Assembly (NCBI RefSeq): GCF_900156875.1 | Contig: NZ_LT707409.1 | Span: forward strand, 1,270,961 to 1,334,960 | Source of the DNA: Robertmurraya dakarensis | GTDB taxonomy: Bacteria; Bacillota; Bacilli; Bacillales; Cytobacillaceae | Direction: 5' to 3' | DNA: 64,000 nucleotides | Part shown: in pieces, positions 1 to 64,000 of the stretch | How positions within the stretch are numbered: position 1 is the first letter of the stretch | Layout: every line of letters begins with the position of its first letter | The notes under the pieces: model-generated | Seen by the model: only the letters and a program-made list of their open reading frames with translations | Told to the model about the DNA's origin: nothing | Database searches by the model: none | Translations under genes and position numbers: made by a program

Positions 1-578
1 AAACCAAGTCCTTGCGTATAATATTCCTCTGTCTTTGTTAACTCGGCAACATGTAAATGAATATGGCCCATGACGGTACCAGCAGGCAGGCCATTCCACG
101 GCTGCTGCTGGTTCCCATTCGCCAGCAGGTCTTGAAAATTTAGTGGATCCACAGTCATAGCCACTTCTCCGTTGCTCCAATGCCACTGCGAAGGATCACG
201 ATCAATATAAATCTCAATTCCATTTCCATCAGGATCGGATAAATAAAGCGCTTCACTCACCAGATGGTCAGATGACCCCAATTGAATTTTATTTTCGATA
301 AAATGGAAAACAATATTAGCTAAGTCTGATCGATTTGGCAAAAGAATGGCAAAATGATATAACCCAGTAGTTCGTCCTTGCTTCGGCAGGGCATTCTCCG
401 GTTGTTCCAGCGATAAAATGCTAGTTTTTCCATCTGTCGTTAATTTGGCGCTTGTCTCTGTTTTTTCTAAAACCTTAAAGCCAATGATTTCTTGATAATA
501 CTTTAATGAACGCTCTAAACTTTCTACTTTAATCTTTACATGATCAACATAAGTGACCGGCTTTTGATGAAACCTCAT
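1..578 (-). CDS. catE: CatE-like catechol 2,3-dioxygenase (VOC family), 3' end missing
   Basis: Ring-cleaving extradiol dioxygenase of the vicinal-oxygen-chelate (glyoxalase) superfamily, expected to open catechol-type rings with Fe(II). About 192 residues are visible; the C-terminus lies beyond base 1. The N-terminal module starts with YVDHVKIKV, whose His fits the first metal ligand, and the second module begins near [10 protein letters not shown], with a His at the equivalent site. The ATG at 578 follows a GGGGG-rich ribosome binding site. It is divergent from an HxlR-family gene, the arrangement expected for catE and its repressor catR. Family assignment is strong; the exact substrate is inferred. 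Confidence 0.78.
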
Positions 579-699
579 ATGTAATCCCCCTGTCTTATCG
601 ATAATTAGTAATTGCTATGGTATCTTCGCATATGTGTCATTTAAATTGTTATCATAATTTTCCCTTTTATTGGAGTTTCAATGCTTAAAAGAATAATAG

Positions 700-716
700 T
701 TACTTTATGTAAGTAA
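700..716. promoter_or_regulatory. Candidate operator between catE and catR
   Basis: A 17-bp inverted repeat, TTACTT-TATGT-AAGTAA, lies in the divergent intergenic region. A second copy of the left part (AGTTACTTTAT) lies about 45 bp downstream, overlapping the hxlR promoter. Position and symmetry suit a binding site for the neighbouring HxlR/CatR-like repressor. Seen directly as a repeat; the role is inferred. Confidence 0.45.
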
Positions 717-737
717 GTGTAAATTGGTAATGCCATT

Positions 738-767
738 TTGTCAAGTTACTTTATTATGTTTTATAAT
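738..767 (+). promoter_or_regulatory. Sigma-A promoter of the catR-like gene
   Basis: TTGTCA (738-743) and TATAAT (762-767) are separated by 18 bp, upstream of the start at 819. A further TATAGT-like element lies closer to the gene. The -10 matches consensus fully and the -35 in five of six bases. Confidence 0.6.
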
Positions 768-818
768 GATATAAACAAACGAAAAGTGGTATAGTATTTG
801 TGAAGAGGTGTCAATAAA

Positions 819-1145
819 ATGGAAAAATCAGTTATTTGCCCGCGTTTTGAAAAAGCCATTTCCCTTTTAAGCCAAAGATGGACTGCACTAGTGATTTATC
901 AACTACTGCAAGGACCGCAGCGTTTTAGCGAAATTCAAACATCCGTTGGAATTAGTGGAAAAGTGCTGTCAGACAGATTAAAAGACCTAGAGCAGCAAGG
1001 AATCATCAATAGAAAAGTGATACCTGAAACACCCGTGATGATTGAGTACTCCTTAACAGAGAAAGGTGCTTCATTAGAACCTATTTTAAGAGAAATTGAA
1101 AAATGGTCACAGTGCTGGATTCTGCCAGAAAATGTGGAAAACTAA
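819..1145 (+). CDS. catR: HxlR/DUF24-family transcriptional repressor, CatR-like
   Basis: A 108-residue winged-helix regulator of the HxlR (DUF24) family: Cys7 in the ICPRFEKA motif, the recognition-helix region SVGISGKVLSDRLKDLE and the wing after INRKVIPE. In B. subtilis YodB and CatR, the equivalent N-terminal Cys senses quinones and diamide and controls catDE. Conservation of Cys7 and divergence from a catE-like gene support a quinone-responsive repressor. An AGAGGTG ribosome binding site precedes the ATG. A strong convergent terminator follows. Orthology to CatR rather than another DUF24 member is inferred from context. Confidence 0.75.
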   Translation: MEKSVICPRFEKAISLLSQRWTALVIYQLLQGPQRFSEIQTSVGISGKVLSDRLKDLEQQGIINRKVIPETPVMIEYSLTEKGASLEPILREIEKWSQCWILPENVEN

Positions 1146-1148
1146 AAT

Positions 1149-1196
1149 AGCTGAACCAGTGTGATATTGGTTCACACTGGTTCAGCTTACTTTTTA
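1149..1196. terminator. Bidirectional intrinsic terminator
   Basis: A perfect 16-bp inverted repeat (arms 1149-1164 and 1172-1187) with a 7-nt loop is followed by a T-rich run on the plus strand and by ATTTTAGTTTT on the minus strand. It lies between the convergent catR-like gene and tnaA and can serve both. Confidence 0.85.
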
Positions 1197-1206
1197 CCAA
1201 AAAAAT

Positions 1207-2604
1207 TCATTCCTCAGCTGGCAGCAATTCAAATCCTGCTGTAAAGTGTCTAAGCGAAGTAATTGGACCTTCATAAACCAATTTCATACCACGATACTTC
1301 TCTCTTTGTTCATAAATTTCGCCGAGGGCGGAAACGATCACGTCCAAATGGTTATTTGTATATACCCTTCTTGAAATCGCGATCCTCATCACTTCTACTT
1401 CAGGGAAGATATCTTTTCCTGTAGTGGGATCTTTGGAGCCGAATGCACATGCCCCCAGTTCTACAGCCCTCACCCCTGCTTCTTCATATAAAGCGACAAC
1501 TAGCCGCTGCGATGGGAACTCATGTTGTGGAATGTGAGGAAAAAATCTTCTCCCATCAACATATACCCCATGCCCTCCAGTTGGTTCGATAATGGGTATC
1601 CCTTTTTCTCTTAAACGGTCACCTAAATACTTTACTTGGTTAATTCGGTATTCTAAATACTGTTCGTCTGCCCCTTCTTGTAAGCCAACTGCAAGCGCTT
1701 CTAAGTCCCGGCCGGCTAAACCCCCGTAGGTGATATAGCCTTCATGCACAATGGCGAGCTGCTGTGCATGTTTTAACACCTCTGCATTTCGGGTGATAAA
1801 CAAACCGCCGATGTTCACAAGGCCATCTTTTTTGGAGCTCATAATCGCTGTTTCACAGTAAGAGAACATTTCTCTTGTAATTTCTTTTATGGATTTATTC
1901 TGATAACCATCTTCTCTTTTTTTAATAAAGTAAGCGTTTTCAGACATGCGTGCAGCATCAATAACAAACGGAATTCTATGTTTCTTGGCCAGCAGGCTCG
2001 CTTCTCTTATGTTTTGCATCGAAACAGGCTGACCGCCATTGTTATTACAGGTGACCGTCATCATGACAACGGATATGTTTTCAGGTCCTTTTTCTTCTAT
2101 TAACTTATCCATTTTTTTTAGGTCAATATTCCCCTTAAACGGGTGTGGCGGACTCGCTGTATCTTTTCCCTCATCGATTAAATGATCTACAACCAGTGCA
2201 CCAAGAACTTCTGCATTTCCTCTAAAAGTGTCAAAATGCATATTGCCTATCGCGTATTTTCCTGGTTTTGCATATATTTTGGCCATCATGAAATCAGCTG
2301 CTCTTCCTTGATGGGTTGGCTGCACATATGGCATACCGAAGAGATCCTGAACTGATTGCTGTAATTTATAAAAACTTTTCGAACCTGCATAAGACTCATC
2401 ACCCAGCATAAGGGCTGCCCATTGTTCATTGCTCATCGCCGATGTTCCGCTATCCGTAATACAATCGATGTATACATTTTCAGCTTTTATTTGAAACACA
2501 TTATAGCGCGCCTCTTTAAGCCATTCCTGCCGCTCAGCTTTTGTCGTTTTCTTTATTTTCTCCACCATTTTGATGCGAAAAGGCTCAGCTGTCATAAAAC
2601 GCAT
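1207..2604 (-). CDS. tnaA: Tryptophanase (L-tryptophan indole-lyase)
   Basis: A 465-residue PLP enzyme of the beta-eliminating lyase family, splitting tryptophan into indole, pyruvate and ammonia. The whole chain also aligns with tyrosine phenol-lyase, but the discriminating positions are of the tryptophanase kind: Asp125 in NMHFDTF (E. coli Asp137; Thr in phenol-lyase), Leu383 in VEL (Ile in TnaA, Arg in phenol-lyase) and His453 in LRHFTA (His463 in TnaA, Phe in phenol-lyase). Asp216 and Arg219 (VIDAARM) bind the cofactor and SKKD at 257-260 carries the PLP lysine. The ATG follows AAAGGA; an inner Met4 is an alternative start. No tnaC-like leader is visible. Confidence 0.85.
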   Translation of the reverse strand: MRFMTAEPFRIKMVEKIKKTTKAERQEWLKEARYNVFQIKAENVYIDCITDSGTSAMSNEQWAALMLGDESYAGSKSFYKLQQSVQDLFGMPYVQPTHQGRAADFMMAKIYAKPGKYAIGNMHFDTFRGNAEVLGALVVDHLIDEGKDTASPPHPFKGNIDLKKMDKLIEEKGPENISVVMMTVTCNNNGGQPVSMQNIREASLLAKKHRIPFVIDAARMSENAYFIKKREDGYQNKSIKEITREMFSYCETAIMSSKKDGLVNIGGLFITRNAEVLKHAQQLAIVHEGYITYGGLAGRDLEALAVGLQEGADEQYLEYRINQVKYLGDRLREKGIPIIEPTGGHGVYVDGRRFFPHIPQHEFPSQRLVVALYEEAGVRAVELGACAFGSKDPTTGKDIFPEVEVMRIAISRRVYTNNHLDVIVSALGEIYEQREKYRGMKLVYEGPITSLRHFTAGFELLPAEE

Positions 2605-2698
2605 ATGGAGATCATCCTTTCAAGGAGTCATTTTAAGGTCCTGTAACCATTTTACAGTCGGGAATCCGGTAACATTCGGAAAATTTTCATTTTATACT

Positions 2699-4378
2699 CT
2701 ATAATGCCTTATACAAGTATATTTTCCAGGGTGTATCTTGAGATTGAAATACGGATTCAAGGTGCAACTGATTATCTCCTGCGTTTTCGATTTGCACAGC
2801 AGAAAAAATATAACTACCTCCCATTTTCTTAAATTGCTCTATATTCAACTGCAAATTTTTTATTGGCTTTTGCCTATCTTTTGTAAACATGTAATTCTTC
2901 CCTAATTCATTTGTAAAAATGTAGCAGCGGGCTCCCCATTCATCGAAATAGGTCGTAATGCTTGCGTTCTTAGCGAGCTCACTCTCAATAATCTTCCGAA
3001 ACTCATTTTTATATGATAGCGGGTAAAAGTTATTATATGAATCAAGTGTATAAAAACCGTTATATTGCGGAATTGCTGGGTGCATGCCAATACTTGCGAC
3101 TCGGTATTTCTCTACAGGAAGACCAATAAAATCTTTAATCTCCTGAAATTGTTTTTCAGCATAAAACTCACGTACGGTTGGATTTTTATAAAAGACGATT
3201 TCTTCATTTATTAAAAATAAGAAAATAATCTGTGCATACAATAGGATTTTTGCATTTCTCTTCCATTTTCCGCCCTTTTTCCATAGAATCTTTAAGCTAA
3301 TCGCAAATAAAACATATATGACTAAAGGCCTTAAAAAATGATAGCGGGCGAAGTTAAAGGTATCTAGAAAATGAAATCTTTCTGTTAAAGGAAGCCATCC
3401 TTTATAGAACCAAAATGCATACCAGATTGACAAAAATACATTAACCCAAAATAGAAGAAGGAACATTTTTTCCCTTTTCCAAAGCTTGTGTATCAGGATG
3501 ATATCTAAAGCCAGAAAGATAACAGGAAGCATGATGAATGTGTGGGCTGTCATGACATGGTGATGTCCTAATACAAAGTTCTTTATCGATAGAAGCACAG
3601 ACCTCCAAAAAGGCAATCTCGCATGAAAATATTCATCCCTGCTTGTCGGATCTGTCATAAATAAAAAAGAGTACACTAACCGATATTCTACAATTAAATA
3701 CATAACGCTCATCAAAACAATGGAGGAAAGAAAATGAAAATTCCAGCCTCTTCCCCTTACGAAATCAACGAACCACAGCATACCCATTGCAGATAAAAAG
3801 AAAAAGAACCCTAATACAATGCTTGAATAAAAAGGCAGCAAAAGAAGCGCGGCATAGTTTTTCCAAGAACTTTCCCCATTGCGAATGTTTAAGAATGCCC
3901 ATAGAGCAAGAGGCATTCCAAGTGTACTGAGCATCCCGGAAGGCCAAAATAAAGTGAGAGAAAAAGCGAGCGCGACCCCAACACGAATGACTGACATTTC
4001 CTCACTCGGAATGAAGTGTTTCTTTAGTAATAAGTACATACCGAAGAAAGCTGCGAATCTCGTGATTGCCTGACTAACACCATAAGCCAACATCGTTGGA
4101 AAAAGGGCATAAAGCCAGACAATAAGACTGAATTCAGATGAAAATGCATTTCTAGATAAATGACCGTTCATAATCTGAGCGATGCTTGCGTCAACAGAAC
4201 CGGATATTTCACCACTATTCGCAAGCACCTTATACCATGCGAGATTAGAATCCAAGTTATCATGTATTCGTATATGTGCATTTTCTCCAAGTATAAACAA
4301 CGGAGATAAATAAACAACAATGATTAAAATAGCCATAGTGATAAGTTTACGTTCGCTTTGATGCTGAGTGCTTTCCAT
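2699..4378 (-). CDS. DUF6044 family multi-pass membrane protein (YkoS-like)
   Basis: A 559-residue integral membrane protein. About ten hydrophobic segments span residues 15-370. The periplasmic-looking loop after the first segment carries a HIRIHDNLDSN motif with conserved acidic residues, resembling GT-C glycosyltransferase folds. The last ~190 residues are hydrophilic. It resembles YkoS-type DUF6044 proteins of Bacillus, whose function is not established. An AGAGGTG site precedes the start. It lies 95 bp upstream of tnaA on the same strand with no clear terminator between, so read-through is possible. A lipid-linked sugar substrate is speculation. Confidence 0.6.
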   Translation of the reverse strand: MESTQHQSERKLITMAILIIVVYLSPLFILGENAHIRIHDNLDSNLAWYKVLANSGEISGSVDASIAQIMNGHLSRNAFSSEFSLIVWLYALFPTMLAYGVSQAITRFAAFFGMYLLLKKHFIPSEEMSVIRVGVALAFSLTLFWPSGMLSTLGMPLALWAFLNIRNGESSWKNYAALLLLPFYSSIVLGFFFFLSAMGMLWFVDFVRGRGWNFHFLSSIVLMSVMYLIVEYRLVYSFLFMTDPTSRDEYFHARLPFWRSVLLSIKNFVLGHHHVMTAHTFIMLPVIFLALDIILIHKLWKREKMFLLLFWVNVFLSIWYAFWFYKGWLPLTERFHFLDTFNFARYHFLRPLVIYVLFAISLKILWKKGGKWKRNAKILLYAQIIFLFLINEEIVFYKNPTVREFYAEKQFQEIKDFIGLPVEKYRVASIGMHPAIPQYNGFYTLDSYNNFYPLSYKNEFRKIIESELAKNASITTYFDEWGARCYIFTNELGKNYMFTKDRQKPIKNLQLNIEQFKKMGGSYIFSAVQIENAGDNQLHLESVFQSQDTPWKIYLYKAL

Positions 4379-4505
4379 TTCCTAACACCTCTAAAATTTA
4401 TATTAGGAGAATGACTTTCTTAATGTCTTTGCCGAAAACTTTTCCACTTTTATATTTCGGTTATAGATGGAAACTTATACCTAATCTCTAAATCCTATGA
4501 AACGC

Positions 4506-4531
4506 AAAAAAAAAGAGCCAAAGGCTCTTTT
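4506..4531 (-). terminator. Terminator of the tenA-ykoEDC operon
   Basis: Nine-bp arms (4511-4519, 4523-4531) with a 3-nt loop, AAAAGAGCC / GGCTCTTTT, followed on the minus strand by a run of T. It ends the transcription unit whose last gene stops at 4550. Confidence 0.9.
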
Positions 4532-4549
4532 AAGAAAAATAGAGAAGTA

Positions 4550-5329
4550 TTAAATGACAAATCGCACTCTAATGGCTGTTAGTCCCGCGTAGAGTATGAA
4601 AAGAAAAATTCCGAAAAACATATCCTTCTTTGTCCAAGGAACAGCATGATAATAAGTCCGTTCTCGACTCCCGTCGAATCCTTTTGATTCCATTGCAATC
4701 GCGACTCGTTCTGCTTTTCGGATGGCGCCTGCCATTAATGGAATGATTACCATCTTACTCTCGCGAATCTTATCCTTGATTCCCCGAGGTTCACCTAATC
4801 CGCGAATCCGATGCGCTGCACGGATTTGTTCTAACTCCTGGCGAAATAATGGAAGAAATCGATAAGCGGCCATCATTCCATACCCAAAACGCGGTGGCAG
4901 CTTGCAATGCTGAATAAGGCTTAACATGAGCTTCGTCGGCTCCGTTGTCAGAACAAACAGCAATGACCATGAAATAAATAACAGTGAACGGAGACCAAGA
5001 GATAGGCCAGTTAGCACATTTTCGAGTGCAACAGGCATGCTCCCGATGAAGAAAAGAACAGTATCTCCTCTATCACTTGGAAAGACGACATTTATCCAGA
5101 TGAAACTAAAAGCAAAGAAACTAAAGGGGATGAGGATTTTGAATAGAAATCCAGGTGAAATTCCCCCTAAAAAAATAATTAAAGTCAGGGTGATGATCAG
5201 CATCAAAAGAGGCGTCCATGGATCAAAGACGGGTACCATGAAAAAGATGACGATTAAAACGCTAAAAAGCTTTAAAGTAGGGTTTACTTCCTGCAAGAAG
5301 AAGCCATTCTTTTGATAGTGTTCTAGCAT
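4550..5329 (-). CDS. ykoC: ECF transporter T component (YkoC-like)
   Basis: EcfT-type transmembrane coupling subunit of an energy-coupling-factor transporter, 259 residues. About five membrane segments are visible (residues 18-55, 65-85, 105-130 and the C-terminal 235-255). The cytoplasmic coupling helices carry the two small-residue signatures, AHRIRGLG and MESKGFDG, that contact the ATPases. Its ATG overlaps the stop of the ATPase gene by one base (TAATG), indicating translational coupling. As the last gene of a TPP-riboswitch operon it should energise uptake of thiamine or its hydroxymethylpyrimidine precursor through YkoE. Confidence 0.88.
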   Translation of the reverse strand: MLEHYQKNGFFLQEVNPTLKLFSVLIVIFFMVPVFDPWTPLLMLIITLTLIIFLGGISPGFLFKILIPFSFFAFSFIWINVVFPSDRGDTVLFFIGSMPVALENVLTGLSLGLRSLLFISWSLLFVLTTEPTKLMLSLIQHCKLPPRFGYGMMAAYRFLPLFRQELEQIRAAHRIRGLGEPRGIKDKIRESKMVIIPLMAGAIRKAERVAIAMESKGFDGSRERTYYHAVPWTKKDMFFGIFLFILYAGLTAIRVRFVI

Positions 5330-7005
5330 TAGATCACTCCTTCCATTTCCCTTGTCAGCCTGTTCAGTGTATATGAGATCGGTACTTTCATAGACGAGGC
5401 CCCTAGTAATTCCTTTTGTTTAAATAGAGTCGTGACATCGCCCTCATAAGCAACGCTTCCTTCATTTAATAGAATTACTTTATTCGCATACTCTGCCACA
5501 AGTTCCATATCGTGAGTAATCATCAGAATTGTTTTTCCCTTTTGATTTAAAGTTTTCAACAACTCCATCATCACTTTGGTATTAATATGATCCTGCCCAA
5601 ATGTGGGCTCATCAAGAATAAGCAGCTGTTGATCATTCGTTAACATCGTAGCAACTGACAAACGGCGTTTTTGCCCTTGGCTTAATGAAAATGGGTTATG
5701 ATGCCTGTGATCAGTTAACCTAAATTGATGAAGAAGTTCCTTCAGTCTTTCTTTCCATTTATCTTCACCCCAGCCAAGGATCTTAAATCCATAGGCTAAC
5801 TCTTGTTCAACCGTATCGCAAATGAATTGATGTTCAGGATTTTGAAAAACATAGCCAACTTTCTGCATGAGGTCCCTTGATTTTAAATCTCCAATCTCAC
5901 GATTAAAGAAAGAAATCCTTCCACTTTCGGGCTTTAAAAATCGTAAAAATAATTTACTTAATGTACTTTTCCCAGCTCCATTAGGCCCGATTAACGCTGC
6001 AAACTCACCTGGAAGAATGGAGAAATTGACGTTATTTAACACTTTATGGTCGTTGTAGGAAAAAGACAAATTTTCCACTTGCAGTAGTGGCATTTGTTGT
6101 TCTCCGCTTCCTTGGAGTGCATGGATAGCCTGGCTTTGATCTCTCTGCACTTTAGGACTGCTAATAAACTCACTTTTAAATTCTTCTATACTTAAAGGAA
6201 ACTTGCTCCAAACCTGGCCGTTTTCTTCTGCCGTTTTTGCTGCCTTGCAAATTTGCGGGATCCAAATTCCTTGGTTCTTAATCTCCCAATAATGATGACG
6301 AAAGACGTCTCTAGGATGCCCATCTGCCATAATGGTTCCATCGCCGCCAATAACAATCGTTCGATTCATATGCTGTAAAAGATCATCAAGTTTGTGCTCA
6401 ATAAAGATTAATGTTTTGTTCAATTGTCGTGAAATGTCAGTGAATAACTGGAACATTTCCTCGGTGCTCGCTGGATCAAGATTTGCCGTAGGCTCATCTA
6501 AAATCAATATTTCAGGATCCATTGCGATCAGACAAGCTAAACCTAGCTTTTGCTTCATCCCGCCAGAAAGATCTTTTATCTGGGCCATTCTCCATTTTGT
6601 AAGCCCTGTTAATTCCAAGCTATTTTCCAGTCTTTTTTCGATTTCCTCTTTTGTTAGACACTGGTTCTCCAGCCCAAAGACAATTTCATCTTCAACAGTT
6701 AACATGCAAAACTGGGTGTCAGGATCCTGAAATAGGATCCCAACTCTTTCACTTGCTTCACGGAAATTCATCTTTAATGGCTGTTTCCCATTAATTGTAA
6801 CGGTACCAGACAGATTGGCATCAATCGATTTTGGAATAATCCCATTTAAAGTCAATGCCAAGGTGCTTTTTCCACCGCCGCTCGGGCCAAGGATGAGAAG
6901 TTTTTCACCTTTATCAATCTGCAAATCTATGCCATTCAATACCTTTTTTCGTTGAAAGGGATAGGAAACCGTTAAATTATGAATGTTGAGATAGCTCATC
7001 TTCAT
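5329..7005 (-). CDS. ykoD: ECF transporter double ATPase (YkoD-like)
   Basis: A fused EcfA-EcfA' ATPase, 558 residues with two ABC cassettes. Cassette 1 has Walker A GPSGGGKST (40-48), signature LSGGMKQK and Walker B ILILDEPTANLD. Cassette 2, beginning near residue 310, has GPNGAGKST, signature LSQGQKRR and LLILDEPTFGQD. Both active sites look intact. The start overlaps the 3' end of ykoE by 29 bp; Met3 is an alternative start. The gene order S component, ATPase, T component within a thiamine-responsive unit matches ykoEDC of Bacillus. Confidence 0.9.
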   Translation of the reverse strand: MKMSYLNIHNLTVSYPFQRKKVLNGIDLQIDKGEKLLILGPSGGGKSTLALTLNGIIPKSIDANLSGTVTINGKQPLKMNFREASERVGILFQDPDTQFCMLTVEDEIVFGLENQCLTKEEIEKRLENSLELTGLTKWRMAQIKDLSGGMKQKLGLACLIAMDPEILILDEPTANLDPASTEEMFQLFTDISRQLNKTLIFIEHKLDDLLQHMNRTIVIGGDGTIMADGHPRDVFRHHYWEIKNQGIWIPQICKAAKTAEENGQVWSKFPLSIEEFKSEFISSPKVQRDQSQAIHALQGSGEQQMPLLQVENLSFSYNDHKVLNNVNFSILPGEFAALIGPNGAGKSTLSKLFLRFLKPESGRISFFNREIGDLKSRDLMQKVGYVFQNPEHQFICDTVEQELAYGFKILGWGEDKWKERLKELLHQFRLTDHRHHNPFSLSQGQKRRLSVATMLTNDQQLLILDEPTFGQDHINTKVMMELLKTLNQKGKTILMITHDMELVAEYANKVILLNEGSVAYEGDVTTLFKQKELLGASSMKVPISYTLNRLTREMEGVI

Positions 7006-7588
7006 TCACTCTCTGTTCTCGATAAATTTTCCCAAGCGCAAAATTATCCAACACTCCTGTTCGGCACAATGCATCTGCCAGCTTCTTACTGCCCCAGCCT
7101 GCCAGCACAGCACCGCTAATCAGCATCGCAATCAGCATCAGTCCAGTAATAACAGAAGAATACTGGCTATACCCATACATAAAATAGATCGTCACGAAAT
7201 TAGCAAACGTACCAAACACCCCAGCAAGCATTAATGCAGGAAGCTTGTAGCTTCGATATAGTAATAGCGCTAAGGCCAGCTCTGCTCCCAGCCCTTGAGT
7301 AAAACCAAGAATGAGAACAGCTCCTGCACTTACGGAACCGACTAAAATTTCGGTACCAGCAGCAATCAATTCACCAACCAATGCCACTCCTGGCTTTCGA
7401 ATTATATAAGCACAAACAATCGGGGCCATAATCCAAAAACCAGAGATTAATCCTCGAGCAACCGGACCGAATATTCCCTCTATCAGCTGTCCAAAAAAGA
7501 TCCAAAGAAGATACAAGACGCCGAATACAATCGAAATAGAAGAGATCACAACAATTTCTCGTAAATTCAAAGATTTAGAGTTCTTCAT
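6977..7588 (-). CDS. ykoE: ECF transporter S component (YkoE-like, HMP/thiamine)
   Basis: Substrate-binding membrane subunit, 203 residues with about six hydrophobic segments (e.g. 12-32, 48-62, 68-90, 95-112, 115-137, 145-165). The ATG at 7588 follows AAAAGGAG. It sits between tenA (23-bp gap) and the ATPase gene (29-bp overlap). Family knowledge: YkoE is the specificity subunit for thiamine precursors. B. subtilis places ykoF, a soluble thiamine/HMP-binding protein, in the same operon; no such gene is present here, and tenA takes its place. Confidence 0.85.
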   Translation of the reverse strand: MKNSKSLNLREIVVISSISIVFGVLYLLWIFFGQLIEGIFGPVARGLISGFWIMAPIVCAYIIRKPGVALVGELIAAGTEILVGSVSAGAVLILGFTQGLGAELALALLLYRSYKLPALMLAGVFGTFANFVTIYFMYGYSQYSSVITGLMLIAMLISGAVLAGWGSKKLADALCRTGVLDNFALGKIYREQRVNEDELSQHS

Positions 7589-7610
7589 GGCCGCCTTCTC
7601 CTTTTCGCAA

Positions 7611-8303
7611 TCATTCTATTACAGCTGCCTTTGTGTTTTGAACGGGCCAGTCCTCCAGCTTATAGGCCATATCAAAGAACATATATTCAAGCTGGCTGCT
7701 GACCATGAAATGTTCTCTCATTCTATCTTTTTCTTGTTGGGATGCTGTAAGTGATAATTCATCTAATCTTTTTAATGATTTATACATACGAATAGGCTCT
7801 TTACCGCCATAGAACATAATCCAGTCATAAAAAGGATGAGAAGGCTTCGGTTCGTACTCTTTGATGATCCTTTCACCTATGTATGAGTAAATATATGGAC
7901 AAGGAAGGGTAACGGCAATGGTTTCCCCAAGAGTTCCCGAGCGGGCAGCATTTAACATATGCTTTGTATAGTGCTGGGCAGTTGGAGCTAATGGGAAGCC
8001 TTGCAAATCCTCGTATCTAACTCCTGCTACACTGCAAAAGTTGTTATGAGGATGTACTTCACTGTTTAAAACAAATGAAATACTAGTATTGAACATCGCC
8101 ATGTCTTCTCGGCTTGTGCATTTGGAAATCCCTAAAGCATAGGCTTGCATTATACTATTTAAATACTCAAAGTCTTGCTTCACATAATGAATCAATTGCT
8201 CCTTCCCCAACGTTCCCTCTGCCACACCTCTGACAAATGGATGATCATAGCATGCCTCAAAGATATAATTTGCCTCTTCTCGTAATTGCTGTGTAAAACT
8301 CAT
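7611..8303 (-). CDS. tenA: Thiaminase II / aminopyrimidine aminohydrolase TenA
   Basis: Salvages thiamine breakdown products by hydrolysing aminopyrimidines to hydroxymethylpyrimidine. All catalytic positions of B. subtilis TenA are present when counting from the second possible start: Asp44, Tyr47, Cys135 (LPCPYIYSY), Tyr139 and the Glu of SSQLEYMFFD. An upstream in-frame TTG at 8306 would add one residue, but the ATG at 8303 sits seven bases after GGAGG and gives the family numbering. It is the first gene of the TPP-riboswitch operon, which then imports the same pyrimidine through YkoCDE. Confidence 0.93.
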   Translation of the reverse strand: MSFTQQLREEANYIFEACYDHPFVRGVAEGTLGKEQLIHYVKQDFEYLNSIMQAYALGISKCTSREDMAMFNTSISFVLNSEVHPHNNFCSVAGVRYEDLQGFPLAPTAQHYTKHMLNAARSGTLGETIAVTLPCPYIYSYIGERIIKEYEPKPSHPFYDWIMFYGGKEPIRMYKSLKRLDELSLTASQQEKDRMREHFMVSSQLEYMFFDMAYKLEDWPVQNTKAAVIE

Positions 8304-8364
8304 CAAAATTCCTCCTTTTTTTTAAAAAAGGAAGCCAAACTAAAGGGTGGACTTTTAATCTAAC

Positions 8365-8393
8365 AAAAAAAGCCGCTCCAAAAATGGAGCGAC
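8365..8393 (-). terminator. Riboswitch expression-platform terminator
   Basis: A nine-bp stem (8372-8380 with 8385-8393, one G-U pair), a 4-nt loop and seven T on the minus strand lie between the TPP aptamer and tenA. With ligand bound, transcription should stop here. Confidence 0.88.
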
Positions 8394-8468
8394 TTCTTAC
8401 TGAAAGGATCATTCAATAAACAAATTGTCGTAAAAGAATCCTAGCAGTGTAGTTTAAAAGATTAAGCC

Positions 8469-8562
8469 GTCTCCACTTCCCTACGCTAGTGCTAACTAGA
8501 TCAGGTTCAAAGGGATTAAGAAAACTCTTATCTCAGCCAAAACGGCACCCCTAGTGGACTTC
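8469..8562 (-). promoter_or_regulatory. TPP riboswitch (THI element) of tenA-ykoEDC
   Basis: The conserved THI-box blocks occur in order on the minus strand: GGGGTGCC, GGCTGAGAT, CCCTTTGAACCTGATC, then GCGTAGGGAAG. Closing P1 arms (AGTCCACT and AGTGGA) frame it at 8553-8560 and 8472-8477. The downstream terminator at 8365-8393 shows transcriptional control. Thiamine pyrophosphate should repress the uptake and salvage operon. Confidence 0.96.
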
Positions 8563-8679
8563 CTTATTTAATTGTTTCTAACCTTATCATATGATCAAAA
8601 TCTTGTCAAAATCCAAAATAGTAAAAAACTTTAAAGACTTAAGAAACCTTTTTAACCTTTGCTATTATAAAATAATTCT

Positions 8680-9777
8680 TTATGATTGCTTTAATCCCTT
8701 TTCAATGAGATCAAAAGCTGTGAAAATCTCCTCATTCTGCCATGCAAAAAAGCTTGCCACCTGATCTTCTGAAATATGTTCCAATACATTATACTTCCAT
8801 TTTGGAGAACGATCCTTATCGACTAATACGGAGCGGACCCCTTCATAAAAATCTTCATTATTCATAAAATTCATGCTTAAAGCCATTTCCATTTTGAAGC
8901 AGTCTGAAAGTGACATCGTTTTTCCTTTTTGCAGCTGTGAAAGGGTAACTTTCAAGGAAAGAGGAGACTTCTCTAAAAGAATCTTTCTTGTTTCTTTTTC
9001 CCATTGCCCTTCGCTCTTCTCTAATGAAGCAAGGATTTCCTCGAGTGTTTCAAAACCAAAATGTTGATTAATTTTTTCCTGAAGAAGATGAAATGGTGCT
9101 TCAGCTTCCGGTGTTTCCATATATTGCTGAATCAATTCGGTAAGTTGGGAACCAGCAGTAGAATCCTTCCAATCATGAGTTAACATCTCTTCTTTTAACT
9201 TAGGCAATGTATTGCTTTTAAGAATGTAATCTGCTCCGCCAGTATAGAGGATATCTTCTGCTTTAATGATGCTGGAAGTCAAAGCTAAATAGCGACCTGA
9301 CTGTCCTGGCATTTTATTAAGAAAATAACTCGCCCCGACATCAGGAAAAAAGCCTATATTCATTTCAGGCATCGACCATTTTGTGTTCTCCGTTACAATA
9401 CGATGACTGCATCCTGCTGAAATTCCGACGCCGCCACCCATAACGATTCCGTCCATTAGAACAAGAACAGGCTTTGGATAATGATGAAATAAAAGATCCA
9501 TTTGATATTCAATAGAGAAAAAGTCAAGTGCCACTTGCTGGACATTCTTTTCTCTAAGCTCATACAGCGCTTTCATATCACCGCCCGCACATAAACCTTT
9601 TGTTCCTTCACCAGTAATACAAACCAAGGAAACTTCATTATCATTTGTCCATTCTTGTAATGCTCCATAAATAATCTTCACCATATCCACATTCAAGGAA
9701 TTTAATGCTGTCGGCCGATTAAGTGAAATCCAGCCTACTCTATTCTTCACCTCTGTTAATACGCTTGATTGACTCAA
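8680..9777 (-). CDS. 3-hydroxyisobutyryl-CoA hydrolase (enoyl-CoA hydratase/isomerase family)
   Basis: Member of the crotonase superfamily in its HIBYL-CoA hydrolase branch, 365 residues; expected to release 3-hydroxyisobutyrate in valine degradation. Oxyanion-hole and active-site segments are visible: CAGGDMKALYE (first oxyanion loop), MDGIVMGGGVGIS (second) and PEMNIGFFPDVGASYFL, typical of this hydrolase rather than of hydratases. The C-terminal ~100 residues form the extra helical region of the branch. The start is TTG, seven bases after GGTGG. It stands alone, downstream of the TPP riboswitch in sequence but transcribed away from it. Confidence 0.85.
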   Translation of the reverse strand: MSQSSVLTEVKNRVGWISLNRPTALNSLNVDMVKIIYGALQEWTNDNEVSLVCITGEGTKGLCAGGDMKALYELREKNVQQVALDFFSIEYQMDLLFHHYPKPVLVLMDGIVMGGGVGISAGCSHRIVTENTKWSMPEMNIGFFPDVGASYFLNKMPGQSGRYLALTSSIIKAEDILYTGGADYILKSNTLPKLKEEMLTHDWKDSTAGSQLTELIQQYMETPEAEAPFHLLQEKINQHFGFETLEEILASLEKSEGQWEKETRKILLEKSPLSLKVTLSQLQKGKTMSLSDCFKMEMALSMNFMNNEDFYEGVRSVLVDKDRSPKWKYNVLEHISEDQVASFFAWQNEEIFTAFDLIEKGLKQS

Positions 9778-9837
9778 AATCTTTCCACCACCTTATCATG
9801 ATTCTCCCCTTATGTATGTTCAATAAGCACTCTTGAT

Positions 9838-9882
9838 AGCAAAATACCCACCATGATCCGGTTGAACAGGCATGGTGGGTAT
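9838..9882 (-). terminator. Terminator of the mhqO-like gene
   Basis: Twelve-bp perfect arms (9844-9855 and 9871-9882) with a 15-nt loop, followed by TTTTG on the minus strand, 50 bp after the stop at 9933. Confidence 0.82.
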
Positions 9883-9932
9883 CTATTAACATATTATCAT
9901 GTTTTGTTTTTTCGGTAAAATGAATTTTCTAA

Positions 9933-10916
9933 TCATTCATATTCTTTCTCAAATTCTTTTGTACTTCTCACCGTGTCAATCGGGCGAACTAATTTCTCAA
10001 TTTGTTCTCTCTTCTCTTCAAAAAATGGCGGCAGTGATAATTTTTCTCCGAGTGTTTCGTAAGGTTCATCCCCCATAAAACCTGGGCCATCTGTGGCAAA
10101 TTCAAATAGTATTTGCGGAGCCACTCTAGCATATAAAGATTGGAAAAAGTAACGGTCAACAAAACCTGAAGTTTGGAAGCCGAAGCTTTCCATCCGATTT
10201 GTCCATTCATCCAGTACTGTCCGATCCTCGACACGGAAAGCAGCATGGTGGACTGTACCAAAACCTTGACGTCCTTGAGGAAGAATCGCATTGTATTCAA
10301 CGATGATGGAAGCACCATTTCCGCCTTCACCCACTTCAAATAAATGAAGTGGCCCTTCTGCCGCTGTTTCCTTGAACAACAGCACTTTTTCTATCATCTC
10401 TTTAAAATAGTCAAAATCAGCGACCATCACAAAAATGGGTCCTAACCCAGTGATGGCGTACTCCAAAGGAATGGGACCCTTTTGCCAAGGCGTGCCAGAA
10501 GCCACTCCCTCATTTTTCTCATCAGAAACTAACATATACTGTTGATCATCAAAGTCGACGAAAGAAAGCGTTTTTTTACCGAAAAGCTCCTTCACTCCGG
10601 AGTGTTTAATGTTTAAGCGGTCAAAACGCTTAACCCAATAATCAATGGCAGCATCGGTTGGAACGCGGAAGGACGTTCTTGAAATTTCGTTCGTCCCATG
10701 TGTTCCTTTTGGTATTCCCGGAAAATCAAAGAAGGTCATATCTGTTCCTGGACTGCCTTTGTCATCTGCAAAAAATAAATGGTATGTCCTGATATCATCC
10801 TGATTGACCGTTTTCTTTACTAATCTCATTCCTAACACATAAGTAAAAAACTCATAGTTTTTCTCAGCACTGCTTGTAATCGCGGTGACGTGATGGATAC
10901 CTTTTAATCCGTTCAT
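9933..10916 (-). CDS. mhqO: Ring-cleaving dioxygenase, MhqO/MhqA-like (VOC family)
   Basis: A 327-residue protein with two tandem VOC modules: GLKGIHHVTAITSS at the N-terminus and a second starting near GLGPIFVMVADF. Metal-ligand candidates are the His pair in IHHVT, the His pair in VHHAAFR and the Glu of ILFEFATDGPGF. It matches the hydroquinone-specific dioxygenases MhqA/MhqO of Bacillus, which detoxify methylhydroquinone and are part of quinone stress defence. The open frame extends to 10955, but the ATG at 10916 follows GGGGGA with nine bases. The catE/catR pair in this window belongs to the same stress response. Confidence 0.82.
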   Translation of the reverse strand: MNGLKGIHHVTAITSSAEKNYEFFTYVLGMRLVKKTVNQDDIRTYHLFFADDKGSPGTDMTFFDFPGIPKGTHGTNEISRTSFRVPTDAAIDYWVKRFDRLNIKHSGVKELFGKKTLSFVDFDDQQYMLVSDEKNEGVASGTPWQKGPIPLEYAITGLGPIFVMVADFDYFKEMIEKVLLFKETAAEGPLHLFEVGEGGNGASIIVEYNAILPQGRQGFGTVHHAAFRVEDRTVLDEWTNRMESFGFQTSGFVDRYFFQSLYARVAPQILFEFATDGPGFMGDEPYETLGEKLSLPPFFEEKREQIEKLVRPIDTVRSTKEFEKEYE

Positions 10917-11040
10917 ATTGTGTAATCCCCCATTGTTTTTTATTATTTTGTCCATAAAAGTGAAACTTCCATCAGTGTAACTACATTTATCCTAAAGCTG
11001 ATAAAGCTGTCACGTTTATAATGAGCATTTATTTAATGTT

Positions 11041-11070
11041 AAATTACCCTTAATTAAATTATCTTTAATT
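11041..11070. repeat. 15-bp tandem repeat in the mhqO-like promoter region
   Basis: AAATTACCCTTAATT (11041-11055) is followed at once by AAATTATCTTTAATT (11056-11070), 13 of 15 bases identical. Just downstream on the minus strand, TTAACA and TATAAA are separated by 16 bp and could be the promoter. The position suits an operator; the regulator is unknown, and the sequence does not match the published MhqR inverted repeat as I recall it. Confidence 0.45.
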
Positions 11071-11134
11071 CAAAATAAATGTATCATGATTTTATACGAA
11101 CTGTCAAATAGAAGAAATGAGAAGCTTATTGTAT

Positions 11135-11174
11135 ACAAAAAAAGACAAAAGCTTAACCTCTTGTCTTTTTTTGT
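11135..11174. terminator. Terminator of the chemoreceptor gene
   Basis: Perfect 14-bp arms ACAAAAAAAGACAA / TTGTCTTTTTTTGT (11135-11148, 11161-11174) with a 12-nt loop, 13 bp after the stop at 11187. T runs occur on both strands, so it could act in both directions. Confidence 0.85.
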
Positions 11175-11186
11175 AATAGGTGGTTT

Positions 11187-12878
11187 TTACACCTTAAATT
11201 TTCTAATCATTTCTTGCAATTCTTCGGCCATCCTTGAAAGTGAGGAAGAAGATGCAGTCATTTCCTCCATTGCTGCGAGCTGTTCTTCTGTAGCAGCCGA
11301 CATCGTTTGCGTTCCAGCTGCCGTTACACTCGAAATTTCGGTAATCAAGTCAACATTTTCTACCATTTGGTCTGTTCCAGCAGACATTTCTTGAACCGAA
11401 GAGGTAACTTCCTGTATTTGCGTCGTGACCTCTAGGACTGCCTTTTGAATTTCATCAAAAGAAGCTCCTGTGCTGTGAACAGATGTAATCCCTTCTGCCA
11501 CTTTTGTTGTCGTTTCTTCCATTGTTGAAACGGTTTGGCGTGTATCCTGTTGAATGACAGAAATGAGCTGAGATATTTCCTGTGCTGACCCTGCAGATTG
11601 TTCTGCTAATTTTCTCACTTCATCCGCTACAACAGCAAACCCGCGTCCATGTTCTCCCGCTCTCGCTGCTTCAATCGCTGCATTTAAGGCAAGCAGGTTG
11701 GTCTGACCGGCAATTCCCGTAATAGCATTTACAATTTCACTTATTTCACCTGAACGATCTCCTAATGTTTTAACCATTCTTGATAATTCATTAACACTTT
11801 CATTAATATCATTCATTTGCGTAATAACTGTTGTGACTGCATGGTTACCTTCCACTGCTTTTTCAGAAGCTTGGAGGGCAGTGGTCGACACCACCTCAGA
11901 GCTGGCAGCTATTTGTCTTACTGAAGCAGATAAATCGTGAACCGTTTCTTTCGTATCATTGACACTTTGCACCTGTTTGTTCGTTCCGACAGCCACTTCT
12001 TGTACGGTTGCTGCGATTTGTTCAGTTGCCCTCGTAGTCTCCTCAGAACTAGCTGTTAGCTGTTCTGATGCAGCTGCCACTTGTTCGGCATTATGTGTGA
12101 CTTGAATGATTAGCTCTCTTAATTTCCCGATCATTTTATTAAAAGATGCTGCCATTTCGCCAAGTTCATCTTTTGAATCCACTCTAATATTCTGTGTTAG
12201 ATCTCCTTCGCCTTCCGCAATTTCTTGTAATCGCCGGTTCATGATTTTCAGCGGTTTATTAATCGATCTTACAGTTAAAATAGCGAGTACGATCCCTCCA
12301 GCCATTACAACCAAGTTCACTATTAAAAAGACAGTATTTTGTACCTTTTGCTGATTATCTAAAAGCAGCTTCTTATCGTCAATTTTCTTCGTCATGTCTT
12401 GAATAAATTGATTAATGCTTGGATCTACCTGTTCTTTACGAATACCTCTTTGTTCTTCCATATGCATGGTAAATGCTAGTTCGTGGTCTCCACTTTCATA
12501 GGTATCTACCACTTTTATATTCTCTTCAAAATAAATAGATAAACTTTCTTTTATAGAGTTAATTTTTTCTCTTTCCTCAGAGTCTAGATGTGACATACTT
12601 TCTAACTGTGCTAAATAACCAGAAATATCTTCCTTTTTCTCTTGTATTCCAGCAATAAGCTCTGGGTCTCCAGAAAGGAGAAAGGCTCTTTCATCATTAG
12701 ATATTCCCGTAAACCGATACTGTAGTGTTTTAAGAACAAGCTGAACTTCCTCATCTTTTTGCATATTCGTAAATGCTTTCTCAGTACCCTTTATTTGAAA
12801 GACTGACAGAACTGCCGAAATAACCAGCCCTGATATTAATACTGAGGCTAGTAAAATTAATTTTGTTTTTATTTTCAT
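11187..12878 (-). CDS. Methyl-accepting chemotaxis protein
   Basis: A transmembrane chemoreceptor of 563 residues. Membrane segments lie at about 7-27 and 182-204; the extracellular 150 residues between them are helical and resemble the four-helix-bundle or CHASE3 sensor class. A HAMP domain follows (about 204-258), then the cytoplasmic coiled coil with the invariant tip around [20 protein letters not shown], which contacts CheW and CheA. Gln/Glu-rich methylation helices flank the tip. The ligand cannot be told. It is a single-gene unit with its own terminator. Confidence 0.92.
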
Positions 12879-12975
12879 GACTATTCCCCCAAAATTTTAA
12901 AACATAAAATTGTTACCATTTACCTAGTTCACCATATTTAGACATAATTTTAGCATAATAATTTGTTTCTAACTA

Positions 12976-13009
12976 TATAAAAAAGAACTTGGTACATCCC
13001 AAGTTCTTT
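12976..13009 (-). terminator. Terminator of the rocB operon
   Basis: Eleven-bp arms AAAGAACTTGG / CCAAGTTCTTT (12982-12992, 12999-13009) with a T run on the minus strand, 58 bp after the rocB stop. Confidence 0.85.
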
Positions 13010-13067
13010 AAAAATATTAGTGTAACAAAATATTAACTTATTACTCCTAGGTCTTAATTCTCTTATT

Positions 13068-14666
13068 TTAGATTAAACTCTTAATTAATCGCTGGAGCAT
13101 AACAGGTGTTTGAACAAAAGCACTTTCAGTATGAAGACGTTCTGTGCTTTGGTGGGCATCCTTTCCGAATGGCCCAACATTCAGCACAGGTGCTTGCAGC
13201 TCCATCATGTCTTGAAAAGGAATTGAGTACGCAGTTCCCCAAATCGGCGTATTTTGTTCGAAAACTGTCCAGCCTTTTCCATCGTCATCGTACTGAACAT
13301 AGCTCAAATCACAAATACCATTAAAGTAGTGAATTTGACTCACATCAATACCAAGCTGCTTGGCCGTATCTTTTAAAACATCAATCGCATCCTTGATTAC
13401 CATGTCATTTGAGGAATTGACCGCTGGGTAGTATGGCGGTGCAAATAGAATCACGATAGAAGGAGATAATTCCTTACATCTGGTCATCAGTTTATCTGCC
13501 ATACGTAATGACTTCTCCCTTTCATCCCAGATATCATTCTTTAATACTTCATTCTTTAATTGAACTATAAAATCACTGCCAAACTTGTTTTCTGCATATT
13601 GTAATAGTTCTCCATATCGAAGGACTTTCACTACTCCAATTGGGGTAATCTGTTCCTGCCTACACAGCTTTTGATAAGCATCGTTACACCGTTTTGCGGC
13701 CTCATTTGCTATTTTTCCAAAAATATCCATCACTTCAGAAGCGCTTCTCTTTAGTAAAAATACATTATAAAGGGCAACCGCACGATACGGAGTTTGAACT
13801 GAATATTGCAATTGCAGGTCTTTTTGCTGCAGCGAAACAGGAAGCGGTGTACTTTCGCCAAGATGTTCTTCCCTGAAAAGACTGTTCCATTCCATTAATT
13901 GCGTTAAATAGGATGATATATAATTCGCTGTCATTCCCTTTAAAGGTTCACCCACATGTGTTTCTTTTCCGTAGAAGAGGGCAGCAGGCATAATTTTCCC
14001 CATCGAACCGCTATAAATATATTGTTTCTGATCGCCGGGCTTTTGTGGGAATGATGGTTCACTATTCAAGAATAATTTATAGGTAATGTTATAATGATCC
14101 CGCATTGAGACTAGTTCTGTCACTGCACATCGCATTCCAGCTGAGTTTACTTCCTCATCAGGAACCGTTAATAACAAGAGATTAATCGGCCATTGTTCCA
14201 CGCTTGCTTTTTCAATCAGTGCCATATGAAGAGCCAGCCCCATTTTCATATCCATCGTGCCGCGTCCGAAGAGATAATTTCCTGATTCTAAATCAAGTCG
14301 TGCTTCCTCTTTTAGATGACTTTTTCTATGCTGAAGTTCCCGCGTGAGCTCAATTGGACGATAGGCAAGATGTTCTAAGTCACCATATTCTTCGGCAGCT
14401 ACAGTATCAAAATGGCTGATCAGCACAACCGTGTCACGGACTTCTGGATGCTTGTAAAAGGCTGTAACAAAATGCCGGCCAAGATCAGCTTCATGAAGTG
14501 ATAATTGCTCAGGGTATTTCTGAAAGTACTCTAGGCTAGATAGTTTCTTTTCAAGTTTAAAAGGGAATGATCGTTCTCCCTCTGTATGTGTACGACTCTC
14601 CCAGCTGACAAGCTCACAAAGTAATTGTTGAAGAGTCTCGGGAGTGCCCCAACATAATTCACTCAT
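13068..14666 (-). CDS. rocB: RocB-like M20-family hydrolase
   Basis: A 532-residue metallopeptidase-fold protein of the M20/M25/M40 class, closest to RocB, the arginine-utilisation protein of B. subtilis whose exact reaction is not settled. Metal-binding signatures are present: VVLISHFDTV, GRGTMDMKMG, then PDEEVNSAGM with the catalytic Glu pair. The longest frame starts at 14696, but the ATG at 14666 follows AAGGGTGA. It lies downstream of two amidinotransferase-superfamily genes on the same strand, with a hairpin in the 84-bp gap, so it may be partly uncoupled from them. Confidence 0.82.
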   Translation of the reverse strand: MSELCWGTPETLQQLLCELVSWESRTHTEGERSFPFKLEKKLSSLEYFQKYPEQLSLHEADLGRHFVTAFYKHPEVRDTVVLISHFDTVAAEEYGDLEHLAYRPIELTRELQHRKSHLKEEARLDLESGNYLFGRGTMDMKMGLALHMALIEKASVEQWPINLLLLTVPDEEVNSAGMRCAVTELVSMRDHYNITYKLFLNSEPSFPQKPGDQKQYIYSGSMGKIMPAALFYGKETHVGEPLKGMTANYISSYLTQLMEWNSLFREEHLGESTPLPVSLQQKDLQLQYSVQTPYRAVALYNVFLLKRSASEVMDIFGKIANEAAKRCNDAYQKLCRQEQITPIGVVKVLRYGELLQYAENKFGSDFIVQLKNEVLKNDIWDEREKSLRMADKLMTRCKELSPSIVILFAPPYYPAVNSSNDMVIKDAIDVLKDTAKQLGIDVSQIHYFNGICDLSYVQYDDDGKGWTVFEQNTPIWGTAYSIPFQDMMELQAPVLNVGPFGKDAHQSTERLHTESAFVQTPVMLQRLIKSLI

Positions 14667-14687
14667 GAAAATCACCCTTCTAAAATA

Positions 14688-14737
14688 AAATAACAAGGAA
14701 ACAGCAGCCTTAGCATAAAGGTTACAGCTGTTTCCTT
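14688..14737 (-). terminator. Hairpin between the DDAH-like gene and rocB
   Basis: Eleven-bp outer arms AAGGAAACAGC / GCTGTTTCCTT (14695-14705, 14727-14737) plus inner pairing form a long hairpin followed by TTATTTTATTTT on the minus strand. It probably terminates or attenuates transcription before rocB. Confidence 0.75.
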
Positions 14738-14750
14738 ATTTCATAGGTTA

Positions 14751-15512
14751 CTAAAAACGAAGTGATAAGCAGCTCAATCCGCCATCTTGCTTTTGAAATT
14801 CTGACATTTCAAGCTCTATCGTCTCAAAACCGGCTTCTTGAATTTTTCGTACTGACTCGTCAAAGCCCTTTGGAATGATGACGTAGTCATTTACACGAAT
14901 GCAGTTCGCCGCATATTCCTCTTCATCCGAAATCGTAATTTTATCGTACTGAGCAAAATCAGGATGGTCAATGAACTCTCCTGCTGCCAGAATCGTGTTA
15001 TTCCCAATGTAGGAAATTCCTGTTTTTAAATGGAAAAACTTCTTAAGCGGTACGATTGTAGCTTTATATCCTTCAGCTTCCAAGATTTTTTTTAATTGCC
15101 GGGCTCCTTCTTCATTGGTACGAGTGGAAACGCCAATATAGAATTGGTCTTCAATTTGAAGAATGTCCCCGCCCTCCAGTGTTCCTGGTGCTTTTATGTA
15201 ATAAAGTTTATTGTAAAAGTCCTTTAGCACAGGTTCCATTTCTTCAATTTCTCTGTTGCGTGAAGCTGCACCTGGATTTGTCACAACCGCAAAATTCGGC
15301 GTTAGCACTGCTGTGTCCTCTACGAAAGTTGAATCAGGAAAAGTTTCACTTGCCTGCAAATGTGTGACTTCAACACCGCATTTTTTTAGTGCTTCAACGT
15401 ACGCTGCATGCTGCTTCAGGGTTTTATCATAATCCGGCGTGCCTAAATCGGATGTTGTTAATCCATTTACATAGCTTTTTCCAGGTGTTTTAACAATTAC
15501 GTTTTTGAACAT
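14751..15512 (-). CDS. Dimethylarginine dimethylaminohydrolase-like guanidino hydrolase
   Basis: A 253-residue member of the guanidino-group-modifying (amidinotransferase/arginine deiminase) fold. The catalytic set of DDAH-type enzymes is complete: Asp in STFVEDTAV, the LEGGDIL strand, His in FFHLKTGISY and the C-terminal nucleophile Cys in GGLSCLSLRF. The reaction should convert a methylated arginine or arginine-like guanidine to citrulline plus an amine. The frame opens at 15527, but the ATG at 15512 is the codon placed seven bases after GGGGGA. It follows the next amidinotransferase gene by 24 bp, so the two are co-transcribed. Confidence 0.8.
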   Translation of the reverse strand: MFKNVIVKTPGKSYVNGLTTSDLGTPDYDKTLKQHAAYVEALKKCGVEVTHLQASETFPDSTFVEDTAVLTPNFAVVTNPGAASRNREIEEMEPVLKDFYNKLYYIKAPGTLEGGDILQIEDQFYIGVSTRTNEEGARQLKKILEAEGYKATIVPLKKFFHLKTGISYIGNNTILAAGEFIDHPDFAQYDKITISDEEEYAANCIRVNDYVIIPKGFDESVRKIQEAGFETIELEMSEFQKQDGGLSCLSLRF

Positions 15513-15536
15513 ACTATCTTCCCCCATTATCGTAAT

Positions 15537-16409
15537 TTAAGCTCGAATAACCGGACAGGTTAAACATGTTGGCCCTCCGGTACCTTTGTAGCTGATTTCA
15601 TTCCCTTTGTACTCATATACCGTTGCTCCGGCATCAATCAGACGCTGTTTCGTTACCGGATTTCCAGCCGCTATTACGCACACTCTTGGAGCTAATGCGA
15701 GGACATTACAGCCAAGGTTCCTATATTCTTCATCGGGAACCTCAATGAGCGTGATGCCGCGCTCGATTAAGAGCTGTCTGAAAAATACAGGCATGAGACG
15801 AGAATGAACGACCGCTAAATCTTGATCCACCATACTGATAAAAGACATAAGATGCAGGCATTCATCTTCCCCTTGGTCATGTGGAAGCTGCACAACAATG
15901 AACTCATCAACCAGATGTGCCGTCATCTCTTTTAATTGTTTAATAGCTTCGTTGTTCGTTCGATAGCCTAAACCCACTGCGAGTGTTTTATCGTCAAGCC
16001 AAACTAGGTCACCGCCATCTGATACGGCGTCTCCTGTGAGTTCACCAATAATAGGAATGCCTTTTTCCAGTAAATATTCTTTATAAATTCTTGCCTCTGG
16101 CTGTCTTAGTTTTTTCCCAGACTTTAAGATAATGGCTCCTTCTTTTGTAAATTTAATAGGATCATGGGCGTATAACGAATCTAACCCCGCCTCGCTGGAT
16201 GCCGGTAAATAGTCAATAATTGGGACATTCTTTTCTAAAATAGAGATGAATTCAGCGTACTCTTTAATTGATTCTTCGAAGTTCGGTTCTTCTATATAAT
16301 TAAACTTTTTCCACTCTTCACTTAAATGCTGCTGACTGATAAAAGCCTCATTAGGATGCTTAACAATCACATGCTTTAATGATTGGTACATTGAAGAACT
16401 ATATGTCAT
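15537..16409 (-). CDS. Amidinotransferase/arginine deiminase superfamily hydrolase (CtlX-like)
   Basis: A 290-residue protein of the same superfamily as its downstream neighbour but clearly not a duplicate. Candidate catalytic residues: Asp in LYAHDPIKF, the Gly-Gly-Asp strand SDGGDLVWLDD, His in ECLHLMSFIS and Cys in GGPTCLTCPV, where a second Cys follows three residues on. It resembles amidinotransferase-family hydrolases acting on citrulline- or arginine-type substrates. First gene of the unit; the ATG follows GGGAGGAG and a consensus promoter lies 63 bp upstream. The exact substrate is unknown. Confidence 0.72.
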   Translation of the reverse strand: MTYSSSMYQSLKHVIVKHPNEAFISQQHLSEEWKKFNYIEEPNFEESIKEYAEFISILEKNVPIIDYLPASSEAGLDSLYAHDPIKFTKEGAIILKSGKKLRQPEARIYKEYLLEKGIPIIGELTGDAVSDGGDLVWLDDKTLAVGLGYRTNNEAIKQLKEMTAHLVDEFIVVQLPHDQGEDECLHLMSFISMVDQDLAVVHSRLMPVFFRQLLIERGITLIEVPDEEYRNLGCNVLALAPRVCVIAAGNPVTKQRLIDAGATVYEYKGNEISYKGTGGPTCLTCPVIRA

Positions 16410-16471
16410 GTATCATTTCACTCCTCCCGCATAGTGATAACCATTTCCGAAAACAGGAATATTATGTTTAA

Positions 16472-16500
16472 ATAATAAGCTTGCTATACTATAATGTCAA
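16472..16500 (-). promoter_or_regulatory. Sigma-A promoter of the guanidino/rocB cluster
   Basis: TTGACA (16495-16500) and TATTAT (16472-16477) are separated by exactly 17 bp on the minus strand, 63 bp before the first gene. No sigma-54 type -12/-24 element, as used by roc operons of B. subtilis, was seen here. Confidence 0.75.
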
Positions 16501-16606
16501 TAAATTTAAAATATTTACACTGTTGGCTTTTCTTTAACAATTAGAAATTGGAGGACTTCGGGGTAATAATACTAAAGTCCTGACAACATTTTAGAAATGC
16601 TTAATT

Positions 16607-16645
16607 AAAAATAAAACCTTCATCACATTTAGCAATGAAGGTTTT
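16607..16645 (-). terminator. Terminator of the capA-like gene
   Basis: Eleven-bp arms AAAACCTTCAT / ATGAAGGTTTT (16613-16623, 16635-16645) followed by ATTTTT on the minus strand, immediately after the stop at 16652. Confidence 0.88.
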
Positions 16646-16651
16646 CGCTGT

Positions 16652-17842
16652 TTATTTTTGCTCATACACCAGCCAATCAGCACCATGAATTTCCTTTGAT
16701 ACATCGATGATTTTTTGTTTTACCCGCTCTCCTTCTTCACCAGTCAGCATGGTTGGCTGATAATTATTCCTGGTTGAGACCGATGAAATTGAGAACGGAA
16801 CAACATTTATTTCTTTTGTTTCGGTAAGTTCTCCATTTTTCAAATGAAAGGTTTGTTGAAAAACAAATGTATCCTTGTCATCAGGATTTCGGTTTCCTCC
16901 AAACATAAAGTTCCCTAGACTGTAAACGATAAATTTCCCTTTGTACTCTTCAATGCCCTGTACAACATGTGGATGATGACCGAGTACAAGATCTGCCCCA
17001 TTATCGATCGTATAACGACCTAATGATTGCTGCCCTTGATGTGGTACATATTGACGTTCGTTTCCCCAATGATATTGTACAAGAACAATTTGCACGCCCT
17101 GATCACGTAGTTCTTGAATATCCTGAGACACCTTGTTTCTCATCTCTATTGTATCGGACCAGCCCTCATAGCCTAAACAGCCAATCTTAACACCTTTGAT
17201 CTCTGTTATGTAAAGATTGTCGTAACCAAAATAAGCAATCTTTTCTTTTTCCAAAGAAGCGATCGTATCCTCATAACCTTTTTCCAAATAGTCAAAAATA
17301 TGATTGTTTGCTAGATTTACAGCCTCAATTCCTTCCATCTTTAAAATCTTCGCGTATGCGGGGTCGCCCTTAAAACGAAATTTCTTCTCTGCCTTTTCAG
17401 TAGCAGTCGTCAAGGTGGTCTCTAAATTTACCGTTGTAAAATCGTCTTCTTTAAAAATATCCTGCAAGCCAGCCCCAAAATACTCCAGCCCATTATTTTG
17501 CGCTTCTATGTCAAAAGAGTCACTATAGCCAAATGTCTCGTCTGTTCCTAGTGTAAAATCACCAGCAGCACTGATTTTAATGGTTGTTTGGACTTCTGGA
17601 ACTGCCTTGCTTGCAAATGCGGGTATTGGTTTTTCAGCGTGCGCTCGTGGAATCGCAAACCTATCATTATTCTTAGTTCCAACTAAGAACATGGCTCTCT
17701 CGGAGTTCATCCCTTTCGATATGAACACTGCCGCTGCTATAGCCAAAATGAAGAAACTAATCGTAATCATGAATGTTTTAAAGTTCTTTTTCGATCGACC
17801 TTCTCCTATTTTATTGGATCTTCTTAAATTCCCATTATTCAT
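16652..17842 (-). CDS. CapA/PgsA-like poly-gamma-glutamate or capsule protein
   Basis: A 396-residue membrane-anchored protein: positively charged N-terminus, one membrane segment at about 22-42, a short linker and then a PGA_cap domain with a metallophosphatase-like fold (about residues 88-340). Signature segments are AAGDFTLG, NLETTLTT, NLANNHIFDY, QYHWGNE and GHHPHVVQG with the conserved His/Asn/Asp ligands. The family includes CapA and PgsA. No pgsB/pgsC neighbours are present, so a role in polyglutamate production is unproven. An AAAGGGG site precedes the ATG. Confidence 0.82.
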   Translation of the reverse strand: MNNGNLRRSNKIGEGRSKKNFKTFMITISFFILAIAAAVFISKGMNSERAMFLVGTKNNDRFAIPRAHAEKPIPAFASKAVPEVQTTIKISAAGDFTLGTDETFGYSDSFDIEAQNNGLEYFGAGLQDIFKEDDFTTVNLETTLTTATEKAEKKFRFKGDPAYAKILKMEGIEAVNLANNHIFDYLEKGYEDTIASLEKEKIAYFGYDNLYITEIKGVKIGCLGYEGWSDTIEMRNKVSQDIQELRDQGVQIVLVQYHWGNERQYVPHQGQQSLGRYTIDNGADLVLGHHPHVVQGIEEYKGKFIVYSLGNFMFGGNRNPDDKDTFVFQQTFHLKNGELTETKEINVVPFSISSVSTRNNYQPTMLTGEEGERVKQKIIDVSKEIHGADWLVYEQK

Positions 17843-18141
17843 AACCTCGAGAACCCCTTTAAATTGATGATCAAAAGTAAATATATTTTAGCTTATTATA
17901 TATTAATTTCTAAATATTTTAAATTGTATTTCATCTTAATCTATTAAATTTGAATAAACAAATCCCTGCATGTAGTGACGAATTTTTCCATATCCAATGG
18001 GAAATACTTTAGAGGTCGAAGATTAAACTCAAAATTTTCCTTGTATAGCTAGGTTCATGACTAAAGCTTTCGAATGGGTAGATCGAAAAAATGAGTGCAG
18101 GAACCTGCTATTATGGAGATGGAAAAAGCAGGAGGTTCTCT
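17843..18141. other. Intergenic stretch upstream of the orphan cydB
   Basis: AT-rich region without a convincing gene. A short frame reading VQEPAIMEMEKAGGSL closes with a TGA overlapping the ATG of the next gene (ATGA) and is itself closed by a stop just upstream. This might be a scar of a lost subunit I gene, but the match is too short to prove it. Confidence 0.3.
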
Positions 18142-19164
18142 ATGATTTTAGAAATCGTCGGTATTTCCATACTATGGTTGTTCCTATTTGGATATATCAT
18201 GGTTGCTTCCATTGACTTTGGTGCTGGTTTTTTTAATGCATTCAGCCTATTTAGAGGGAAACATCATATCTTAACCAAAATTATTGGGCGATATCTTTCT
18301 CCTGTCTGGGAGGTAACGAACGTCTTCCTAGTATTTTTCTTTGTAGGGATTGTTGGTTTTTTTCCAGAAACAGCCTTTTATTATGGCACCACGCTGTTAA
18401 TACCAGCGAGCATCGCCATCATACTGCTTGCATCAAGAGGGGCCTATTATGCTTTTGCGTCAACCGGAGAAATTAAACAGAAACGGTATATATACTCTTA
18501 CGGCATTTCAGGATTGTTTATCCCGGCTTCTCTTTCCGTTGTTTTAACGATCTCTGAAGGTGGTTTTGTCCAAGTCGAAGGAACTTCTCCCGTGCTAGAT
18601 TATTGGGGTTTAATTACCAATCCTCTGACATGGGGATTTGTTTCACTAAGCTTGTCGGTAGTTCTATTTAGTTCAGCTCTGTTCCTTACCTGGTATGCAC
18701 ACAAAGCGAATGATATAAAAGCATCTGAACTGCTTCGAAAATATGCTCTGATTTGGTCAGTATCGATGATTTTATCGGCTTTATGTACTTTTTCCTTGTT
18801 GCGCTTCCATAATCCCGGCCATTATGAAAGGTTAACGGAACTATCGTGGATGTTTATTCCTTCTTTACTATTATTTTTTGGTACATTCTATCTCATTTGG
18901 AGTAAGCGGAATTATGGGTTAGCTTTTGGACTTTTAGCTCTACAGATTGCTCTTGCCTTTTTTGCATATGGAATTTCTCATTTGCCTTACTTGCTTTATC
19001 CATATTTAACCATTTATGATGGGTTTGCCGATGAAGCAATGGCAGTGATGATGATCATTGCCTTTATAGCGGGGTTAGTATTGCTGTTTCCATCTCTTTT
19101 TCTATTGCTGCGGCTATTTTTATTTAACAAAGAATATGTACAAAGCAATCACATCGATCCGTAA
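18142..19164 (+). CDS. Cytochrome bd ubiquinol oxidase subunit II-like (CydB/YthB)
   Basis: A 340-residue membrane protein with eight or nine hydrophobic segments and the subunit II hallmarks near the N-terminus: FGYIMVASIDFGAGFF, then YLSPVWEVTNVFLVFF. In bd oxidases, subunit II partners the haem-bearing subunit I (CydA) to reduce oxygen. No subunit I gene is adjacent, which is unusual. The frame opens at 18091, but the ATG at 18142 sits six bases after AGGAGG. A bidirectional terminator follows. It may partner a subunit I made elsewhere. Confidence 0.85.
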   Translation: MILEIVGISILWLFLFGYIMVASIDFGAGFFNAFSLFRGKHHILTKIIGRYLSPVWEVTNVFLVFFFVGIVGFFPETAFYYGTTLLIPASIAIILLASRGAYYAFASTGEIKQKRYIYSYGISGLFIPASLSVVLTISEGGFVQVEGTSPVLDYWGLITNPLTWGFVSLSLSVVLFSSALFLTWYAHKANDIKASELLRKYALIWSVSMILSALCTFSLLRFHNPGHYERLTELSWMFIPSLLLFFGTFYLIWSKRNYGLAFGLLALQIALAFFAYGISHLPYLLYPYLTIYDGFADEAMAVMMIIAFIAGLVLLFPSLFLLLRLFLFNKEYVQSNHIDP

Positions 19165-19178
19165 CCGAATGATGATAC

Positions 19179-19219
19179 GATAAAAACACCTGTAACATTT
19201 GAACAACAGGTGTTTTTTC
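19179..19219. terminator. Bidirectional terminator
   Basis: Eleven-bp arms AAAACACCTGT / ACAGGTGTTTT (19183-19193, 19206-19216) with T runs on both strands, between convergent cydB and the DUF2306 gene. Confidence 0.88.
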
Positions 19220-19246
19220 CATTGTTTTTGTTTATCTTTGCAGTAT

Positions 19247-19945
19247 TTATACCGAGATGTTCTTCCTTTTAGAGTTAAATTTGCGATGATAGTATACGGA
19301 AAATCCAATGATAACTGGTGTGAGGAAGATGGTCGGTAAAAACCATAAAAGTATATTCACAGAATCAATATTTAAAAGTCTAGGAGCTGCGAAAACTGAA
19401 AAGGCGGTGATCGTTGAAATGGAACAACCAATCATCCCGCTCAAATGCTCAAACCACCAGTGCATTTTGACTGAAGGTTTGCGCAGCCAATATTTTAGCT
19501 GTGTAGCAGCAAGGAAAATGCCAAGGAACGGGAACCAAGATAACAGTGGCATTTCCTGAATAAAACCATAAGTGCTGATAAAGATAGATGAAATCAATAA
19601 AAGAATCGAAAATCCCAAATCGGCAATATGCCTATGGCTGTCCTTTCTGTTTTTAAAACGAAGAACTCGAATTCCATAAAAAGCAGTGGACGAACTCAAA
19701 ATAGCAATAAAAATTAAGAATATCGAAAAAGAGATGGTGTCATTAGAACTTGCAGGATCTAGAATCCTAAATACTCCCATATAAAGAGCAGAAACAGATA
19801 CAACAACCATCCCCGTAACATATACCCACCCTGAGATAATATGAATTTTTCCGCCTTTTTTCGTCACGATGGGGATCCAAAAAACGAATAAAGCAATAAA
19901 ACCGCCAATAATATGGAGAATCCTGAAAATATCAAACAGAGCCAT
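19247..19945 (-). CDS. DUF2306-like membrane protein
   Basis: A 232-residue integral membrane protein with about seven hydrophobic segments. Conserved-looking polar residues lie at the membrane borders: LHIIGGFIAL with KKGGKIHIISGWVYV, DSHRHIADLG, KMHWWFEHLSGM. The regularly placed His residues recall DUF2306 predicted membrane proteins, in which they might bind haem or metal; that is inference. The function is unknown. It forms a single-gene unit convergent with cydB. Confidence 0.6.
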   Translation of the reverse strand: MALFDIFRILHIIGGFIALFVFWIPIVTKKGGKIHIISGWVYVTGMVVVSVSALYMGVFRILDPASSNDTISFSIFLIFIAILSSSTAFYGIRVLRFKNRKDSHRHIADLGFSILLLISSIFISTYGFIQEMPLLSWFPFLGIFLAATQLKYWLRKPSVKMHWWFEHLSGMIGCSISTITAFSVFAAPRLLNIDSVNILLWFLPTIFLTPVIIGFSVYYHRKFNSKRKNISV

Positions 19946-20050
19946 GTATTAACCACCTTGATAAAGAAATTTAGCTAAGATGTTGATTCCATTTTACAAG
20001 CACAACCCCTCTTTAAACAAGAATAATTTTCCATTTTTACCATTTATATT

Positions 20051-20086
20051 AAAATAACCACTCTAAATGGCTAGAGTGGTTATTTT
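20051..20086. terminator. Terminator of the thi operon
   Basis: Perfect 15-bp arms (20051-20065, 20072-20086) with a 6-nt loop and AT-rich tails on both sides, immediately downstream of the thiW stop. Confidence 0.85.
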
Positions 20087-20092
20087 ATGGTG

Positions 20093-20599
20093 CTATTGCA
20101 AGCTCTTTTGTTGCAAATCGCGAAACGCAGGGTTTTTTATCACAATGCTTAATAGGATAAATGCAAATAATGCCCCCGCAAATGAGCTGACCATGAAGCT
20201 AGGGATAAATCCAAACAGCGCCGCATTTTGTCCTAAAAGGAGCGTAGCAATTGGGTAGCAGGCAATGGCGCCTAAAATGCCTGTTCCGACCGTTTCACCA
20301 ATAAATGTAAGCGACAGCTTCTTTGTTTTTTGATATAAATAGGCTGCTAGAAACGCCCCAATCATACTCCCAGGAAAAGCAAAAAACGAGCCGGTCCCCA
20401 TCATATTTCTAAGCAAAGAAACCGAAAAAGCCTGTATGACCGCATAAGCCGGTCCTAGCAATACAGCGGATAATACATTAATGAAATGCTGCATGGGAAA
20501 CACCTTCGCAAAGCCTAGAGGAATATAGAACATATGACTCGTTAATGTCCCAACCGCAACGAGCATGGCTGTGACTGTCATTTTTAACGTTTTATTCAA
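20093..20599 (-). CDS. thiW: ThiW, ECF S component for a thiamine precursor (thiazole)
   Basis: A membrane S component of 168 residues with five or six hydrophobic segments and the family-like stretch VFPMQHFINVLSAVLLGP. ThiW proteins are predicted hydroxyethylthiazole importers that borrow a shared EcfT/EcfA module. The longest frame overlaps thiE by about 90 bp; the TTG at 20599, eight bases after GGAGG, gives the right family length and only an eight-base overlap. Placement after thiM, thiD and thiE matches a thiazole salvage role. No T or A component is in this operon. Confidence 0.85.
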   Translation of the reverse strand: MNKTLKMTVTAMLVAVGTLTSHMFYIPLGFAKVFPMQHFINVLSAVLLGPAYAVIQAFSVSLLRNMMGTGSFFAFPGSMIGAFLAAYLYQKTKKLSLTFIGETVGTGILGAIACYPIATLLLGQNAALFGFIPSFMVSSFAGALFAFILLSIVIKNPAFRDLQQKSLQ

Positions 20600-21266
20600 G
20601 ACGCACTCCTCCTTTTGCCGTAACTTTCCGAGATAATTCTCTGGCCGCTTCCTGTACATCATCTGCAAGGCTGATCGCACTTATTAAGGAAATCCCATCA
20701 GCCCCCGCTTCTATCACACTGCCGGCATTTTCAGCATGTATGCCTCCAATACCTACGAGCGGAATTGTAAAGCCTTCTGAACGCAGTATCTCAATGATAT
20801 TTAATCCCTGTACTGGATTCGCATCTTCTTTTGTTTTCGTTGGAAAAATAGGACCTACACCAAAATAATCGGCACCGGCTTCGACGGCAGCTTTTGCTTC
20901 TACTATGTTGTGTACAGACACACCGAGGATTTTATCACCAATTTTTTCCCTAACGGCCTTAATCTCTTCATCATCCTGTCCAATATGAACACCATCAGCA
21001 TTTAGTGCTAGCGCTAAGTCAATGTCATCATTGACAATGAAAGGAACATGCCCCTGCTTGCAGATGTATTGAAGTTCCTCTGCCAACGCATATTTTTGGT
21101 CACCTTTCAAAGCGCCATTCCCTTTTTCGCGAAACTGAAAAAAGGAAACCCCTCCTGCAATCGCTTCTTTTAGAACTTCTGCTGAGGATTTTTCACAATT
21201 AGGACTCCCCATTATAAAATATAGCTTTAAAGCAGATCGCAAAGCCTCCTCGGTCATTTTCTTCAT
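20592..21266 (-). CDS. thiE: Thiamine-phosphate synthase ThiE
   Basis: Joins hydroxymethylpyrimidine pyrophosphate and thiazole phosphate to thiamine phosphate in the cytosol. A 224-residue TIM-barrel protein with family motifs QFREKGNGA, VNDDIDLALALNADGVHIGQDD, GVSVHN, YFGVGPIFPTKTK and VGIGGIHAENA. The ATG at 21266 overlaps the thiD stop (ATGA) and follows AAAGGGAG; the longer frame from 21296 is less likely. Fully complete and coupled to both neighbours. Confidence 0.96.
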   Translation of the reverse strand: MKKMTEEALRSALKLYFIMGSPNCEKSSAEVLKEAIAGGVSFFQFREKGNGALKGDQKYALAEELQYICKQGHVPFIVNDDIDLALALNADGVHIGQDDEEIKAVREKIGDKILGVSVHNIVEAKAAVEAGADYFGVGPIFPTKTKEDANPVQGLNIIEILRSEGFTIPLVGIGGIHAENAGSVIEAGADGISLISAISLADDVQEAARELSRKVTAKGGVRLE

Positions 21267-22075
21267 AATTTCACGGCTCCCTTTCGATAAGCCCAATGAT
21301 TGGTAGGCCCATGTCCGTTGCCAATTTCCAGATCATCTTCAATCGCAGCTGAGATGAAGCTTTTCGCAGTTGAAACCGCATCGTATATTGACTTTCCTTT
21401 TGCAAGCTCTGCCGTGATCGCTGCTGAGAAGGTACAACCTGTACCATGGGTATTTTTAGTAGGAATTCTCTTATTCTTAAAGACATGAAAATCTATGCCA
21501 TCAAATAATAGATCAGTAGACTCTTGCTCGTCTGAATCATGTCCGCCCTTGATGACGACATTTTTCACACCTAAATTCATTAACCGTTTGCAGGCTTCTT
21601 TCTTATCTTCATTCGTAATTATTTTCATACCTGTCAGAACCTCAGCCTCTGGTATATTCGGAGTGATCACATAAGAGACAGGCAGCAGACTCGTTTTCAT
21701 TGCCGACACAGCTGCGTCCTGTAAAAGCGAAGCACCACCTTTAGCAATCATGACCGGGTCTACAACAATTTTTTCCCAGCCATAGTCTTTAATTTTTACT
21801 GAAACGGCTTCGATAATGTCAGCTGAAAAAAGCATCCCTGTTTTCAGTGCATCAACGCCAATGTCTTCACCAATCGAAGTGATTTGCTCTGCTACAGCTT
21901 CTGGTGTCATTGGAAAAACTCCTTGAACCCCCAATGTATTTTGAGCGGTAACGGCTGTCAGCGCAGACATCCCATAGACACTTAGCTCCTGAAACGTCTT
22001 TAAATCGGCTTGAATACCTGCTCCACCGCCACTATCGGAACCTGCAATTGTTAAAGCTTTTGCTACTTTTCCCAT
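21263..22075 (-). CDS. thiD: Hydroxymethylpyrimidine (phosphate) kinase ThiD
   Basis: Phosphorylates hydroxymethylpyrimidine twice to the pyrophosphate that ThiE uses. A ribokinase-fold protein of 270 residues: TIAGSDSGGGAGIQADLKTF at the N-terminus, VVIKGGHD in the middle and the anion-hole motif NTHGTGCTFSAAI near 205-220. The ATG at 22075 sits seven bases after AAGGAGGG; the frame extends farther upstream to 22126 only because it overlaps the thiM tail. Overlaps thiE by four bases. Confidence 0.96.
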   Translation of the reverse strand: MGKVAKALTIAGSDSGGGAGIQADLKTFQELSVYGMSALTAVTAQNTLGVQGVFPMTPEAVAEQITSIGEDIGVDALKTGMLFSADIIEAVSVKIKDYGWEKIVVDPVMIAKGGASLLQDAAVSAMKTSLLPVSYVITPNIPEAEVLTGMKIITNEDKKEACKRLMNLGVKNVVIKGGHDSDEQESTDLLFDGIDFHVFKNKRIPTKNTHGTGCTFSAAITAELAKGKSIYDAVSTAKSFISAAIEDDLEIGNGHGPTNHWAYRKGAVKL

Positions 22076-22088
22076 ATGAAGTCCCTCC

Positions 22089-22895
22089 TTATATTTGCTC
22101 AAATGAGCTATGAAGATTGATTTCATCCTGCGATACGTTTGCCAGCTTGTTCATAAATTGCATTTGAAAGCTTCCTGGTCCCTCACTTGCTGTTTTCTCA
22201 GCGGCCAATTCTGCTGCTACGCCATAAAAGGACAGAGCTGCCACGGCGGCATCCAGCTTATTTTCCTCAACTGCTGCAAAAGCACCTACTACTGTTGAAA
22301 GAAGACAGCCCGTTCCAGTTACTTTTGTCAGGATTGGATGACCATTATGGACAAGATAAGTAGTGCTGCCGTCAGTGATAATATCATCCTTACCCGTAAC
22401 AACAACAACTGCGTTAAGTTTTTTCGCCGCTAACTTCGCTATCTCAACTGCATCTCCATCTCCGCTGCCTGCATCGACACCTTTTATTTCCCATTTCTCA
22501 CCTATGAGATTAGCAATCTCCGCAGCATTACCTCTGATCACATTCACTTTTATTTCATTTAGTATTCTTCGTGAGGTTTGTGTTCGGTATGGTGTTGCTC
22601 CCACTCCAACTGGATCCAGTACAACTGGAACACCGTGTTCGTTCGCTGATTTACCAGCAATGACCATCGCCTCTAAGTCATCACTGTTCAATGTTCCCAT
22701 ATTGAGGACAAGGGCGTCCGCAACCTTTGCCATATCCGCAACCTCTTCAGGTGCCGAAGCCATGACCGGTGAAGCCCCAATAGCTAAGAGACCATTCGCT
22801 GAAAAATTTGCCACTACAATATTAGTAATATTATGTATGAGAGGTGAGCTTTCTCTTACTCTCATTAACAATGAGTTTACTTTTTCCTCATTCAT
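22089..22895 (-). CDS. thiM: Hydroxyethylthiazole kinase ThiM
   Basis: Phosphorylates the thiazole alcohol for salvage into thiamine. A 268-residue ribokinase-like protein with [15 protein letters not shown] at the N-terminus, the [13 protein letters not shown] segment and the catalytic [10 protein letters not shown] loop, whose Cys is typical of ThiM. GGAGGG precedes the ATG by seven bases. It follows the SDR gene by 14 bp and is separated from thiD by 13 bp, consistent with one transcript under the riboswitch at 23.8 kb. Confidence 0.96.
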
Positions 22896-22909
22896 CTTTC
22901 ATCCCTCCA

Positions 22910-23671
22910 TTAATCCATTACTAGTCCGCCATCGACGTTAAGGTTTTGTCCAGTCACACCACTGCCCCATGGTGATGCAAAGAAAAGTACTGCTTTAGCG
23001 ACATCTTCTGGTGTTGTGACCTTCTTTAAAGGCGTGCTTGCTTCAATTAATTGAAAAACTTCCTCGGAAGTGGCAGAGCTGGCATCTGTTGTTTTTAACA
23101 AACCTCCTGATACCATATTGACCGTGATGCCAAACTCTCCTAATTCCTTCGCCATATTTCTAGTAAAACCTAATAGTGCTGCTTTACTCGTTGTATAGTC
23201 ATGATAAGCGACAACTGGATTTTGGAAAAGGTTCGTACCAATGTTGACGATCCTGCCCTCTCCCGCTTCTTTCATACCAGGAATGGCGGCTTGCGTTGTA
23301 TTTAATGCCCCACGGATTGCTCCTTCTAATTGGATCTGGTAATCACTCCATGAAATATCAGCGGCATTCTTTTTACCAACAGGATCAAACTTGAAATTGA
23401 CTAATGCATTATTGACAACCGTGGTGATCGGTCTACCATAGTTTTCTCTCGCTTTTGTAAATAAATCTCGCACTTGTTGCTCATCTCGAACATCAGCTTG
23501 GATCGCGACGGCATTTTCGCCAATCTCTTCTTTCAAGGCCGCTGCCGCCTCTTCACTATGAAAATAGTTAATGACTACTTTTGCACCCTCACTAGCAAAT
23601 GCCTTTACTGTTTCTTTCCCTAATCCCCGAGCTCCCCCGGTGACAAGCACAATTTGTTCTGATAATTTCAT
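22910..23671 (-). CDS. Short-chain dehydrogenase/reductase, first gene of the thi operon
   Basis: A 253-residue NAD(P)-dependent oxidoreductase of the SDR family. Cofactor motif TGGARGLGK (11-19); catalytic YTTSK at Tyr159 and Lys163. The position normally held by the catalytic Ser is Thr146 (IVNIGTN), and the usual NNAG is NNAL. It opens the operon directly behind a TPP riboswitch and 14 bp before thiM, so its expression follows thiamine need. The substrate is unknown. A 3-oxoacyl-ACP reductase label would rest on general similarity only. Confidence 0.82.
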   Translation of the reverse strand: MKLSEQIVLVTGGARGLGKETVKAFASEGAKVVINYFHSEEAAAALKEEIGENAVAIQADVRDEQQVRDLFTKARENYGRPITTVVNNALVNFKFDPVGKKNAADISWSDYQIQLEGAIRGALNTTQAAIPGMKEAGEGRIVNIGTNLFQNPVVAYHDYTTSKAALLGFTRNMAKELGEFGITVNMVSGGLLKTTDASSATSEEVFQLIEASTPLKKVTTPEDVAKAVLFFASPWGSGVTGQNLNVDGGLVMD

Positions 23672-23703
23672 TCTTGTTCCCTCCTACTGTTGTTGTGGAA
23701 AAA

Positions 23704-23738
23704 CAAAAAAGCCAGATCCCATAAAAAGGACCTGGCTT
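23704..23738 (-). terminator. Riboswitch expression-platform terminator
   Basis: Eleven-bp stem (23709-23719 with 23728-23738, one G-U pair in the RNA) and a run of six T on the minus strand, between the TPP aptamer and the SDR start. Confidence 0.88.
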
Positions 23739-23763
23739 AATAAGCAATAAGAATCATCGTGAC

Positions 23764-23861
23764 TTCCTACTTTCCTACGCCGGTATTATCCGGATCAGGT
23801 CCAAGGGTTAAAAAACGTAACGTTTTTCTCTCAGCCAAAAATCTGGCACCCCTAGTAGTTG
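23764..23861 (-). promoter_or_regulatory. TPP riboswitch (THI element) of SDR-thiMDEW
   Basis: Minus-strand blocks in order: GGGGTGCC, GGCTGAGAG, CCCTTGGACCTGATCC and GCGTAGGAAAG, closed by P1 arms at 23854-23859 and 23766-23771. The optional P3 extension is a clear hairpin (AAAAACG-TTA-CGTTTTT). A terminator follows, so control is transcriptional. Confidence 0.95.
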
Positions 23862-24001
23862 TTGAAATATTCATTTACTAAATGATAGTACTCCCATTGG
23901 AAAAAGTAAAGGGATTTTTTGATTCTTCTAATTTTTTGGATTAGAAATCTACTGATATGATGGAGATGAAGGACAAATCCATTGTAAAACTTAAACTAAA
24001 T

Positions 24002-24649
24002 GGTCTTCATGCTCCGGATGAAGACCGTTAGTCCTATAAAACTTCATGCTTATGGTCTTCATTCAACAGATGATGACCGTTAGTCTTATAAAACTTCATG
24101 CTTATGGTCTTCATTCAACGGATGATGACCGTTTGCCTTTTAAAACTTCATGCTTATGGTCCTCATTCAACAGATGAAGACCGTTTGCCTTATAAAACTT
24201 CATGCTTATGGTCTTCATTCAACGGATGATGACCATTAGTCCTATAAAACTTCAGCCTCTTGGTCCTCACTCAATGGATGATGACCGTTTGCCTTATAAA
24301 ACTTCATGCTTATGGTCCTCATTCAATGGATGATGACCGTTTGCCTTATAAAACTTCAGCCTCTTGGTCCTCATTCAACGGATGATGACCGTTTGCCTTT
24401 TAAAACTTCATGCTTATGGTCCTCATTCAACGGATGATGACCGTTAGTCCTATAAAACTTCAGCCTTATGGTCCTCATTCAACGGATGAGGACCGTTTGC
24501 CTTTTAAAACTTCTTCCTCCTGGTCCTCATTCAACGGATGAGGACCGTTAGTCCTATAAAACTTCAGCCTTATGGTCCTCATTCAACGGATGAGGACCGT
24601 TTGCCTAAAAACCTTCATGCTTATGGTCTTCATTCTGCTTGCGAAGACC
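24002..24649. repeat. 13-copy 52-bp palindromic tandem array (array 1)
   Basis: Thirteen units start at 24002, 24054, 24106, 24158, 24210, 24262, 24314, 24366, 24418, 24470, 24522, 24574 and 24625: eleven steps of exactly 52 bp and a final one of 51. Each carries a 25-nt inverted repeat with nine-base arms GGTCYTCAT and ATGANGACC round a 7-nt loop, usually tcaacgg. Position 5 of the arms covaries in several copies (T-A in unit 1, C-G in units 10-12) and is mismatched in others. The last unit has a changed loop but perfect seven-base arms. Because 52 is not divisible by three, no frame stays open. It lies between the second TPP riboswitch and the stop of the GNAT gene. Confidence 0.95.
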
Positions 24650-24681
24650 GAAAGTCTATTAAATGAAGCGAAATTTGTCTT

Positions 24682-25137
24682 CTAAGTTAAGGCTTTTTCA
24701 AAAAAAGGTAAGGTTAAATCACTATTGACACTCATCTCGTTAACTTTTTCAAAACCATTCTTCCCATAAAAAGCAATAGCGGGTGCGTTTTTAGAACCTG
24801 TTGATACTTTTAATACCGTTATTCCAGCTTGCTGTTGAATACAATTCAATAGCTTCTGGGCAATTCCTTTTCTGAAATGATTTGGATGTACGAATAGGCG
24901 ATGGATGTCAATAACGTCATTTTCTTTCTTATATGAGATCACCCCGCATAGCTCGTCTTTTTCATAAAAACCAAAGAAAGTTTCCCCGCTTTTTTGAAGA
25001 CTATCAACTGTTTCTCTTAACGGAGGCAGATCAGAATAGCCTATTATTTTTGCTTCAACCCTATAAGCCGGTATTTGTATTTTTAGCACCTCTCCAGCTT
25101 CTTTACAACTTGTTATATTTATTTTATGGATGCTCAC
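24682..25137 (-). CDS. GNAT-family N-acetyltransferase
   Basis: A 151-residue acetyl-CoA-dependent acetyltransferase. Core GNAT elements: beta4 VIDIHRLFVHPNHF, then the pyrophosphate loop RKGIAQKLL, and the C-terminal NAPAIAFYGKNGFEKV motif. The frame opens at 25230, inside the terminator of the upstream gene, so the GTG at 25137 after AAAAGGGGA is the better start and begins where the domain begins (VSIHKINITS). The substrate is unknown. No ordinary terminator follows; the palindromic array starts 33 bp beyond its stop. Confidence 0.82.
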   Translation of the reverse strand: MSIHKINITSCKEAGEVLKIQIPAYRVEAKIIGYSDLPPLRETVDSLQKSGETFFGFYEKDELCGVISYKKENDVIDIHRLFVHPNHFRKGIAQKLLNCIQQQAGITVLKVSTGSKNAPAIAFYGKNGFEKVNEMSVNSDLTLPFFEKALT

Positions 25138-25195
25138 TTTATCCCCTTTTCCAAAAATAGTAATTATCTCAATATTATCATATAAGTCTTCTATC

Positions 25196-25241
25196 ATAAA
25201 AAAGAGACAGCGTCTTAGGAACATCCCCAAACACTGTCTCT
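25196..25241 (-). terminator. Terminator of the acyl-CoA dehydrogenase gene
   Basis: Arms AGAGACAGCG / CACTGTCTCT (25203-25212, 25232-25241, one G-U pair) followed by TTTTTTATG on the minus strand, just after the stop at 25249. Confidence 0.85.
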
Positions 25242-25248
25242 ACCACTA

Positions 25249-26493
25249 TTAACTAAAATCTGTATCGCCTTTAAGCAATCTTCTTGCAATCGTGCGGCGC
25301 TGAATTTCAGCTGTTCCATCAGGTACTCTCATCGAACGAGCCCAACGCCAAACTTTTTCAATTTTCATCTCATTCGTTAAGCCCATTCCACCCATGATTT
25401 GCATACAGCGATCTAATACACGGAATGCCATTTCTGTCGTGAATGCTTTAATCATTGAGATTTCTTTGATTGGAAGTTCTTTTTGATTCTCCATTTTCCA
25501 TGCACAATGAAGAAGCATATTGCGGCCGGCATAAATATCCATGCCACATTCTGCAATCATCATCTGGATCGCCTGATGGTTGTCAATTGTCACCCCGAAT
25601 GTCTTACGCTGTTTGGCATACTCAATTGCTCGATCAAGAGCCCATTGTGCAGTCCCTACACAGTTGGCTGCCATAACAACACGTCCAATGTCAACACCAT
25701 GAAGAGCAGCGCCAAAGCCATCATGCAAATCACCAATAATATACTTTTCATGTACACGTGCATCTTCAATGGAAACAATTCCAATGCGGCTTCCTAAGTG
25801 GCCTAAATAAGGAATGGTTGAAGAGCATGTACAAGTTTTTCCATCAAATGGAACTAGAAAAGCCGTAATTCCGCCTCTTCTCTTCTCAGCCAACTCCGGA
25901 TCGGTAATGGCAAAAATGATCGCATATTCTGCATATGGAGCATTTGTGATCCATTGCTTTGTACCGTTGATGACCCAATGATCTCCATCTTTGACAGCTT
26001 TGGTTTTGATGCTCCATACATCAGAACCAGCGTCTGGTTCACTTAGTCCAAAGCAAAGTAATGATTCACCTGTTTTGATTTTTGGTAAAACCTCTTCCCT
26101 TACTTCCGGCTTCATTCCTAATAGTACAGGAGTAAGTCCGCCAGAGAATAGTCCTGGAGGGAAAATTTCCGAAATTAACAGATTGTATCCATATTTTTTT
26201 GTAAGAGCTTCATGAATTAAAGCAACAGCTAATGGTCCAAACTCGTCGCCATTCCCGCCTAACTCAGCTTCCCCAAACATCGTAAAAAACCCTGCTTCAG
26301 CCGATTTAAGTCTTACTTGTTTCAATGCTTCTTGAAATTCTGGCGTGTATTTGCCATTTTCGTCATATAAATAACGTTCATCTTCAAGTGCCTTGGCAAA
26401 TTTCTTCTCCAACGGTTTAATTTCAACCTCGACAAAACGTTCCAAACTTTCTATTACACTAGTAATTTCTTCTGGTGCTTTAAAATCAATCAT
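25249..26493 (-). CDS. Acyl-CoA dehydrogenase
   Basis: FAD-dependent oxidation of acyl-CoA to enoyl-CoA, 414 residues. Recognisable segments: CFGLSEPDAGSDVWSIKTKA (FAD/substrate loop), WVINGTKQWITNA, GHLGSRIGIVSIEDARV and the C-terminal RVLDRCMQIMGGMGLTNEM with the FAD-binding GGMG. The last part ends in VPDGTAEIQRRTIARRLL. The ATG at 26493 lies eight bases after GGAGG; the frame start at 26514 precedes that site. It stands alone. Chain-length preference cannot be read from the sequence. Confidence 0.9.
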   Translation of the reverse strand: MIDFKAPEEITSVIESLERFVEVEIKPLEKKFAKALEDERYLYDENGKYTPEFQEALKQVRLKSAEAGFFTMFGEAELGGNGDEFGPLAVALIHEALTKKYGYNLLISEIFPPGLFSGGLTPVLLGMKPEVREEVLPKIKTGESLLCFGLSEPDAGSDVWSIKTKAVKDGDHWVINGTKQWITNAPYAEYAIIFAITDPELAEKRRGGITAFLVPFDGKTCTCSSTIPYLGHLGSRIGIVSIEDARVHEKYIIGDLHDGFGAALHGVDIGRVVMAANCVGTAQWALDRAIEYAKQRKTFGVTIDNHQAIQMMIAECGMDIYAGRNMLLHCAWKMENQKELPIKEISMIKAFTTEMAFRVLDRCMQIMGGMGLTNEMKIEKVWRWARSMRVPDGTAEIQRRTIARRLLKGDTDFS

Positions 26494-26672
26494 TCTATTA
26501 ACCTCCTGTTTCATTGTTTCTTATAAAAAAAGTTTCCTAACAATATGTATAACGTTTCACTCTATGAAGCGCTTTCACTTTATTTTATATCAGTATTTTA
26601 AAATTGTAAACGTAAGATTATAAATATTAAGATAATTTACCGGTTGTTTTAAAATTTTCTTACCATAATGAA

Positions 26673-26700
26673 ACGCTGATCCTTTTTAGGAATCAGCGTG
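26673..26700 (-). terminator. Possible terminator of the SGNH hydrolase gene
   Basis: Imperfect hairpin: ACGCTGATCC (26673-26682) with GGAATCAGCGT (26689-26699) and a 6-nt loop, followed by a weak TTTCATTAT tail on the minus strand. Confidence 0.5.
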
Positions 26701-26706
26701 ATTGGT

Positions 26707-27423
26707 TTACGGTTTCTCTTGAATACTTTCCAATAAGCGGTTAGCGATTAACTCGTAACCTGCAGGGTTGGGATGGATGGAATCACTGAAATATTGAGTC
26801 TTAGGCTTATTATTAAACAAATCTAAAGTCGGGACATACTTAACCTGCTCATATCCTTTGATCACTTCATGTATTTCATCGTTCCAAGCATAAATGAGTT
26901 CCTGCAGCTGTATGTTATTTTTATACTCAACGTAAGGATGATAAAGTCCTAATACAAAAATCGAAGCATCTTGATTTTGATTTCTAATACTATGAAGAAT
27001 TTTATCAAGATTTTTTGAAAATTGAACTCGTCCTCGATTTAGACTCATAACATCAATGTTCTCGAACTGATGCTTCGCACTGTGTCTAAAATCATTTGTA
27101 CCAACGTAAAGAATAATCATATCCGCTTGTTTTATTTGCTTGTTGGTATCCTCATTCTCCAATTGTTTTAATATATCTTCGGTCGTATATTTAGGAATAC
27201 CAAAGTTGCGTAACTTTACAGAAATCCCCTTATCTTTTTGAAGCGCTAGCTTAACCCTTTCAATATAGCCCTTTTTGTCGGGATCGCCCGTTCCATGGGT
27301 GATGGAATCGCCTAAGGCGACCACTTTAAGAACATTTCTACTGGCTAATGACTCTTGAATCCAGCTATACCCACCGATTATAAATAATATAAAGCAGCAT
27401 GTGAATATGATTATTTTTTTCAT
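26707..27423 (-). CDS. SGNH/GDSL-type hydrolase, membrane-anchored or secreted
   Basis: An esterase- or lipase-like hydrolase of about 238 residues from the ATG at 27423. A hydrophobic N-terminal segment acts as signal or anchor. SGNH blocks: I VVALGDSITHG with the nucleophile Ser, III ILYVGTNDFRH with the Asn, and V YFSDSIHPNPAGYE with the Asp and His. It lies directly downstream of a membrane acyltransferase, a pairing that suggests de-O-acetylation versus O-acetylation of a surface glycan; this is inference. Its ribosome binding site GGGG lies inside the 3' arm of a hairpin. Confidence 0.83.
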   Translation of the reverse strand: MKKIIIFTCCFILFIIGGYSWIQESLASRNVLKVVALGDSITHGTGDPDKKGYIERVKLALQKDKGISVKLRNFGIPKYTTEDILKQLENEDTNKQIKQADMIILYVGTNDFRHSAKHQFENIDVMSLNRGRVQFSKNLDKILHSIRNQNQDASIFVLGLYHPYVEYKNNIQLQELIYAWNDEIHEVIKGYEQVKYVPTLDLFNNKPKTQYFSDSIHPNPAGYELIANRLLESIQEKP

Positions 27424-27426
27424 AAG

Positions 27427-27462
27427 AAAAACCCCTAATAGTAAACTTATTAGGAGTTTTCC
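27427..27462 (-). terminator. Hairpin that also buries the SGNH ribosome binding site
   Basis: Thirteen-bp arms (27448-27460 and 27428-27440, one G-U pair) with a 7-nt loop and a short T run. It looks like a terminator for the acyltransferase gene, yet its 3' arm contains TTAGGGG, eight bases before the next ATG. Confidence 0.7.
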
Positions 27463-27518
27463 CAAATTTCAATCTGTCATGTAGAAATAGTACAGAATAC
27501 TCCCTGTCTTATTTTACA

Positions 27519-28538
27519 TCAGCGATGTTGTTCATGACTCGATTGGACATGATATTTTTTCAAAAAAGAAAATTTTAATTCAATAATTGGCTGTGTCAGC
27601 CGGCGGACGAATTTACTTGATAAAAAGGCAATTAACAAGATTGAAATAACAAGTAAAATAATTACTTGTTCGGATTCCTTTAGAATGTCTACTAATTCAC
27701 TGCTTCTAAAATACTTAACAAAAAAGCCGTGCAACAAGTAAACATAGATCGAACTAGTGCCCCATTCAGTAAAGAAATACCTTTTCCTAGGAACCAGTGC
27801 TAAAAAGCTTAAAGTTGCCCCCAGAGTTAATGAATATACTCCCAATCGGATAATGCCTCCGTCAAAATGGGAATGATCTAGGGCGCCGTATGGCTTAGAA
27901 CCAAATAGCCATTTATAGTCAAAATTCGGAAATAAATAATAAGCAATAAACAGTGAAATTAATATGAATACGGAAACATATTTAAACTTCAAAGCACGAA
28001 CTTTTTCGAAATGCTCCTTCTTTAAATAGTATCCCAGCAAGAAGAATGGGAAAAACACAAAAGTCCTCGACAAGCTTAAATAGTTGCTAATTTCATCGAA
28101 ATAGCCGACAAATATTCCCAATGCTACTGCTAAAAGAAGGGAAACACCTGCTTTCATTTTTGCAAACAAAAAGAGCAATACATTCCAGCAAAACAAACTT
28201 AGCAAAAACCATAATGACCATTGCGGGTTTAAAGGGTCCAATTCAACTACCTTATGGTTGTTTAAGAAGAAGTAATAAAACGAGTATATGGATTGAAATA
28301 TCAAGTAGGGAATAATCAATTTTTTCGCGACATTTTTCAAATAACCCGGTTTACGAAATCCCTTCGCAAAAAAGCCTGATATTAAAATAAAGGCAGGCAT
28401 ATGAAAGGTATAGATCGTTGTATACAAGGTGTAAATCCATTGTTCTTCATGAATATAAGATTGTATTAAATGGCCAAAAACAACTAGGAATATTAGTAAA
28501 AACTTTGCATTGTCATAATAAGCATCACGGGTCTTCAT
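27519..28538 (-). CDS. Acyltransferase family 3 membrane protein (OatA/fucose acetylase-like)
   Basis: A multi-pass protein of about 339 residues with some ten hydrophobic segments. The N-terminal motif DAYYDNAKFLLIFLVVFGH with the conserved His, and YTFHMPAFILISGFFAKGF, mark acyltransferase family 3. Members transfer acyl groups to sugars of peptidoglycan, teichoic acids or exopolysaccharide from the cytoplasmic side. No fused SGNH domain is present; the next gene encodes a separate SGNH protein, so the pair may act as a split O-acetylation system. The start chosen is the ATG behind GGGAGG; upstream GTG is possible. Confidence 0.82.
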   Translation of the reverse strand: MKTRDAYYDNAKFLLIFLVVFGHLIQSYIHEEQWIYTLYTTIYTFHMPAFILISGFFAKGFRKPGYLKNVAKKLIIPYLIFQSIYSFYYFFLNNHKVVELDPLNPQWSLWFLLSLFCWNVLLFLFAKMKAGVSLLLAVALGIFVGYFDEISNYLSLSRTFVFFPFFLLGYYLKKEHFEKVRALKFKYVSVFILISLFIAYYLFPNFDYKWLFGSKPYGALDHSHFDGGIIRLGVYSLTLGATLSFLALVPRKRYFFTEWGTSSIYVYLLHGFFVKYFRSSELVDILKESEQVIILLVISILLIAFLSSKFVRRLTQPIIELKFSFLKKYHVQSSHEQHR

Positions 28539-28710
28539 ACACAACACAACCTCCCATTAACATGTTATACCACATTATATTTCTATCCGTCTATAATATT
28601 CGGGGGGTTGTCATGAGTATTTGACCGTTTTAATGTACCTGTAACCACAATGTAACTCTTTAACAAAGCCATTACATTCCAGTTACTTTTCTGAGCTTAA
28701 ATGGCTGACT

Positions 28711-28756
28711 TAAAAAGACAAAGGACCTATCCTCTTTATAAGAAGATAGGCCCTTT
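28711..28756 (-). terminator. Terminator of the MDR oxidoreductase gene
   Basis: Arms AAAGGACCTATC / GATAGGCCCTTT (28720-28731, 28745-28756, one G-U in the RNA) with a TTTTT tail on the minus strand. Confidence 0.82.
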
Positions 28757-28761
28757 AAATA

Positions 28762-29781
28762 TTATTCTGGTATAGAAAGAACGATTTTGCCGAATTGGCT
28801 TCCTCCGTCCATTTGACGATGTGCCTCATCTGTTTGTTCTAGATGATAGACCTTGTCTACTGTTGGTTTAATTTGATGATCTTCGTACAGCTTAAGCATA
28901 TCGGCAAATTCTTCAGGAGTTCCCATTGTAGAACCCATAATATGCATTTGTTTAAAGAAGATGCGCGGCATGAGAATATTATTAACTGGTCCTAGTGTAG
29001 CACCGAATGATACCAGTCTGCTTCCGGAATTGGATAGATAAATCAAATCATTGAAAGTATCTCCGCCAATGCTGTCGATCGTTAAATCAGCACCGCCTGA
29101 TAAGGCTTTCAATTCCTTCACCCAGTTCTCATTACGGTAGTTTACTCCGCCTGCAGCACCTAAAGCAATCGCTTTTTCAATCTTTTCATCACTGCTGGAA
29201 GTAACGTACACTTTTGCTCCTTTAGCTGCCGCGATTTGCAATGCAAAAGTCGCAACTCCGCCGCCAATCCCTGGAATAATAACAGTATCATCAGCCTTTA
29301 CTTGTCCTTTCGTTACAACAGAACGATAAGCTGTGATCCCGGCTAATGGGAGGGCCGCTGCTTCTTCCCAAGACAAATGCTTTGGCTTATGGAAGACGTT
29401 TTCAGCAGGAATTTTAATATACTGTGCGTATGTACCATCAATCGGAACGCCTAATACCGAAAAAGTTGGCAGTGGATAATCAGGATTATCTCCCCATCCC
29501 ATTCCTGGGTTAATCACCACTTCATTACCAACTTCAAATCCTTTGACTCCTTCTCCTAGTTCGGCGATAACTCCAGCTCCGTCTGCACCTGGAATGGCAG
29601 GTACTTGGATATTTGGGTATTGACCATATCTGATAAATACATCTCTGCGGTTCAACGCAGCGTTCTTTAATTTAATCAAAATTTCACCTTGTCCAGGTTT
29701 TGGGATATCAATTTCCTCATAATACAAAGGGGCCATTTCTTTCCCCGGTTTCATTTTGTCTTTTAGAATGATTGCTTTCAT
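28762..29781 (-). CDS. Medium-chain dehydrogenase/quinone oxidoreductase family protein
   Basis: A 339-residue NAD(P)H-dependent oxidoreductase of the MDR family. GroES-like N-terminal half with LNRRDVFIRYGQYP and IPGADGAGVIAELGEG; Rossmann half with PGIGGGVATFALQIAAAKGA. The site that holds the catalytic zinc Cys in alcohol dehydrogenases is Arg/Asp here (RRDV), so a zinc-free quinone or enone reductase is more likely. The frame opens at 29859, but the ATG at 29781 follows GGAGGG with a six-base spacing. Confidence 0.82.
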   Translation of the reverse strand: MKAIILKDKMKPGKEMAPLYYEEIDIPKPGQGEILIKLKNAALNRRDVFIRYGQYPNIQVPAIPGADGAGVIAELGEGVKGFEVGNEVVINPGMGWGDNPDYPLPTFSVLGVPIDGTYAQYIKIPAENVFHKPKHLSWEEAAALPLAGITAYRSVVTKGQVKADDTVIIPGIGGGVATFALQIAAAKGAKVYVTSSSDEKIEKAIALGAAGGVNYRNENWVKELKALSGGADLTIDSIGGDTFNDLIYLSNSGSRLVSFGATLGPVNNILMPRIFFKQMHIMGSTMGTPEEFADMLKLYEDHQIKPTVDKVYHLEQTDEAHRQMDGGSQFGKIVLSIPE

Positions 29782-29906
29782 TTTATTCCCTCCACTTTTA
29801 AAAAAATTCTTAATATTTAGTCTATAAGGTATTATACTATAAAAGAAGATAAACATCATTAAAAAATGTAGAATAGAAAAATAGTTAGCTAGAAAGGATG
29901 TTGTTC

Positions 29907-30740
29907 GTGCAAAACAATACAGATCTAAAAGTTATCCGTGTACCAGTTCCTACTCCAACATTATTGCCTCATACGACTACTAATTGCTATTTGATCGGAA
30001 ATGATCAAGAATCAATATTAGTTGATGCAGGTTATGATATAGAGGAAACTAGAACACTACTTAATAGAATCATCCAAGATAACGGGTTGGCCTCTCCTAA
30101 AAGAATTGTCCTGACCCATTACCATCCAGATCACGCACCCGGTGTTAAGCAGTTAGTAGAATGGAATGCAGGTATTTACTGCCATTCCGACGAACAAAAG
30201 GGCATTTTAGAGGCGATCTCACCTTTGTCCCAATTATCGTTATTAAAAGATGGAGACACCATGACCGTTGCCAATGAAGACATCTTGGTTATTCATGGTC
30301 CAGGACATACACCAGGGCATTTAACACTCTATATTCCTTCATCCCGAATCTTGATTGCCGGAGATAACATCGTCGCTGAAGGAACCACCTGGATCGGCCC
30401 GCCTGATGGTGATATGACTGATTATATTCAGACTCTCAAACGCATGAAAGAACTGAAGCTGGAAAAAATAGGGCCAGGCCATGGTGAATGGGTAGAAAAC
30501 CCTTATGAACAAATTGATTTTGTTGTGAACCGCAGATTGCAGCGCGAAAACCAGATTAAAGCTTTGCTTGAGGAACACAAGTCTTTAACATCAGAACGCT
30601 TAACGGAAATGATCTATGCGGACACCATTCATCCTAGTGTATTTAAGGTGGCGAAGCTAACAACAGAAGCGCACCTCCTTAAATTGATCAAGGAAGGCGC
30701 TGTCACGCAAGATAATTCCCAATATTCTATAAATATTTAA
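29907..30740 (+). CDS. MBL-fold metallo-hydrolase
   Basis: A metallo-beta-lactamase-fold hydrolase of 277 residues. Metal ligands: LTHYHPDHAPG (HxHxDH), the later His in IHGPGHTPGHL, Asp in IAGDNIV and His in GPGHGEW. The C-terminal winged-helix-like tail recalls the LACTB2-type glyoxalase II relatives. The ATG at 29898 overlaps the AAAGGA ribosome binding site, so the GTG at 29907, eight bases after it, is the better start. Its 3' end overlaps the convergent Nudix gene by 14 bp. The substrate is unknown. Confidence 0.83.
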   Translation: MQNNTDLKVIRVPVPTPTLLPHTTTNCYLIGNDQESILVDAGYDIEETRTLLNRIIQDNGLASPKRIVLTHYHPDHAPGVKQLVEWNAGIYCHSDEQKGILEAISPLSQLSLLKDGDTMTVANEDILVIHGPGHTPGHLTLYIPSSRILIAGDNIVAEGTTWIGPPDGDMTDYIQTLKRMKELKLEKIGPGHGEWVENPYEQIDFVVNRRLQRENQIKALLEEHKSLTSERLTEMIYADTIHPSVFKVAKLTTEAHLLKLIKEGAVTQDNSQYSINI

Positions 30741-31407
30741 AATACTTCTTCAAATCATCAGTTGATGGCGACATATGCAGTTTGCCGCCATCTAAATGGC
30801 TGATGATCGTTTCAAGGGTAATGATCGTTGGCGGTCCCAGCTTTATTTCTCTTTTTTCTAATCCTTCAAGAGCTTCCCCTGGATGAATCCAAAGCGCATC
30901 AGCGATTTCATTTCGATCTGGATCTGGACTCTGTCCTTGTGGAAGCTTTGCTAAGAAAAATCTTGTATCAAATCTGATCGGATGATCTTCAGGAGTAATA
31001 ATCTGACCGATATAAGATAGGCAATCCAGCTCAAGCTTAAGTCTCTCTTCCTCTAATACATGGTTGAAAGAAATATCATTACTGATAAGCTTACTTCTAT
31101 AGTCCATTTCTTTTTCTTTAGAAAGCAGTGCAGGTGTTCCGTCCTCCCTAGTTCCTAAAAGAATTCCCACCTCTTCAAACAATTCTCTCGCTGCAGCCAT
31201 ATAGTAACCTGCTGATAGACTTGCATCAGGAACCTCAATTTTACCAATTGTGTGATGAAGGTGATTATCCTCCTCCTCGACAGCCCCGCCAGGAAAGACG
31301 TGGAATCCTCCAAAAAATTTCATTGTTTCTGGTCTCTGCGTTAAATACACTCTCGATAAGTCATCCATCAACACTACCGTTGATGCTGGTTTTGGAATTA
31401 CAGACAT
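30727..31407 (-). CDS. Nudix hydrolase
   Basis: A 226-residue pyrophosphohydrolase. The Nudix box is split by an insertion of about 30 residues: FPGGAVEEED, then AARELFEEVGILLG, giving the RELFEEVG helix with its metal-binding Glu residues. This layout is shared with the NUDT19-like subgroup, which hydrolyses CoA derivatives; the substrate here is inferred only. It is convergent with, and overlaps by 14 bp, the MBL hydrolase gene. GGGGGAG lies just before the ATG. Confidence 0.82.
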   Translation of the reverse strand: MSVIPKPASTVVLMDDLSRVYLTQRPETMKFFGGFHVFPGGAVEEEDNHLHHTIGKIEVPDASLSAGYYMAAARELFEEVGILLGTREDGTPALLSKEKEMDYRSKLISNDISFNHVLEEERLKLELDCLSYIGQIITPEDHPIRFDTRFFLAKLPQGQSPDPDRNEIADALWIHPGEALEGLEKREIKLGPPTIITLETIISHLDGGKLHMSPSTDDLKKYFKYL

Positions 31408-31709
31408 GATACTCCCCCTTATTATTTTTAAAAAATGATAGTAGCGCTTTTTCTAAATAATTAAACAATCGTTCTCTATACATATTCCACTTTCCACCCG
31501 AAAACCCCTCTTCCTATATATAAGTCTATGATGTTTAAAGGAGTTTTTGAGCTTCAGTTGGAAAATAAAAAAGAAAGACCCATTCCCGCAGGTGGACAAG
31601 AATGGGTGTTCAGCGCATGTTCCTATCTTTTCCCTTTTGTATAAGAGAATCTATTTAGAACGCACTTATGAAACATCAATTCTTACCAAAAGATTTTCTA
31701 TTAACTAGA
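31408..31709. other. Intergenic stretch with one terminator
   Basis: About 300 bp between the Nudix start and the carboxyltransferase stop. It holds the terminator at 31565-31607 and AT-rich sequence. A 38-codon frame on the plus strand lacks a ribosome binding site and overlaps that hairpin, so I do not call it a gene. Confidence 0.6.
31565..31607 (-). terminator. Terminator of the carboxyltransferase operon
   Basis: Eight-bp arms ACCCATTC / GAATGGGT (31578-31585, 31600-31607) with TTTCTTTTTTAT downstream on the minus strand, about 100 bp after the stop at 31710. Confidence 0.65.
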
Positions 31710-33266
31710 TTAAGGCCTCATACCGTGACTGGAAGGCCCTAATAGCTCCGGAAGCAGTGCATATGCATCTTTTACCCATTCGCATAGCAGTGGTCTTGTA
31801 TCACGCGGATCAATAATTTCCTCAATTCCAAAATGTTCCGCTGTCCGAATTGGGGAACGAACAGCTTCCATACGTCCAAGCAGTTCTTCGATGAGGGATT
31901 CTGGATTATCGCTCGCTTCAATTTCTCTGCGATAAGCTACGTGAACCCCGCCTTCAACAGGCAGTGAGCCCCAATCTCCAGATGGCCATGCATACCTCAG
32001 GTTCAGACTGTGCCCATTTGACATCCCTGCACCGCCAACGCCGAATGATCTTCGTAAAATCACCTCAAGCATCGGAACGGTTGCTTGATATACAGCTGAA
32101 ATCGCACGGACCCCTTTTCGGATTGTCCCTTTTTTCTCGGCTGGAAGACCAATGACTAATCCAGGCTGATCAACTAGATTGACAATTGGCAGATGGAATG
32201 TTTGACAAAGATCAATAAAACGTTCCATTTTTTCAGAACTCTCCGCCGTCAAGCCGCCGCCATTCACAAATGGGTCGGAAGCTAAAACGCCGACAGGGTG
32301 ACCATCTAACCGGGCAAAAGCAGTGACCGTTCCCCCTCCATAATACTTGCCCATCTCAAAGATCGAATCCTGATCAAACACCATAGCAAGAATTTCACGA
32401 ATTTTATAGGGACGTCTCCGATTTTTTGGAATGATGGAGATCAGCTTTTCATCCCTGCGGTTCGGATCATCGTCAGACTTGATTACAGGAGGCATCTGCC
32501 ATACATTTGATGGAAGATAAGATAAAAACGTTCGAATTTGCTCGAAAGCATCTTCCTCAGACGTCGCAATGTTATCAATCGCTCCGCTTGAACGATGTAC
32601 GTCAACGCCGCCAAGTTCTTCCTTAGTCAAATCCTGGCCCATTCCATATTTCACAACGGGCGGTCCAGCTACGAACAGCTGTGAGGTACCTTCCACCATG
32701 ATTGAAAAGTGCGATGCTGCAACGCGCGCCGCTCCTAAGCCCGCAACAGAACCCATGCAGGCTCCGACAACAGGAACTCGTTCCATATTTGATACGACGT
32801 GATCCCAGGCAGGATTGATAGGGATATACGTAAAGCCCGTTTCATCAATCGTCTTGACGCTTCCCCCTCCGCCAGTACCATCGACAAGTCTTATCACAGG
32901 AATCTTCAAATCATGTGCAAGTCGTTCCGAATAGCCTTGTTTCCCTTTAATGGAAGCATCTGCTGCTCCGCCCCTAAGCGTAAAATCATCTCCACCTACA
33001 ACGACTTTGCGCCCATCAATCCTGCCGGTTCCAAAAATAAAGTTAGCCGGTTTAAAATCAGCCAGTTCACCATGTTCGTTATATGTAGCTTTACCAGATA
33101 TAGCCCCCACTTCATGGAAGGTATCAGGATCTAATAATTGATTAATTCTCTCACGAACCGTTAATTTCCCTTTTGATTTATGCTTATTAACATTCTCTTC
33201 TCCGCCCATTTTCTTCGCTAACTCTTCACGCCGGCGGATTTCCTGAATTTCTTGTTCCCAAGACAT
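31710..33266 (-). CDS. Acyl-CoA carboxylase carboxyltransferase subunit (propionyl/methylmalonyl-CoA type)
   Basis: A 518-residue biotin-dependent carboxyltransferase with two crotonase-like halves. N-half: KLTVRERINQLLDPDTFHEVG and RLVDGTGGGGSVKT; C-half: YYGGGTVTAFARLDGHPVGV, VNLVDQPGLVIG and RRSFGVGGAGM, which form acyl-CoA and biotin pockets. It transfers the carboxyl group between biotin and an acyl-CoA. No biotin carboxylase or biotin carrier gene is adjacent, so partners must lie elsewhere or it acts in a decarboxylase. The ATG at 33266 follows GGAGGAG. An EthD gene lies 103 bp upstream. Confidence 0.88.
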   Translation of the reverse strand: MSWEQEIQEIRRREELAKKMGGEENVNKHKSKGKLTVRERINQLLDPDTFHEVGAISGKATYNEHGELADFKPANFIFGTGRIDGRKVVVGGDDFTLRGGAADASIKGKQGYSERLAHDLKIPVIRLVDGTGGGGSVKTIDETGFTYIPINPAWDHVVSNMERVPVVGACMGSVAGLGAARVAASHFSIMVEGTSQLFVAGPPVVKYGMGQDLTKEELGGVDVHRSSGAIDNIATSEEDAFEQIRTFLSYLPSNVWQMPPVIKSDDDPNRRDEKLISIIPKNRRRPYKIREILAMVFDQDSIFEMGKYYGGGTVTAFARLDGHPVGVLASDPFVNGGGLTAESSEKMERFIDLCQTFHLPIVNLVDQPGLVIGLPAEKKGTIRKGVRAISAVYQATVPMLEVILRRSFGVGGAGMSNGHSLNLRYAWPSGDWGSLPVEGGVHVAYRREIEASDNPESLIEELLGRMEAVRSPIRTAEHFGIEEIIDPRDTRPLLCEWVKDAYALLPELLGPSSHGMRP

Positions 33267-33369
33267 AAAAACTCCTCCTCTATTGATATATATGAATGGG
33301 TGATGAACCAATGCACTTACTATGAATCTATCTTCCATCCATTTTCATATTGTTACTACGCCGAAATCC

Positions 33370-33759
33370 TCATTGCTGCTCATTTTTATTAAAAATTTCA
33401 CGTTCCACCCCATACCAAAGAGATGAATTTTCTAGGTCTATAAATCTTTTTTCATCTTCAAGCAATTGCTTAGATGCTAGGACCCCTTCAGGACTATTCC
33501 CTGCTTGAGCAAGTTCTTCAAAACTTGTCCACCATAACTCTGCCACTCCGTCATATTCTGCCTCCTGCGAACCACGGCTTAATCGGATGCTTTTTTGAGC
33601 CGAAGGACGTTCAAGAAGAGGTACTTGAACATAACGCCTAATTTTCAAAGCCTCCGCATGCTTTGTGACTAGTTCAGCATGTGTATTATTCCAGTATTGA
33701 TCAAATTCAGCACGTGTCAGGTGAGGAAGCCGTTTCACACAAAAAGTAAGTTTAATCAT
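33370..33759 (-). CDS. EthD-domain protein
   Basis: A 129-residue dimeric alpha/beta-barrel (ferredoxin-like) protein of the EthD family: MIKLTFCVKRLPHLTRAEFDQYWNNTHAELV is typical, with the conserved FxxYW and THAELV. EthD proteins occur in ring-modifying or ether-degrading operons, often with unclear function. Same strand as the downstream carboxyltransferase, 103 bp apart and with no terminator between, so the two may form one unit in a degradation route. Confidence 0.8.
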   Translation of the reverse strand: MIKLTFCVKRLPHLTRAEFDQYWNNTHAELVTKHAEALKIRRYVQVPLLERPSAQKSIRLSRGSQEAEYDGVAELWWTSFEELAQAGNSPEGVLASKQLLEDEKRFIDLENSSLWYGVEREIFNKNEQQ

Positions 33760-33961
33760 GGGAAATCAATCACTCCATCTTAACCATATTACTTCTATTA
33801 TATTCTAAATTTTCAGATAAATACAGTGGTTTTTTACCAAACGTTTCATTGAATTCCTCTCCTAGTACTCTTAAGTCCGCGACTCCTTAATTTTACCAGC
33901 ACTTCAAAGTCTAGTAATCTGTTACAATGCTAATGTTATGAAATGTTAGGAGGAACTATGC

Positions 33962-35092
33962 ATGCTGAAAAAACGAAACCTCCTCCTCGCCCTCGTATTG
34001 GTTATGACCTTTACAGGAGGATTTATATCGGGCAATTTTTTCTCAAATAATGATAGCAAGATTGTAACAGGGAAAAACCCTATTTCAGATAAAAGCAAAG
34101 TACACAAAGAAATTCCGATCGTTGAAAATGAAGATTCAAATGTTCTCATTGGCTATGTCCAAGATTTCCGTGACCCATATCAGGTCGATTATGAGAGCTT
34201 AACTCATATTATCTTTTCTTTCGCCCACCCGACAGCAAGCGGTGACCTTTTACTAAACGGAGACAGTGCGATTGCGAATTTGAGGACGCTCGTGTCAGAA
34301 GCACATAAGCATGATAAAAAGGCGATGTTGGCGATTGGAGGATGGTTCCATATTAATGGGGGCGAATCTTATGAATACTTTAAAAACGCGATTTCTAATC
34401 CTGATAGCCGTGATAAACTAGTCAACGAGATTACGACATTAACGCAGCGAGAAAACCTCGATGGCATCGATATTGACTTTGAACACCCGCGAACACAGAG
34501 CGATGCAGAAAACTTGACGATTTTTATGAAAGAATTAAGAAATCAGTTACAGAACAAAGAACTTTCGATTGCGGTTAATGCGAAAGTTCATAGTGTCGCA
34601 GGGACAGAAATCAATAATGTGATTTACCATCCAAATATGTTCCAATACGTGGATTATGTCAATATTATGGCCTATGACGGTCAATGGGATGGCGAATATA
34701 ATGCTGCCAATTTATCACCATTTCCACATAATCAGAATATTGTTCGTTATTGGACTACCTTATTCGATGATCATGGACTTTCTAGAGAAAAACTAGTTCT
34801 GGGTGTCCCGCTGTATGCTCAGCCGGAGAACCCTGAAATTAAGCAGGTCTCTTATGGGGCAATTATTGACAACAGCCCAGAAAACGCCAAAAGCGACACA
34901 GTGGTGTTAAACGGAACCACTTATCACTACAACGGAGTAGAGACGGTTCAAAAGAAAACAAAGCTTGCGCTGGACAACGGCTTTGGCGGCATGATGCTTT
35001 GGGAAGCCGGCCATGACGCTGATGGAGCATATAGCTTAAGTGGGACGATTTCGGACGTTTTAACACAAGAAAATTTACTCGTGCAAAACTAA
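33962..35092 (+). CDS. Glycoside hydrolase family 18 protein (chitinase-like)
   Basis: A secreted or membrane-anchored 376-residue GH18 hydrolase. The N-terminal hydrophobic segment (about 6-24) is followed by a spacer and a TIM barrel from about residue 61. The catalytic signature is DGIDIDFE with Asp170, Asp172 and the acid Glu174; AIGGW (125-129) and MAYDGQWD fit strands 3 and 6. Substrates are beta-1,4-linked N-acetylglucosamine polymers such as chitin or cell-wall glycans. The ATG at 33962 lies eight bases after AGGAGG. No LysM is attached, but the convergent neighbour has three. Confidence 0.88.
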   Translation: MLKKRNLLLALVLVMTFTGGFISGNFFSNNDSKIVTGKNPISDKSKVHKEIPIVENEDSNVLIGYVQDFRDPYQVDYESLTHIIFSFAHPTASGDLLLNGDSAIANLRTLVSEAHKHDKKAMLAIGGWFHINGGESYEYFKNAISNPDSRDKLVNEITTLTQRENLDGIDIDFEHPRTQSDAENLTIFMKELRNQLQNKELSIAVNAKVHSVAGTEINNVIYHPNMFQYVDYVNIMAYDGQWDGEYNAANLSPFPHNQNIVRYWTTLFDDHGLSREKLVLGVPLYAQPENPEIKQVSYGAIIDNSPENAKSDTVVLNGTTYHYNGVETVQKKTKLALDNGFGGMMLWEAGHDADGAYSLSGTISDVLTQENLLVQN

Positions 35093-35116
35093 GAGAGGGG
35101 CAGCCCTCTCTTTTTT
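35092..35116 (+). terminator. Terminator of the GH18 gene
   Basis: Arms AGAGAGGG / CCCTCTCT (35092-35099, 35104-35111) with a 4-nt loop and six T on the plus strand. It begins in the GH18 stop codon and touches the stop of the convergent LysM gene. Confidence 0.9.
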
Positions 35117-36929
35117 AAGATTTATAAACAAATGATAATGTCCTGCTGATATCACCTATATGGTCTTGATCTGCCCACAAAATAAAATACGGATATGTCG
35201 TTCCGCCGATTACAACAGGGCTTGGATATTGGACAATCACCGCTGACTGCTTTCTCATTTCTGCCGGCTGGTCCTGAGAAGGAAGGATGAGACATGCTGG
35301 CATGTTTGCAACTTGTATGGAGGTGATGCTTGGGTTTGTTCCATACGGCCTCAGCTCATGAAATGCTTCATTACGGCACACTTTCGATAGCGGACTATCC
35401 GAGGAGATCGCTGATACTTGAAAAAATCCGTCCCGCCCCTCATATCTTTCCTCCAAAACCCTTACCCAATGGCCAGGGTAAGAAAACGCTACTAGATAAG
35501 TTTCACTGACAAACATCTTTGTAGGAGACGACTGAGGTGACCATTGCAAAGCAGTTATATTTCCTCCGGATATCAACCTAATTGGTACAGGTTTGAATAA
35601 ATCAGTCAGCCAAATCTCGCTGGGGAGTCCTTGATTAAAACAGCCAGATAAATAAGCAACCTTACTGCCATCCTGTGACCAGGTCAACGGAGCTGAGAAA
35701 CAATTCGAAATGGCTCTGACTACATCATTTTCCCCTGTTCTCTCCACCGTTCGTATTTGTGAAAAATAACCTCTATCTTCATAAGCAGTTGCACTGTAAG
35801 CAATTGTGTTCTGGTTAGACCATTCTGGATAATAGTTTTTCGCAAGAGGCCCTCCCTTTACCTCAAAAATTCTTCCTGTATCAAGCTCAATCGTAAAAAT
35901 AAGCGACACGCTGGCACCTGGAGTCGTATAAAGAACATATTTTCCATCATTAGAAAGCCGGACATCATTGTATCTTCCACCCGTGTTTCTCGTAATTTGA
36001 CGCTTCTCCACTCCATCTGCATCTATGATATAAAGCTGACTTATTCCTTCCGCATCAGGTCCTTGAAATAGCAATTCCCGATTATTTGGAAACCATTGAA
36101 CATCTGTCGTATTCATTTGTGGTATTTTTCTCGAAGTGTGCGTTCTGTAATGATACACGATAATTTCATTATCTTTTGAATAAGCAAGACTTTGACCATC
36201 GGGCGACCAATCTAAATAATGGCGTAATCCATCCCGAAATTGATCAATCAACGCAACCCTTTTGTTCATCACATTTACAATATATAAAATTTGATGCTTG
36301 CCGACAAAAGCAATATGCTGTTGATCATGAGACCAAAATGGGATGGTAAAAGACTCTCCTAAACCATTTGTCAGACGTGTGGCGGCACCGTTTCTCAGGT
36401 CATAAACCCATAGATCATAGCTGCCGTCTACATTAGAGGTGAAGGCAATCCTGCCTGTTCCACCTGGAGGAGCATAGGGTATGACTAATCTCATTCCAGG
36501 ATAAATCAGGTCTGATGGAAGATTGTTCCTATTTTGAATATAATCGGGACGAACAGCTCCTCCTGTGACAACCTGATACCGCCTTGCAATCTCATAAAGT
36601 GTGTCCCCTGCCTGTACTACATAATAAGGAACTCCCCGCGGAACCCTGATTAACTGTCCAACCTGAATCGTGTAAGGCGGGGTTAATCCATTCTCGTCAA
36701 TGATTGTTGCTTGCGGGATACCGTATACTTGAGCAATTTTATAAATACTATCGCCTGGATTGACACGAACTAAATCAACACCTGGCGGCATGGAAAGCTG
36801 CTGTCCAACATAGATCGTGTAAGGCGGTAAAAGATTGTTTGCTGCGATAAGAGATGAGATCGGAATTTGCCAACGCTGCGCAATGATGGCAACGGTCTCT
36901 CCAGAGCGGACTGTATAAAAATGCTGCAC
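35115..36929 (-). CDS. Triple-LysM protein with TolB-like beta-propeller
   Basis: A 604-residue protein from the GTG at 36929 (seven bases after GGGAGGGG). Three LysM modules lie at about 3-46, 50-93 and 97-146, the first two ending in PPYTI-VGQ. Next come six or so TolB/WD40-like blades with repeated FTSN-DGSYDLWVYDL, W-DQQHIAFVG, WSPDGQSLAYSKD and WSQDGSKVAYLSG motifs (about 155-470). The last ~130 residues (from SETYLVAFSYPGHW) are not recognised. There is no signal peptide, which is known for spore-coat LysM proteins such as SafA; a spore-envelope location is inference. Convergent with the GH18 gene. Confidence 0.85.
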   Translation of the reverse strand: MQHFYTVRSGETVAIIAQRWQIPISSLIAANNLLPPYTIYVGQQLSMPPGVDLVRVNPGDSIYKIAQVYGIPQATIIDENGLTPPYTIQVGQLIRVPRGVPYYVVQAGDTLYEIARRYQVVTGGAVRPDYIQNRNNLPSDLIYPGMRLVIPYAPPGGTGRIAFTSNVDGSYDLWVYDLRNGAATRLTNGLGESFTIPFWSHDQQHIAFVGKHQILYIVNVMNKRVALIDQFRDGLRHYLDWSPDGQSLAYSKDNEIIVYHYRTHTSRKIPQMNTTDVQWFPNNRELLFQGPDAEGISQLYIIDADGVEKRQITRNTGGRYNDVRLSNDGKYVLYTTPGASVSLIFTIELDTGRIFEVKGGPLAKNYYPEWSNQNTIAYSATAYEDRGYFSQIRTVERTGENDVVRAISNCFSAPLTWSQDGSKVAYLSGCFNQGLPSEIWLTDLFKPVPIRLISGGNITALQWSPQSSPTKMFVSETYLVAFSYPGHWVRVLEERYEGRDGFFQVSAISSDSPLSKVCRNEAFHELRPYGTNPSITSIQVANMPACLILPSQDQPAEMRKQSAVIVQYPSPVVIGGTTYPYFILWADQDHIGDISRTLSFVYKS

Positions 36930-37034
36930 GCTGTTTCCCCTCCCTTTCAAATACATCATAAAATCCTGTCATCACCACGAGACAGTACCTGCCTATATTG
37001 TATTCTTGGTAAGGAGGATGGGTTCTGAGGAGAC

Positions 37035-37072
37035 AAAAAAGCCCGAACCTCCCTTGTGTATGGAGATTCGGG
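37035..37072 (-). terminator. Terminator of the GGDEF-EAL gene
   Basis: Arms CCCGAACCTCC / GGAGATTCGGG (37042-37052, 37062-37072, one G-U in the RNA) followed by CTTTTTT on the minus strand. Confidence 0.88.
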
Positions 37073-37114
37073 AACATATGTGATAAAAAAACAGCATTTT
37101 GTAAATGTTTACTT

Positions 37115-39886
37115 TTATGCATGCATAAATCTTGTTTCAAATTCACCAATAGGGCATGGTTTACCAAAATAAAACCCCTGTACGTAACGACAGCCTTCTT
37201 CAAGCAAAAATGACAGCTCTTCTTTTGTTTCGACGCCTTCCGCAATAACGTCCATTTTTAAATGCTGTGCCATTTTGATCATTGCTGCCGTAATGCCCGC
37301 ATTCTCTGATTGCGAGGAAATATTTTGGATAAACGACATGTCAATTTTAATGCCATCCAAGTTGAACGTTTTTAAATAATGAAAGGAAGAGTAGCCTGTA
37401 CCAAAATCATCAATAAAAATCTTGATTCCCATACCTTTAAACTCATGTAATGTTTGCAGAATGTACTCCTCATTTTTCATCAATGAGTTTTCCGTTATTT
37501 CAAATTCCAGCCACTTTCCATCTAGCTGGTACTCTTCCAATAGCAGACGAACTTCTTCAGAGAACCTTTTTTGTAAAAATCTCGTAGAGCTAATATTGAC
37601 AGAGATCGGGATAAGAGGAATTCCCGCTTCCCTCCATGCTGCCAATTGTTCGCACACTCTCCTTTTCATCCACTTTCCAATTGGAATAATCAGACCTGTC
37701 TCCTCTGCTAATGGAATAAACTCACCTGGAGAAATATACCCAATTTCTGGGTGCATCCAGCGAATTAACGCCTCAGCTCCAATGGTTCTTCCTGTAATGG
37801 CATCCACTTTCGGTTGGAAATATGCGATAAATTCATTGTTAAGCACAGCTTTTCTTAAATCTCGCTCTAAAAGCAATGACTTAATATTGCTTTTATCCAT
37901 TGAATGATCATAGATCTGGAACATATCGCGTCCTACTTCTTTTGCCTTGTACAAAGCCACGTCTGCTTTTTTCATTAATTCCACAGCAGTCGTTCCCGAT
38001 TGAGGATACATACTGATCCCAATACTTGCAGACACGAAAAGCTCATAATCCTCTAAATATAGAGGTGCTGCTAAGTTTTGCAGTAGGTTATTTGCTAGAT
38101 CGATCACTTCATCATGACCTGTTATTTCAGGAAGAACAACCATGAATTCATCACCGCCCATACGAGCTGCAAATTGATTTTCTTTCATAACGTCTAGGAT
38201 ACGATTTGAAATTAATTCTAGCAATCGATCTCCAAACAAATGTCCAAGCGAGTCATTAATATACTTAAATCGATCCAAATCTATAAATAAAACAGCTACC
38301 TGCGTATTATTCTGTTCAGCCACTATTAACGACTCACGCAGCTTTTGGTCAATCCATCTTCTATTAGGCATTTTTGTTAATTCATCATGATGGGCCAGAT
38401 AAGCATTCATTTCTTGTATAGTTTTCTGCTCGGTGATATCTTTGCCAATTGAATAAACACCTTTAATTTGTTTATCCAGGATAATTGGCATAAATGTCAC
38501 GTTAAAAAATAGCCGTTTACCAGCGTAGTTGACGATTTCCAGCTCAAAGTTTTGCAGATTTCCCTCAAGGGCTTTTTTAAAATAGCTTTCTCTTACTTTT
38601 TCAAACTGATCGGGAATTAAGTCCTTCATAGAAAGATTTGGAATGTTTTCCTTTGAAACCCCAAAGGTCTCTTCTGCACGAGGATTCAAATCAAATACTT
38701 GCGCGTTTGTGTGATAGGTAATAACATAATCCTGGCTGTGCTCAAAAAGAGATTGATACTGCTGCTGATTTACCTGCAGTTTCTTCTGAGTAGATCTTAA
38801 TTCTGAAATATCATGAACCGAACCGACTATTTCGAAGACAGCATCACCGTGTTTAATTGGTGACACATCAACATAAACAAGCTTGCCGCATAATTCAACC
38901 TCATAATTGACTCTGTTTCCTGCAAAAGCTTTTGCATAATGCTGCTGCTTTAATTTAGCAATCTCCTTAGAAAAGACATCATTAGGTGTTTTTCCAAAAA
39001 GATTGTCGGAACTAGCTCCAATTTCACTTAGAAGCTTACCTTCCGCCATTGTGTAAATGAAGTGTCCATCTTCATCTTTTTTCATTTTAAAAATCCCATT
39101 TTGAAGATTACTCATTGTATCTGAAAAATCTATTTTCATCGCTTCTTGCAGTTCTCGTTCTATGCTCATTCTTTTGGTAATATCGGTTCGAATGCTAACG
39201 AATTTATAAGGCTTCCCTTTTTCATCCAAAAACGGAACGATCGTAGTATCTACCCAATACAAGCTGCCATCCTTGGCTTTATTTTGAATTTCACCCTTCC
39301 AAATCTCTCCGCTGCCTATCGTCCGCCACATTTTTCGAAAAAATTCCTTCGAATGATAACCAGAGTTCAGAATTCGGTGATTTTGACCAATCAACTCTTC
39401 TTCCTTATACTTTGATAACTCACAAAATTTTTGATTTACAGCCGTGATGGTTCCTTTGGAATCTGTAGTAGCAATGATCGTCGAGACATCCAACGCCAAT
39501 TCTATATCTGCTAATTCCTTGCTGACAGTCTTCAATTCTTCTGTCTTGTCTTGATCATCTTTCACTAATATTGCTTCATAATATTCATCTTGAAACACAA
39601 GTGATTGTGTTTGGATTTGCAATAACATTTTGCCGTCGGTATCGTTTATCCCTACTAGCTTTAATTTCTCTTTATTTTCTGAACCTGCAGGATAACGCGG
39701 AATGAGTTTCTTAATAGGAAGCTCCATCCCCTCACTGAAGTTTATATTGAACAATCCTTCTGCACGTGAGTTCATATAAATGATATTTCCGAAAGCATTC
39801 ACGACTAGAACGCAGTCGGAACTTTTATTAAATAATTGAAAAAATGAGTCATTTATACACTGAACCTGTTTTATTTGTCTATTCAT
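37115..39886 (-). CDS. PAS-GGDEF-EAL cyclic-di-GMP turnover protein
   Basis: A 923-residue cytosolic protein; no membrane segment is evident. Four PAS-like modules occupy roughly 1-500, the second being the clearest (ITAVNQKFCELSKYKEEELIGQNH with its PAC motif). A diguanylate cyclase domain (about 505-660) has an intact MGGDEF active loop but lacks the RxxD inhibitory site. A phosphodiesterase domain (about 675-915) has EALIRW, ITENSL, IDDFGTGYSS, IKIDMSF and EGVET, so it should be active. Net direction cannot be told. The ATG at 39886 lies behind GTGAGG. Single-gene unit. Confidence 0.92.
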   Translation of the reverse strand: MNRQIKQVQCINDSFFQLFNKSSDCVLVVNAFGNIIYMNSRAEGLFNINFSEGMELPIKKLIPRYPAGSENKEKLKLVGINDTDGKMLLQIQTQSLVFQDEYYEAILVKDDQDKTEELKTVSKELADIELALDVSTIIATTDSKGTITAVNQKFCELSKYKEEELIGQNHRILNSGYHSKEFFRKMWRTIGSGEIWKGEIQNKAKDGSLYWVDTTIVPFLDEKGKPYKFVSIRTDITKRMSIERELQEAMKIDFSDTMSNLQNGIFKMKKDEDGHFIYTMAEGKLLSEIGASSDNLFGKTPNDVFSKEIAKLKQQHYAKAFAGNRVNYEVELCGKLVYVDVSPIKHGDAVFEIVGSVHDISELRSTQKKLQVNQQQYQSLFEHSQDYVITYHTNAQVFDLNPRAEETFGVSKENIPNLSMKDLIPDQFEKVRESYFKKALEGNLQNFELEIVNYAGKRLFFNVTFMPIILDKQIKGVYSIGKDITEQKTIQEMNAYLAHHDELTKMPNRRWIDQKLRESLIVAEQNNTQVAVLFIDLDRFKYINDSLGHLFGDRLLELISNRILDVMKENQFAARMGGDEFMVVLPEITGHDEVIDLANNLLQNLAAPLYLEDYELFVSASIGISMYPQSGTTAVELMKKADVALYKAKEVGRDMFQIYDHSMDKSNIKSLLLERDLRKAVLNNEFIAYFQPKVDAITGRTIGAEALIRWMHPEIGYISPGEFIPLAEETGLIIPIGKWMKRRVCEQLAAWREAGIPLIPISVNISSTRFLQKRFSEEVRLLLEEYQLDGKWLEFEITENSLMKNEEYILQTLHEFKGMGIKIFIDDFGTGYSSFHYLKTFNLDGIKIDMSFIQNISSQSENAGITAAMIKMAQHLKMDVIAEGVETKEELSFLLEEGCRYVQGFYFGKPCPIGEFETRFMHA

Positions 39887-40037
39887 AATAACCTCACTGG
39901 AAGCTGTTATTTTACTCTTGATCACTTTACATTTATAGTAATTACCCCTAACTTCTTACATTTATTTTCTATCAAAGATGGCCTCTTGTATAGTACTAAA
40001 ACAATAGGAACGCATTCCTAATTTCGGTAATTCAGTT

Positions 40038-40074
40038 AAAAAAACCAACCAAAGTTCTAGCTTGGTTGGTTTTT
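40038..40074 (-). terminator. Terminator of selO
   Basis: Arms AAAAACCAACCAA / TTGGTTGGTTTTT (40040-40052, 40062-40074) with a 9-nt loop and further T on the minus strand. Confidence 0.88.
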
Positions 40075-40083
40075 ACGTTTATC

Positions 40084-41562
40084 TCAAGTACCGCAAAAAG
40101 TTCGGTATGGAATATTGGTATGTTCAGGCAATGTTGTATACTGCTCTTGTTCTGGAGAATGTGCATAAGGATTTGCTAAAACAGAAAGAAGGCGTTCCAT
40201 GACACTGTAATCTCCTTTCTCTACTGCTGCTTCAAGGGCTTCTTCCACGCGGTGGTTACGTGGAATGACGGCAGGATTAACGTCCCTCATTAACTGCTGG
40301 GAAGCCTCTTTTGATTCTTGTTGTTTATTCATTCTTTCCTGCCAATTTTTATACCATGCCTGAAATTCTTCTTTACCAGAAAGAGCTGTGTCCTCCGGCT
40401 TATCAAAGGTTAATGCCCTGAATGTATTAGTATAGTCTGCCTTGTACTCCTTCATGATATTAAGAAGATCTTTAATCAAGGTTTCATCATCTTTTTCTTC
40501 ATTAAACAACCCCAGTTTCGCCCTCATGCCTGCAAAATAATTCGAAAAGTACAAATCATTATACTCTCCAATGGCGCCCTGGGCTATTTCTATTGCTTCT
40601 TCATCTTTTTCATGTAGAAGCGGAAGCAAAGTCTCCGCAAGTCTGGCGAGGTTCCAACCGGCAATATATGGTTGATTGCCATAAGCATAACGTCCTTCTC
40701 GGTCAATCGAACTAAATACGGTTGCGGGGTCATAGATATCCATGAAGGCACAAGGGCCATAATCAATTGATTCACCGCTAATCGTCATATTGTCAGTATT
40801 CATTACCCCATGGATAAAACCGACAAGCTCCCATTTGGCAACCAATGATGCTTGGCGTTTGATTACTTCTTGAAGAAATAATAAATATTTGTTTTCATTT
40901 GTCCCATCAGCTTCAATGCCAGGATAATGCCGCTTTATTGCATAATCAGCCAGAACACGCAGATCCTGGACGGTCCCCCAATTGGCCGCGTATTGGAAAG
41001 TACCAACACGAATATGACTTGAGGCTACACGAGTCAAAATCGCACCAGGCAGAAGCGTTTCGCGAACAATAGACTCACCGGTTGTTACAACCGCCAAGCT
41101 GCGTGTAGTAGGAATACGAAGTCCATGCATCGCTTCACTGATTATGTATTCTCGCAGCATTGGACCAAGTGCGGCCCGTCCATCACCGCCGCGGGAATAA
41201 GGTGTTCTCCCAGATCCCTTTAGCTGGATGTCAAATCGTTCACCTGAAGGAGTCAGCTGCTCACCAAGCAATACCGCTCTGCCGTCCCCTAACATTGTAA
41301 AATGGCCAAATTGATGCCCTGCATACGCCTGCGCTAGTGGTGAAGCCCCCTTGGGGATAGCGTTCCCTGCAAACACCGCTGTTCCGCTTTCTCCGTTCAG
41401 TTCCTTAGCATTCAAACCTAGAGATACTGCTAAGGGGGAATTGAAGATGACCATTTCCGGCGAACTTACCGGACTGGGATTTTGACTGCTAAAAAACACT
41501 TCCGGGATGCGGGCATAACTATTATCAAAATTCCAACCTGTTACTTCTTTACTATTTGTCAT
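40084..41562 (-). CDS. selO: SelO (YdiU) protein adenylyltransferase
   Basis: A pseudokinase-fold enzyme of 492 residues that attaches AMP to proteins. Typical SelO stretches: [43 protein letters not shown] (nucleotide pocket), HGVMNTDNM with the catalytic Asp/Asn, and [13 protein letters not shown]. The C-terminus ends in PYRTFCGT; some family members place selenocysteine in this tail, while here Cys is encoded. Length matches the family. No neighbour suggests a partner. Confidence 0.92.
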
Positions 41563-41718
41563 TTTTTCTCCTTTTCTTTCTTTTTATATAAAAGCCTTCT
41601 ATCAATGATTATACATGACCTATTATAAATGACACATTTTAACAACTACTTAAATCAACTTACTAATAATTTAACCAAAACCATTGCTTCTATCTCTTCC
41701 ATTTTCTTTAATGGAAGG

Positions 41719-41763
41719 AAAATCCCATCTCTTTTATGTAAATTATACATAGAGATGGGTTTT
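41719..41763. terminator. Terminator of the 43-residue small gene
   Basis: Arms AAAATCCCATCTCT and AGAGATGGGTTTT (41719-41732, 41751-41763) with an 18-nt loop; ATTTTCC follows on the minus strand and TTTTC on the plus strand. Confidence 0.65.
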
Positions 41764-41770
41764 CTTTAAC

Positions 41771-41902
41771 CTATTTCATCTTAACTGGTGTACACACTGC
41801 ATATAATCCTTCTGCAGGGTCTTTTACCTTAATCTCAATAATCTTATAACCAATATCGTTCACTTTACTCTCACTTTTACTGCCATTCATATTTTTCATC
41901 AT
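41771..41902 (-). CDS. Small protein, 43 residues, unknown function
   Basis: A complete small gene: GGAGG (41911-41915) eight bases before ATG-ATG, 43 codons to TAG and a hairpin eight bases beyond the stop. The protein begins MMKNMNGSKSESK and continues DIGYKIIEIKVKDPAEGLYAV with a C-terminal CTPVKMK; the middle has the look of two beta strands. I do not recognise a family. It lies alone between selO and the old yellow enzyme gene. Confidence 0.65.
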   Translation of the reverse strand: MMKNMNGSKSESKVNDIGYKIIEIKVKDPAEGLYAVCTPVKMK

Positions 41903-42048
41903 TTACTCTTCCTCCATAAAATCATCTCACAGAAGTTAATATACGCTGGGCGTTTTCATTATGTTCCTAATTTTTTGATATGCTAGAAATGATTTCTATC
42001 TTACCATTGAAATTACCTCATATCCTAAGATTCCTCTTACTCACAAAT

Positions 42049-42086
42049 CAAAAAAATGTCCTTCAGTTTCTCTCTCTGAAGGACAT
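42049..42086 (-). terminator. Terminator of the old yellow enzyme gene
   Basis: Perfect 11-bp arms ATGTCCTTCAG / CTGAAGGACAT (42056-42066, 42076-42086) with six or seven T following on the minus strand. Confidence 0.9.
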
Positions 42087-42103
42087 TACATCACAAGTAC
42101 AGC

Positions 42104-43219
42104 TTATATTAAGACAGGAAGGTGCTTCCTAGCTTCATATTCCTCTAACACAAGGCCAGTTTTTATACGCTGGATAAAGTCAGGATTGGATACCATTGGA
42201 CGTCCAAAAGCCGCTACATCGATCGTACCATCTTCTATAGCCTTTTCAGCTGTCACTGGATCCAGCGATCCGACTCCCACAATGACGCCGTCCCAGTATT
42301 TGCGAACAAGCTGGTGCATTGTTTTTCCATCTGCCAGCACACGAGTAAATTGCATGATGGAAGGGTGAATCATCGTTGCACCTACCTCTTTAAAGGCATC
42401 CGTAAATGTACGAATCGCTAGTTCTGGATCTTCCCACATATAATCGCCATTATCGCTTTTATGTGCAGAAAAACGGATCATCGTTCTTTCCGTACCAATT
42501 GCATCAATGACTGCCTTAAGAATCTCTTTTGTTAAAGTTAATCTTTGAGCAAGGTCGCCGCCATATCGATCTGTACGATGATTAGACACATCCGAATTGA
42601 ACTGATCGATTAAATAACCATGTGCTCCGTGAATTTCTACCCCATCAAAACCGGCTTGAATCGCATTTTTTGCCGCTTGTGCAAATTGACCGACCAGTTC
42701 CTGGATGTCCTCTGTGCTCATAGCTTCAGGGACATCATAAGGTTTCCGGAAACGAGGAACGGTTCCTTCTGCTCGGATAGCAGACGGTGCCTGCGGCGGG
42801 AAGCCAGTAAGCTCATGATGTGACAACCGTCCAACATGCCAGATTTGAGCGATAATCGTTCCACCCTCTTTATGTACAGCTTCCGTGACCTTCTTCCAGC
42901 CTTCAATTTGTTCCTGCGTATACAATCCAGGAACTTTGGGATTTCCTTTACCTCGTAAACTTACAATGATTCCTTCCGTAATAATCAGTCCTACTCCATC
43001 TGCGGCACGCTTTCTGTAATACTCTACAACATCATCGCCCACTACACCCGTCTCATCGTCAGCAAAACAACGAGTCATCGGGGCCATTGCAGTACGTGTT
43101 TTCAGATTCCATGCACCAATTTTTACAGGTTCAAAAAGTTTACTATCTGAGCCTTTTTCTAGTTTTCCCCAATCTTTTATCGACGTTGGCTGGTAGATCC
43201 CTTTAACAACTTTAGTCAT
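42104..43219 (-). CDS. NADH:flavin oxidoreductase, old yellow enzyme family
   Basis: An FMN-dependent ene-reductase of 371 residues. TIM-barrel motifs: LKTRTAMAPMTRCFAD (strand 1), QIWHVGRLSHHE, FDGVEIHGAHGYLIDQF with the active-site His pair, NHRTDRYGGDLAQR and VAFGRPMVSNPDF near the FMN phosphate site. It probably reduces activated C=C bonds of enones or nitro compounds. The frame opens at 43249, but the ATG at 43219 follows GGGAGGAG. Single-gene unit. Confidence 0.9.
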   Translation of the reverse strand: MTKVVKGIYQPTSIKDWGKLEKGSDSKLFEPVKIGAWNLKTRTAMAPMTRCFADDETGVVGDDVVEYYRKRAADGVGLIITEGIIVSLRGKGNPKVPGLYTQEQIEGWKKVTEAVHKEGGTIIAQIWHVGRLSHHELTGFPPQAPSAIRAEGTVPRFRKPYDVPEAMSTEDIQELVGQFAQAAKNAIQAGFDGVEIHGAHGYLIDQFNSDVSNHRTDRYGGDLAQRLTLTKEILKAVIDAIGTERTMIRFSAHKSDNGDYMWEDPELAIRTFTDAFKEVGATMIHPSIMQFTRVLADGKTMHQLVRKYWDGVIVGVGSLDPVTAEKAIEDGTIDVAAFGRPMVSNPDFIQRIKTGLVLEEYEARKHLPVLI

Positions 43220-43535
43220 TTTTTCTCCTCCCATCATTTTCTTGGACAAGCTGCATGTTATTATCGAGGATTCATCATACGATCCCGCTTACAACTTCTC
43301 TGTCTATACATCAAGTTAGGATATTATCCTATAATAAAAAGATACAACACTTACCTTACATTATCAAAATTTTCAATCAACTTTTAAAAGCTTTCGACAA
43401 AACTTTTTATAAAATGACAAAACTCAAGTATTAAAGTTTACATAATAAAATTATGGTATACACAAGTGACCTAGCTCTTTCGAATAATTTTTAATCCTTG
43501 GCACAAAATATCCATGTTCAAAAGGAGGTGTAGCA

Positions 43536-43661
43536 ATGCCAAATCTAAACGATAACAAATTCAGAAAAATACAATCAGAGAGTCAAAAGCAAGGCAAATC
43601 GTATGAAGAGTATGCGGCGGAACTCGAAATGAACAAACTGAAAAGCCAAAAGCGAAAATAA
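43536..43661 (+). CDS. Small basic protein, 41 residues, unknown function
   Basis: ATG at 43536 with AAAGGAGG seven bases upstream and 41 codons to TAA. The product is hydrophilic and Lys/Gln/Glu-rich, with a helix-forming stretch (YEEYAAELEMNKLKSQKRK) and no Cys or Trp. The composition is like that of small Bacillus proteins made in spores or under stress, but I do not recognise a family. It is preceded by 286 bp of AT-rich sequence shared with the divergent old yellow enzyme gene, and is convergent with the serine acetyltransferase gene. Confidence 0.7.
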   Translation: MPNLNDNKFRKIQSESQKQGKSYEEYAAELEMNKLKSQKRK

Positions 43662-43664
43662 CCA

Positions 43665-43707
43665 TAAAAAAATGACTCAGAGATCGAAAGTGCGACCTTT
43701 GAGTCAT
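43665..43707. terminator. Bidirectional terminator
   Basis: Arms ATGACTCA / TGAGTCAT (43672-43679, 43700-43707) extended by AGATCG/CGACCT pairing; seven T follow on the minus strand. It separates the convergent small gene and the serine acetyltransferase gene. Confidence 0.8.
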
Positions 43708-43713
43708 CCTTAC

Positions 43714-44616
43714 TTATCCATTTCCATTCTTAATCGTTGGTGAAGGTTGAGAATGATACACTCGAGAATATGGAGGAACAGACTCAGTTAGCCAAATATT
43801 CCCGCCAATAATTGAATCATGGCCAATAAAAGTGTCTCCTCCTAAAATAGTCGCACCTGCATAGATGACAACATTGTCTTCAATATTAGGATGACGCTTG
43901 ATTCCTTTGATAGGATTGCCATTTTCATCAAGAGAAAAACTCTTTGCCCCTAATGTAACACCTTGATAAATTTTAACATGATTACCGATCTGGCAGGTTT
44001 CACCAATGACAACTCCAGTTCCATGATCGATAAAGAAATAGTCCCCTATTGTTGCTCCAGGGTGAATATCTATTCCTGTTAATTGATGGGCATATTCAGA
44101 CATAATTCTTGGGATCATCGGTACACCCATCACATATAATTTATGGGCGATTCGATGGATACTGACTGCCTCGATGGAAGGATAGCTTAAAAGGATCTCT
44201 TCCGTTGACAAAGTAGCCGGGTCCCCGTTATAGGCCGCTTCAATATCGGTTTGCAATGTATTTCTTATTTCTGGGAAACTATTAATAAGATTAACGACGA
44301 TTTCACTTGCTTTGTCTTCAATGGAGCTGGAATTATCTCCATCATTCTTTAATACCTTTACGATCAAATCCTTCAAATCTAACGCCGATGTACGTAAATT
44401 ATTTCCTATCATTATATTAACTTTATTTTCATCAATCGGGTATTTATCGTAAACACCAGGAAAAAGTGCGGATCTAAAGTGATGAAGGATTTTGTAAATA
44501 CTTTCCTTCCCAGCAAAACCTATCGTTTTATCGATAAAAAAATTACTTTTATTGATCGATTCTAGCGATTCTGCTATATGGGGGATTTCGCTGTTTAACC
44601 ATTCGTTAAGTTTCAT
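43714..44616 (-). CDS. Serine O-acetyltransferase (EpsC/CysE-like)
   Basis: Acetylates serine for cysteine synthesis. 300 residues: a helical N-terminal ~150 residues longer than in B. subtilis CysE, then a left-handed beta-helix of hexapeptide repeats. Active-site pieces: DIEAAYNGDPA, the helical SIHRIAHKLY, GIDIHPGATIGDYFFIDHGTGVVIGE with the catalytic His, and VTLGAKSF. The long N-terminus is that of the EpsC-type subgroup. The ATG at 44616 follows GGAG; it lies 89 bp downstream of a MOSC gene on the same strand. Confidence 0.87.
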   Translation of the reverse strand: MKLNEWLNSEIPHIAESLESINKSNFFIDKTIGFAGKESIYKILHHFRSALFPGVYDKYPIDENKVNIMIGNNLRTSALDLKDLIVKVLKNDGDNSSSIEDKASEIVVNLINSFPEIRNTLQTDIEAAYNGDPATLSTEEILLSYPSIEAVSIHRIAHKLYVMGVPMIPRIMSEYAHQLTGIDIHPGATIGDYFFIDHGTGVVIGETCQIGNHVKIYQGVTLGAKSFSLDENGNPIKGIKRHPNIEDNVVIYAGATILGGDTFIGHDSIIGGNIWLTESVPPYSRVYHSQPSPTIKNGNG

Positions 44617-44705
44617 ACTGTTGTCACTCCTCAAATACAAATAATACCATAATATTTTAAAAATTTAAATTGGAAGTTTTCAAGACTAGGTGAGAATAGC
44701 CCTTA

Positions 44706-45413
44706 TTATTTATTCGGTCCAAAAACTCGCTTATCAATCGAAGAACTTTCACCTGCTAAACGTTTTGATAATGTTTCTTTCCAGCTATCTGCCAAAAATT
44801 CGCAAGAGGCAAGCTCCTTCGCAAGCTGTAAATCATCTTTTTTGACATGCATGACTTCATTACACTTAGCAATGGTCCACTCCGGACATGGTCGTTCCAG
44901 TAAATTCAACTCTAATTTATCATGAACATATGCTTCTTTCAAAATACGAAAATACCATCCGGTTCTCCCTGATTGCTGAATTTTTAACGCAAAGTCTACA
45001 ATGCGAAAACGACGTGCCGGTTTCCAGCACGGCTGGCGGGGTTGAGACACTTGAATAATACCTTCCCCAAACTGATAGGTATCACCTAAACAAACAGATT
45101 GCTCATTCATACCGTTAACGGCTAAATTTTCCCCCATTGCTCCTATCTCAATAGTATCAAGATGCAGTTCTTTCTCCCAAAAATCATAATGTGTAATCGG
45201 ATAGGCAAATATTGCTTTTTCTATTCCACCATGATTTTTCGTATCTGCTACTTCATCCCCTGCTAATCCCGTCACTCCAAGCCAAATTTTACCTTCAACA
45301 GACTTTTTAAACATCGCACTCTCCCACTGCTTGTCCATTAGTGGTTCTGCATCAGGCTGTCCAATTTTTTTCACTTTCCCAACTAATAATTTTTCAATAT
45401 ATGGCTTAGTCAT
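44706..45413 (-). CDS. MOSC domain protein (YiiM-like)
   Basis: A 235-residue molybdenum-cofactor sulfurase C-terminal (MOSC) domain protein. GLAGDEVADTKNHGGIEKAIFAYP and GENLAVNGM are diagnostic; the conserved Cys is in VSQPRQPCWKPARR. YiiM-type members detoxify N-hydroxylated bases such as 6-hydroxylaminopurine using molybdenum cofactor. The frame opens at 45446, but the ATG at 45413 follows GGGGGGAG by five bases. It may be co-transcribed with the serine acetyltransferase gene. Confidence 0.87.
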   Translation of the reverse strand: MTKPYIEKLLVGKVKKIGQPDAEPLMDKQWESAMFKKSVEGKIWLGVTGLAGDEVADTKNHGGIEKAIFAYPITHYDFWEKELHLDTIEIGAMGENLAVNGMNEQSVCLGDTYQFGEGIIQVSQPRQPCWKPARRFRIVDFALKIQQSGRTGWYFRILKEAYVHDKLELNLLERPCPEWTIAKCNEVMHVKKDDLQLAKELASCEFLADSWKETLSKRLAGESSSIDKRVFGPNK

Positions 45414-45613
45414 CGTAACTCCCCCCTTGTTAACAACACTCTTCATATAATAACAGTATACTATATGGCAACAATGATTACGTAGAGCAAGTTAGTCTAG
45501 AATGCGCAGAAATAATGTGACAGTTTTCTAACATCTACACCATGATTACTGTTTTTAGATAACAAATAAGATAACATAATAGATAATTCTTGAATATTTA
45601 GGAGGAAAAAGTA

Positions 45614-45781
45614 ATGGAACTAACAAAAGAAGAAAAATCAATGCGACTACAAATCATGCTTAAAGAGGCACTAAAACCTATGCTGGAAAAAATAGATAAA
45701 TTAGAGCAAGAAATAAAGGAAATGAAAGAAAATCAAGAAGAGATTCGCAATATCGTATCGAGCAATACTAAAACCAAATAA
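45614..45781 (+). CDS. Small coiled-coil protein, 55 residues
   Basis: ATG at 45614 eight bases after AGGAGG, 55 codons to TAA. The middle reads as heptads: ALKPMLEKIDKLEQEIKEMK followed by ENQEEIRNIV, with Leu/Ile/Met at a and d positions, so a single amphipathic helix or coiled coil is likely. It is very rich in Glu and Lys. I do not recognise the family. It has its own upstream region and a hairpin just downstream (45792-45837). Confidence 0.72.
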   Translation: MELTKEEKSMRLQIMLKEALKPMLEKIDKLEQEIKEMKENQEEIRNIVSSNTKTK

Positions 45782-45791
45782 AAATCAACCG

Positions 45792-45837
45792 GGGACTGTG
45801 ACAGGAACTTTAACGATGCCCGCCTGTCTCAGCTCCT
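45792..45837. repeat. Imperfect inverted repeat without T run
   Basis: GGGGACTGTGACAGG pairs imperfectly with CCTGTCTCAGCTCC round a ~16-nt loop. It is GC-rich compared with its surroundings and lies between the 55-residue gene and the degV stop. It may be a weak terminator or an element remnant. Confidence 0.4.
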
Positions 45838-45896
45838 GAGTGATCGAATTTATTAAAAATATATTTAAGTTTACATAATAATATTACAGTCAATTA

Positions 45897-46751
45897 TTAA
45901 GAAGACTCTAATCCCGCAATCCCGAAGCCGCCAGGACCCGCATGTGTAGAAATCATGGCACCTGCTTGAATCCATTTTATATTCTTAAACCCTTTATCAT
46001 TTACAATCTCTTCCATTCTCTCCTTAACTTTATCATCAAGCCCAAGTGAATAGATTAAGTAAATCTGCTCATTACTTATGTTGTATTGCTCCAGATAATC
46101 TAGTATAAGCTTTTCCGCAACAATATCGATTTTCCCACGATATTTTCTGGTCGAAACCAGCTTACCTTCCTGTAATTCAATACAAGGCTTTATTTTTAAT
46201 AAGCTGCCACCGAGATATGCCAGATTACTTACTCGGCCTCCTGCTCTTAAGAAATCCAAACTGCCTGGAACAAAAGCCAATCTTGATTTCGGGACCATGG
46301 CTTCAATTTTATTAACAAGTTCATTCGGCTCTATATCAGGATCTTCCTCTAACAAAGTAACCGCATACATCACAATGGCCGTCAATCCGCCTGTCACGTT
46401 CAAGGCATCAATCAAAACGATATCATCCATGTCTTCAGCAGCGATGACTGCATTTTGGAAGGAAGATGATGCCTTTGAGGTATATCCAATATGAATAATG
46501 ATGCAATCTGGATAATCTGCTTTAATTTTCTTAAAAAGCTCTTCATATTCATGAGAGTTTGTTGATGTCGTAGATGGTATTTTCTTAGTACGATCATAGT
46601 AATCGTAAATATCCTGTACAGGTAAAGAACCATCTAAATAGTCCTTCCCGTCCATAATAACGTGCATAGGAACGACTTTAATATTATGTTTTTCAGCCCA
46701 ATCCCTAGGTAAATCGGCGCCGCTTTCTGTCGTGATAATGATTTTTTTCAT
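45897..46751 (-). CDS. DegV family fatty-acid-binding protein
   Basis: A 284-residue DegV (FakB-like) protein that binds a fatty acid for phosphorylation by FakA. Conserved: TTESGADLP at the start, STTSTNSHEYEELF (the TSxPS-like lipid headgroup loop), IGYTSKASSSFQNA, and the C-terminal AMISTHAGPGGFGIA with the His and Gly of the binding site. GGAGG precedes the ATG. No fakA gene is adjacent. Confidence 0.9.
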   Translation of the reverse strand: MKKIIITTESGADLPRDWAEKHNIKVVPMHVIMDGKDYLDGSLPVQDIYDYYDRTKKIPSTTSTNSHEYEELFKKIKADYPDCIIIHIGYTSKASSSFQNAVIAAEDMDDIVLIDALNVTGGLTAIVMYAVTLLEEDPDIEPNELVNKIEAMVPKSRLAFVPGSLDFLRAGGRVSNLAYLGGSLLKIKPCIELQEGKLVSTRKYRGKIDIVAEKLILDYLEQYNISNEQIYLIYSLGLDDKVKERMEEIVNDKGFKNIKWIQAGAMISTHAGPGGFGIAGLESS

Positions 46752-46834
46752 GATAATCCTCCAGTTTTCATCATTACATTCGCATTACTATCTTCTACAT
46801 TAACTTAATTGGAAATACTGAAAGGTCGTTATGC

Positions 46835-46882
46835 CCAAAAAAGAAAACCCCCCAGTGCAGTAATATATACTCCACGGGGGGG
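46835..46882 (-). terminator. Terminator of thrC
   Basis: Arms with a run of six C and six G (46848-46862 with 46868-46882) and a TTTTCTTTTTT tail on the minus strand, just after the thrC stop. Confidence 0.85.
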
Positions 46883-46894
46883 AGGGCTCTCAAA

Positions 46895-48301
46895 TTATAT
46901 TGCCTTTTCCTTGGCAAAATGCGACTCTAGCTTGCGCGCAACATCGTCGTTGGTTGCTTCAACCACTTCTTGATATTGAGGTTTATCAAAAAGGTCACTA
47001 ATTTGTTCTGGGTAAGTTTGTTGAATTTCACAACGCTCGATCGACTCATTAAACTTAGCTGGATGAGCTGTCGCAAGTGTGACACACACCTCGCCAGGAT
47101 CATTACAATGCTCATATGCAGCCACACCACAAGAAGTATGTGGATCAAGTAAATAGCTTGTTTCAGCATGATACTTTTTGATGGTCTGGAGGCATTCTTC
47201 CCCCAATACTCCATATGCTGCAAAATCCTCTTTTACCTGACGAAGCAGTTCTTCACTCACTTCAATTTTACCTTGAGATTTGAAAGTATCCATTAAAGCT
47301 GATACTTCTTTTGAATTTTCGTCAAGTAAGTAGTATAAATAACGTTCAAAGTTGCTCGCAACTTGAATATCCATAGAAGGGCTGAATGTGCTGTGGAATT
47401 CACCAGGCTGATACACCCCGTCCTGAATAAAGCGTTCTAAAATATTATTTTCATTCGTCGCAACGATAAGCTTTCCAACCGGCAGACCCATTCTCTTAGC
47501 GAGGTAGCCAGCAAAGATATCTCCAAAATTACCTGTAGGCACACTGAAGTTAACCGTCTTTGCACCTGTCTCTTTTGTTACTTGGAAGTATGCATAAAAA
47601 TAATATACCGTTTGCGCTAAAATACGAGCAAAGTTAATCGAGTTAATTGCACGAAGGTGATATTTATTTTTGAAATCTAAATCCGCAAAAAGTTCCTTGA
47701 TAATTCTTTGACCATCGTCAAATGTTCCTTCTATCGCCAAGTTTAGAACAGATTCATCATCAACCGTCGTCATTTGCAGTTCTTGGACTTTACTTACTTT
47801 TCCATGAGGATGCAAAATACAAATGCGAATGCCTTCTTTCCCTCTTACACCCTCAATGGCAGATGCACCTGTATCTCCTGAAGTAGCCCCAAGAATATTG
47901 ATGGTTTCGCCTGTCTTTTTTGCAATATAAGAATATAAGTTCCCTAGAAACTGCAGGGCTACATCTTTAAAGGCGAAGGTTGGACCATGGAACAATTCTA
48001 ATACATACATGTTATCCTTAACCTTTTGAACTGGCGTTACTTCCGGGTGACGGAAAGTGCCATAGCTTTTCTCAATTAATTCTTTCAGTTCCTGTTCTGG
48101 AATTTCGCCATCCACATAATAAGATATAATTTCAAACGCTAATTCCTGATAAGACATATGAGATAATGCCTCTAATCTTTCTGCAGGGATTTGCGGTATT
48201 TTTTCTGGAATTAAAAGACCTCCATCATTCGCCAGTCCCATCATGACTGCATCAATAAAACCAATTTCACTTACATTTCCACGTGTGCTAATGTATCTCA
48301 T
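46895..48301 (-). CDS. thrC: Threonine synthase, long (E. coli/yeast) type
   Basis: PLP enzyme that turns O-phosphohomoserine into threonine. 468 residues from the ATG at 48301 (GGAGG five bases upstream). N-terminal MRYISTRGNVSEIGF, the PLP Lys in FAFKDVALQFLGNLY, ATSGDTGASAIEG, VPTGNFGDIFAGY and the C-terminal LATAHPAKF. This is the long form found in E. coli and yeast, not the ~350-residue form encoded with hom and thrB in B. subtilis. It is a stand-alone gene here. Confidence 0.92.
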   Translation of the reverse strand: MRYISTRGNVSEIGFIDAVMMGLANDGGLLIPEKIPQIPAERLEALSHMSYQELAFEIISYYVDGEIPEQELKELIEKSYGTFRHPEVTPVQKVKDNMYVLELFHGPTFAFKDVALQFLGNLYSYIAKKTGETINILGATSGDTGASAIEGVRGKEGIRICILHPHGKVSKVQELQMTTVDDESVLNLAIEGTFDDGQRIIKELFADLDFKNKYHLRAINSINFARILAQTVYYFYAYFQVTKETGAKTVNFSVPTGNFGDIFAGYLAKRMGLPVGKLIVATNENNILERFIQDGVYQPGEFHSTFSPSMDIQVASNFERYLYYLLDENSKEVSALMDTFKSQGKIEVSEELLRQVKEDFAAYGVLGEECLQTIKKYHAETSYLLDPHTSCGVAAYEHCNDPGEVCVTLATAHPAKFNESIERCEIQQTYPEQISDLFDKPQYQEVVEATNDDVARKLESHFAKEKAI

Positions 48302-48509
48302 AATGTCCTCCAAAATAGAAATAATATATTACTATCCTTACTCAGTAAACGTCGTAAGTCAATATTGAAAATTATTCTGAGAAAGGATACTTTTTTCATC
48401 TGCTCTTTCAATAATCCAATTCTATCAGAAAAAAGGCTTTTTAAATAGAGGAGCTTTTTCTAAAATTGAAAAAATACTCATCATAATGTAAAATTTAATA
48501 GAATTTGGT

Positions 48510-48545
48510 AAAAAAATTGCCCTTACACACTTTTGTGCAAAGGCA
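48510..48545 (-). terminator. Terminator of the stalk-domain gene
   Basis: Arms TGCCCTTACACA / TGTGCAAAGGCA (48518-48529, 48534-48545, with one mismatch) and a 4-nt loop, followed by ATTTTTTT on the minus strand. Confidence 0.85.
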
Positions 48546-48556
48546 TCTTTTCAACA

Positions 48557-49477
48557 CTATTCTATTTCAATGAGCTCTTCTAGCAATGAATAAGGTACAT
48601 ACGTTTTGGCTGGTTCCAGCAAGGCAGGTGCTTCTTCAAAATAACGAATTGCTTTATTGTATCCGTACATTTTCGTACCCCTCGTTATTGTAAACGTCAC
48701 GGCTCCTTTTGACAGAATCGCTCCTTTTCCTGTTGAATTCACTTCAAACCCTAGCTGTTCGGCAACGAGACGAAGTGGAATCATCTTGATCCCATTGACT
48801 TCATAGTTATCATTTTCAGCAATTTCATACGCTTTTTCAATGTCGGTTAACTCTTCCGATTGATCATACTCCATCACAACAATCTTCGAAGGTCCTATTT
48901 GAGCTGGGTAACTTTCTAATATCACTTCATAAAAAATGAGAACATCTTTATCAACGATGTCTTCAGGTTTCAAAACAGCTCCAGATAAATTAGTAATGGA
49001 AGTTCCCTCTCCGATATGAATGATTAGGTCTTTCTTTTTATTAAGAAAGTCTTGATCAAACTGATCTAATTTAACAGTACCATCATTTTCTGTTTGAACG
49101 ATGACTACTTCTGGTGAATATTGTGGCGGGTAAATCATAATCATCGGTTTATTGCTATCAATATAGACCGTCACTTCCATGCCTTCCTCTATCTCCGCTT
49201 TTTTCCCTGTGTTATCAAACACCTTCGTTTCGGCATCAAAGTAAAATCCAAATGGTTCCTTTTCATCATCAATTTTCGCAAAATAAGTTCCACTTGTTTG
49301 TTCTGTGATTTCTGTAATCTTCCCAGAAACCTTAATAAATCTTTGCTGATCTACTTCATTTTCTTCTTGAAGTATGGGCGTTACGCTGCCTTCTTGATTG
49401 TTTGCAAAAACAGATGGTGACAGTAGTAAGCTGCTCGTAACAGCTGCCGTAAATGCGATACATATCCTTTTCTTCAT
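48557..49477 (-). CDS. Secreted protein with copper-amine-oxidase N-terminal-like (stalk) domain
   Basis: An exported 306-residue protein. The signal peptide at about 1-26 ends in SVFA-NN. The first ~190 residues hold an OB-like region (VSGKITEITEQTSGTYFAKI). The C-terminal ~75 residues carry a copper-amine-oxidase-N-like fold, IPLRLVAEQLGFEVNST and TYVPYSLLEELI, a wall-associated 'stalk' module common in Firmicutes. No Cys residues remain after the signal peptide. The ATG at 49477 follows AAAGGAGAG. The second palindromic array lies in its upstream region. Confidence 0.78.
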   Translation of the reverse strand: MKKRICIAFTAAVTSSLLLSPSVFANNQEGSVTPILQEENEVDQQRFIKVSGKITEITEQTSGTYFAKIDDEKEPFGFYFDAETKVFDNTGKKAEIEEGMEVTVYIDSNKPMIMIYPPQYSPEVVIVQTENDGTVKLDQFDQDFLNKKKDLIIHIGEGTSITNLSGAVLKPEDIVDKDVLIFYEVILESYPAQIGPSKIVVMEYDQSEELTDIEKAYEIAENDNYEVNGIKMIPLRLVAEQLGFEVNSTGKGAILSKGAVTFTITRGTKMYGYNKAIRYFEEAPALLEPAKTYVPYSLLEELIEIE

Positions 49478-49621
49478 TATAACTCTCTCCTTTGTGATAC
49501 AATTCAATCCATTAGTCGTATGGTACTGGAAAAAGTTACAACATTGTAGAAAATAGATAGTGTCGCTAGAATATATACTAGTCCCGTAGGGTTAATCCGT
49601 TAAAAAACTTTTAAGTGAATC

Positions 49622-50017
49622 TTTATTCTGGTTATGAAGACCTTTTTCCGGCTCGAGTCAAAGATAAACGGTCGTCATCCCTGTTATGAAGACCTTTTTC
49701 CGGCTCAACCCAAAGTTAAACAGTCGTCATCCCTGCTATGAAGACCTTTTTCCGGTTCTAGCCAAAGATAAACGGTCGTCATCCCTGCTATGAAGACCTT
49801 TTTTCCGGCTCAACCCAAAGTTAAACGGTCGTCATCCCTGCTATGAAGACCTTTTTTCCGGCTCAACCCAAAGATAAACGGTCGTCATCCCTGTTATGAA
49901 GACCTTTTTCCGGCTCAACCCAAAGTTAAACGGTCGTCATCCCTGCTATGAAGACCTTTTTTCCGGCTCAACCCAAAGTTAAACGGTCGTCATCCCTGCT
50001 ATGAAGACCTTTTTTCC
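49622..50017. repeat. 8-unit 52/53-bp palindromic tandem array (array 2)
   Basis: ATGAAGACC recurs at 49634, 49686, 49738, 49790, 49843, 49896, 49948 and 50001, spaced 52 or 53 bp; the extra base is a T in the T run. Seven complete 25-nt hairpins GGTCGTCAT-7 nt-ATGAAGACC start at 49670, 49722 (first base G to A), 49774, 49827, 49880, 49932 and 49985. The first unit is degenerate. Linkers alternate mainly between CAAAGTTAAAC and CAAAGATAAAC after a T run and CCGGCTCAACC. It lies between tatA (stop 50050) and the stalk-domain gene. Arm and loop sizes equal those of array 1. Confidence 0.93.
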
Positions 50018-50049
50018 AGTGATGTCACTACCCCCAGCTTCTTCAGTTT

Positions 50050-50250
50050 TTATGACTTCTTCTCCGTGCTGGCCATTACCTCTTTTGCTTGATCAACTTC
50101 CTCCGAAACTAACTCGCGAGTGGATTTTTTAAATTCTTTCAGGGTCGATCCGAACGCACGGCCAATTTCGGGCAGTTTTTTCGGGCCAAAAATCACCAAT
50201 GCAATGACAAGAATCAGGATTAGACCTGGGATTCCAATATTTTGTAACAT
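50050..50250 (-). CDS. tatA: Twin-arginine translocase subunit TatA
   Basis: A 66-residue pore-forming subunit of the Tat system that exports folded proteins. One membrane helix (about 4-20, [17 protein letters not shown]) is followed by the diagnostic [14 protein letters not shown] hinge and amphipathic helix, then a charged tail. AAGGAGGAG precedes the ATG. It is the last gene behind phoX, whose product has a Tat signal, resembling the phoD-tatAd-tatCd arrangement of B. subtilis. tatC is not in the window. Confidence 0.93.
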
Positions 50251-50265
50251 ATGTGCTCCTCCTTT

Positions 50266-50454
50266 TTATATCGCTTGTTTCATGAATGCTTTTCTTTGAG
50301 ATTCAAAGTTATATAGCTTAAAATCAGCCTTCTTGCCACATAAATGACATTTCATAACTCCCGTATTTTTTAAATCATCAGGGATTGGTTGTACGTGTGG
50401 GAGAAAGATCATTTTCACTCCCTGATTCACATGCTGCTTACATACGGCAATCAT
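50266..50454 (-). CDS. CxxH/CxxC small protein
   Basis: A 62-residue protein with a CKQH pair near the N-terminus and a CHLCGKKADFKLYNF pair near the C-terminus, which together look like a small zinc-binding site. This fits the CxxH/CxxC family seen in Bacillus. The longest frame is 85 codons, but the ATG at 50454 (or the GTG three bases before) follows AAAGGAG. It sits between phoX (75-bp gap) and tatA (15-bp gap), so it is probably in the same transcript. Function unknown. Confidence 0.75.
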   Translation of the reverse strand: MIAVCKQHVNQGVKMIFLPHVQPIPDDLKNTGVMKCHLCGKKADFKLYNFESQRKAFMKQAI

Positions 50455-50529
50455 CACAGAATGCTCCTTTCGTCCATAAAAATGAAGGTGCAAACGAGTT
50501 AACCCGTTTACACCTATTTTCATAAGTGT

Positions 50530-52173
50530 TTACTTAAATGCTCCACCCTGAATGGCAACTAAGCATGAACGTCCAAATTTCTTACCAGGATACGGATTCC
50601 ATGTTTCTGGGTGTTGAACATCCACGAACAATGTGCGTTCATCCGGAGTGAGCCATGGACCGGTTACCTCACAGCCTTTAGGTCCTGATGCGAATTGGAA
50701 TGGATCTCCGTAATTTTTCCCGTCAGTCGGCACCATGAAGACACCGCAGTTTTTATATGGAGCATAGACATTATCTTCCGTCGCTCCAAAGTCTTCTACC
50801 ACCCATAGGTTTCCTTTGCTATCAAAATGAAGATTATCCGGGCAAGTAATCCCGCTTTGCTGTCCACCGGCAATAAATACTTCAAACGTAAAGGTCTCGC
50901 TTCCATGATCACCATCACCAGGCACAAAACGATAAATTTGACCGTGGAAGTTTCCGTGATTTGAGTTATTTGTTAGTGCTAAGAAAACACTGCCATCATT
51001 TGGGTGAATCTCAACATCTTCTGGACGGTCCAGCTTTGTTGCACCAACAGCAGCTGCTGCTTCTCGAGTGTACGTTAAGACATCTGCTTGGCTGTTAAAA
51101 AACTTCTTCCCATCCTTTTCATAGTTTTGCAGTTTTTCATTTGTTTCATAATCTAAAGCGATCCACTTTTGAGCGCCAAGATTGGCAACATATAGAGTTC
51201 CTTCTTCTAAAATATCAAAGTTTGCAGTACGGTTATTTCTATTGAACTTCTTCTTACTAACGAATTTATAGAAACACTCACCGCGAGAATCGTCTCCCAT
51301 ATAGACAACTACTCGGGCATCTTTTGTTTGGCCCATCGCCGCATTTTCGTGTGCAAAACGTCCAAGAGCGGTGTGCTTTCGTACAGGTGCTTTTGGATTG
51401 AATGGATCAACTTCCATTACCCAGCCATAATGCTCATCTGTAAAGTTTGGCCAGCCGTAATCGTCTCCGTATTCTGTGTTTTCTTCACAAGAAAGAGCTG
51501 TATTCCAAAGTGTGCGACCGCCGCTGCAGTTTCCAAGTGAACCTTCTACTACTTTAGCTCCTTTTACAGCGGAGCTTCCCGCAGCAGGTCCTGTTAATTG
51601 AATACGTGTAGTCCCATCCACACGACGGTTGTAATCGTCATTTTTGACAAGTACCCATTTGCCTTTTTCCTTCTTCACGTGGATGACAGATCCGCCGACC
51701 GCTTCTTTTTGCATTTTTAAAAACGCCGGGAATTGTGCTAGATTTTCTTTTTTGTATGTATCAGGATTGATTCCTAATATATTCATATAGTTTTCTGGTT
51801 CTGGGAACTCGTGATTTACCCAAATTAAACCTTCTTCCGAATTATTTCCGCCTTCTAAGCTATCGATTGGAAAGTAGACGGTTAGGTCTGCTGCATCCCC
51901 AAATTTTTCTCCTCGTGAATTAATAACATCACCATAAGAAGCGATAATATTATAGTGATAGCCCTTCGGCAGCAAAAGGTCATTTTCCCATGAACGTTCA
52001 ATCGGTTTGAATGGAGCTGTCAGTGGCTTGCCTTTCCCTTTCGGTTGTCCATCCATTAAATGATTGGCGGTTGCCGCGTTCGCAGCAGGTGCTAATGCCC
52101 CCAGTCCTGATGATGCTGCAACAATTGCCGCAGTTCCTGTTCCCATATACGTTAAAAATTTACGACGATCCAT
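50530..52173 (-). CDS. phoX: PhoX-family alkaline phosphatase, Tat-exported
   Basis: A 547-residue phosphatase of the PhoX (DUF839) family, which uses iron and calcium to remove phosphate from organic esters outside the cell. The N-terminus MDRRKFLTYMG is a Tat signal, with a hydrophobic stretch to about residue 33 and ANAA before the mature part. Family segments: EGLIWVNHEFPEP, GNCSGGRTLWNTALSCEENT, GRFAHENAAM, VVYMGDDSRGECFYKFV and RPEDVEIHP. The next genes are a CxxH/CxxC protein and tatA. A Pho box lies upstream. Confidence 0.9.
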   Translation of the reverse strand: MDRRKFLTYMGTGTAAIVAASSGLGALAPAANAATANHLMDGQPKGKGKPLTAPFKPIERSWENDLLLPKGYHYNIIASYGDVINSRGEKFGDAADLTVYFPIDSLEGGNNSEEGLIWVNHEFPEPENYMNILGINPDTYKKENLAQFPAFLKMQKEAVGGSVIHVKKEKGKWVLVKNDDYNRRVDGTTRIQLTGPAAGSSAVKGAKVVEGSLGNCSGGRTLWNTALSCEENTEYGDDYGWPNFTDEHYGWVMEVDPFNPKAPVRKHTALGRFAHENAAMGQTKDARVVVYMGDDSRGECFYKFVSKKKFNRNNRTANFDILEEGTLYVANLGAQKWIALDYETNEKLQNYEKDGKKFFNSQADVLTYTREAAAAVGATKLDRPEDVEIHPNDGSVFLALTNNSNHGNFHGQIYRFVPGDGDHGSETFTFEVFIAGGQQSGITCPDNLHFDSKGNLWVVEDFGATEDNVYAPYKNCGVFMVPTDGKNYGDPFQFASGPKGCEVTGPWLTPDERTLFVDVQHPETWNPYPGKKFGRSCLVAIQGGAFK

Positions 52174-52222
52174 ATCTTAATACGCTCCTTTTCACATGTC
52201 TAAGTATGTATTTACATGAGTA

Positions 52223-52276
52223 ATTATGCTTTTTTACTGTTAAAACAGTATTAATAAACTTTATGATTTTTGTAAA
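52223..52276 (-). promoter_or_regulatory. Pho box and -10 of the phoX operon
   Basis: Four hexamers with exact 5-bp spacers (11-bp period) on the minus strand: TTTACA (52271-52276), CATAAA (52260-52265), TTAATA (52249-52254) and TTAACA (52238-52243). Three fit the Bacillus PhoP consensus TTHAYA. A CATAAT -10 lies at 52223-52228, nine bases on, the geometry of PhoP-activated promoters. Confidence 0.72.
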
Positions 52277-52476
52277 ATGGGAAGTTAGGGAAAATGGCTT
52301 ATCATCACAAGCAAAAATTACATAAACTGTAAAAAATTTTAAGAACGCTGGTATTTAGATCGAAAATTGTCGGGTAATGGTATTCAAGACTTAGGTAAAT
52401 GGAATCAATCTACCAAATAGAGGGTCTTCATAAAATTTACATTCTATTAATATTCACTCTTAAAGTAAGCTCCCAT
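52277..52476. other. Intergenic stretch with no recognised feature
   Basis: About 200 bp of AT-rich sequence between the Pho box and the terminator of the VWA gene. I see no open frame with a ribosome binding site. Confidence 0.5.
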
Positions 52477-52510
52477 AAAAAAAAAGCGATAGCCTGGCTA
52501 TCACTTTTTT
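52477..52510 (-). terminator. Terminator of the moxR-VWA operon
   Basis: Arms AAAAAGCGATAGCC / GGCTATCACTTTTT with a minimal loop, and nine T on the minus strand, starting two bases after the VWA stop. Confidence 0.88.
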
Positions 52511-52512
52511 TA

Positions 52513-53916
52513 TCACCTCTGCAAATCCGCTAAAAAAACTGCTAAATCTTTAACAGTACGGATATGATTTACACTGTCACAATATTTTTCATAGTGTCTA
52601 ATCACACTGTCTCCTGTGCCCCAGCTGCTTACTGGTTCTGGATTAAGCCAATGAATTTCTTTGACTTGGCTGCGAATATTTTTCATTTCGGAAATGGCTG
52701 GATCACTGCCATTGCTTCTGGCATCGCCAACCACTAACACCGTTGTACTTTGACCCATCTCCGGAAGGTATTTGCGAACAAAACTTCGTAATACATTGCC
52801 ATAATCACTATTACTAGTATGAGAGACTAGCTTGCTATCTCGATATAGTTCAGGTAAAGATTGACGAAAATCACTTCTCGATACATGCCATGTGATATCG
52901 TCAATGTCACTAATGAAACCAAAGGAACGAACACCGGCAAATTGGCTGCTAAAACAGTGGGCCAGCTGCAGGGAAAAGACACTGAAATTCTCTACAGAGA
53001 GGGATAAATCGCACAAAAGCGCAATTCGCTCTCTTTTAGGCGCTTTACGTTTAAAAACAATCTCCATAGGGATTCCCCCGTTCCGAAGAGAACTTCGCAT
53101 CGTCTTTCGAAACTGTAAAATTCCTCTTTGATCATCTTTTATGTAATGGCGGCGGTGAGAAAGCTTTCGGACAATTTCCGGAACCAATTCTTCCATTTTT
53201 TTCAGCTCGACGAAGTTGGCTCTAGCAATGGAAATATCTGAAATATCTTCTTCTGTTTCCTGTGCTACCATGATGTTCCTGCTTTTCGAATTGACGGGAG
53301 GAGCATTAAAGATCAGCTTCCGCAGCTCAGCCTCAGCTTTCTTAATTGAATTTCTTGTATTTGTTCTTTGCCACATGCCCATTTCTTGATCCTGTTCGAC
53401 TTCCATGGTGAGTCTGTCTAATTGAAGGATGTTCCTCAGTCGATCGTATAACTGTCTATCAGATTGAGGACTTTGGATTGGCGAAACTCCATTTCCTTGC
53501 CTGCTTTGACTTTGACCAGAATTGCCACTTTCCCCTTCTCCATCCCCGTCTTCTGAATTGGACATTCTTCCCTGCTGAACCGCATTATGAACAGTATTTT
53601 CAATAGATTTCCGATCACCGCGATAGATCGCTTTATGCAAGGACTTTGTTAATGCATTTAAAGGAATCCTTTCTTCTTCTTTCCGAACCCCGAACCATCG
53701 AATCCACCATTCTTCAAATTGATTTTTGAATATAGGCAGATCCTTTTCACTTTTTAGCATACAGGAAAACAGCACCATCCGGATTTCTTCTTTATTTGAT
53801 TCATTAGGATTATCGTATAACGAAAGAAGATTAGCTGCTTCAATACTTTCAGGAATGGAAACAGGCACGCCCTTGTATCGAAGGGAGCTGCTTAGATCAA
53901 TTAATTTTCCCCTCAT
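52513..53916 (-). CDS. VWA-domain protein (CoxE-like)
   Basis: A 467-residue cytosolic protein. The N-terminal 100 residues are helical, followed by a Ser/Gln/Gly-rich linker (about 120-155). The C-terminal half holds a von Willebrand factor A domain with an intact MIDAS motif DLSLS (in LLCDLSLSVENF) and further acidic or Thr residues. VWA proteins of the CoxE type work with MoxR AAA+ ATPases to mature or insert metal into enzyme complexes. Its ATG overlaps the moxR stop (ATGA). No carbon monoxide dehydrogenase genes are nearby, so the target is unknown. Confidence 0.85.
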   Translation of the reverse strand: MRGKLIDLSSSLRYKGVPVSIPESIEAANLLSLYDNPNESNKEEIRMVLFSCMLKSEKDLPIFKNQFEEWWIRWFGVRKEEERIPLNALTKSLHKAIYRGDRKSIENTVHNAVQQGRMSNSEDGDGEGESGNSGQSQSRQGNGVSPIQSPQSDRQLYDRLRNILQLDRLTMEVEQDQEMGMWQRTNTRNSIKKAEAELRKLIFNAPPVNSKSRNIMVAQETEEDISDISIARANFVELKKMEELVPEIVRKLSHRRHYIKDDQRGILQFRKTMRSSLRNGGIPMEIVFKRKAPKRERIALLCDLSLSVENFSVFSLQLAHCFSSQFAGVRSFGFISDIDDITWHVSRSDFRQSLPELYRDSKLVSHTSNSDYGNVLRSFVRKYLPEMGQSTTVLVVGDARSNGSDPAISEMKNIRSQVKEIHWLNPEPVSSWGTGDSVIRHYEKYCDSVNHIRTVKDLAVFLADLQR

Positions 53917-54803
53917 CGATTAATCTGTCCCAACAGTTTCTCAATTTCATTCTTGGCATGGTCCAAATCGGAATGATCTTTAATTAGAACATTCAACGTC
54001 TTCAGCACGATATCATGGTCAAGTTTTGTAATATTTAAGGCAACGAGAGCTTCAGCCCAATCAACCGCTTCAGAAATACTAGGAGCCTTTCGCAAATCTA
54101 TCAAACGAAGATGTGCGAGTGCCATCGCAATTTCGTCTACCATTTCATCAGGCAGCGCAGGCACGCGTTTGCGTAAAATCGCAGCTTCTTGTTCGGGAGT
54201 AGGGTAATCAAGATATAAATAAAGACAACGGCGGCGTAGAGCTTCTGATAATTGTCTCATTTTATTGGAAGTGAGAATCACAATCGGCTTCTGAACGGCT
54301 TGCATAGTACCCAATTCTGGAATTGTAATTTGAAAATCGCTCAGCAATTCCAAAAGCATACTTTCAAACTCTGGATCTGATTTATCAATTTCATCAATTA
54401 ACAGGACCGGCCGTTGTTTGTTTCGAATAGCAGCCAGCAAAGGACGTTCCAGCAGGAAAGCTTCAGAAAATAAGTTATGAACATCGCCCGAATTTTCTTT
54501 CCCCATCTGCAAGGACAATAGCTGTTTGCGGTAATCCCACTCATACAGTGCTTTCGCTTCATCAATTCCCTCATAGCATTGAAGACGAATCAATGAACAA
54601 TCTTTCCACCCGCTAATTGCTTTTGCCAATTCCGTTTTCCCTACTCCAGCAGGGCCTTCAATTAATATTGGTTTCTCTAGTGATAGAGCTAAGGCAACTG
54701 TCATAGCCGTTCGTTCATCAGCCAAATAGCGCTGATCCTTCAAGCCTTCGAGAATTTCTTCCATTAATACACGTAAATCACTTGCAGTTTCGAGTTCAGT
54801 CAT
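53913..54803 (-). CDS. MoxR-family AAA+ ATPase
   Basis: A 296-residue chaperone-like ATPase. Walker A EGPAGVGKTELAKA (about 49-62), Walker B VLLIDEIDK, sensor 1 IVILTSNKMRQLS, arginine-finger region EALRRRCLYLYLDYP and a C-terminal lid. The ATG at 54803 follows AGGGGAG; a GTG one codon earlier is possible. It is coupled to the VWA gene by a four-base overlap, so the two form a MoxR/VWA module. A 14-bp perfect palindrome lies in the upstream region. Confidence 0.9.
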   Translation of the reverse strand: MTELETASDLRVLMEEILEGLKDQRYLADERTAMTVALALSLEKPILIEGPAGVGKTELAKAISGWKDCSLIRLQCYEGIDEAKALYEWDYRKQLLSLQMGKENSGDVHNLFSEAFLLERPLLAAIRNKQRPVLLIDEIDKSDPEFESMLLELLSDFQITIPELGTMQAVQKPIVILTSNKMRQLSEALRRRCLYLYLDYPTPEQEAAILRKRVPALPDEMVDEIAMALAHLRLIDLRKAPSISEAVDWAEALVALNITKLDHDIVLKTLNVLIKDHSDLDHAKNEIEKLLGQINR

Positions 54804-54859
54804 CACAGTCTCCCCTTTAAATGGTTTTTATATATAAAATATTCTAAATATTTAAAAAA

Positions 54860-54873
54860 TAAACTATAGTTTA
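54860..54873. promoter_or_regulatory. Candidate operator upstream of moxR
   Basis: TAAACTATAGTTTA is a perfect 14-bp palindrome, 57 bp before the moxR start and within the likely promoter. Its size and AT-rich dyad suit a TetR- or MarR-type regulator; the regulator is not identified. Confidence 0.45.
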
Positions 54874-54981
54874 AGGATATTCCAAAGTGCTCTTGGTTGT
54901 CAACACTTGTTGGTTAGCGACCCACGCTTCCGCTGATAATGCCAGTACTCGCATTATCTCTACGCTTACCAGCATTAAATC

Positions 54982-55583
54982 ATGTCTAACCAGTTTAAAT
55001 TAACCTCTACCAGCATTATCGAATACCATGACATCCCGATTATCCCTCTCGTAGTTGTCGGCAATCAATCGGCTATTATCAAAACAACACACCCAAAAGT
55101 TCTCCAGTATGTTTGTAAGGTGGACAACCTTAAAAACAAGATAACCAACCTTACTTCAAGTTACACGGTTGATATTTTAACTGAGAAAGACTTTAAGAAA
55201 ACGTCTAAATTACTTTTAAAGGACGATACTCCACATATTCCTACGATTGAAAAAACTCATGGCCTATCAACTATTGATATTAGAAGAGGAGTATGGTGCT
55301 CGAATTGGTTGACTTACCATATGATAAGAAAAGATCGGGTTTGGGTCTGCCCTCGCTGTTTCTACAGTTCACCCTTATGGATTATTTCCTATTTATAAAA
55401 CCCACCATTAATAATAAGGCGTTTAGAGAGTTTTTCTGTATCGATTCAATGAAGACAGCAACTTATATGCTATCTGCACTAAATCTCCCGGCTACTGGAG
55501 AGAAAAAAGGCCGAATCTATCATCGCTCCACCGATTTCCTTGAACAGCTCGAATCACGGTATCATCGTTTGCAAAATAATTAA
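54982..55583 (+). pseudogene. Decayed NERD-domain (nuclease-related) protein
   Basis: Remnant of a longer gene. Frame 1 from 54982 reads IPIIPLVVVGNQSAIIKTTHPKV, the end of a NERD-type nuclease domain, and goes on to a zinc-finger-like VWVCPRCFYSS, then stops at 55398. The next frame carries on from about 55370 with LMDYFLFIKPTINNKAFREFF and ends LPATGEKKGRIYHR, the usual C-terminus of Bacillus NERD proteins. A one-base frameshift near 55365-55378 joins them. The N-terminal nuclease core is missing and an in-frame stop lies directly upstream. No ribosome binding site is visible. Confidence 0.72.
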
Positions 55584-55637
55584 TTACCTATTTATACTAA
55601 ACATGCGGGCAATTAATAAATCATGGTAGGAGGAAAT

Positions 55638-56012
55638 ATGATGAAACTAGGCGCATTTTCGGTAAGTTTGAATGTAAAAGACATTCATGTATCAAAATCA
55701 TTTTATGAAAAATTAGGGTTTCAACAACTAGGTGGAGATATTAACCAAAATTGGCTGATCATGAAGAATGAAAATTGTATCATTGGGCTTTTTCAAGGAA
55801 TGTTTGAAAAAAACATTTTGACTTTTAATCCCGGCTGGAATGAAAATGCTGAAAATATTGATTCATTTACCGACGTTCGTGAACTTCAAAAGAGGTTGAA
55901 AGCTGAAGGAATGGAGCTAGTCACAGAAGCAGATGAAGCAAGTGAAGGACCTGCTTATTTTACTCTTGAAGATCCTGATGGTAATCAGATTCTTGTAGAC
56001 CAGCATAGATGA
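55638..56012 (+). CDS. VOC (glyoxalase-like) family protein
   Basis: A 124-residue single-module VOC protein: [24 protein letters not shown] at the N-terminus and [17 protein letters not shown] at the C-terminus, with the usual Glu of the metal site absent or replaced by the Ile-Leu stretch. AGGAGGAAAT is directly before ATG-ATG at 55638; the longer frame begins inside the ribosome binding site region. Substrate unknown. Divergent from nothing; it stands alone. Confidence 0.8.
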
Positions 56013-56067
56013 TAAAAATTCTGCTCCCCCATTCGCTTAGCGGATTGAGAGACAAACTCTAAAATGC

Positions 56068-56166
56068 TTAACCCTGTTTCGTACTAGGCTTCAAATTGAA
56101 TAGAATTTCTATTGCCAGGATTCCAATAAATACAGAACCCAAAATAAATAAACTGGCTGTGGACAT
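56068..56166 (-). CDS. Possible 32-residue single-helix membrane peptide
   Basis: A 32-codon frame whose product is mainly one hydrophobic helix (ASLFILGSVFIGILAIEILF) followed by a short basic tail. It lies just past the terminator of the gltP-like gene on the same strand. There is no good ribosome binding site, so this is only a candidate. Confidence 0.25.
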   Translation of the reverse strand: MSTASLFILGSVFIGILAIEILFNLKPSTKQG

Positions 56167-56176
56167 CAAATCTTAA

Positions 56177-56213
56177 TAAAAAAAGACCTCCAACATAAAA
56201 CGTTGAAGGTCTT
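56177..56213 (-). terminator. Terminator of the symporter gene
   Basis: Arms AAGACCTCCAAC and GTTGAAGGTCTT (56183-56194, 56202-56213, one G-U in the RNA) with seven T on the minus strand. Confidence 0.87.
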
Positions 56214-56237
56214 GATTCGCCTTTGAGTCCCATTTTA

Positions 56238-57503
56238 TTATGATGCTTGTTGTTTTTGAATGTTTTCCTCTTCAGAAGGGGAAAATTGGCCTTCCCATTT
56301 CGCAACAACAATGGCTGCTAATGAGTTTCCTACCACGTTAACAGCAGTACGTCCCATATCAAGAATTCGGTCAATACCAGCAATAAATGCCAGCCCTTCA
56401 GCAGGCAAACCAATTGTACTAAATGTAGCTAATAGAACTACAAACGATACACCTGGAACTCCCGCCATCCCTTTCGATGTTACCATTAAGACTAACATTA
56501 GTGTAATTTGTTGTACGATCGTTAGTTCAATGCCGTACATTTGCGCAATAAATAAGGACGCAATTGCTTGATATAAAACAGATCCATCTAAGTTAAAGGA
56601 ATAGCCGGTTGGAATAACGAAAGTCGCAATATGTTTTGGACTTCCTGCTTGCTCCATCTTGTCCATAATTTTTGGAAGAACCGTCTCCGAACTTGCTGTT
56701 GAGAAAGCTAAGATTAACTCTTCTTTAATCATCTTTAATAGCTTAAAGATATTAAAACCAACTAATTTACCCACTAGTCCTAACACAACAATAACAAAGA
56801 AAATCATCGTTCCATAAACAGTAAGAGCTAGTTTACCTAAAGGGAGCAGCGATGAAAAACCATATTTAGAAATGGTAACACCGATTAATGCAAAAACACC
56901 GATTGGAGCGTATTTCATAAATAAGTTCGTCACATAAAACATGGCACTTGCCACGCCTTCAAAGACTCGCAGTACTGGTTTTCCTTTTTCTCCAATAGCG
57001 GCAATTCCAAGACCAAATACAACTGCAAAGAAAATAATCGCAAGCATATCGCCTTGAACCATTGCATCGATTGGGTTTGTAGGTACAATATGAAGAAGTG
57101 TATCAGTAATTGATTTTCCTTCTTGTTGTTCTGATGTTTCTACATAGTTTGAAATGTCACTTTGCTCAAGCTTATCCATGTTTAATCCTGAACCAGGCTG
57201 GAATATATTAGCAGATACTAGGCCGACTGCTATTGCAATTAATGTCATCCCTATAAAATAAGTAAGTGATTTAGCACCTAACTTACCTACAGATTTCATG
57301 TCACCAACACCAGCTATTGCAACGATAATACTTGAAAGAACAATCGGTACTACGATCATTTTAATTAAGCGGATAAAAAGATCACCAAATGGCTGTAGAA
57401 CACTTTGTGCTGTTTCACTTCCATAGAAGATCCCACCGACAATGATACCTAGTACCAGGCCGATAAAAATTTGACTTGCTAAGCTTACTTTAATTCTTTT
57501 CAT
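56238..57503 (-). CDS. Dicarboxylate/amino-acid:cation symporter (GltP/GltT-like)
   Basis: A 421-residue transporter of the DAACS family, importing glutamate, aspartate or C4-dicarboxylates with H+ or Na+. Eight membrane helices plus two re-entrant hairpins are implied by LAFSTASSETVLPKI (HP1), IPTGYSFNLDGS (TM7 region), VTSKGMAGVPGVSFVVL (HP2) and DRILDMGRTAVNVVGNSLA (TM8), where the Arg in GRTAVNV suits an acidic amino-acid or dicarboxylate substrate. GAAAGGTAGGG is upstream of the ATG. A probable c-di-AMP riboswitch lies in its 5' leader. Confidence 0.9.
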   Translation of the reverse strand: MKRIKVSLASQIFIGLVLGIIVGGIFYGSETAQSVLQPFGDLFIRLIKMIVVPIVLSSIIVAIAGVGDMKSVGKLGAKSLTYFIGMTLIAIAVGLVSANIFQPGSGLNMDKLEQSDISNYVETSEQQEGKSITDTLLHIVPTNPIDAMVQGDMLAIIFFAVVFGLGIAAIGEKGKPVLRVFEGVASAMFYVTNLFMKYAPIGVFALIGVTISKYGFSSLLPLGKLALTVYGTMIFFVIVVLGLVGKLVGFNIFKLLKMIKEELILAFSTASSETVLPKIMDKMEQAGSPKHIATFVIPTGYSFNLDGSVLYQAIASLFIAQMYGIELTIVQQITLMLVLMVTSKGMAGVPGVSFVVLLATFSTIGLPAEGLAFIAGIDRILDMGRTAVNVVGNSLAAIVVAKWEGQFSPSEEENIQKQQAS

Positions 57504-57619
57504 TAATTACCCTACCTTTCTGTTGAAAATATTAAAAACGAGTTTCTCAGGTAAGGGAAACAAATAGATACGATTTTTCAATTATCGGCTAGTGCCAAAT
57601 TACTATTCTATCATACTGT

Positions 57620-57745
57620 TTCCTCTTCATCGCTTACGGGGTTAGCTTTCAGGTTAGGACTATGGGAAACAAGGAGCCCCTTCTAATAAAGAATTCACCA
57701 ATAGCGGAAAATTCCGCATACTTAATTTGGGTCCCCCGCTCTTAA
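57620..57745 (-). promoter_or_regulatory. Probable c-di-AMP (ydaO/yuaA) riboswitch
   Basis: The minus strand carries, in order, GGGGGACCCA (57728-57738 region), TTGGTGAATTC, GAAGGGG and CCTAACCTG, then AGCTAACCCCGTAAGCG (57631-57648 region). These match the conserved blocks of the ydaO-type aptamer, whose 3' end is a near-invariant AGCTAACCTCGTAAGCG. It lies about 120 bp upstream of the symporter start. A possible weak stem GTTTC/GAAAC with a GTTTTT tail follows and could be the terminator, competing with a GGAAAC/GTTTCC pairing. Confidence 0.75.
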
Positions 57746-57835
57746 AATAAGATTAAGCAAATATGGACCAACTAGATTTTATCATAAAATATCATATTAG
57801 TAATTTTTTTATTATTTCTGAATAACTTTTATACC

Positions 57836-57870
57836 ACAAAAAAAGAGACAGAACATTTGCCCTGTCTCTT
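57836..57870 (-). terminator. Terminator of the pst-phoU operon
   Basis: Arms AAGAGACAG / CTGTCTCTT (57843-57851, 57862-57870) with a 10-nt loop and seven T on the minus strand, 15 bp after the stop of the 51-residue gene. Confidence 0.88.
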
Positions 57871-57884
57871 GTATCTATATAGTA

Positions 57885-58040
57885 TTATTTATTCTCTTCA
57901 TCATTTCCTTCAATGACAAGTAATCGGTTATTGTTACTGATCAAAGGTTCGATATCCAACGAATCCTGATTGTTATCGCTATTAAAAAATTGATCAATTT
58001 TATTATTTGCATATTCAGCTTCTGATTTTTTATCTTTCAT
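57885..58040 (-). CDS. Small acidic protein, 51 residues, at the end of the pst operon
   Basis: ATG at 58040, GGGAGG eleven bases upstream, 51 codons to TAA and then a strong terminator. The product is hydrophilic and acidic, rich in Asn, Asp and Glu, with a hydrophobic patch NNNRLLVIEG near the end. It begins 30 bp after the phoU stop on the same strand with no terminator between, so it should be expressed with pstSCAB-phoU. I do not recognise a family. Confidence 0.7.
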   Translation of the reverse strand: MKDKKSEAEYANNKIDQFFNSDNNQDSLDIEPLISNNNRLLVIEGNDEENK

Positions 58041-58070
58041 GATAAAAACAACCTCCCAAGTATTTATACA

Positions 58071-58730
58071 CTATTCATTTAGGTCATATCTTTTCCCTTT
58101 TATTAAGTAAAGGACGCTCTCCGAAATATTAGTCGCGTGGTCTCCTACTCTTTCAACGTGCCTGCAAATAAAAGACAATTGCGTAATTTGTGAAATATAG
58201 TCTGGTTTTTGAGTCATTAACACTAATAATTCTTGAATCAGCCTTCCGTAGGCTTCATCGATTTCATCATCAACTTTTGCGACCTGTTTTGCGAGTTCAA
58301 TATCTTCATCGTTATAAGCTTTGAGGGAATCTGCCACCATTTTATTGGCGACTACTGCTATTCGCGGTATTTCCTCAATTGGTTTAATGAATGGATTTGT
58401 TCCGATGCGGATAACTGATTTTGCAATATTTACTGCTAAATCACCAATTCTTTCAAGGTCCGTGGAAATTTTAATGGCGACGATTACCCTTCTTAGGTCA
58501 ATGGCGACTGGTGCTTGTTTGGCAATCATTAAGATAGCTTGGTCGTTGATTTCTTCTTCCATTAAGTTTAAACGGATATCATTTTCAATGATCTTTAATG
58601 CTAAGTCGACATCTTGTTTCACTAGCGCTTCAATCGCGTTTCCTACAGCTTCTTGTGCTGCTTTGCCAAAGTCTACGATTAAGCCTTTAAGTTTGTTAAG
58701 GTCCTCTTGAAAACTTGCTCGGACGGTCAT
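58071..58730 (-). CDS. phoU: Phosphate signalling/transport regulator PhoU
   Basis: A 219-residue cytosolic protein of two three-helix bundles, each with the metal-cluster motif: DLERIGDLAVNIAKS in the first and HVERVGDHATNISESV in the second. It links the Pst transporter with the PhoR/PhoP sensor system and guards against excess phosphate uptake. It follows pstB by 19 bp; GGGGGAG precedes the ATG. The gene is full length. Confidence 0.95.
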   Translation of the reverse strand: MTVRASFQEDLNKLKGLIVDFGKAAQEAVGNAIEALVKQDVDLALKIIENDIRLNLMEEEINDQAILMIAKQAPVAIDLRRVIVAIKISTDLERIGDLAVNIAKSVIRIGTNPFIKPIEEIPRIAVVANKMVADSLKAYNDEDIELAKQVAKVDDEIDEAYGRLIQELLVLMTQKPDYISQITQLSFICRHVERVGDHATNISESVLYLIKGKRYDLNE

Positions 58731-58749
58731 GATAAACTCCCCCTGTTAT

Positions 58750-59556
58750 TTAACCAAATCGACCTGTAATATAGTCTTCCGTTTGCTTATTTTTTGGGTT
58801 CGAAAACATCTTATCTGTATCTGAAAACTCAATAACTTCTCCACTTAAGAAAAATGCTGTTTTATCTGAAATCCTAGCGGCCTGCTGCATATTATGTGTG
58901 ACAATGATGATACTGTAACTCTTTTTTAACTCCTGTATTAGATCTTCCACCTTTAGAGTGGAAATTGGGTCTAGTGCTGAGGTCGGTTCATCCATTAAAA
59001 TAACATCTGGTTCAATCGCTAAACAACGGGCAATACAAAGACGCTGCTGCTGACCCCCTGACATCCCATAGGCATTATCTTTCAAGCGATCTTTCACTTC
59101 ATCCCAAATAGCTGCACCGCGCAGGCTTTTTTCAACGATTTCATCTAAAATTTTTTTATTTTTTATGCCGTGAATCCTTGGTCCATATGCGATATTATCA
59201 TATATCGATTTTGGAAAAGGATTTGGCTTTTGAAATACCATTCCTACATTTGTCCTTAATGTTTCAACTTGATAGGTTTTGTCAAAAATATTTTTACCCC
59301 GGTACAATATCTCACCTGAAGTACGTACAACAGGAACTAATTCAACCATTCTATTTAACGTTTTTAAGTATGTTGATTTTCCGCACCCTGAAGGTCCAAT
59401 GATCGCGGTCACTTCATTTTCTGTTATTTGAAGATTAATGTCTCTTAGTGCCTGGTCATCCCCATACCAAAGGTTTAAATTCTTTGTATCATATACAATG
59501 TTCTTATCTTCCTTAGTTGAATCTGTTACTTCCACACTATCTGTTAAAGTTGTCAT
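58750..59556 (-). CDS. pstB: Phosphate ABC transporter ATPase PstB
   Basis: A 268-residue ABC ATPase that powers phosphate import. Walker [11 protein letters not shown]-loop FQKPNPFP, signature MSGGQQQRL, Walker [14 protein letters not shown] and H-loop [10 protein letters not shown]. The N-terminal ~20 residues precede the conserved [21 protein letters not shown] is just before the ATG. It follows pstA by 19 bp. Confidence 0.97.
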
Positions 59557-59575
59557 CTAAACTTCCTCCAGTATG

Positions 59576-60460
59576 TTAATACCTTTTTTGATATTTGTTC
59601 CGGATCATAACGGCTATAGAGTTCATAATCAACAAGACAACAAGCAGGACTACAATCGTTGCTGCAGCTAAATTCGCATATTCCTCCACAATTGATGCGT
59701 CTATTGTCCAGTAATAAATCTGCATAGGCAGTACAGTGAACTTGTCAAAAATACCATTTGGAAATGGAATTAATAAAGCCGGAATGCCGATTACAACGAG
59801 TGGAGCTGTTTCACCGACCGCTCGAGATAATGCTAAAATAAGTCCTGTTAAAATACCTGGTATTGCTGCAGGCAACACGACGTTTTTTATAGTCTGCCAC
59901 TTGGTCGCGCCCATTCCATAGGATGCTTCTCGCAAAAATTGCGGAACTGCGCGAAGAGCCTCTTGAGAGGCGACAACCACGATTGGCAGTACAAGCAGTG
60001 ACATGGTTAGACCGCCAGCTAATACAATATTTCCAAATCCCAAACCCCTAACAAAAACAGTCAACCCAAGAATTCCGAAAACGATGGAGGGTACGCCAGC
60101 CAAATTTGAGATATTTGTTTGAATAAAAGAATGCATACGCCCCTTTTTAGCATATTCCTCTAAGTATATCGCTGTCCCAATTCCTAGAAGCATGGTTACA
60201 GGTGCAACCACAATCATTAGCCACAATGTCCCTAACAGGGCTCCCATTATTCCCGCTCTCTCTGGTCTGGTGGATAACCTGTTTGTAAGGAAATCAAAAT
60301 TTATCCAGCCTAAACCATCCATTAGTACACGGTAAAACAAAATAACAAGGACAACAAGTCCAATTAAAGTGGCTAAAAGAAAGATGATCTGTGAGATGTG
60401 ATTGGCAGCTAAACGCCCATTCATCTTTTTTGCAACTAGATTTGCATCAACGTATTTCAT
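59576..60460 (-). CDS. pstA: Phosphate ABC transporter permease PstA
   Basis: A 294-residue membrane permease with six helices. The coupling loop EALRAVPQFLREASYGMGATKWQTI contacts PstB, and ALSRAVGETAPLVVIG is the usual conserved stretch after it. It pairs with PstC to form the channel. It starts two bases after the pstC stop, so translation is coupled. AAGG is the only weak ribosome binding site, consistent with coupling. Confidence 0.96.
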   Translation of the reverse strand: MKYVDANLVAKKMNGRLAANHISQIIFLLATLIGLVVLVILFYRVLMDGLGWINFDFLTNRLSTRPERAGIMGALLGTLWLMIVVAPVTMLLGIGTAIYLEEYAKKGRMHSFIQTNISNLAGVPSIVFGILGLTVFVRGLGFGNIVLAGGLTMSLLVLPIVVVASQEALRAVPQFLREASYGMGATKWQTIKNVVLPAAIPGILTGLILALSRAVGETAPLVVIGIPALLIPFPNGIFDKFTVLPMQIYYWTIDASIVEEYANLAAATIVVLLVVLLIMNSIAVMIRNKYQKRY

Positions 60461-60462
60461 CC

Positions 60463-61401
60463 TTAATAACCCTCCCTAAATTTTTTAGAGATATATTGGG
60501 CAATTAAATTCATTATCAATGTAAAGACAAACAACGTGAAGGCAACAGCGTATAGGCTATAATATAAAGTTGAACCAGCTGGAGCATCTCCACCAGTTAC
60601 CTCTACTATATAAGCAGTCATCGTTTGCATTGACTGGGTAACATCAAACGTGAAATTCTTTGAGCTTCCGCTTGCAATCGCAACAATCATAGTTTCGCCT
60701 ATCGCTCTGGAAATTCCGAGTACAAAGGATGAAATAATCCCCGACATGGCAGCAGGAATGACGACTCGCCAAGTTACTTCAAGCTTTGTGGACCCTAATC
60801 CCAAAGCACCCTCCCTCATTGCATTTGGGACAGAGCTCATCGCATCTTCAGAAAGAGACGCAATCATCGGAATGATCATGACCCCCATTACGAGTCCTGG
60901 ACTAAGAATATTTGTAGGCTCTAGCATCGGAATAAACCTATTTAATAATGGAGTAACGAAAGTAAAAGCAAAAAATCCATATACAATGGTAGGGATTCCT
61001 GCTAAAACCTCTAATATAGGTTTTAGAATTCTTCTCACCTTATCTGATGCATATTCGCTTAGAAAAACCGCCGACATCAGACCAATAGGAATTGCCACTA
61101 ACATCGCAATGGCTGAGGAAATGAAAGTACCGGTTAATAATGGCAGAATACCAAATTCCGCGGCATCTCCTAATGGTTTTAGTTTTGTCCCCGTGAAAAA
61201 ATCAAGAAAGGGTACATCTCTAAAAAAATAAATCGTTTCTCTTATTAACGTAAATAGTATTCCAATCGTAGTAAGGATCGATATAATAGCAATAATAAAC
61301 AAAATAGTGGGTATACATTTTTCAATTATGCTATTAAACGTAACCGTCCTTTTGTTTGCTTGAATCATATCTCTTACCCGTAAATCTCTTTCATCCGTCA
61401 T
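60463..61401 (-). CDS. pstC: Phosphate ABC transporter permease PstC
   Basis: A 312-residue six-helix permease, partner of PstA. Family pieces: LSEYASDKVRRILKPILEVLAGIPTIVYGFFA, the coupling loop EDAMSSVPNAMREGALGLGSTKLEVTWRVV and GISRAIGETMIVAIASG. AAAGGGGAG precedes the ATG by six bases. It follows pstS by 34 bp. Confidence 0.96.
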   Translation of the reverse strand: MTDERDLRVRDMIQANKRTVTFNSIIEKCIPTILFIIAIISILTTIGILFTLIRETIYFFRDVPFLDFFTGTKLKPLGDAAEFGILPLLTGTFISSAIAMLVAIPIGLMSAVFLSEYASDKVRRILKPILEVLAGIPTIVYGFFAFTFVTPLLNRFIPMLEPTNILSPGLVMGVMIIPMIASLSEDAMSSVPNAMREGALGLGSTKLEVTWRVVIPAAMSGIISSFVLGISRAIGETMIVAIASGSSKNFTFDVTQSMQTMTAYIVEVTGGDAPAGSTLYYSLYAVAFTLFVFTLIMNLIAQYISKKFREGY

Positions 61402-61435
61402 TGCTGCTCCCCTTTCACCAACGAAAATCGTGCTG

Positions 61436-62398
61436 TTACTTTCTTAAACCTTCTAGATATTCAATAGATGCTTGGAGTTCTTCCTCTGGTAGTGGCGCGA
61501 ACCCGGTTTCTATTGCTGCAGCTCTTGCATTCTCCATAGCATAAATAGCGAAATCAAGTACTGCAGGCTTATCTTGAGCCTTACCTACATTTAAATAAGT
61601 AAATACTGGTCGAGTAAATGGCGCATATGCTCCATCTTCTTTAATGGTTTCAAGGGTAGGTTCAATCGGGCCATCCCCAAAATCAATTTTTACAGCAGTT
61701 AAGTCATCCTTATTGCTTTCATAGTAGCCATATCCAAAAAAGCCTATTGCATTTTTATCTTTTGTAACTAAGCTCAATAGGGTCGAGTAATCTTGCTGCA
61801 GATTTATATCTTCCACAAGGTCGTGCTCTTCAAGAATGGTTTCCCAAAAGAATTCGTACGTCCCATGATTTTCATTTGGACCATAAGTTTTGATGGGCTC
61901 ATCTGGAAATCCTTCGCGTACATCTGACCATTTCACCTTTTTAGCGCTAGCGAGAAAGATATCAACGACTTCCTGTTTAGTCAGCTCTGTTGCCCATGTA
62001 TTTTCCTTATTGATCACGATGGTGATTCCGTCTAGTGCTACCTTTAATTCTTTTACGTTTATTCCTAGTTCTTTTGCTTTAGCGAGTTCTTCCTCCTTTA
62101 TACTCCGGGAAGCGTTATTAAAATCTGTTCCGCCGCCTTCTACTAAAAACTTACTGAAACCGGCACTTGTTCCTGAACGGCTTACTTCAACTGATACATT
62201 TTCTTCCTTATTCACCATGTAATCCTCAGCAAGCCTGGACATAAGAAGATAGATCGTTCCAGATCCATCCAATACAACGCTGCCTCCCATCCCCCCGCTA
62301 TTGTCGTTATCAATCCCACAAGATGTTAAAGTAACTAACGTAAACATTGAAATGATGAGGAAAACCTTCCGTAATTTCAATACCATCACCCAACCCAT
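61436..62398 (-). CDS. pstS: Phosphate-binding lipoprotein PstS
   Basis: A 320-residue extracellular phosphate receptor anchored as a lipoprotein: hydrophobic segment at about 10-24 and lipobox LTSC with Cys27. Phosphate-binding loops are visible: LDGSGTIYLL, SRSGTSAGFSKF and GTDFNNASRSIKEEE. First gene of the operon. Two in-frame ATGs compete: the one at 62398 and Met5. A terminator lies only about 65 bp upstream, leaving little room for a promoter, and I found no convincing Pho box there. Confidence 0.94.
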   Translation of the reverse strand: MGWVMVLKLRKVFLIISMFTLVTLTSCGIDNDNSGGMGGSVVLDGSGTIYLLMSRLAEDYMVNKEENVSVEVSRSGTSAGFSKFLVEGGGTDFNNASRSIKEEELAKAKELGINVKELKVALDGITIVINKENTWATELTKQEVVDIFLASAKKVKWSDVREGFPDEPIKTYGPNENHGTYEFFWETILEEHDLVEDINLQQDYSTLLSLVTKDKNAIGFFGYGYYESNKDDLTAVKIDFGDGPIEPTLETIKEDGAYAPFTRPVFTYLNVGKAQDKPAVLDFAIYAMENARAAAIETGFAPLPEEELQASIEYLEGLRK

Positions 62399-62463
62399 CC
62401 TATTCTCTCTTTTACATTTCCCATAAAAAGACCAATTATTAAAAATACCCGAACTTTTTCCTC

Positions 62464-62512
62464 ATAAAAAAACACTCACGAATATTGATTTAACAACATT
62501 TGTGAGTGTTTT
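62464..62512. terminator. Terminator between the DUF4256 gene and pstS
   Basis: Eleven-bp arms AAAACACTCAC / GTGAGTGTTTT (62469-62479, 62502-62512), with TTTTTTTATG following on the minus strand. Confidence 0.88.
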
Positions 62513-62544
62513 CTACTATTTTTATTCAACTATATTTATAGGAT

Positions 62545-63114
62545 TCAGACCCTTAACGAACCCCGGAATCCTCTAACACCATAGTAGGAGTCCGCACCGT
62601 TATGATACAAGAATACGTGCCCATAACGCCAGTCGCAAAAAAGGGCACCACCGCGTTCTCTTATATCAGGGGGTGTTTGCACCCAGCTTGATGTTTTTTT
62701 ATCGAAAGTTTCAAGTTTCTGCAACTCGCGGTATTGTTCTTCTGTTAACATTTCAATGCCCATGGCGTTGGCCATGTCAATGGCACTGTTTTCTGGTTTA
62801 TGTTTTTTCCTTGACTCCAGCGCTTCGCGGTCATAGCAAACACTTCTGCGGCCTTTAGGACTTTCTGCAGAACAATCATAAAAAATGTATTCGTCTTTCT
62901 CTTCGTCATAACCAACAACATCCGGTTCACCGGCAGTTCTTTCCATTTCAAAGAGTGACCATAGTTTTTCAGGATTGGCATCCAGCTTCGCTTGGACTTT
63001 ATCCCATTCAAGACCTTCATGACGGTGCATGTTTTTCTCAAAGCGGCTGTGCAGTACTTTGAGTAATTCTTCAAGTCGTTCTTGTGATAATTCCTGTTTG
63101 TTACTCACTGCCAT
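62545..63114 (-). CDS. DUF4256 domain protein
   Basis: A 189-residue cytosolic protein of the DUF4256 family, function unknown. The family-like segments are LHSRFEKNMHRHEGLEWDKV, MERTAGEPDVVG, YIFYDCSAESPKGRRSVCYDREALESR and ALFCDWRYGHVFLYHNGADSYY at the end, the last rich in aromatic and His residues. GGGGGA precedes the ATG. It is a single-gene unit ahead of the pst operon. Confidence 0.85.
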   Translation of the reverse strand: MAVSNKQELSQERLEELLKVLHSRFEKNMHRHEGLEWDKVQAKLDANPEKLWSLFEMERTAGEPDVVGYDEEKDEYIFYDCSAESPKGRRSVCYDREALESRKKHKPENSAIDMANAMGIEMLTEEQYRELQKLETFDKKTSSWVQTPPDIRERGGALFCDWRYGHVFLYHNGADSYYGVRGFRGSLRV

Positions 63115-63221
63115 ATCAGTTCCCCCTTTTACTCTAAAAGATTATGTATGTATAAGACTGTCCGAGATGTAACTCTTGGAACAGTCTCTCAATCTACAGA
63201 GTGAAAAATACGCTGTAGACC

Positions 63222-64000
63222 TTAAACTGCTTGTTCTATTTTTGACTGTCTACCATTCGAATCCTTCTGCCAGAATGTTTTTTTAGAAAAGATACTTAAT
63301 AAAATCGGAATCACTAATAATACAATGGTAACATAAATCAAGTGAAATACCGATAAATGTTCCAATACTGTTCCACCCAATGCGCTTCCAAACACAATCC
63401 CAAAATTAAAAGTACTTGACTGAAGTGAGGTGGCGACATCTTTTCCAGTTTCTACTTGTCTCGTTACTGCGGCTTGGAACATCGTAACAAGTGCTCCAAA
63501 CGACACGCCCCACAAAAGGAACGTAATATGTGATACGAATAGCATTCCCTTAAAACCTAAGAACAAAAACATCGAACCAAAGGCCAAAGTTAACATAAAT
63601 ACAGTCAGAGACCCCAGATGGTCATCTATAACTTTACCTGCTAATACAACTGATATGATCGTCCCGACCCCAAAAAGGATGGAGGCCAGCTTAATTCCAC
63701 CGGCCAGACCTAAATTGTCGGCAAGTGGTGAAATATAAGTATACAAACCATAATGCGCCATAATCGTGAGGAGTGTCACGACCAAGCAAATGACAACGGA
63801 TTTATTGCGGATAATGGTAAACGGTGAATTGGCAGTTGTTCGTTTTTCCCCTTTTACAGAAGGCAAAAGAATCTGTCCTAGAATAGCAATGATAAAAATA
63901 ATGGCAGATAACACTCCAAATGCTATTCTCCATCCGAATTCTGTACCGATCGCTGTCATAATCGGCAAACCAATCCCAAGTCCAAGAGTAGTTCCGGACA
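63222..64000 (-). CDS. MFS transporter, 5' end missing
   Basis: The C-terminal two thirds (about 260 codons) of a major facilitator superfamily transporter; the frame runs off the window at 64000. The visible part starts at SGTTLGLGIGLPIMTAIGTEFGWR, the conserved helix 5 motif of drug exporters (motif C-like GxxxGxxxG), and holds about seven helices. It is probably a sugar or drug efflux carrier of the AraJ/YdhP type. No regulator is visible in this window. Confidence 0.8.
   Translation of the reverse strand, partial: SGTTLGLGIGLPIMTAIGTEFGWRIAFGVLSAIIFIIAILGQILLPSVKGEKRTTANSPFTIIRNKSVVICLVVTLLTIMAHYGLYTYISPLADNLGLAGGIKLASILFGVGTIISVVLAGKVIDDHLGSLTVFMLTLAFGSMFLFLGFKGMLFVSHITFLLWGVSFGALVTMFQAAVTRQVETGKDVATSLQSSTFNFGIVFGSALGGTVLEHLSVFHLIYVTIVLLVIPILLSIFSKKTFWQKDSNGRQSKIEQAV

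Follow-up and report, generated by a model that had tools for sequence, protein, structure and literature searches.

What is the unit repeated in two tandem arrays of the Robertmurraya dakarensis genome, how widely does it occur elsewhere, and what might it do? The arrays lie in the window analysed here (a stretch of 64,000 nucleotides of contig NZ_LT707409.1), and the initial annotation had described the second of them as eight units at 52-53 bp that share a 9-7-9 hairpin and a core stretch with the first. The features are as follows:

24002..24649, no strand assigned: array 1, 13 palindromes, equal to twelve modules (24018-24633); outer arm of the last palindrome decayed
49618..49642, no strand assigned: leftmost palindrome of array 2, with an intact inner arm, ATGAAGACC, and a decayed outer one, AATCTTTAT
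49634..50009, no strand assigned: array 2, seven modules ATGAAGACC-N27/28-GGTCGTCAT (49634-49993), 7 bp apart, then a lone right-hand arm at 50001-50009
49670, 49722, 49774, 49827, 49880, 49932 and 49985: starts of the full palindromes of array 2

Between 49618 and 50009 there are indeed eight units, seven full palindromes and one degenerate left unit with an intact right arm (49618), separated in order by 52, 52, 52, 53, 53, 52 and 53 bp; Tandem Repeats Finder gave scores of 653 and 667. GGTCGTCAT-N7-ATGAAGACC occurs in six of the seven palindromes, the one at 49722 beginning with AGTCGTCAT (A at the first position), and the GATGAYGACCGTTT stretch is present in arrays 1 and 2. The period of array 1 is 52 bp, with a final interval of 51. 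The 9-7-9 geometry is common to both arrays, but the pairing is looser than described: position 5 of the arms fails to pair in every one of the seven units of array 2 (G-A) and, in array 1, in 8 of the 13, so the hairpin is imperfect. Both arrays are intergenic. Array 2 is flanked by the stop of a small ORF (50050-50250, minus strand), which we take to be TatA-like, beside a PhoX gene, and on the other side by a gene with a copper amine oxidase N-terminal-like domain; array 1 has the stop of a GNAT gene on one side and a TPP riboswitch on the other. The window carries two TPP riboswitches and one for c-di-AMP, all on the minus strand (8461-8562, 23755-23863 and 57616-57769), array 1 lying just past the second.

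The unit of these arrays is a 45-bp module, ATGANGACC-N27-GGTCNTCAT, and successive modules stand 7 bp apart, so that the palindrome is the junction of two neighbours. We read the module as arm-N27-arm because array ends keep the inner arm, solitary copies exist and arm-to-arm distances peak at 27: (i) one period outside the first full palindrome, the upstream ends of 98 readable arrays had only the inner arm in 47 cases and only the outer arm in 2, and the downstream ends of the same arrays in 51 and 1, both arms being present in 27 and 26 and neither in 22 and 20, respectively, with a background of about 7 percent per arm (the window's arrays counted twice). (ii) A few solitary or near-solitary copies, with 27 or 25 bp between the arms, occur in module-poor genomes (L225, L227 and L231), and the copy at L231 stands where two relatives have three and four modules. 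The search for such copies allowed 17-37 bp between the arms and is noisy, with matches in 70 of 193 genomes and, for the reversed control, once or twice each in 38 of the 193; since the control also matches, single matches of other lengths are read as chance. (iii) With no length imposed, arm-to-arm distances of 10-44 bp peaked at 27 (918) and 25 (119), the window being counted twice. The lesser peak corresponds to a second type of module, type B, in which N25 and a 9-bp spacer sum again to 52 and which sometimes shares a genome with type A (N27 plus 7). The inverted arms are 9 bp long, and are extended (GTTT/AAAC) in some genomes. At one locus (L148:440-1310), a type A array is interrupted at the centre of a palindrome by a type B array (9-bp spacer) together with about 55 bp of other DNA.

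The modules form a dispersed family. In the R. dakarensis genome the loose core GGTCNTCA-N5..13-TGANGACC gave 177 matches and its reversed control none, and nine loci were read as arrays, with 7 to 101 units each. A tandem pattern search, in which two neighbouring copies were required and periods of 40-67 bp allowed, returned at least 118 stretches, 107 of those listed being named as Bacillales, from genera that include Sutcliffiella, Neobacillus, Mesobacillus, Metabacillus, Ureibacillus, Lysinibacillus, Halalkalibacter and Ammoniphilus. Tandem copies are present in 35 of 193 genomes of the taxonomic family (one match in one genome for the reversed control) and in 27 of 397 genomes of the order (none for the control). 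The distribution is patchy within most genera, a single genus containing both G567 with 210 matches and G530 with none, yet 11 of the 14 genomes listed for one genus (g35) are positive. In the open-access PMC literature we found no published description of a family of 52-bp modules.

The period hardly varies. Of the start-to-start distances below 400 bp in the stretches listed, 465 of 547 are exactly 52 and 27 are 51 or 53, while 35 of the remaining 55 are near 104, 156, 208 or 260. In the main recount, from which duplicates were removed and 13 chance loci set aside (11 outside Bacillales, plus L160 and L186, the last of which may be genuine), a spacing of 52 accounts for 845 of the 952 module intervals below 260 bp, and 51-53 together for 898. 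The earlier proposal, a dispersed family of fixed period, is thus strongly supported by the core matches, the genome counts and the distances: neither a want of further loci nor random periods around a kept core appeared in the genome-wide and relatives' searches, and the distances are mostly 52 although 40-67 were allowed. Fifty-two base pairs are five turns of 10.4 bp. Other same-orientation spacings also fall near whole turns, namely 61-62 bp in L228, L229 and L230 (near six turns), which are few and partly related, and 94 bp (52+42) in six loci of a single genome, G201 (near nine turns), again partly related. A circular test gave R 0.36 at 10.4 bp (n 56, window counted twice) but 0.34 at 9 bp, and is suggestive of helical phase at most, being weakened both by the latter value and by the inclusion of near-52 values and chance loci. 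Counter-examples exist: L095 falls to 49-50 bp where the core is shorter, and some arrays run at 50-51.

Arms and linkers turn over at different rates. Within arrays (44 arrays, 479 units), the arms have a mean diversity of 0.04, against 0.14 for the inner linker and 0.17 for the 7-bp spacer, so that they vary about one third as much as either; the linker ends come to 0.09-0.12 and the free position 5 to 0.10-0.15. Three related genomes, 75-81 percent identical in the protein that flanks the array, keep the arms, the linker length and the GTTT/AAAC-like ends at orthologous loci, while the inner linker has changed. Across 12 comparisons of orthologous arrays, identified by flanking homology or shared neighbours, mean identity is 0.95 for arms and 0.68 for the inner linker, and in the four most diverged it is 0.94-1.00 and 0.32-0.42, respectively. 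Since modules were found by their arms, their persistence at orthologous places is a stronger fact than arm identity. The linkers of one array are near-copies of one another. Those of the two window arrays are unrelated, as was first noted, but several other genomes have different loci with clearly related linkers, so that arrays are not simply independent.

Base composition has a phase of its own. A/T content rises and falls in step with the dyad (z -11.5 over the linker and -8.9 over the inner linker, 108 arrays), values that are inflated because the arrays are partly related and this relatedness was kept in. All of the 27 genome groups have A/T-rich linker ends, and 24 of them an A/T-rich linker centre, which the R. 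dakarensis genome itself lacks. For 27 of 32 genome groups (window counted twice), a wedge model predicts more curvature than for units with shuffled linkers.

The arrays lie mostly in the DNA behind genes. By simple ORF calling, 107 arrays lie in 34 convergent, 67 codirectional and 6 divergent gaps; convergent gaps are over-represented (82 of 537 among array-free gaps, P 1.6e-4) and divergent ones rare (113 of 537, P 6e-5), and arrays lie closer to stops than to starts (medians 109 vs 193 bp). This bias fits both a 3'-end function and a tolerated repeat. A coding repeat was discarded, the arrays being intergenic with ORF overlaps that are small or in short ORFs, as was a phage-borne origin, the one viral-contig match having 56 bases instead of 60 and being read as chance. 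A blastn search for a plasmid origin found nothing with array 2 as query, a weak query since linkers differ.

A conserved DNA-binding protein had been expected to accompany the family, and none was established in a partial search that covered neighbour families, NERD genes and the Y1 transposase. Among 1043 ORFs near arrays, no recurrent close neighbour was listed beyond common families and a few NERD nuclease-domain genes. The latter make up 4 of 198 scanned neighbours, with a fifth 1099 bp from the L062 array; they stand next to or near arrays at L058, L062, L070, L134 and L155, in several genera, the one at L058 having been entered by hand after the cluster was seen, in place of the script's choice. 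The association is only a lead, because it is post hoc, and these genes are near-universal whatever the array status (191 of 193 genomes, with or without arrays; five in R. dakarensis). Y1 transposase (PF01797) likewise matched in 165 of the 193 genomes with or without arrays, and had no match in G186 (a single contig rated 100 percent complete with 13 contamination), an array-rich genome whose 61 tandem matches led us to reject mobilisation by Y1/RAYT. A universal nucleoid protein may be the binder, which would be compatible with these co-occurrence data.

In the comparisons that we made, the modules lack defining features of REP/BIME, MITE and CRISPR elements. The REPs of the GTAG and CGTC superfamilies are described by Di Nocera et al. 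2013 (PMC3733652, in whose main text the word Firmicutes is absent) as short, dispersed, intergenic inverted repeats, often paired, that lie between unidirectional and convergent genes and of which some bind proteins; they form hairpins of 20-40 bp that carry an unpaired GTAG or CGTC as a tag, and the GTAG ones accompany RAYT transposases. The modules are likewise short, inverted, dispersed and intergenic and share the preference for convergent and unidirectional gaps, but their arms are 9 bp long and 27 bp apart, they build arrays of up to about 100 modules with a fixed 52-bp period, and they lack both a conserved tag and, in G186, PF01797. In a position profile of 110 loop-7 arrays (window counted twice), no conserved unpaired GTAG or CGTC stands beside the palindrome, where there is only an A/T preference by the arms. 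As in MITEs, terminal inverted repeats are present (the 9-bp arms); a target site duplication was not seen, the 7-mers outside the ends of 30 arrays agreeing at a mean of 2.57 of 7 positions, a value without shuffled baseline. The pneumococcal BOX element is presented by Croucher et al. 2011 (PMC3049150) as a Gram-positive dispersed repeat with a variable number of tandem boxB modules, distinct boxA and boxC ends and a predicted RNA structure, enriched between convergent genes. The 52-bp modules are also tandem, dispersed, Gram-positive and enriched between convergent genes; compared by eye for ends of the boxA/boxC kind, the array flanks listed have half-palindromes, beyond which no common sequence is evident.

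Could the palindromes simply pair, on a transcript or as single-stranded DNA, and form a 3'-UTR structure, a terminator or a processing signal? We hold this to be improbable. Inverted arms placed after stop codons would suit it, as would the two window arrays, for which no terminator is predicted from the facing stop codon up to the array, the type B arms, which covary at positions 5 and 9 (12 arrays; window counted twice in the data set), and type A linker positions 1, 2 and 5, which pair above expectation (0.65 vs 0.40, 0.42 vs 0.31 and 0.54 vs 0.43). In the type A arms, however, none of the nine positions shows compensatory change, pairing nowhere exceeding the expectation for independent columns (0.51 vs 0.48 at position 5; 113 arrays), and linker position 3, A/T on both sides in most clusters, pairs below it (0.27 vs 0.47). 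Intrinsic terminators precede the array in 71 of 135 array-facing gene ends, as often as in controls (197 of 387); where 60 bp or more are available for one, the count is 68 of 106. An RNA role for the arrays looks unlikely because there is no compensatory pairing in the type A arms and because some half of the facing genes carry a terminator ahead of the array, and the linker and type B pairing leaves the odds of DNA versus RNA unchanged, since the dyad symmetry of a protein site would give such pairing too. Of the earlier suggestion that function is tied to the palindrome and its spacing, the spacing survives as a conserved feature, whereas the palindrome is a junction of modules whose type A arms pair no more than independent columns. 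A CRISPR-like array, which conserved arms and fixed-length linkers bring to mind, is far less probable still: linkers that repeat within an array, where CRISPR spacers are unique, refute CRISPR proper, and there is no cas family among the 25 families listed per search for 198 neighbour proteins.

We favour over these, at roughly even chances, the reading of the arrays as helically phased half-sites for a putative DNA-binding protein, whose binding, wrapping and role we infer. Each module would offer two inverted 9-bp half-sites, ATGANGACC and GGTCNTCAT, with 27 bp between them, and modules 7 bp apart would bring like-oriented half-sites to one face of the helix every 52 bp; the candidate protein would occupy them cooperatively and bend or wrap the DNA into a nucleoprotein block, set in mostly 3'-end intergenic DNA, that could serve chromosome organisation, topology or insulation. 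Plasmid centromeres, iterons and operator arrays repeat half-sites at regular spacing for proteins that bind cooperatively, and the 52-bp arrays may work like such phased strings; they differ in occupying many dispersed chromosomal loci with no linked binder gene found. The binding array is supported by the two types (27+7 and 25+9) that reach the same sum, by modules that persist at orthologous loci as inner linkers diverge, by the dominance of 52, by the low diversity of the arms, by the lack of compensatory pairing in type A, and by A/T phased with the dyad, predicted curvature and the terminators that precede arrays. Speaking against it are the missing partner gene, the patchy distribution and varying chromosomal position, the R. 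dakarensis linker centre that is not A/T-rich, the arrays at 50-51 bp, the type B covariation and type A linker pairing that a hairpin would also produce, the few and partly related near-whole-turn spacings other than 52, and a circular test both weak and unspecific. The main competitor, which we rate below the binding array, is a selfish or neutral repeat of REP or BOX kind, spread by a putative transposase or recombination, expanded by unequal exchange and tolerated at gene 3' ends, its fixed period merely inherited and of little host function. Patchiness agrees with such a repeat, as do linkers related between loci in several genomes, decayed array ends around near-identical inner units, the type B array nested in a type A palindrome and the excess between convergent genes, which is also reported for parasitic elements (PMC3049150). 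It accords less well with modules that keep their place and fixed length at orthologous loci while inner linkers diverge, with the lack of Y1 transposase in G186 or with the absence of a visible target duplication.

More tentatively, the arrays may represent an undescribed architecture element of many Bacillales, in which half-sites in exact helical register would let a protein assemble a wrapped or filamentous block between gene ends, the two types having reached the same period because the protein reads same-face spacing. If a protein does read this register, its binding fragment is present many times in each array-rich genome, so the protein can be fished out and deleted; the family would then give Bacillales a counterpart to BIMEs or to a nucleoid-organising system, and helical phasing could be tested on a natural example. 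Should the modules be selfish instead, half-sites and a 52-bp length that persist while the rest turns over would need an explanation of their own.

Among the matches listed, which leave out some R. dakarensis sites beyond 1.33 Mb, the R. dakarensis arrays lie at 0.30-1.32 Mb of the contig that carries dnaA (C11, dnaA at 3.60 Mb), roughly opposite the origin, a second contig (C10) having only two single core matches; those of G010 (3.24-4.13 Mb) lie on one chromosome arm within 1 Mb of the origin, and the modules of G186 at 0.39 and 1.35-2.65 Mb. No chromosomal domain relative to dnaA is common to the three among these matches; in R. dakarensis and G010 the arrays are clustered in one part of the chromosome, which differs between them relative to dnaA. 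One R. dakarensis array, 5.3 kb long with about 100 units (L063:3233-8506, on C11), has a higher-order repeat, in which one arm variant recurs in every third unit.
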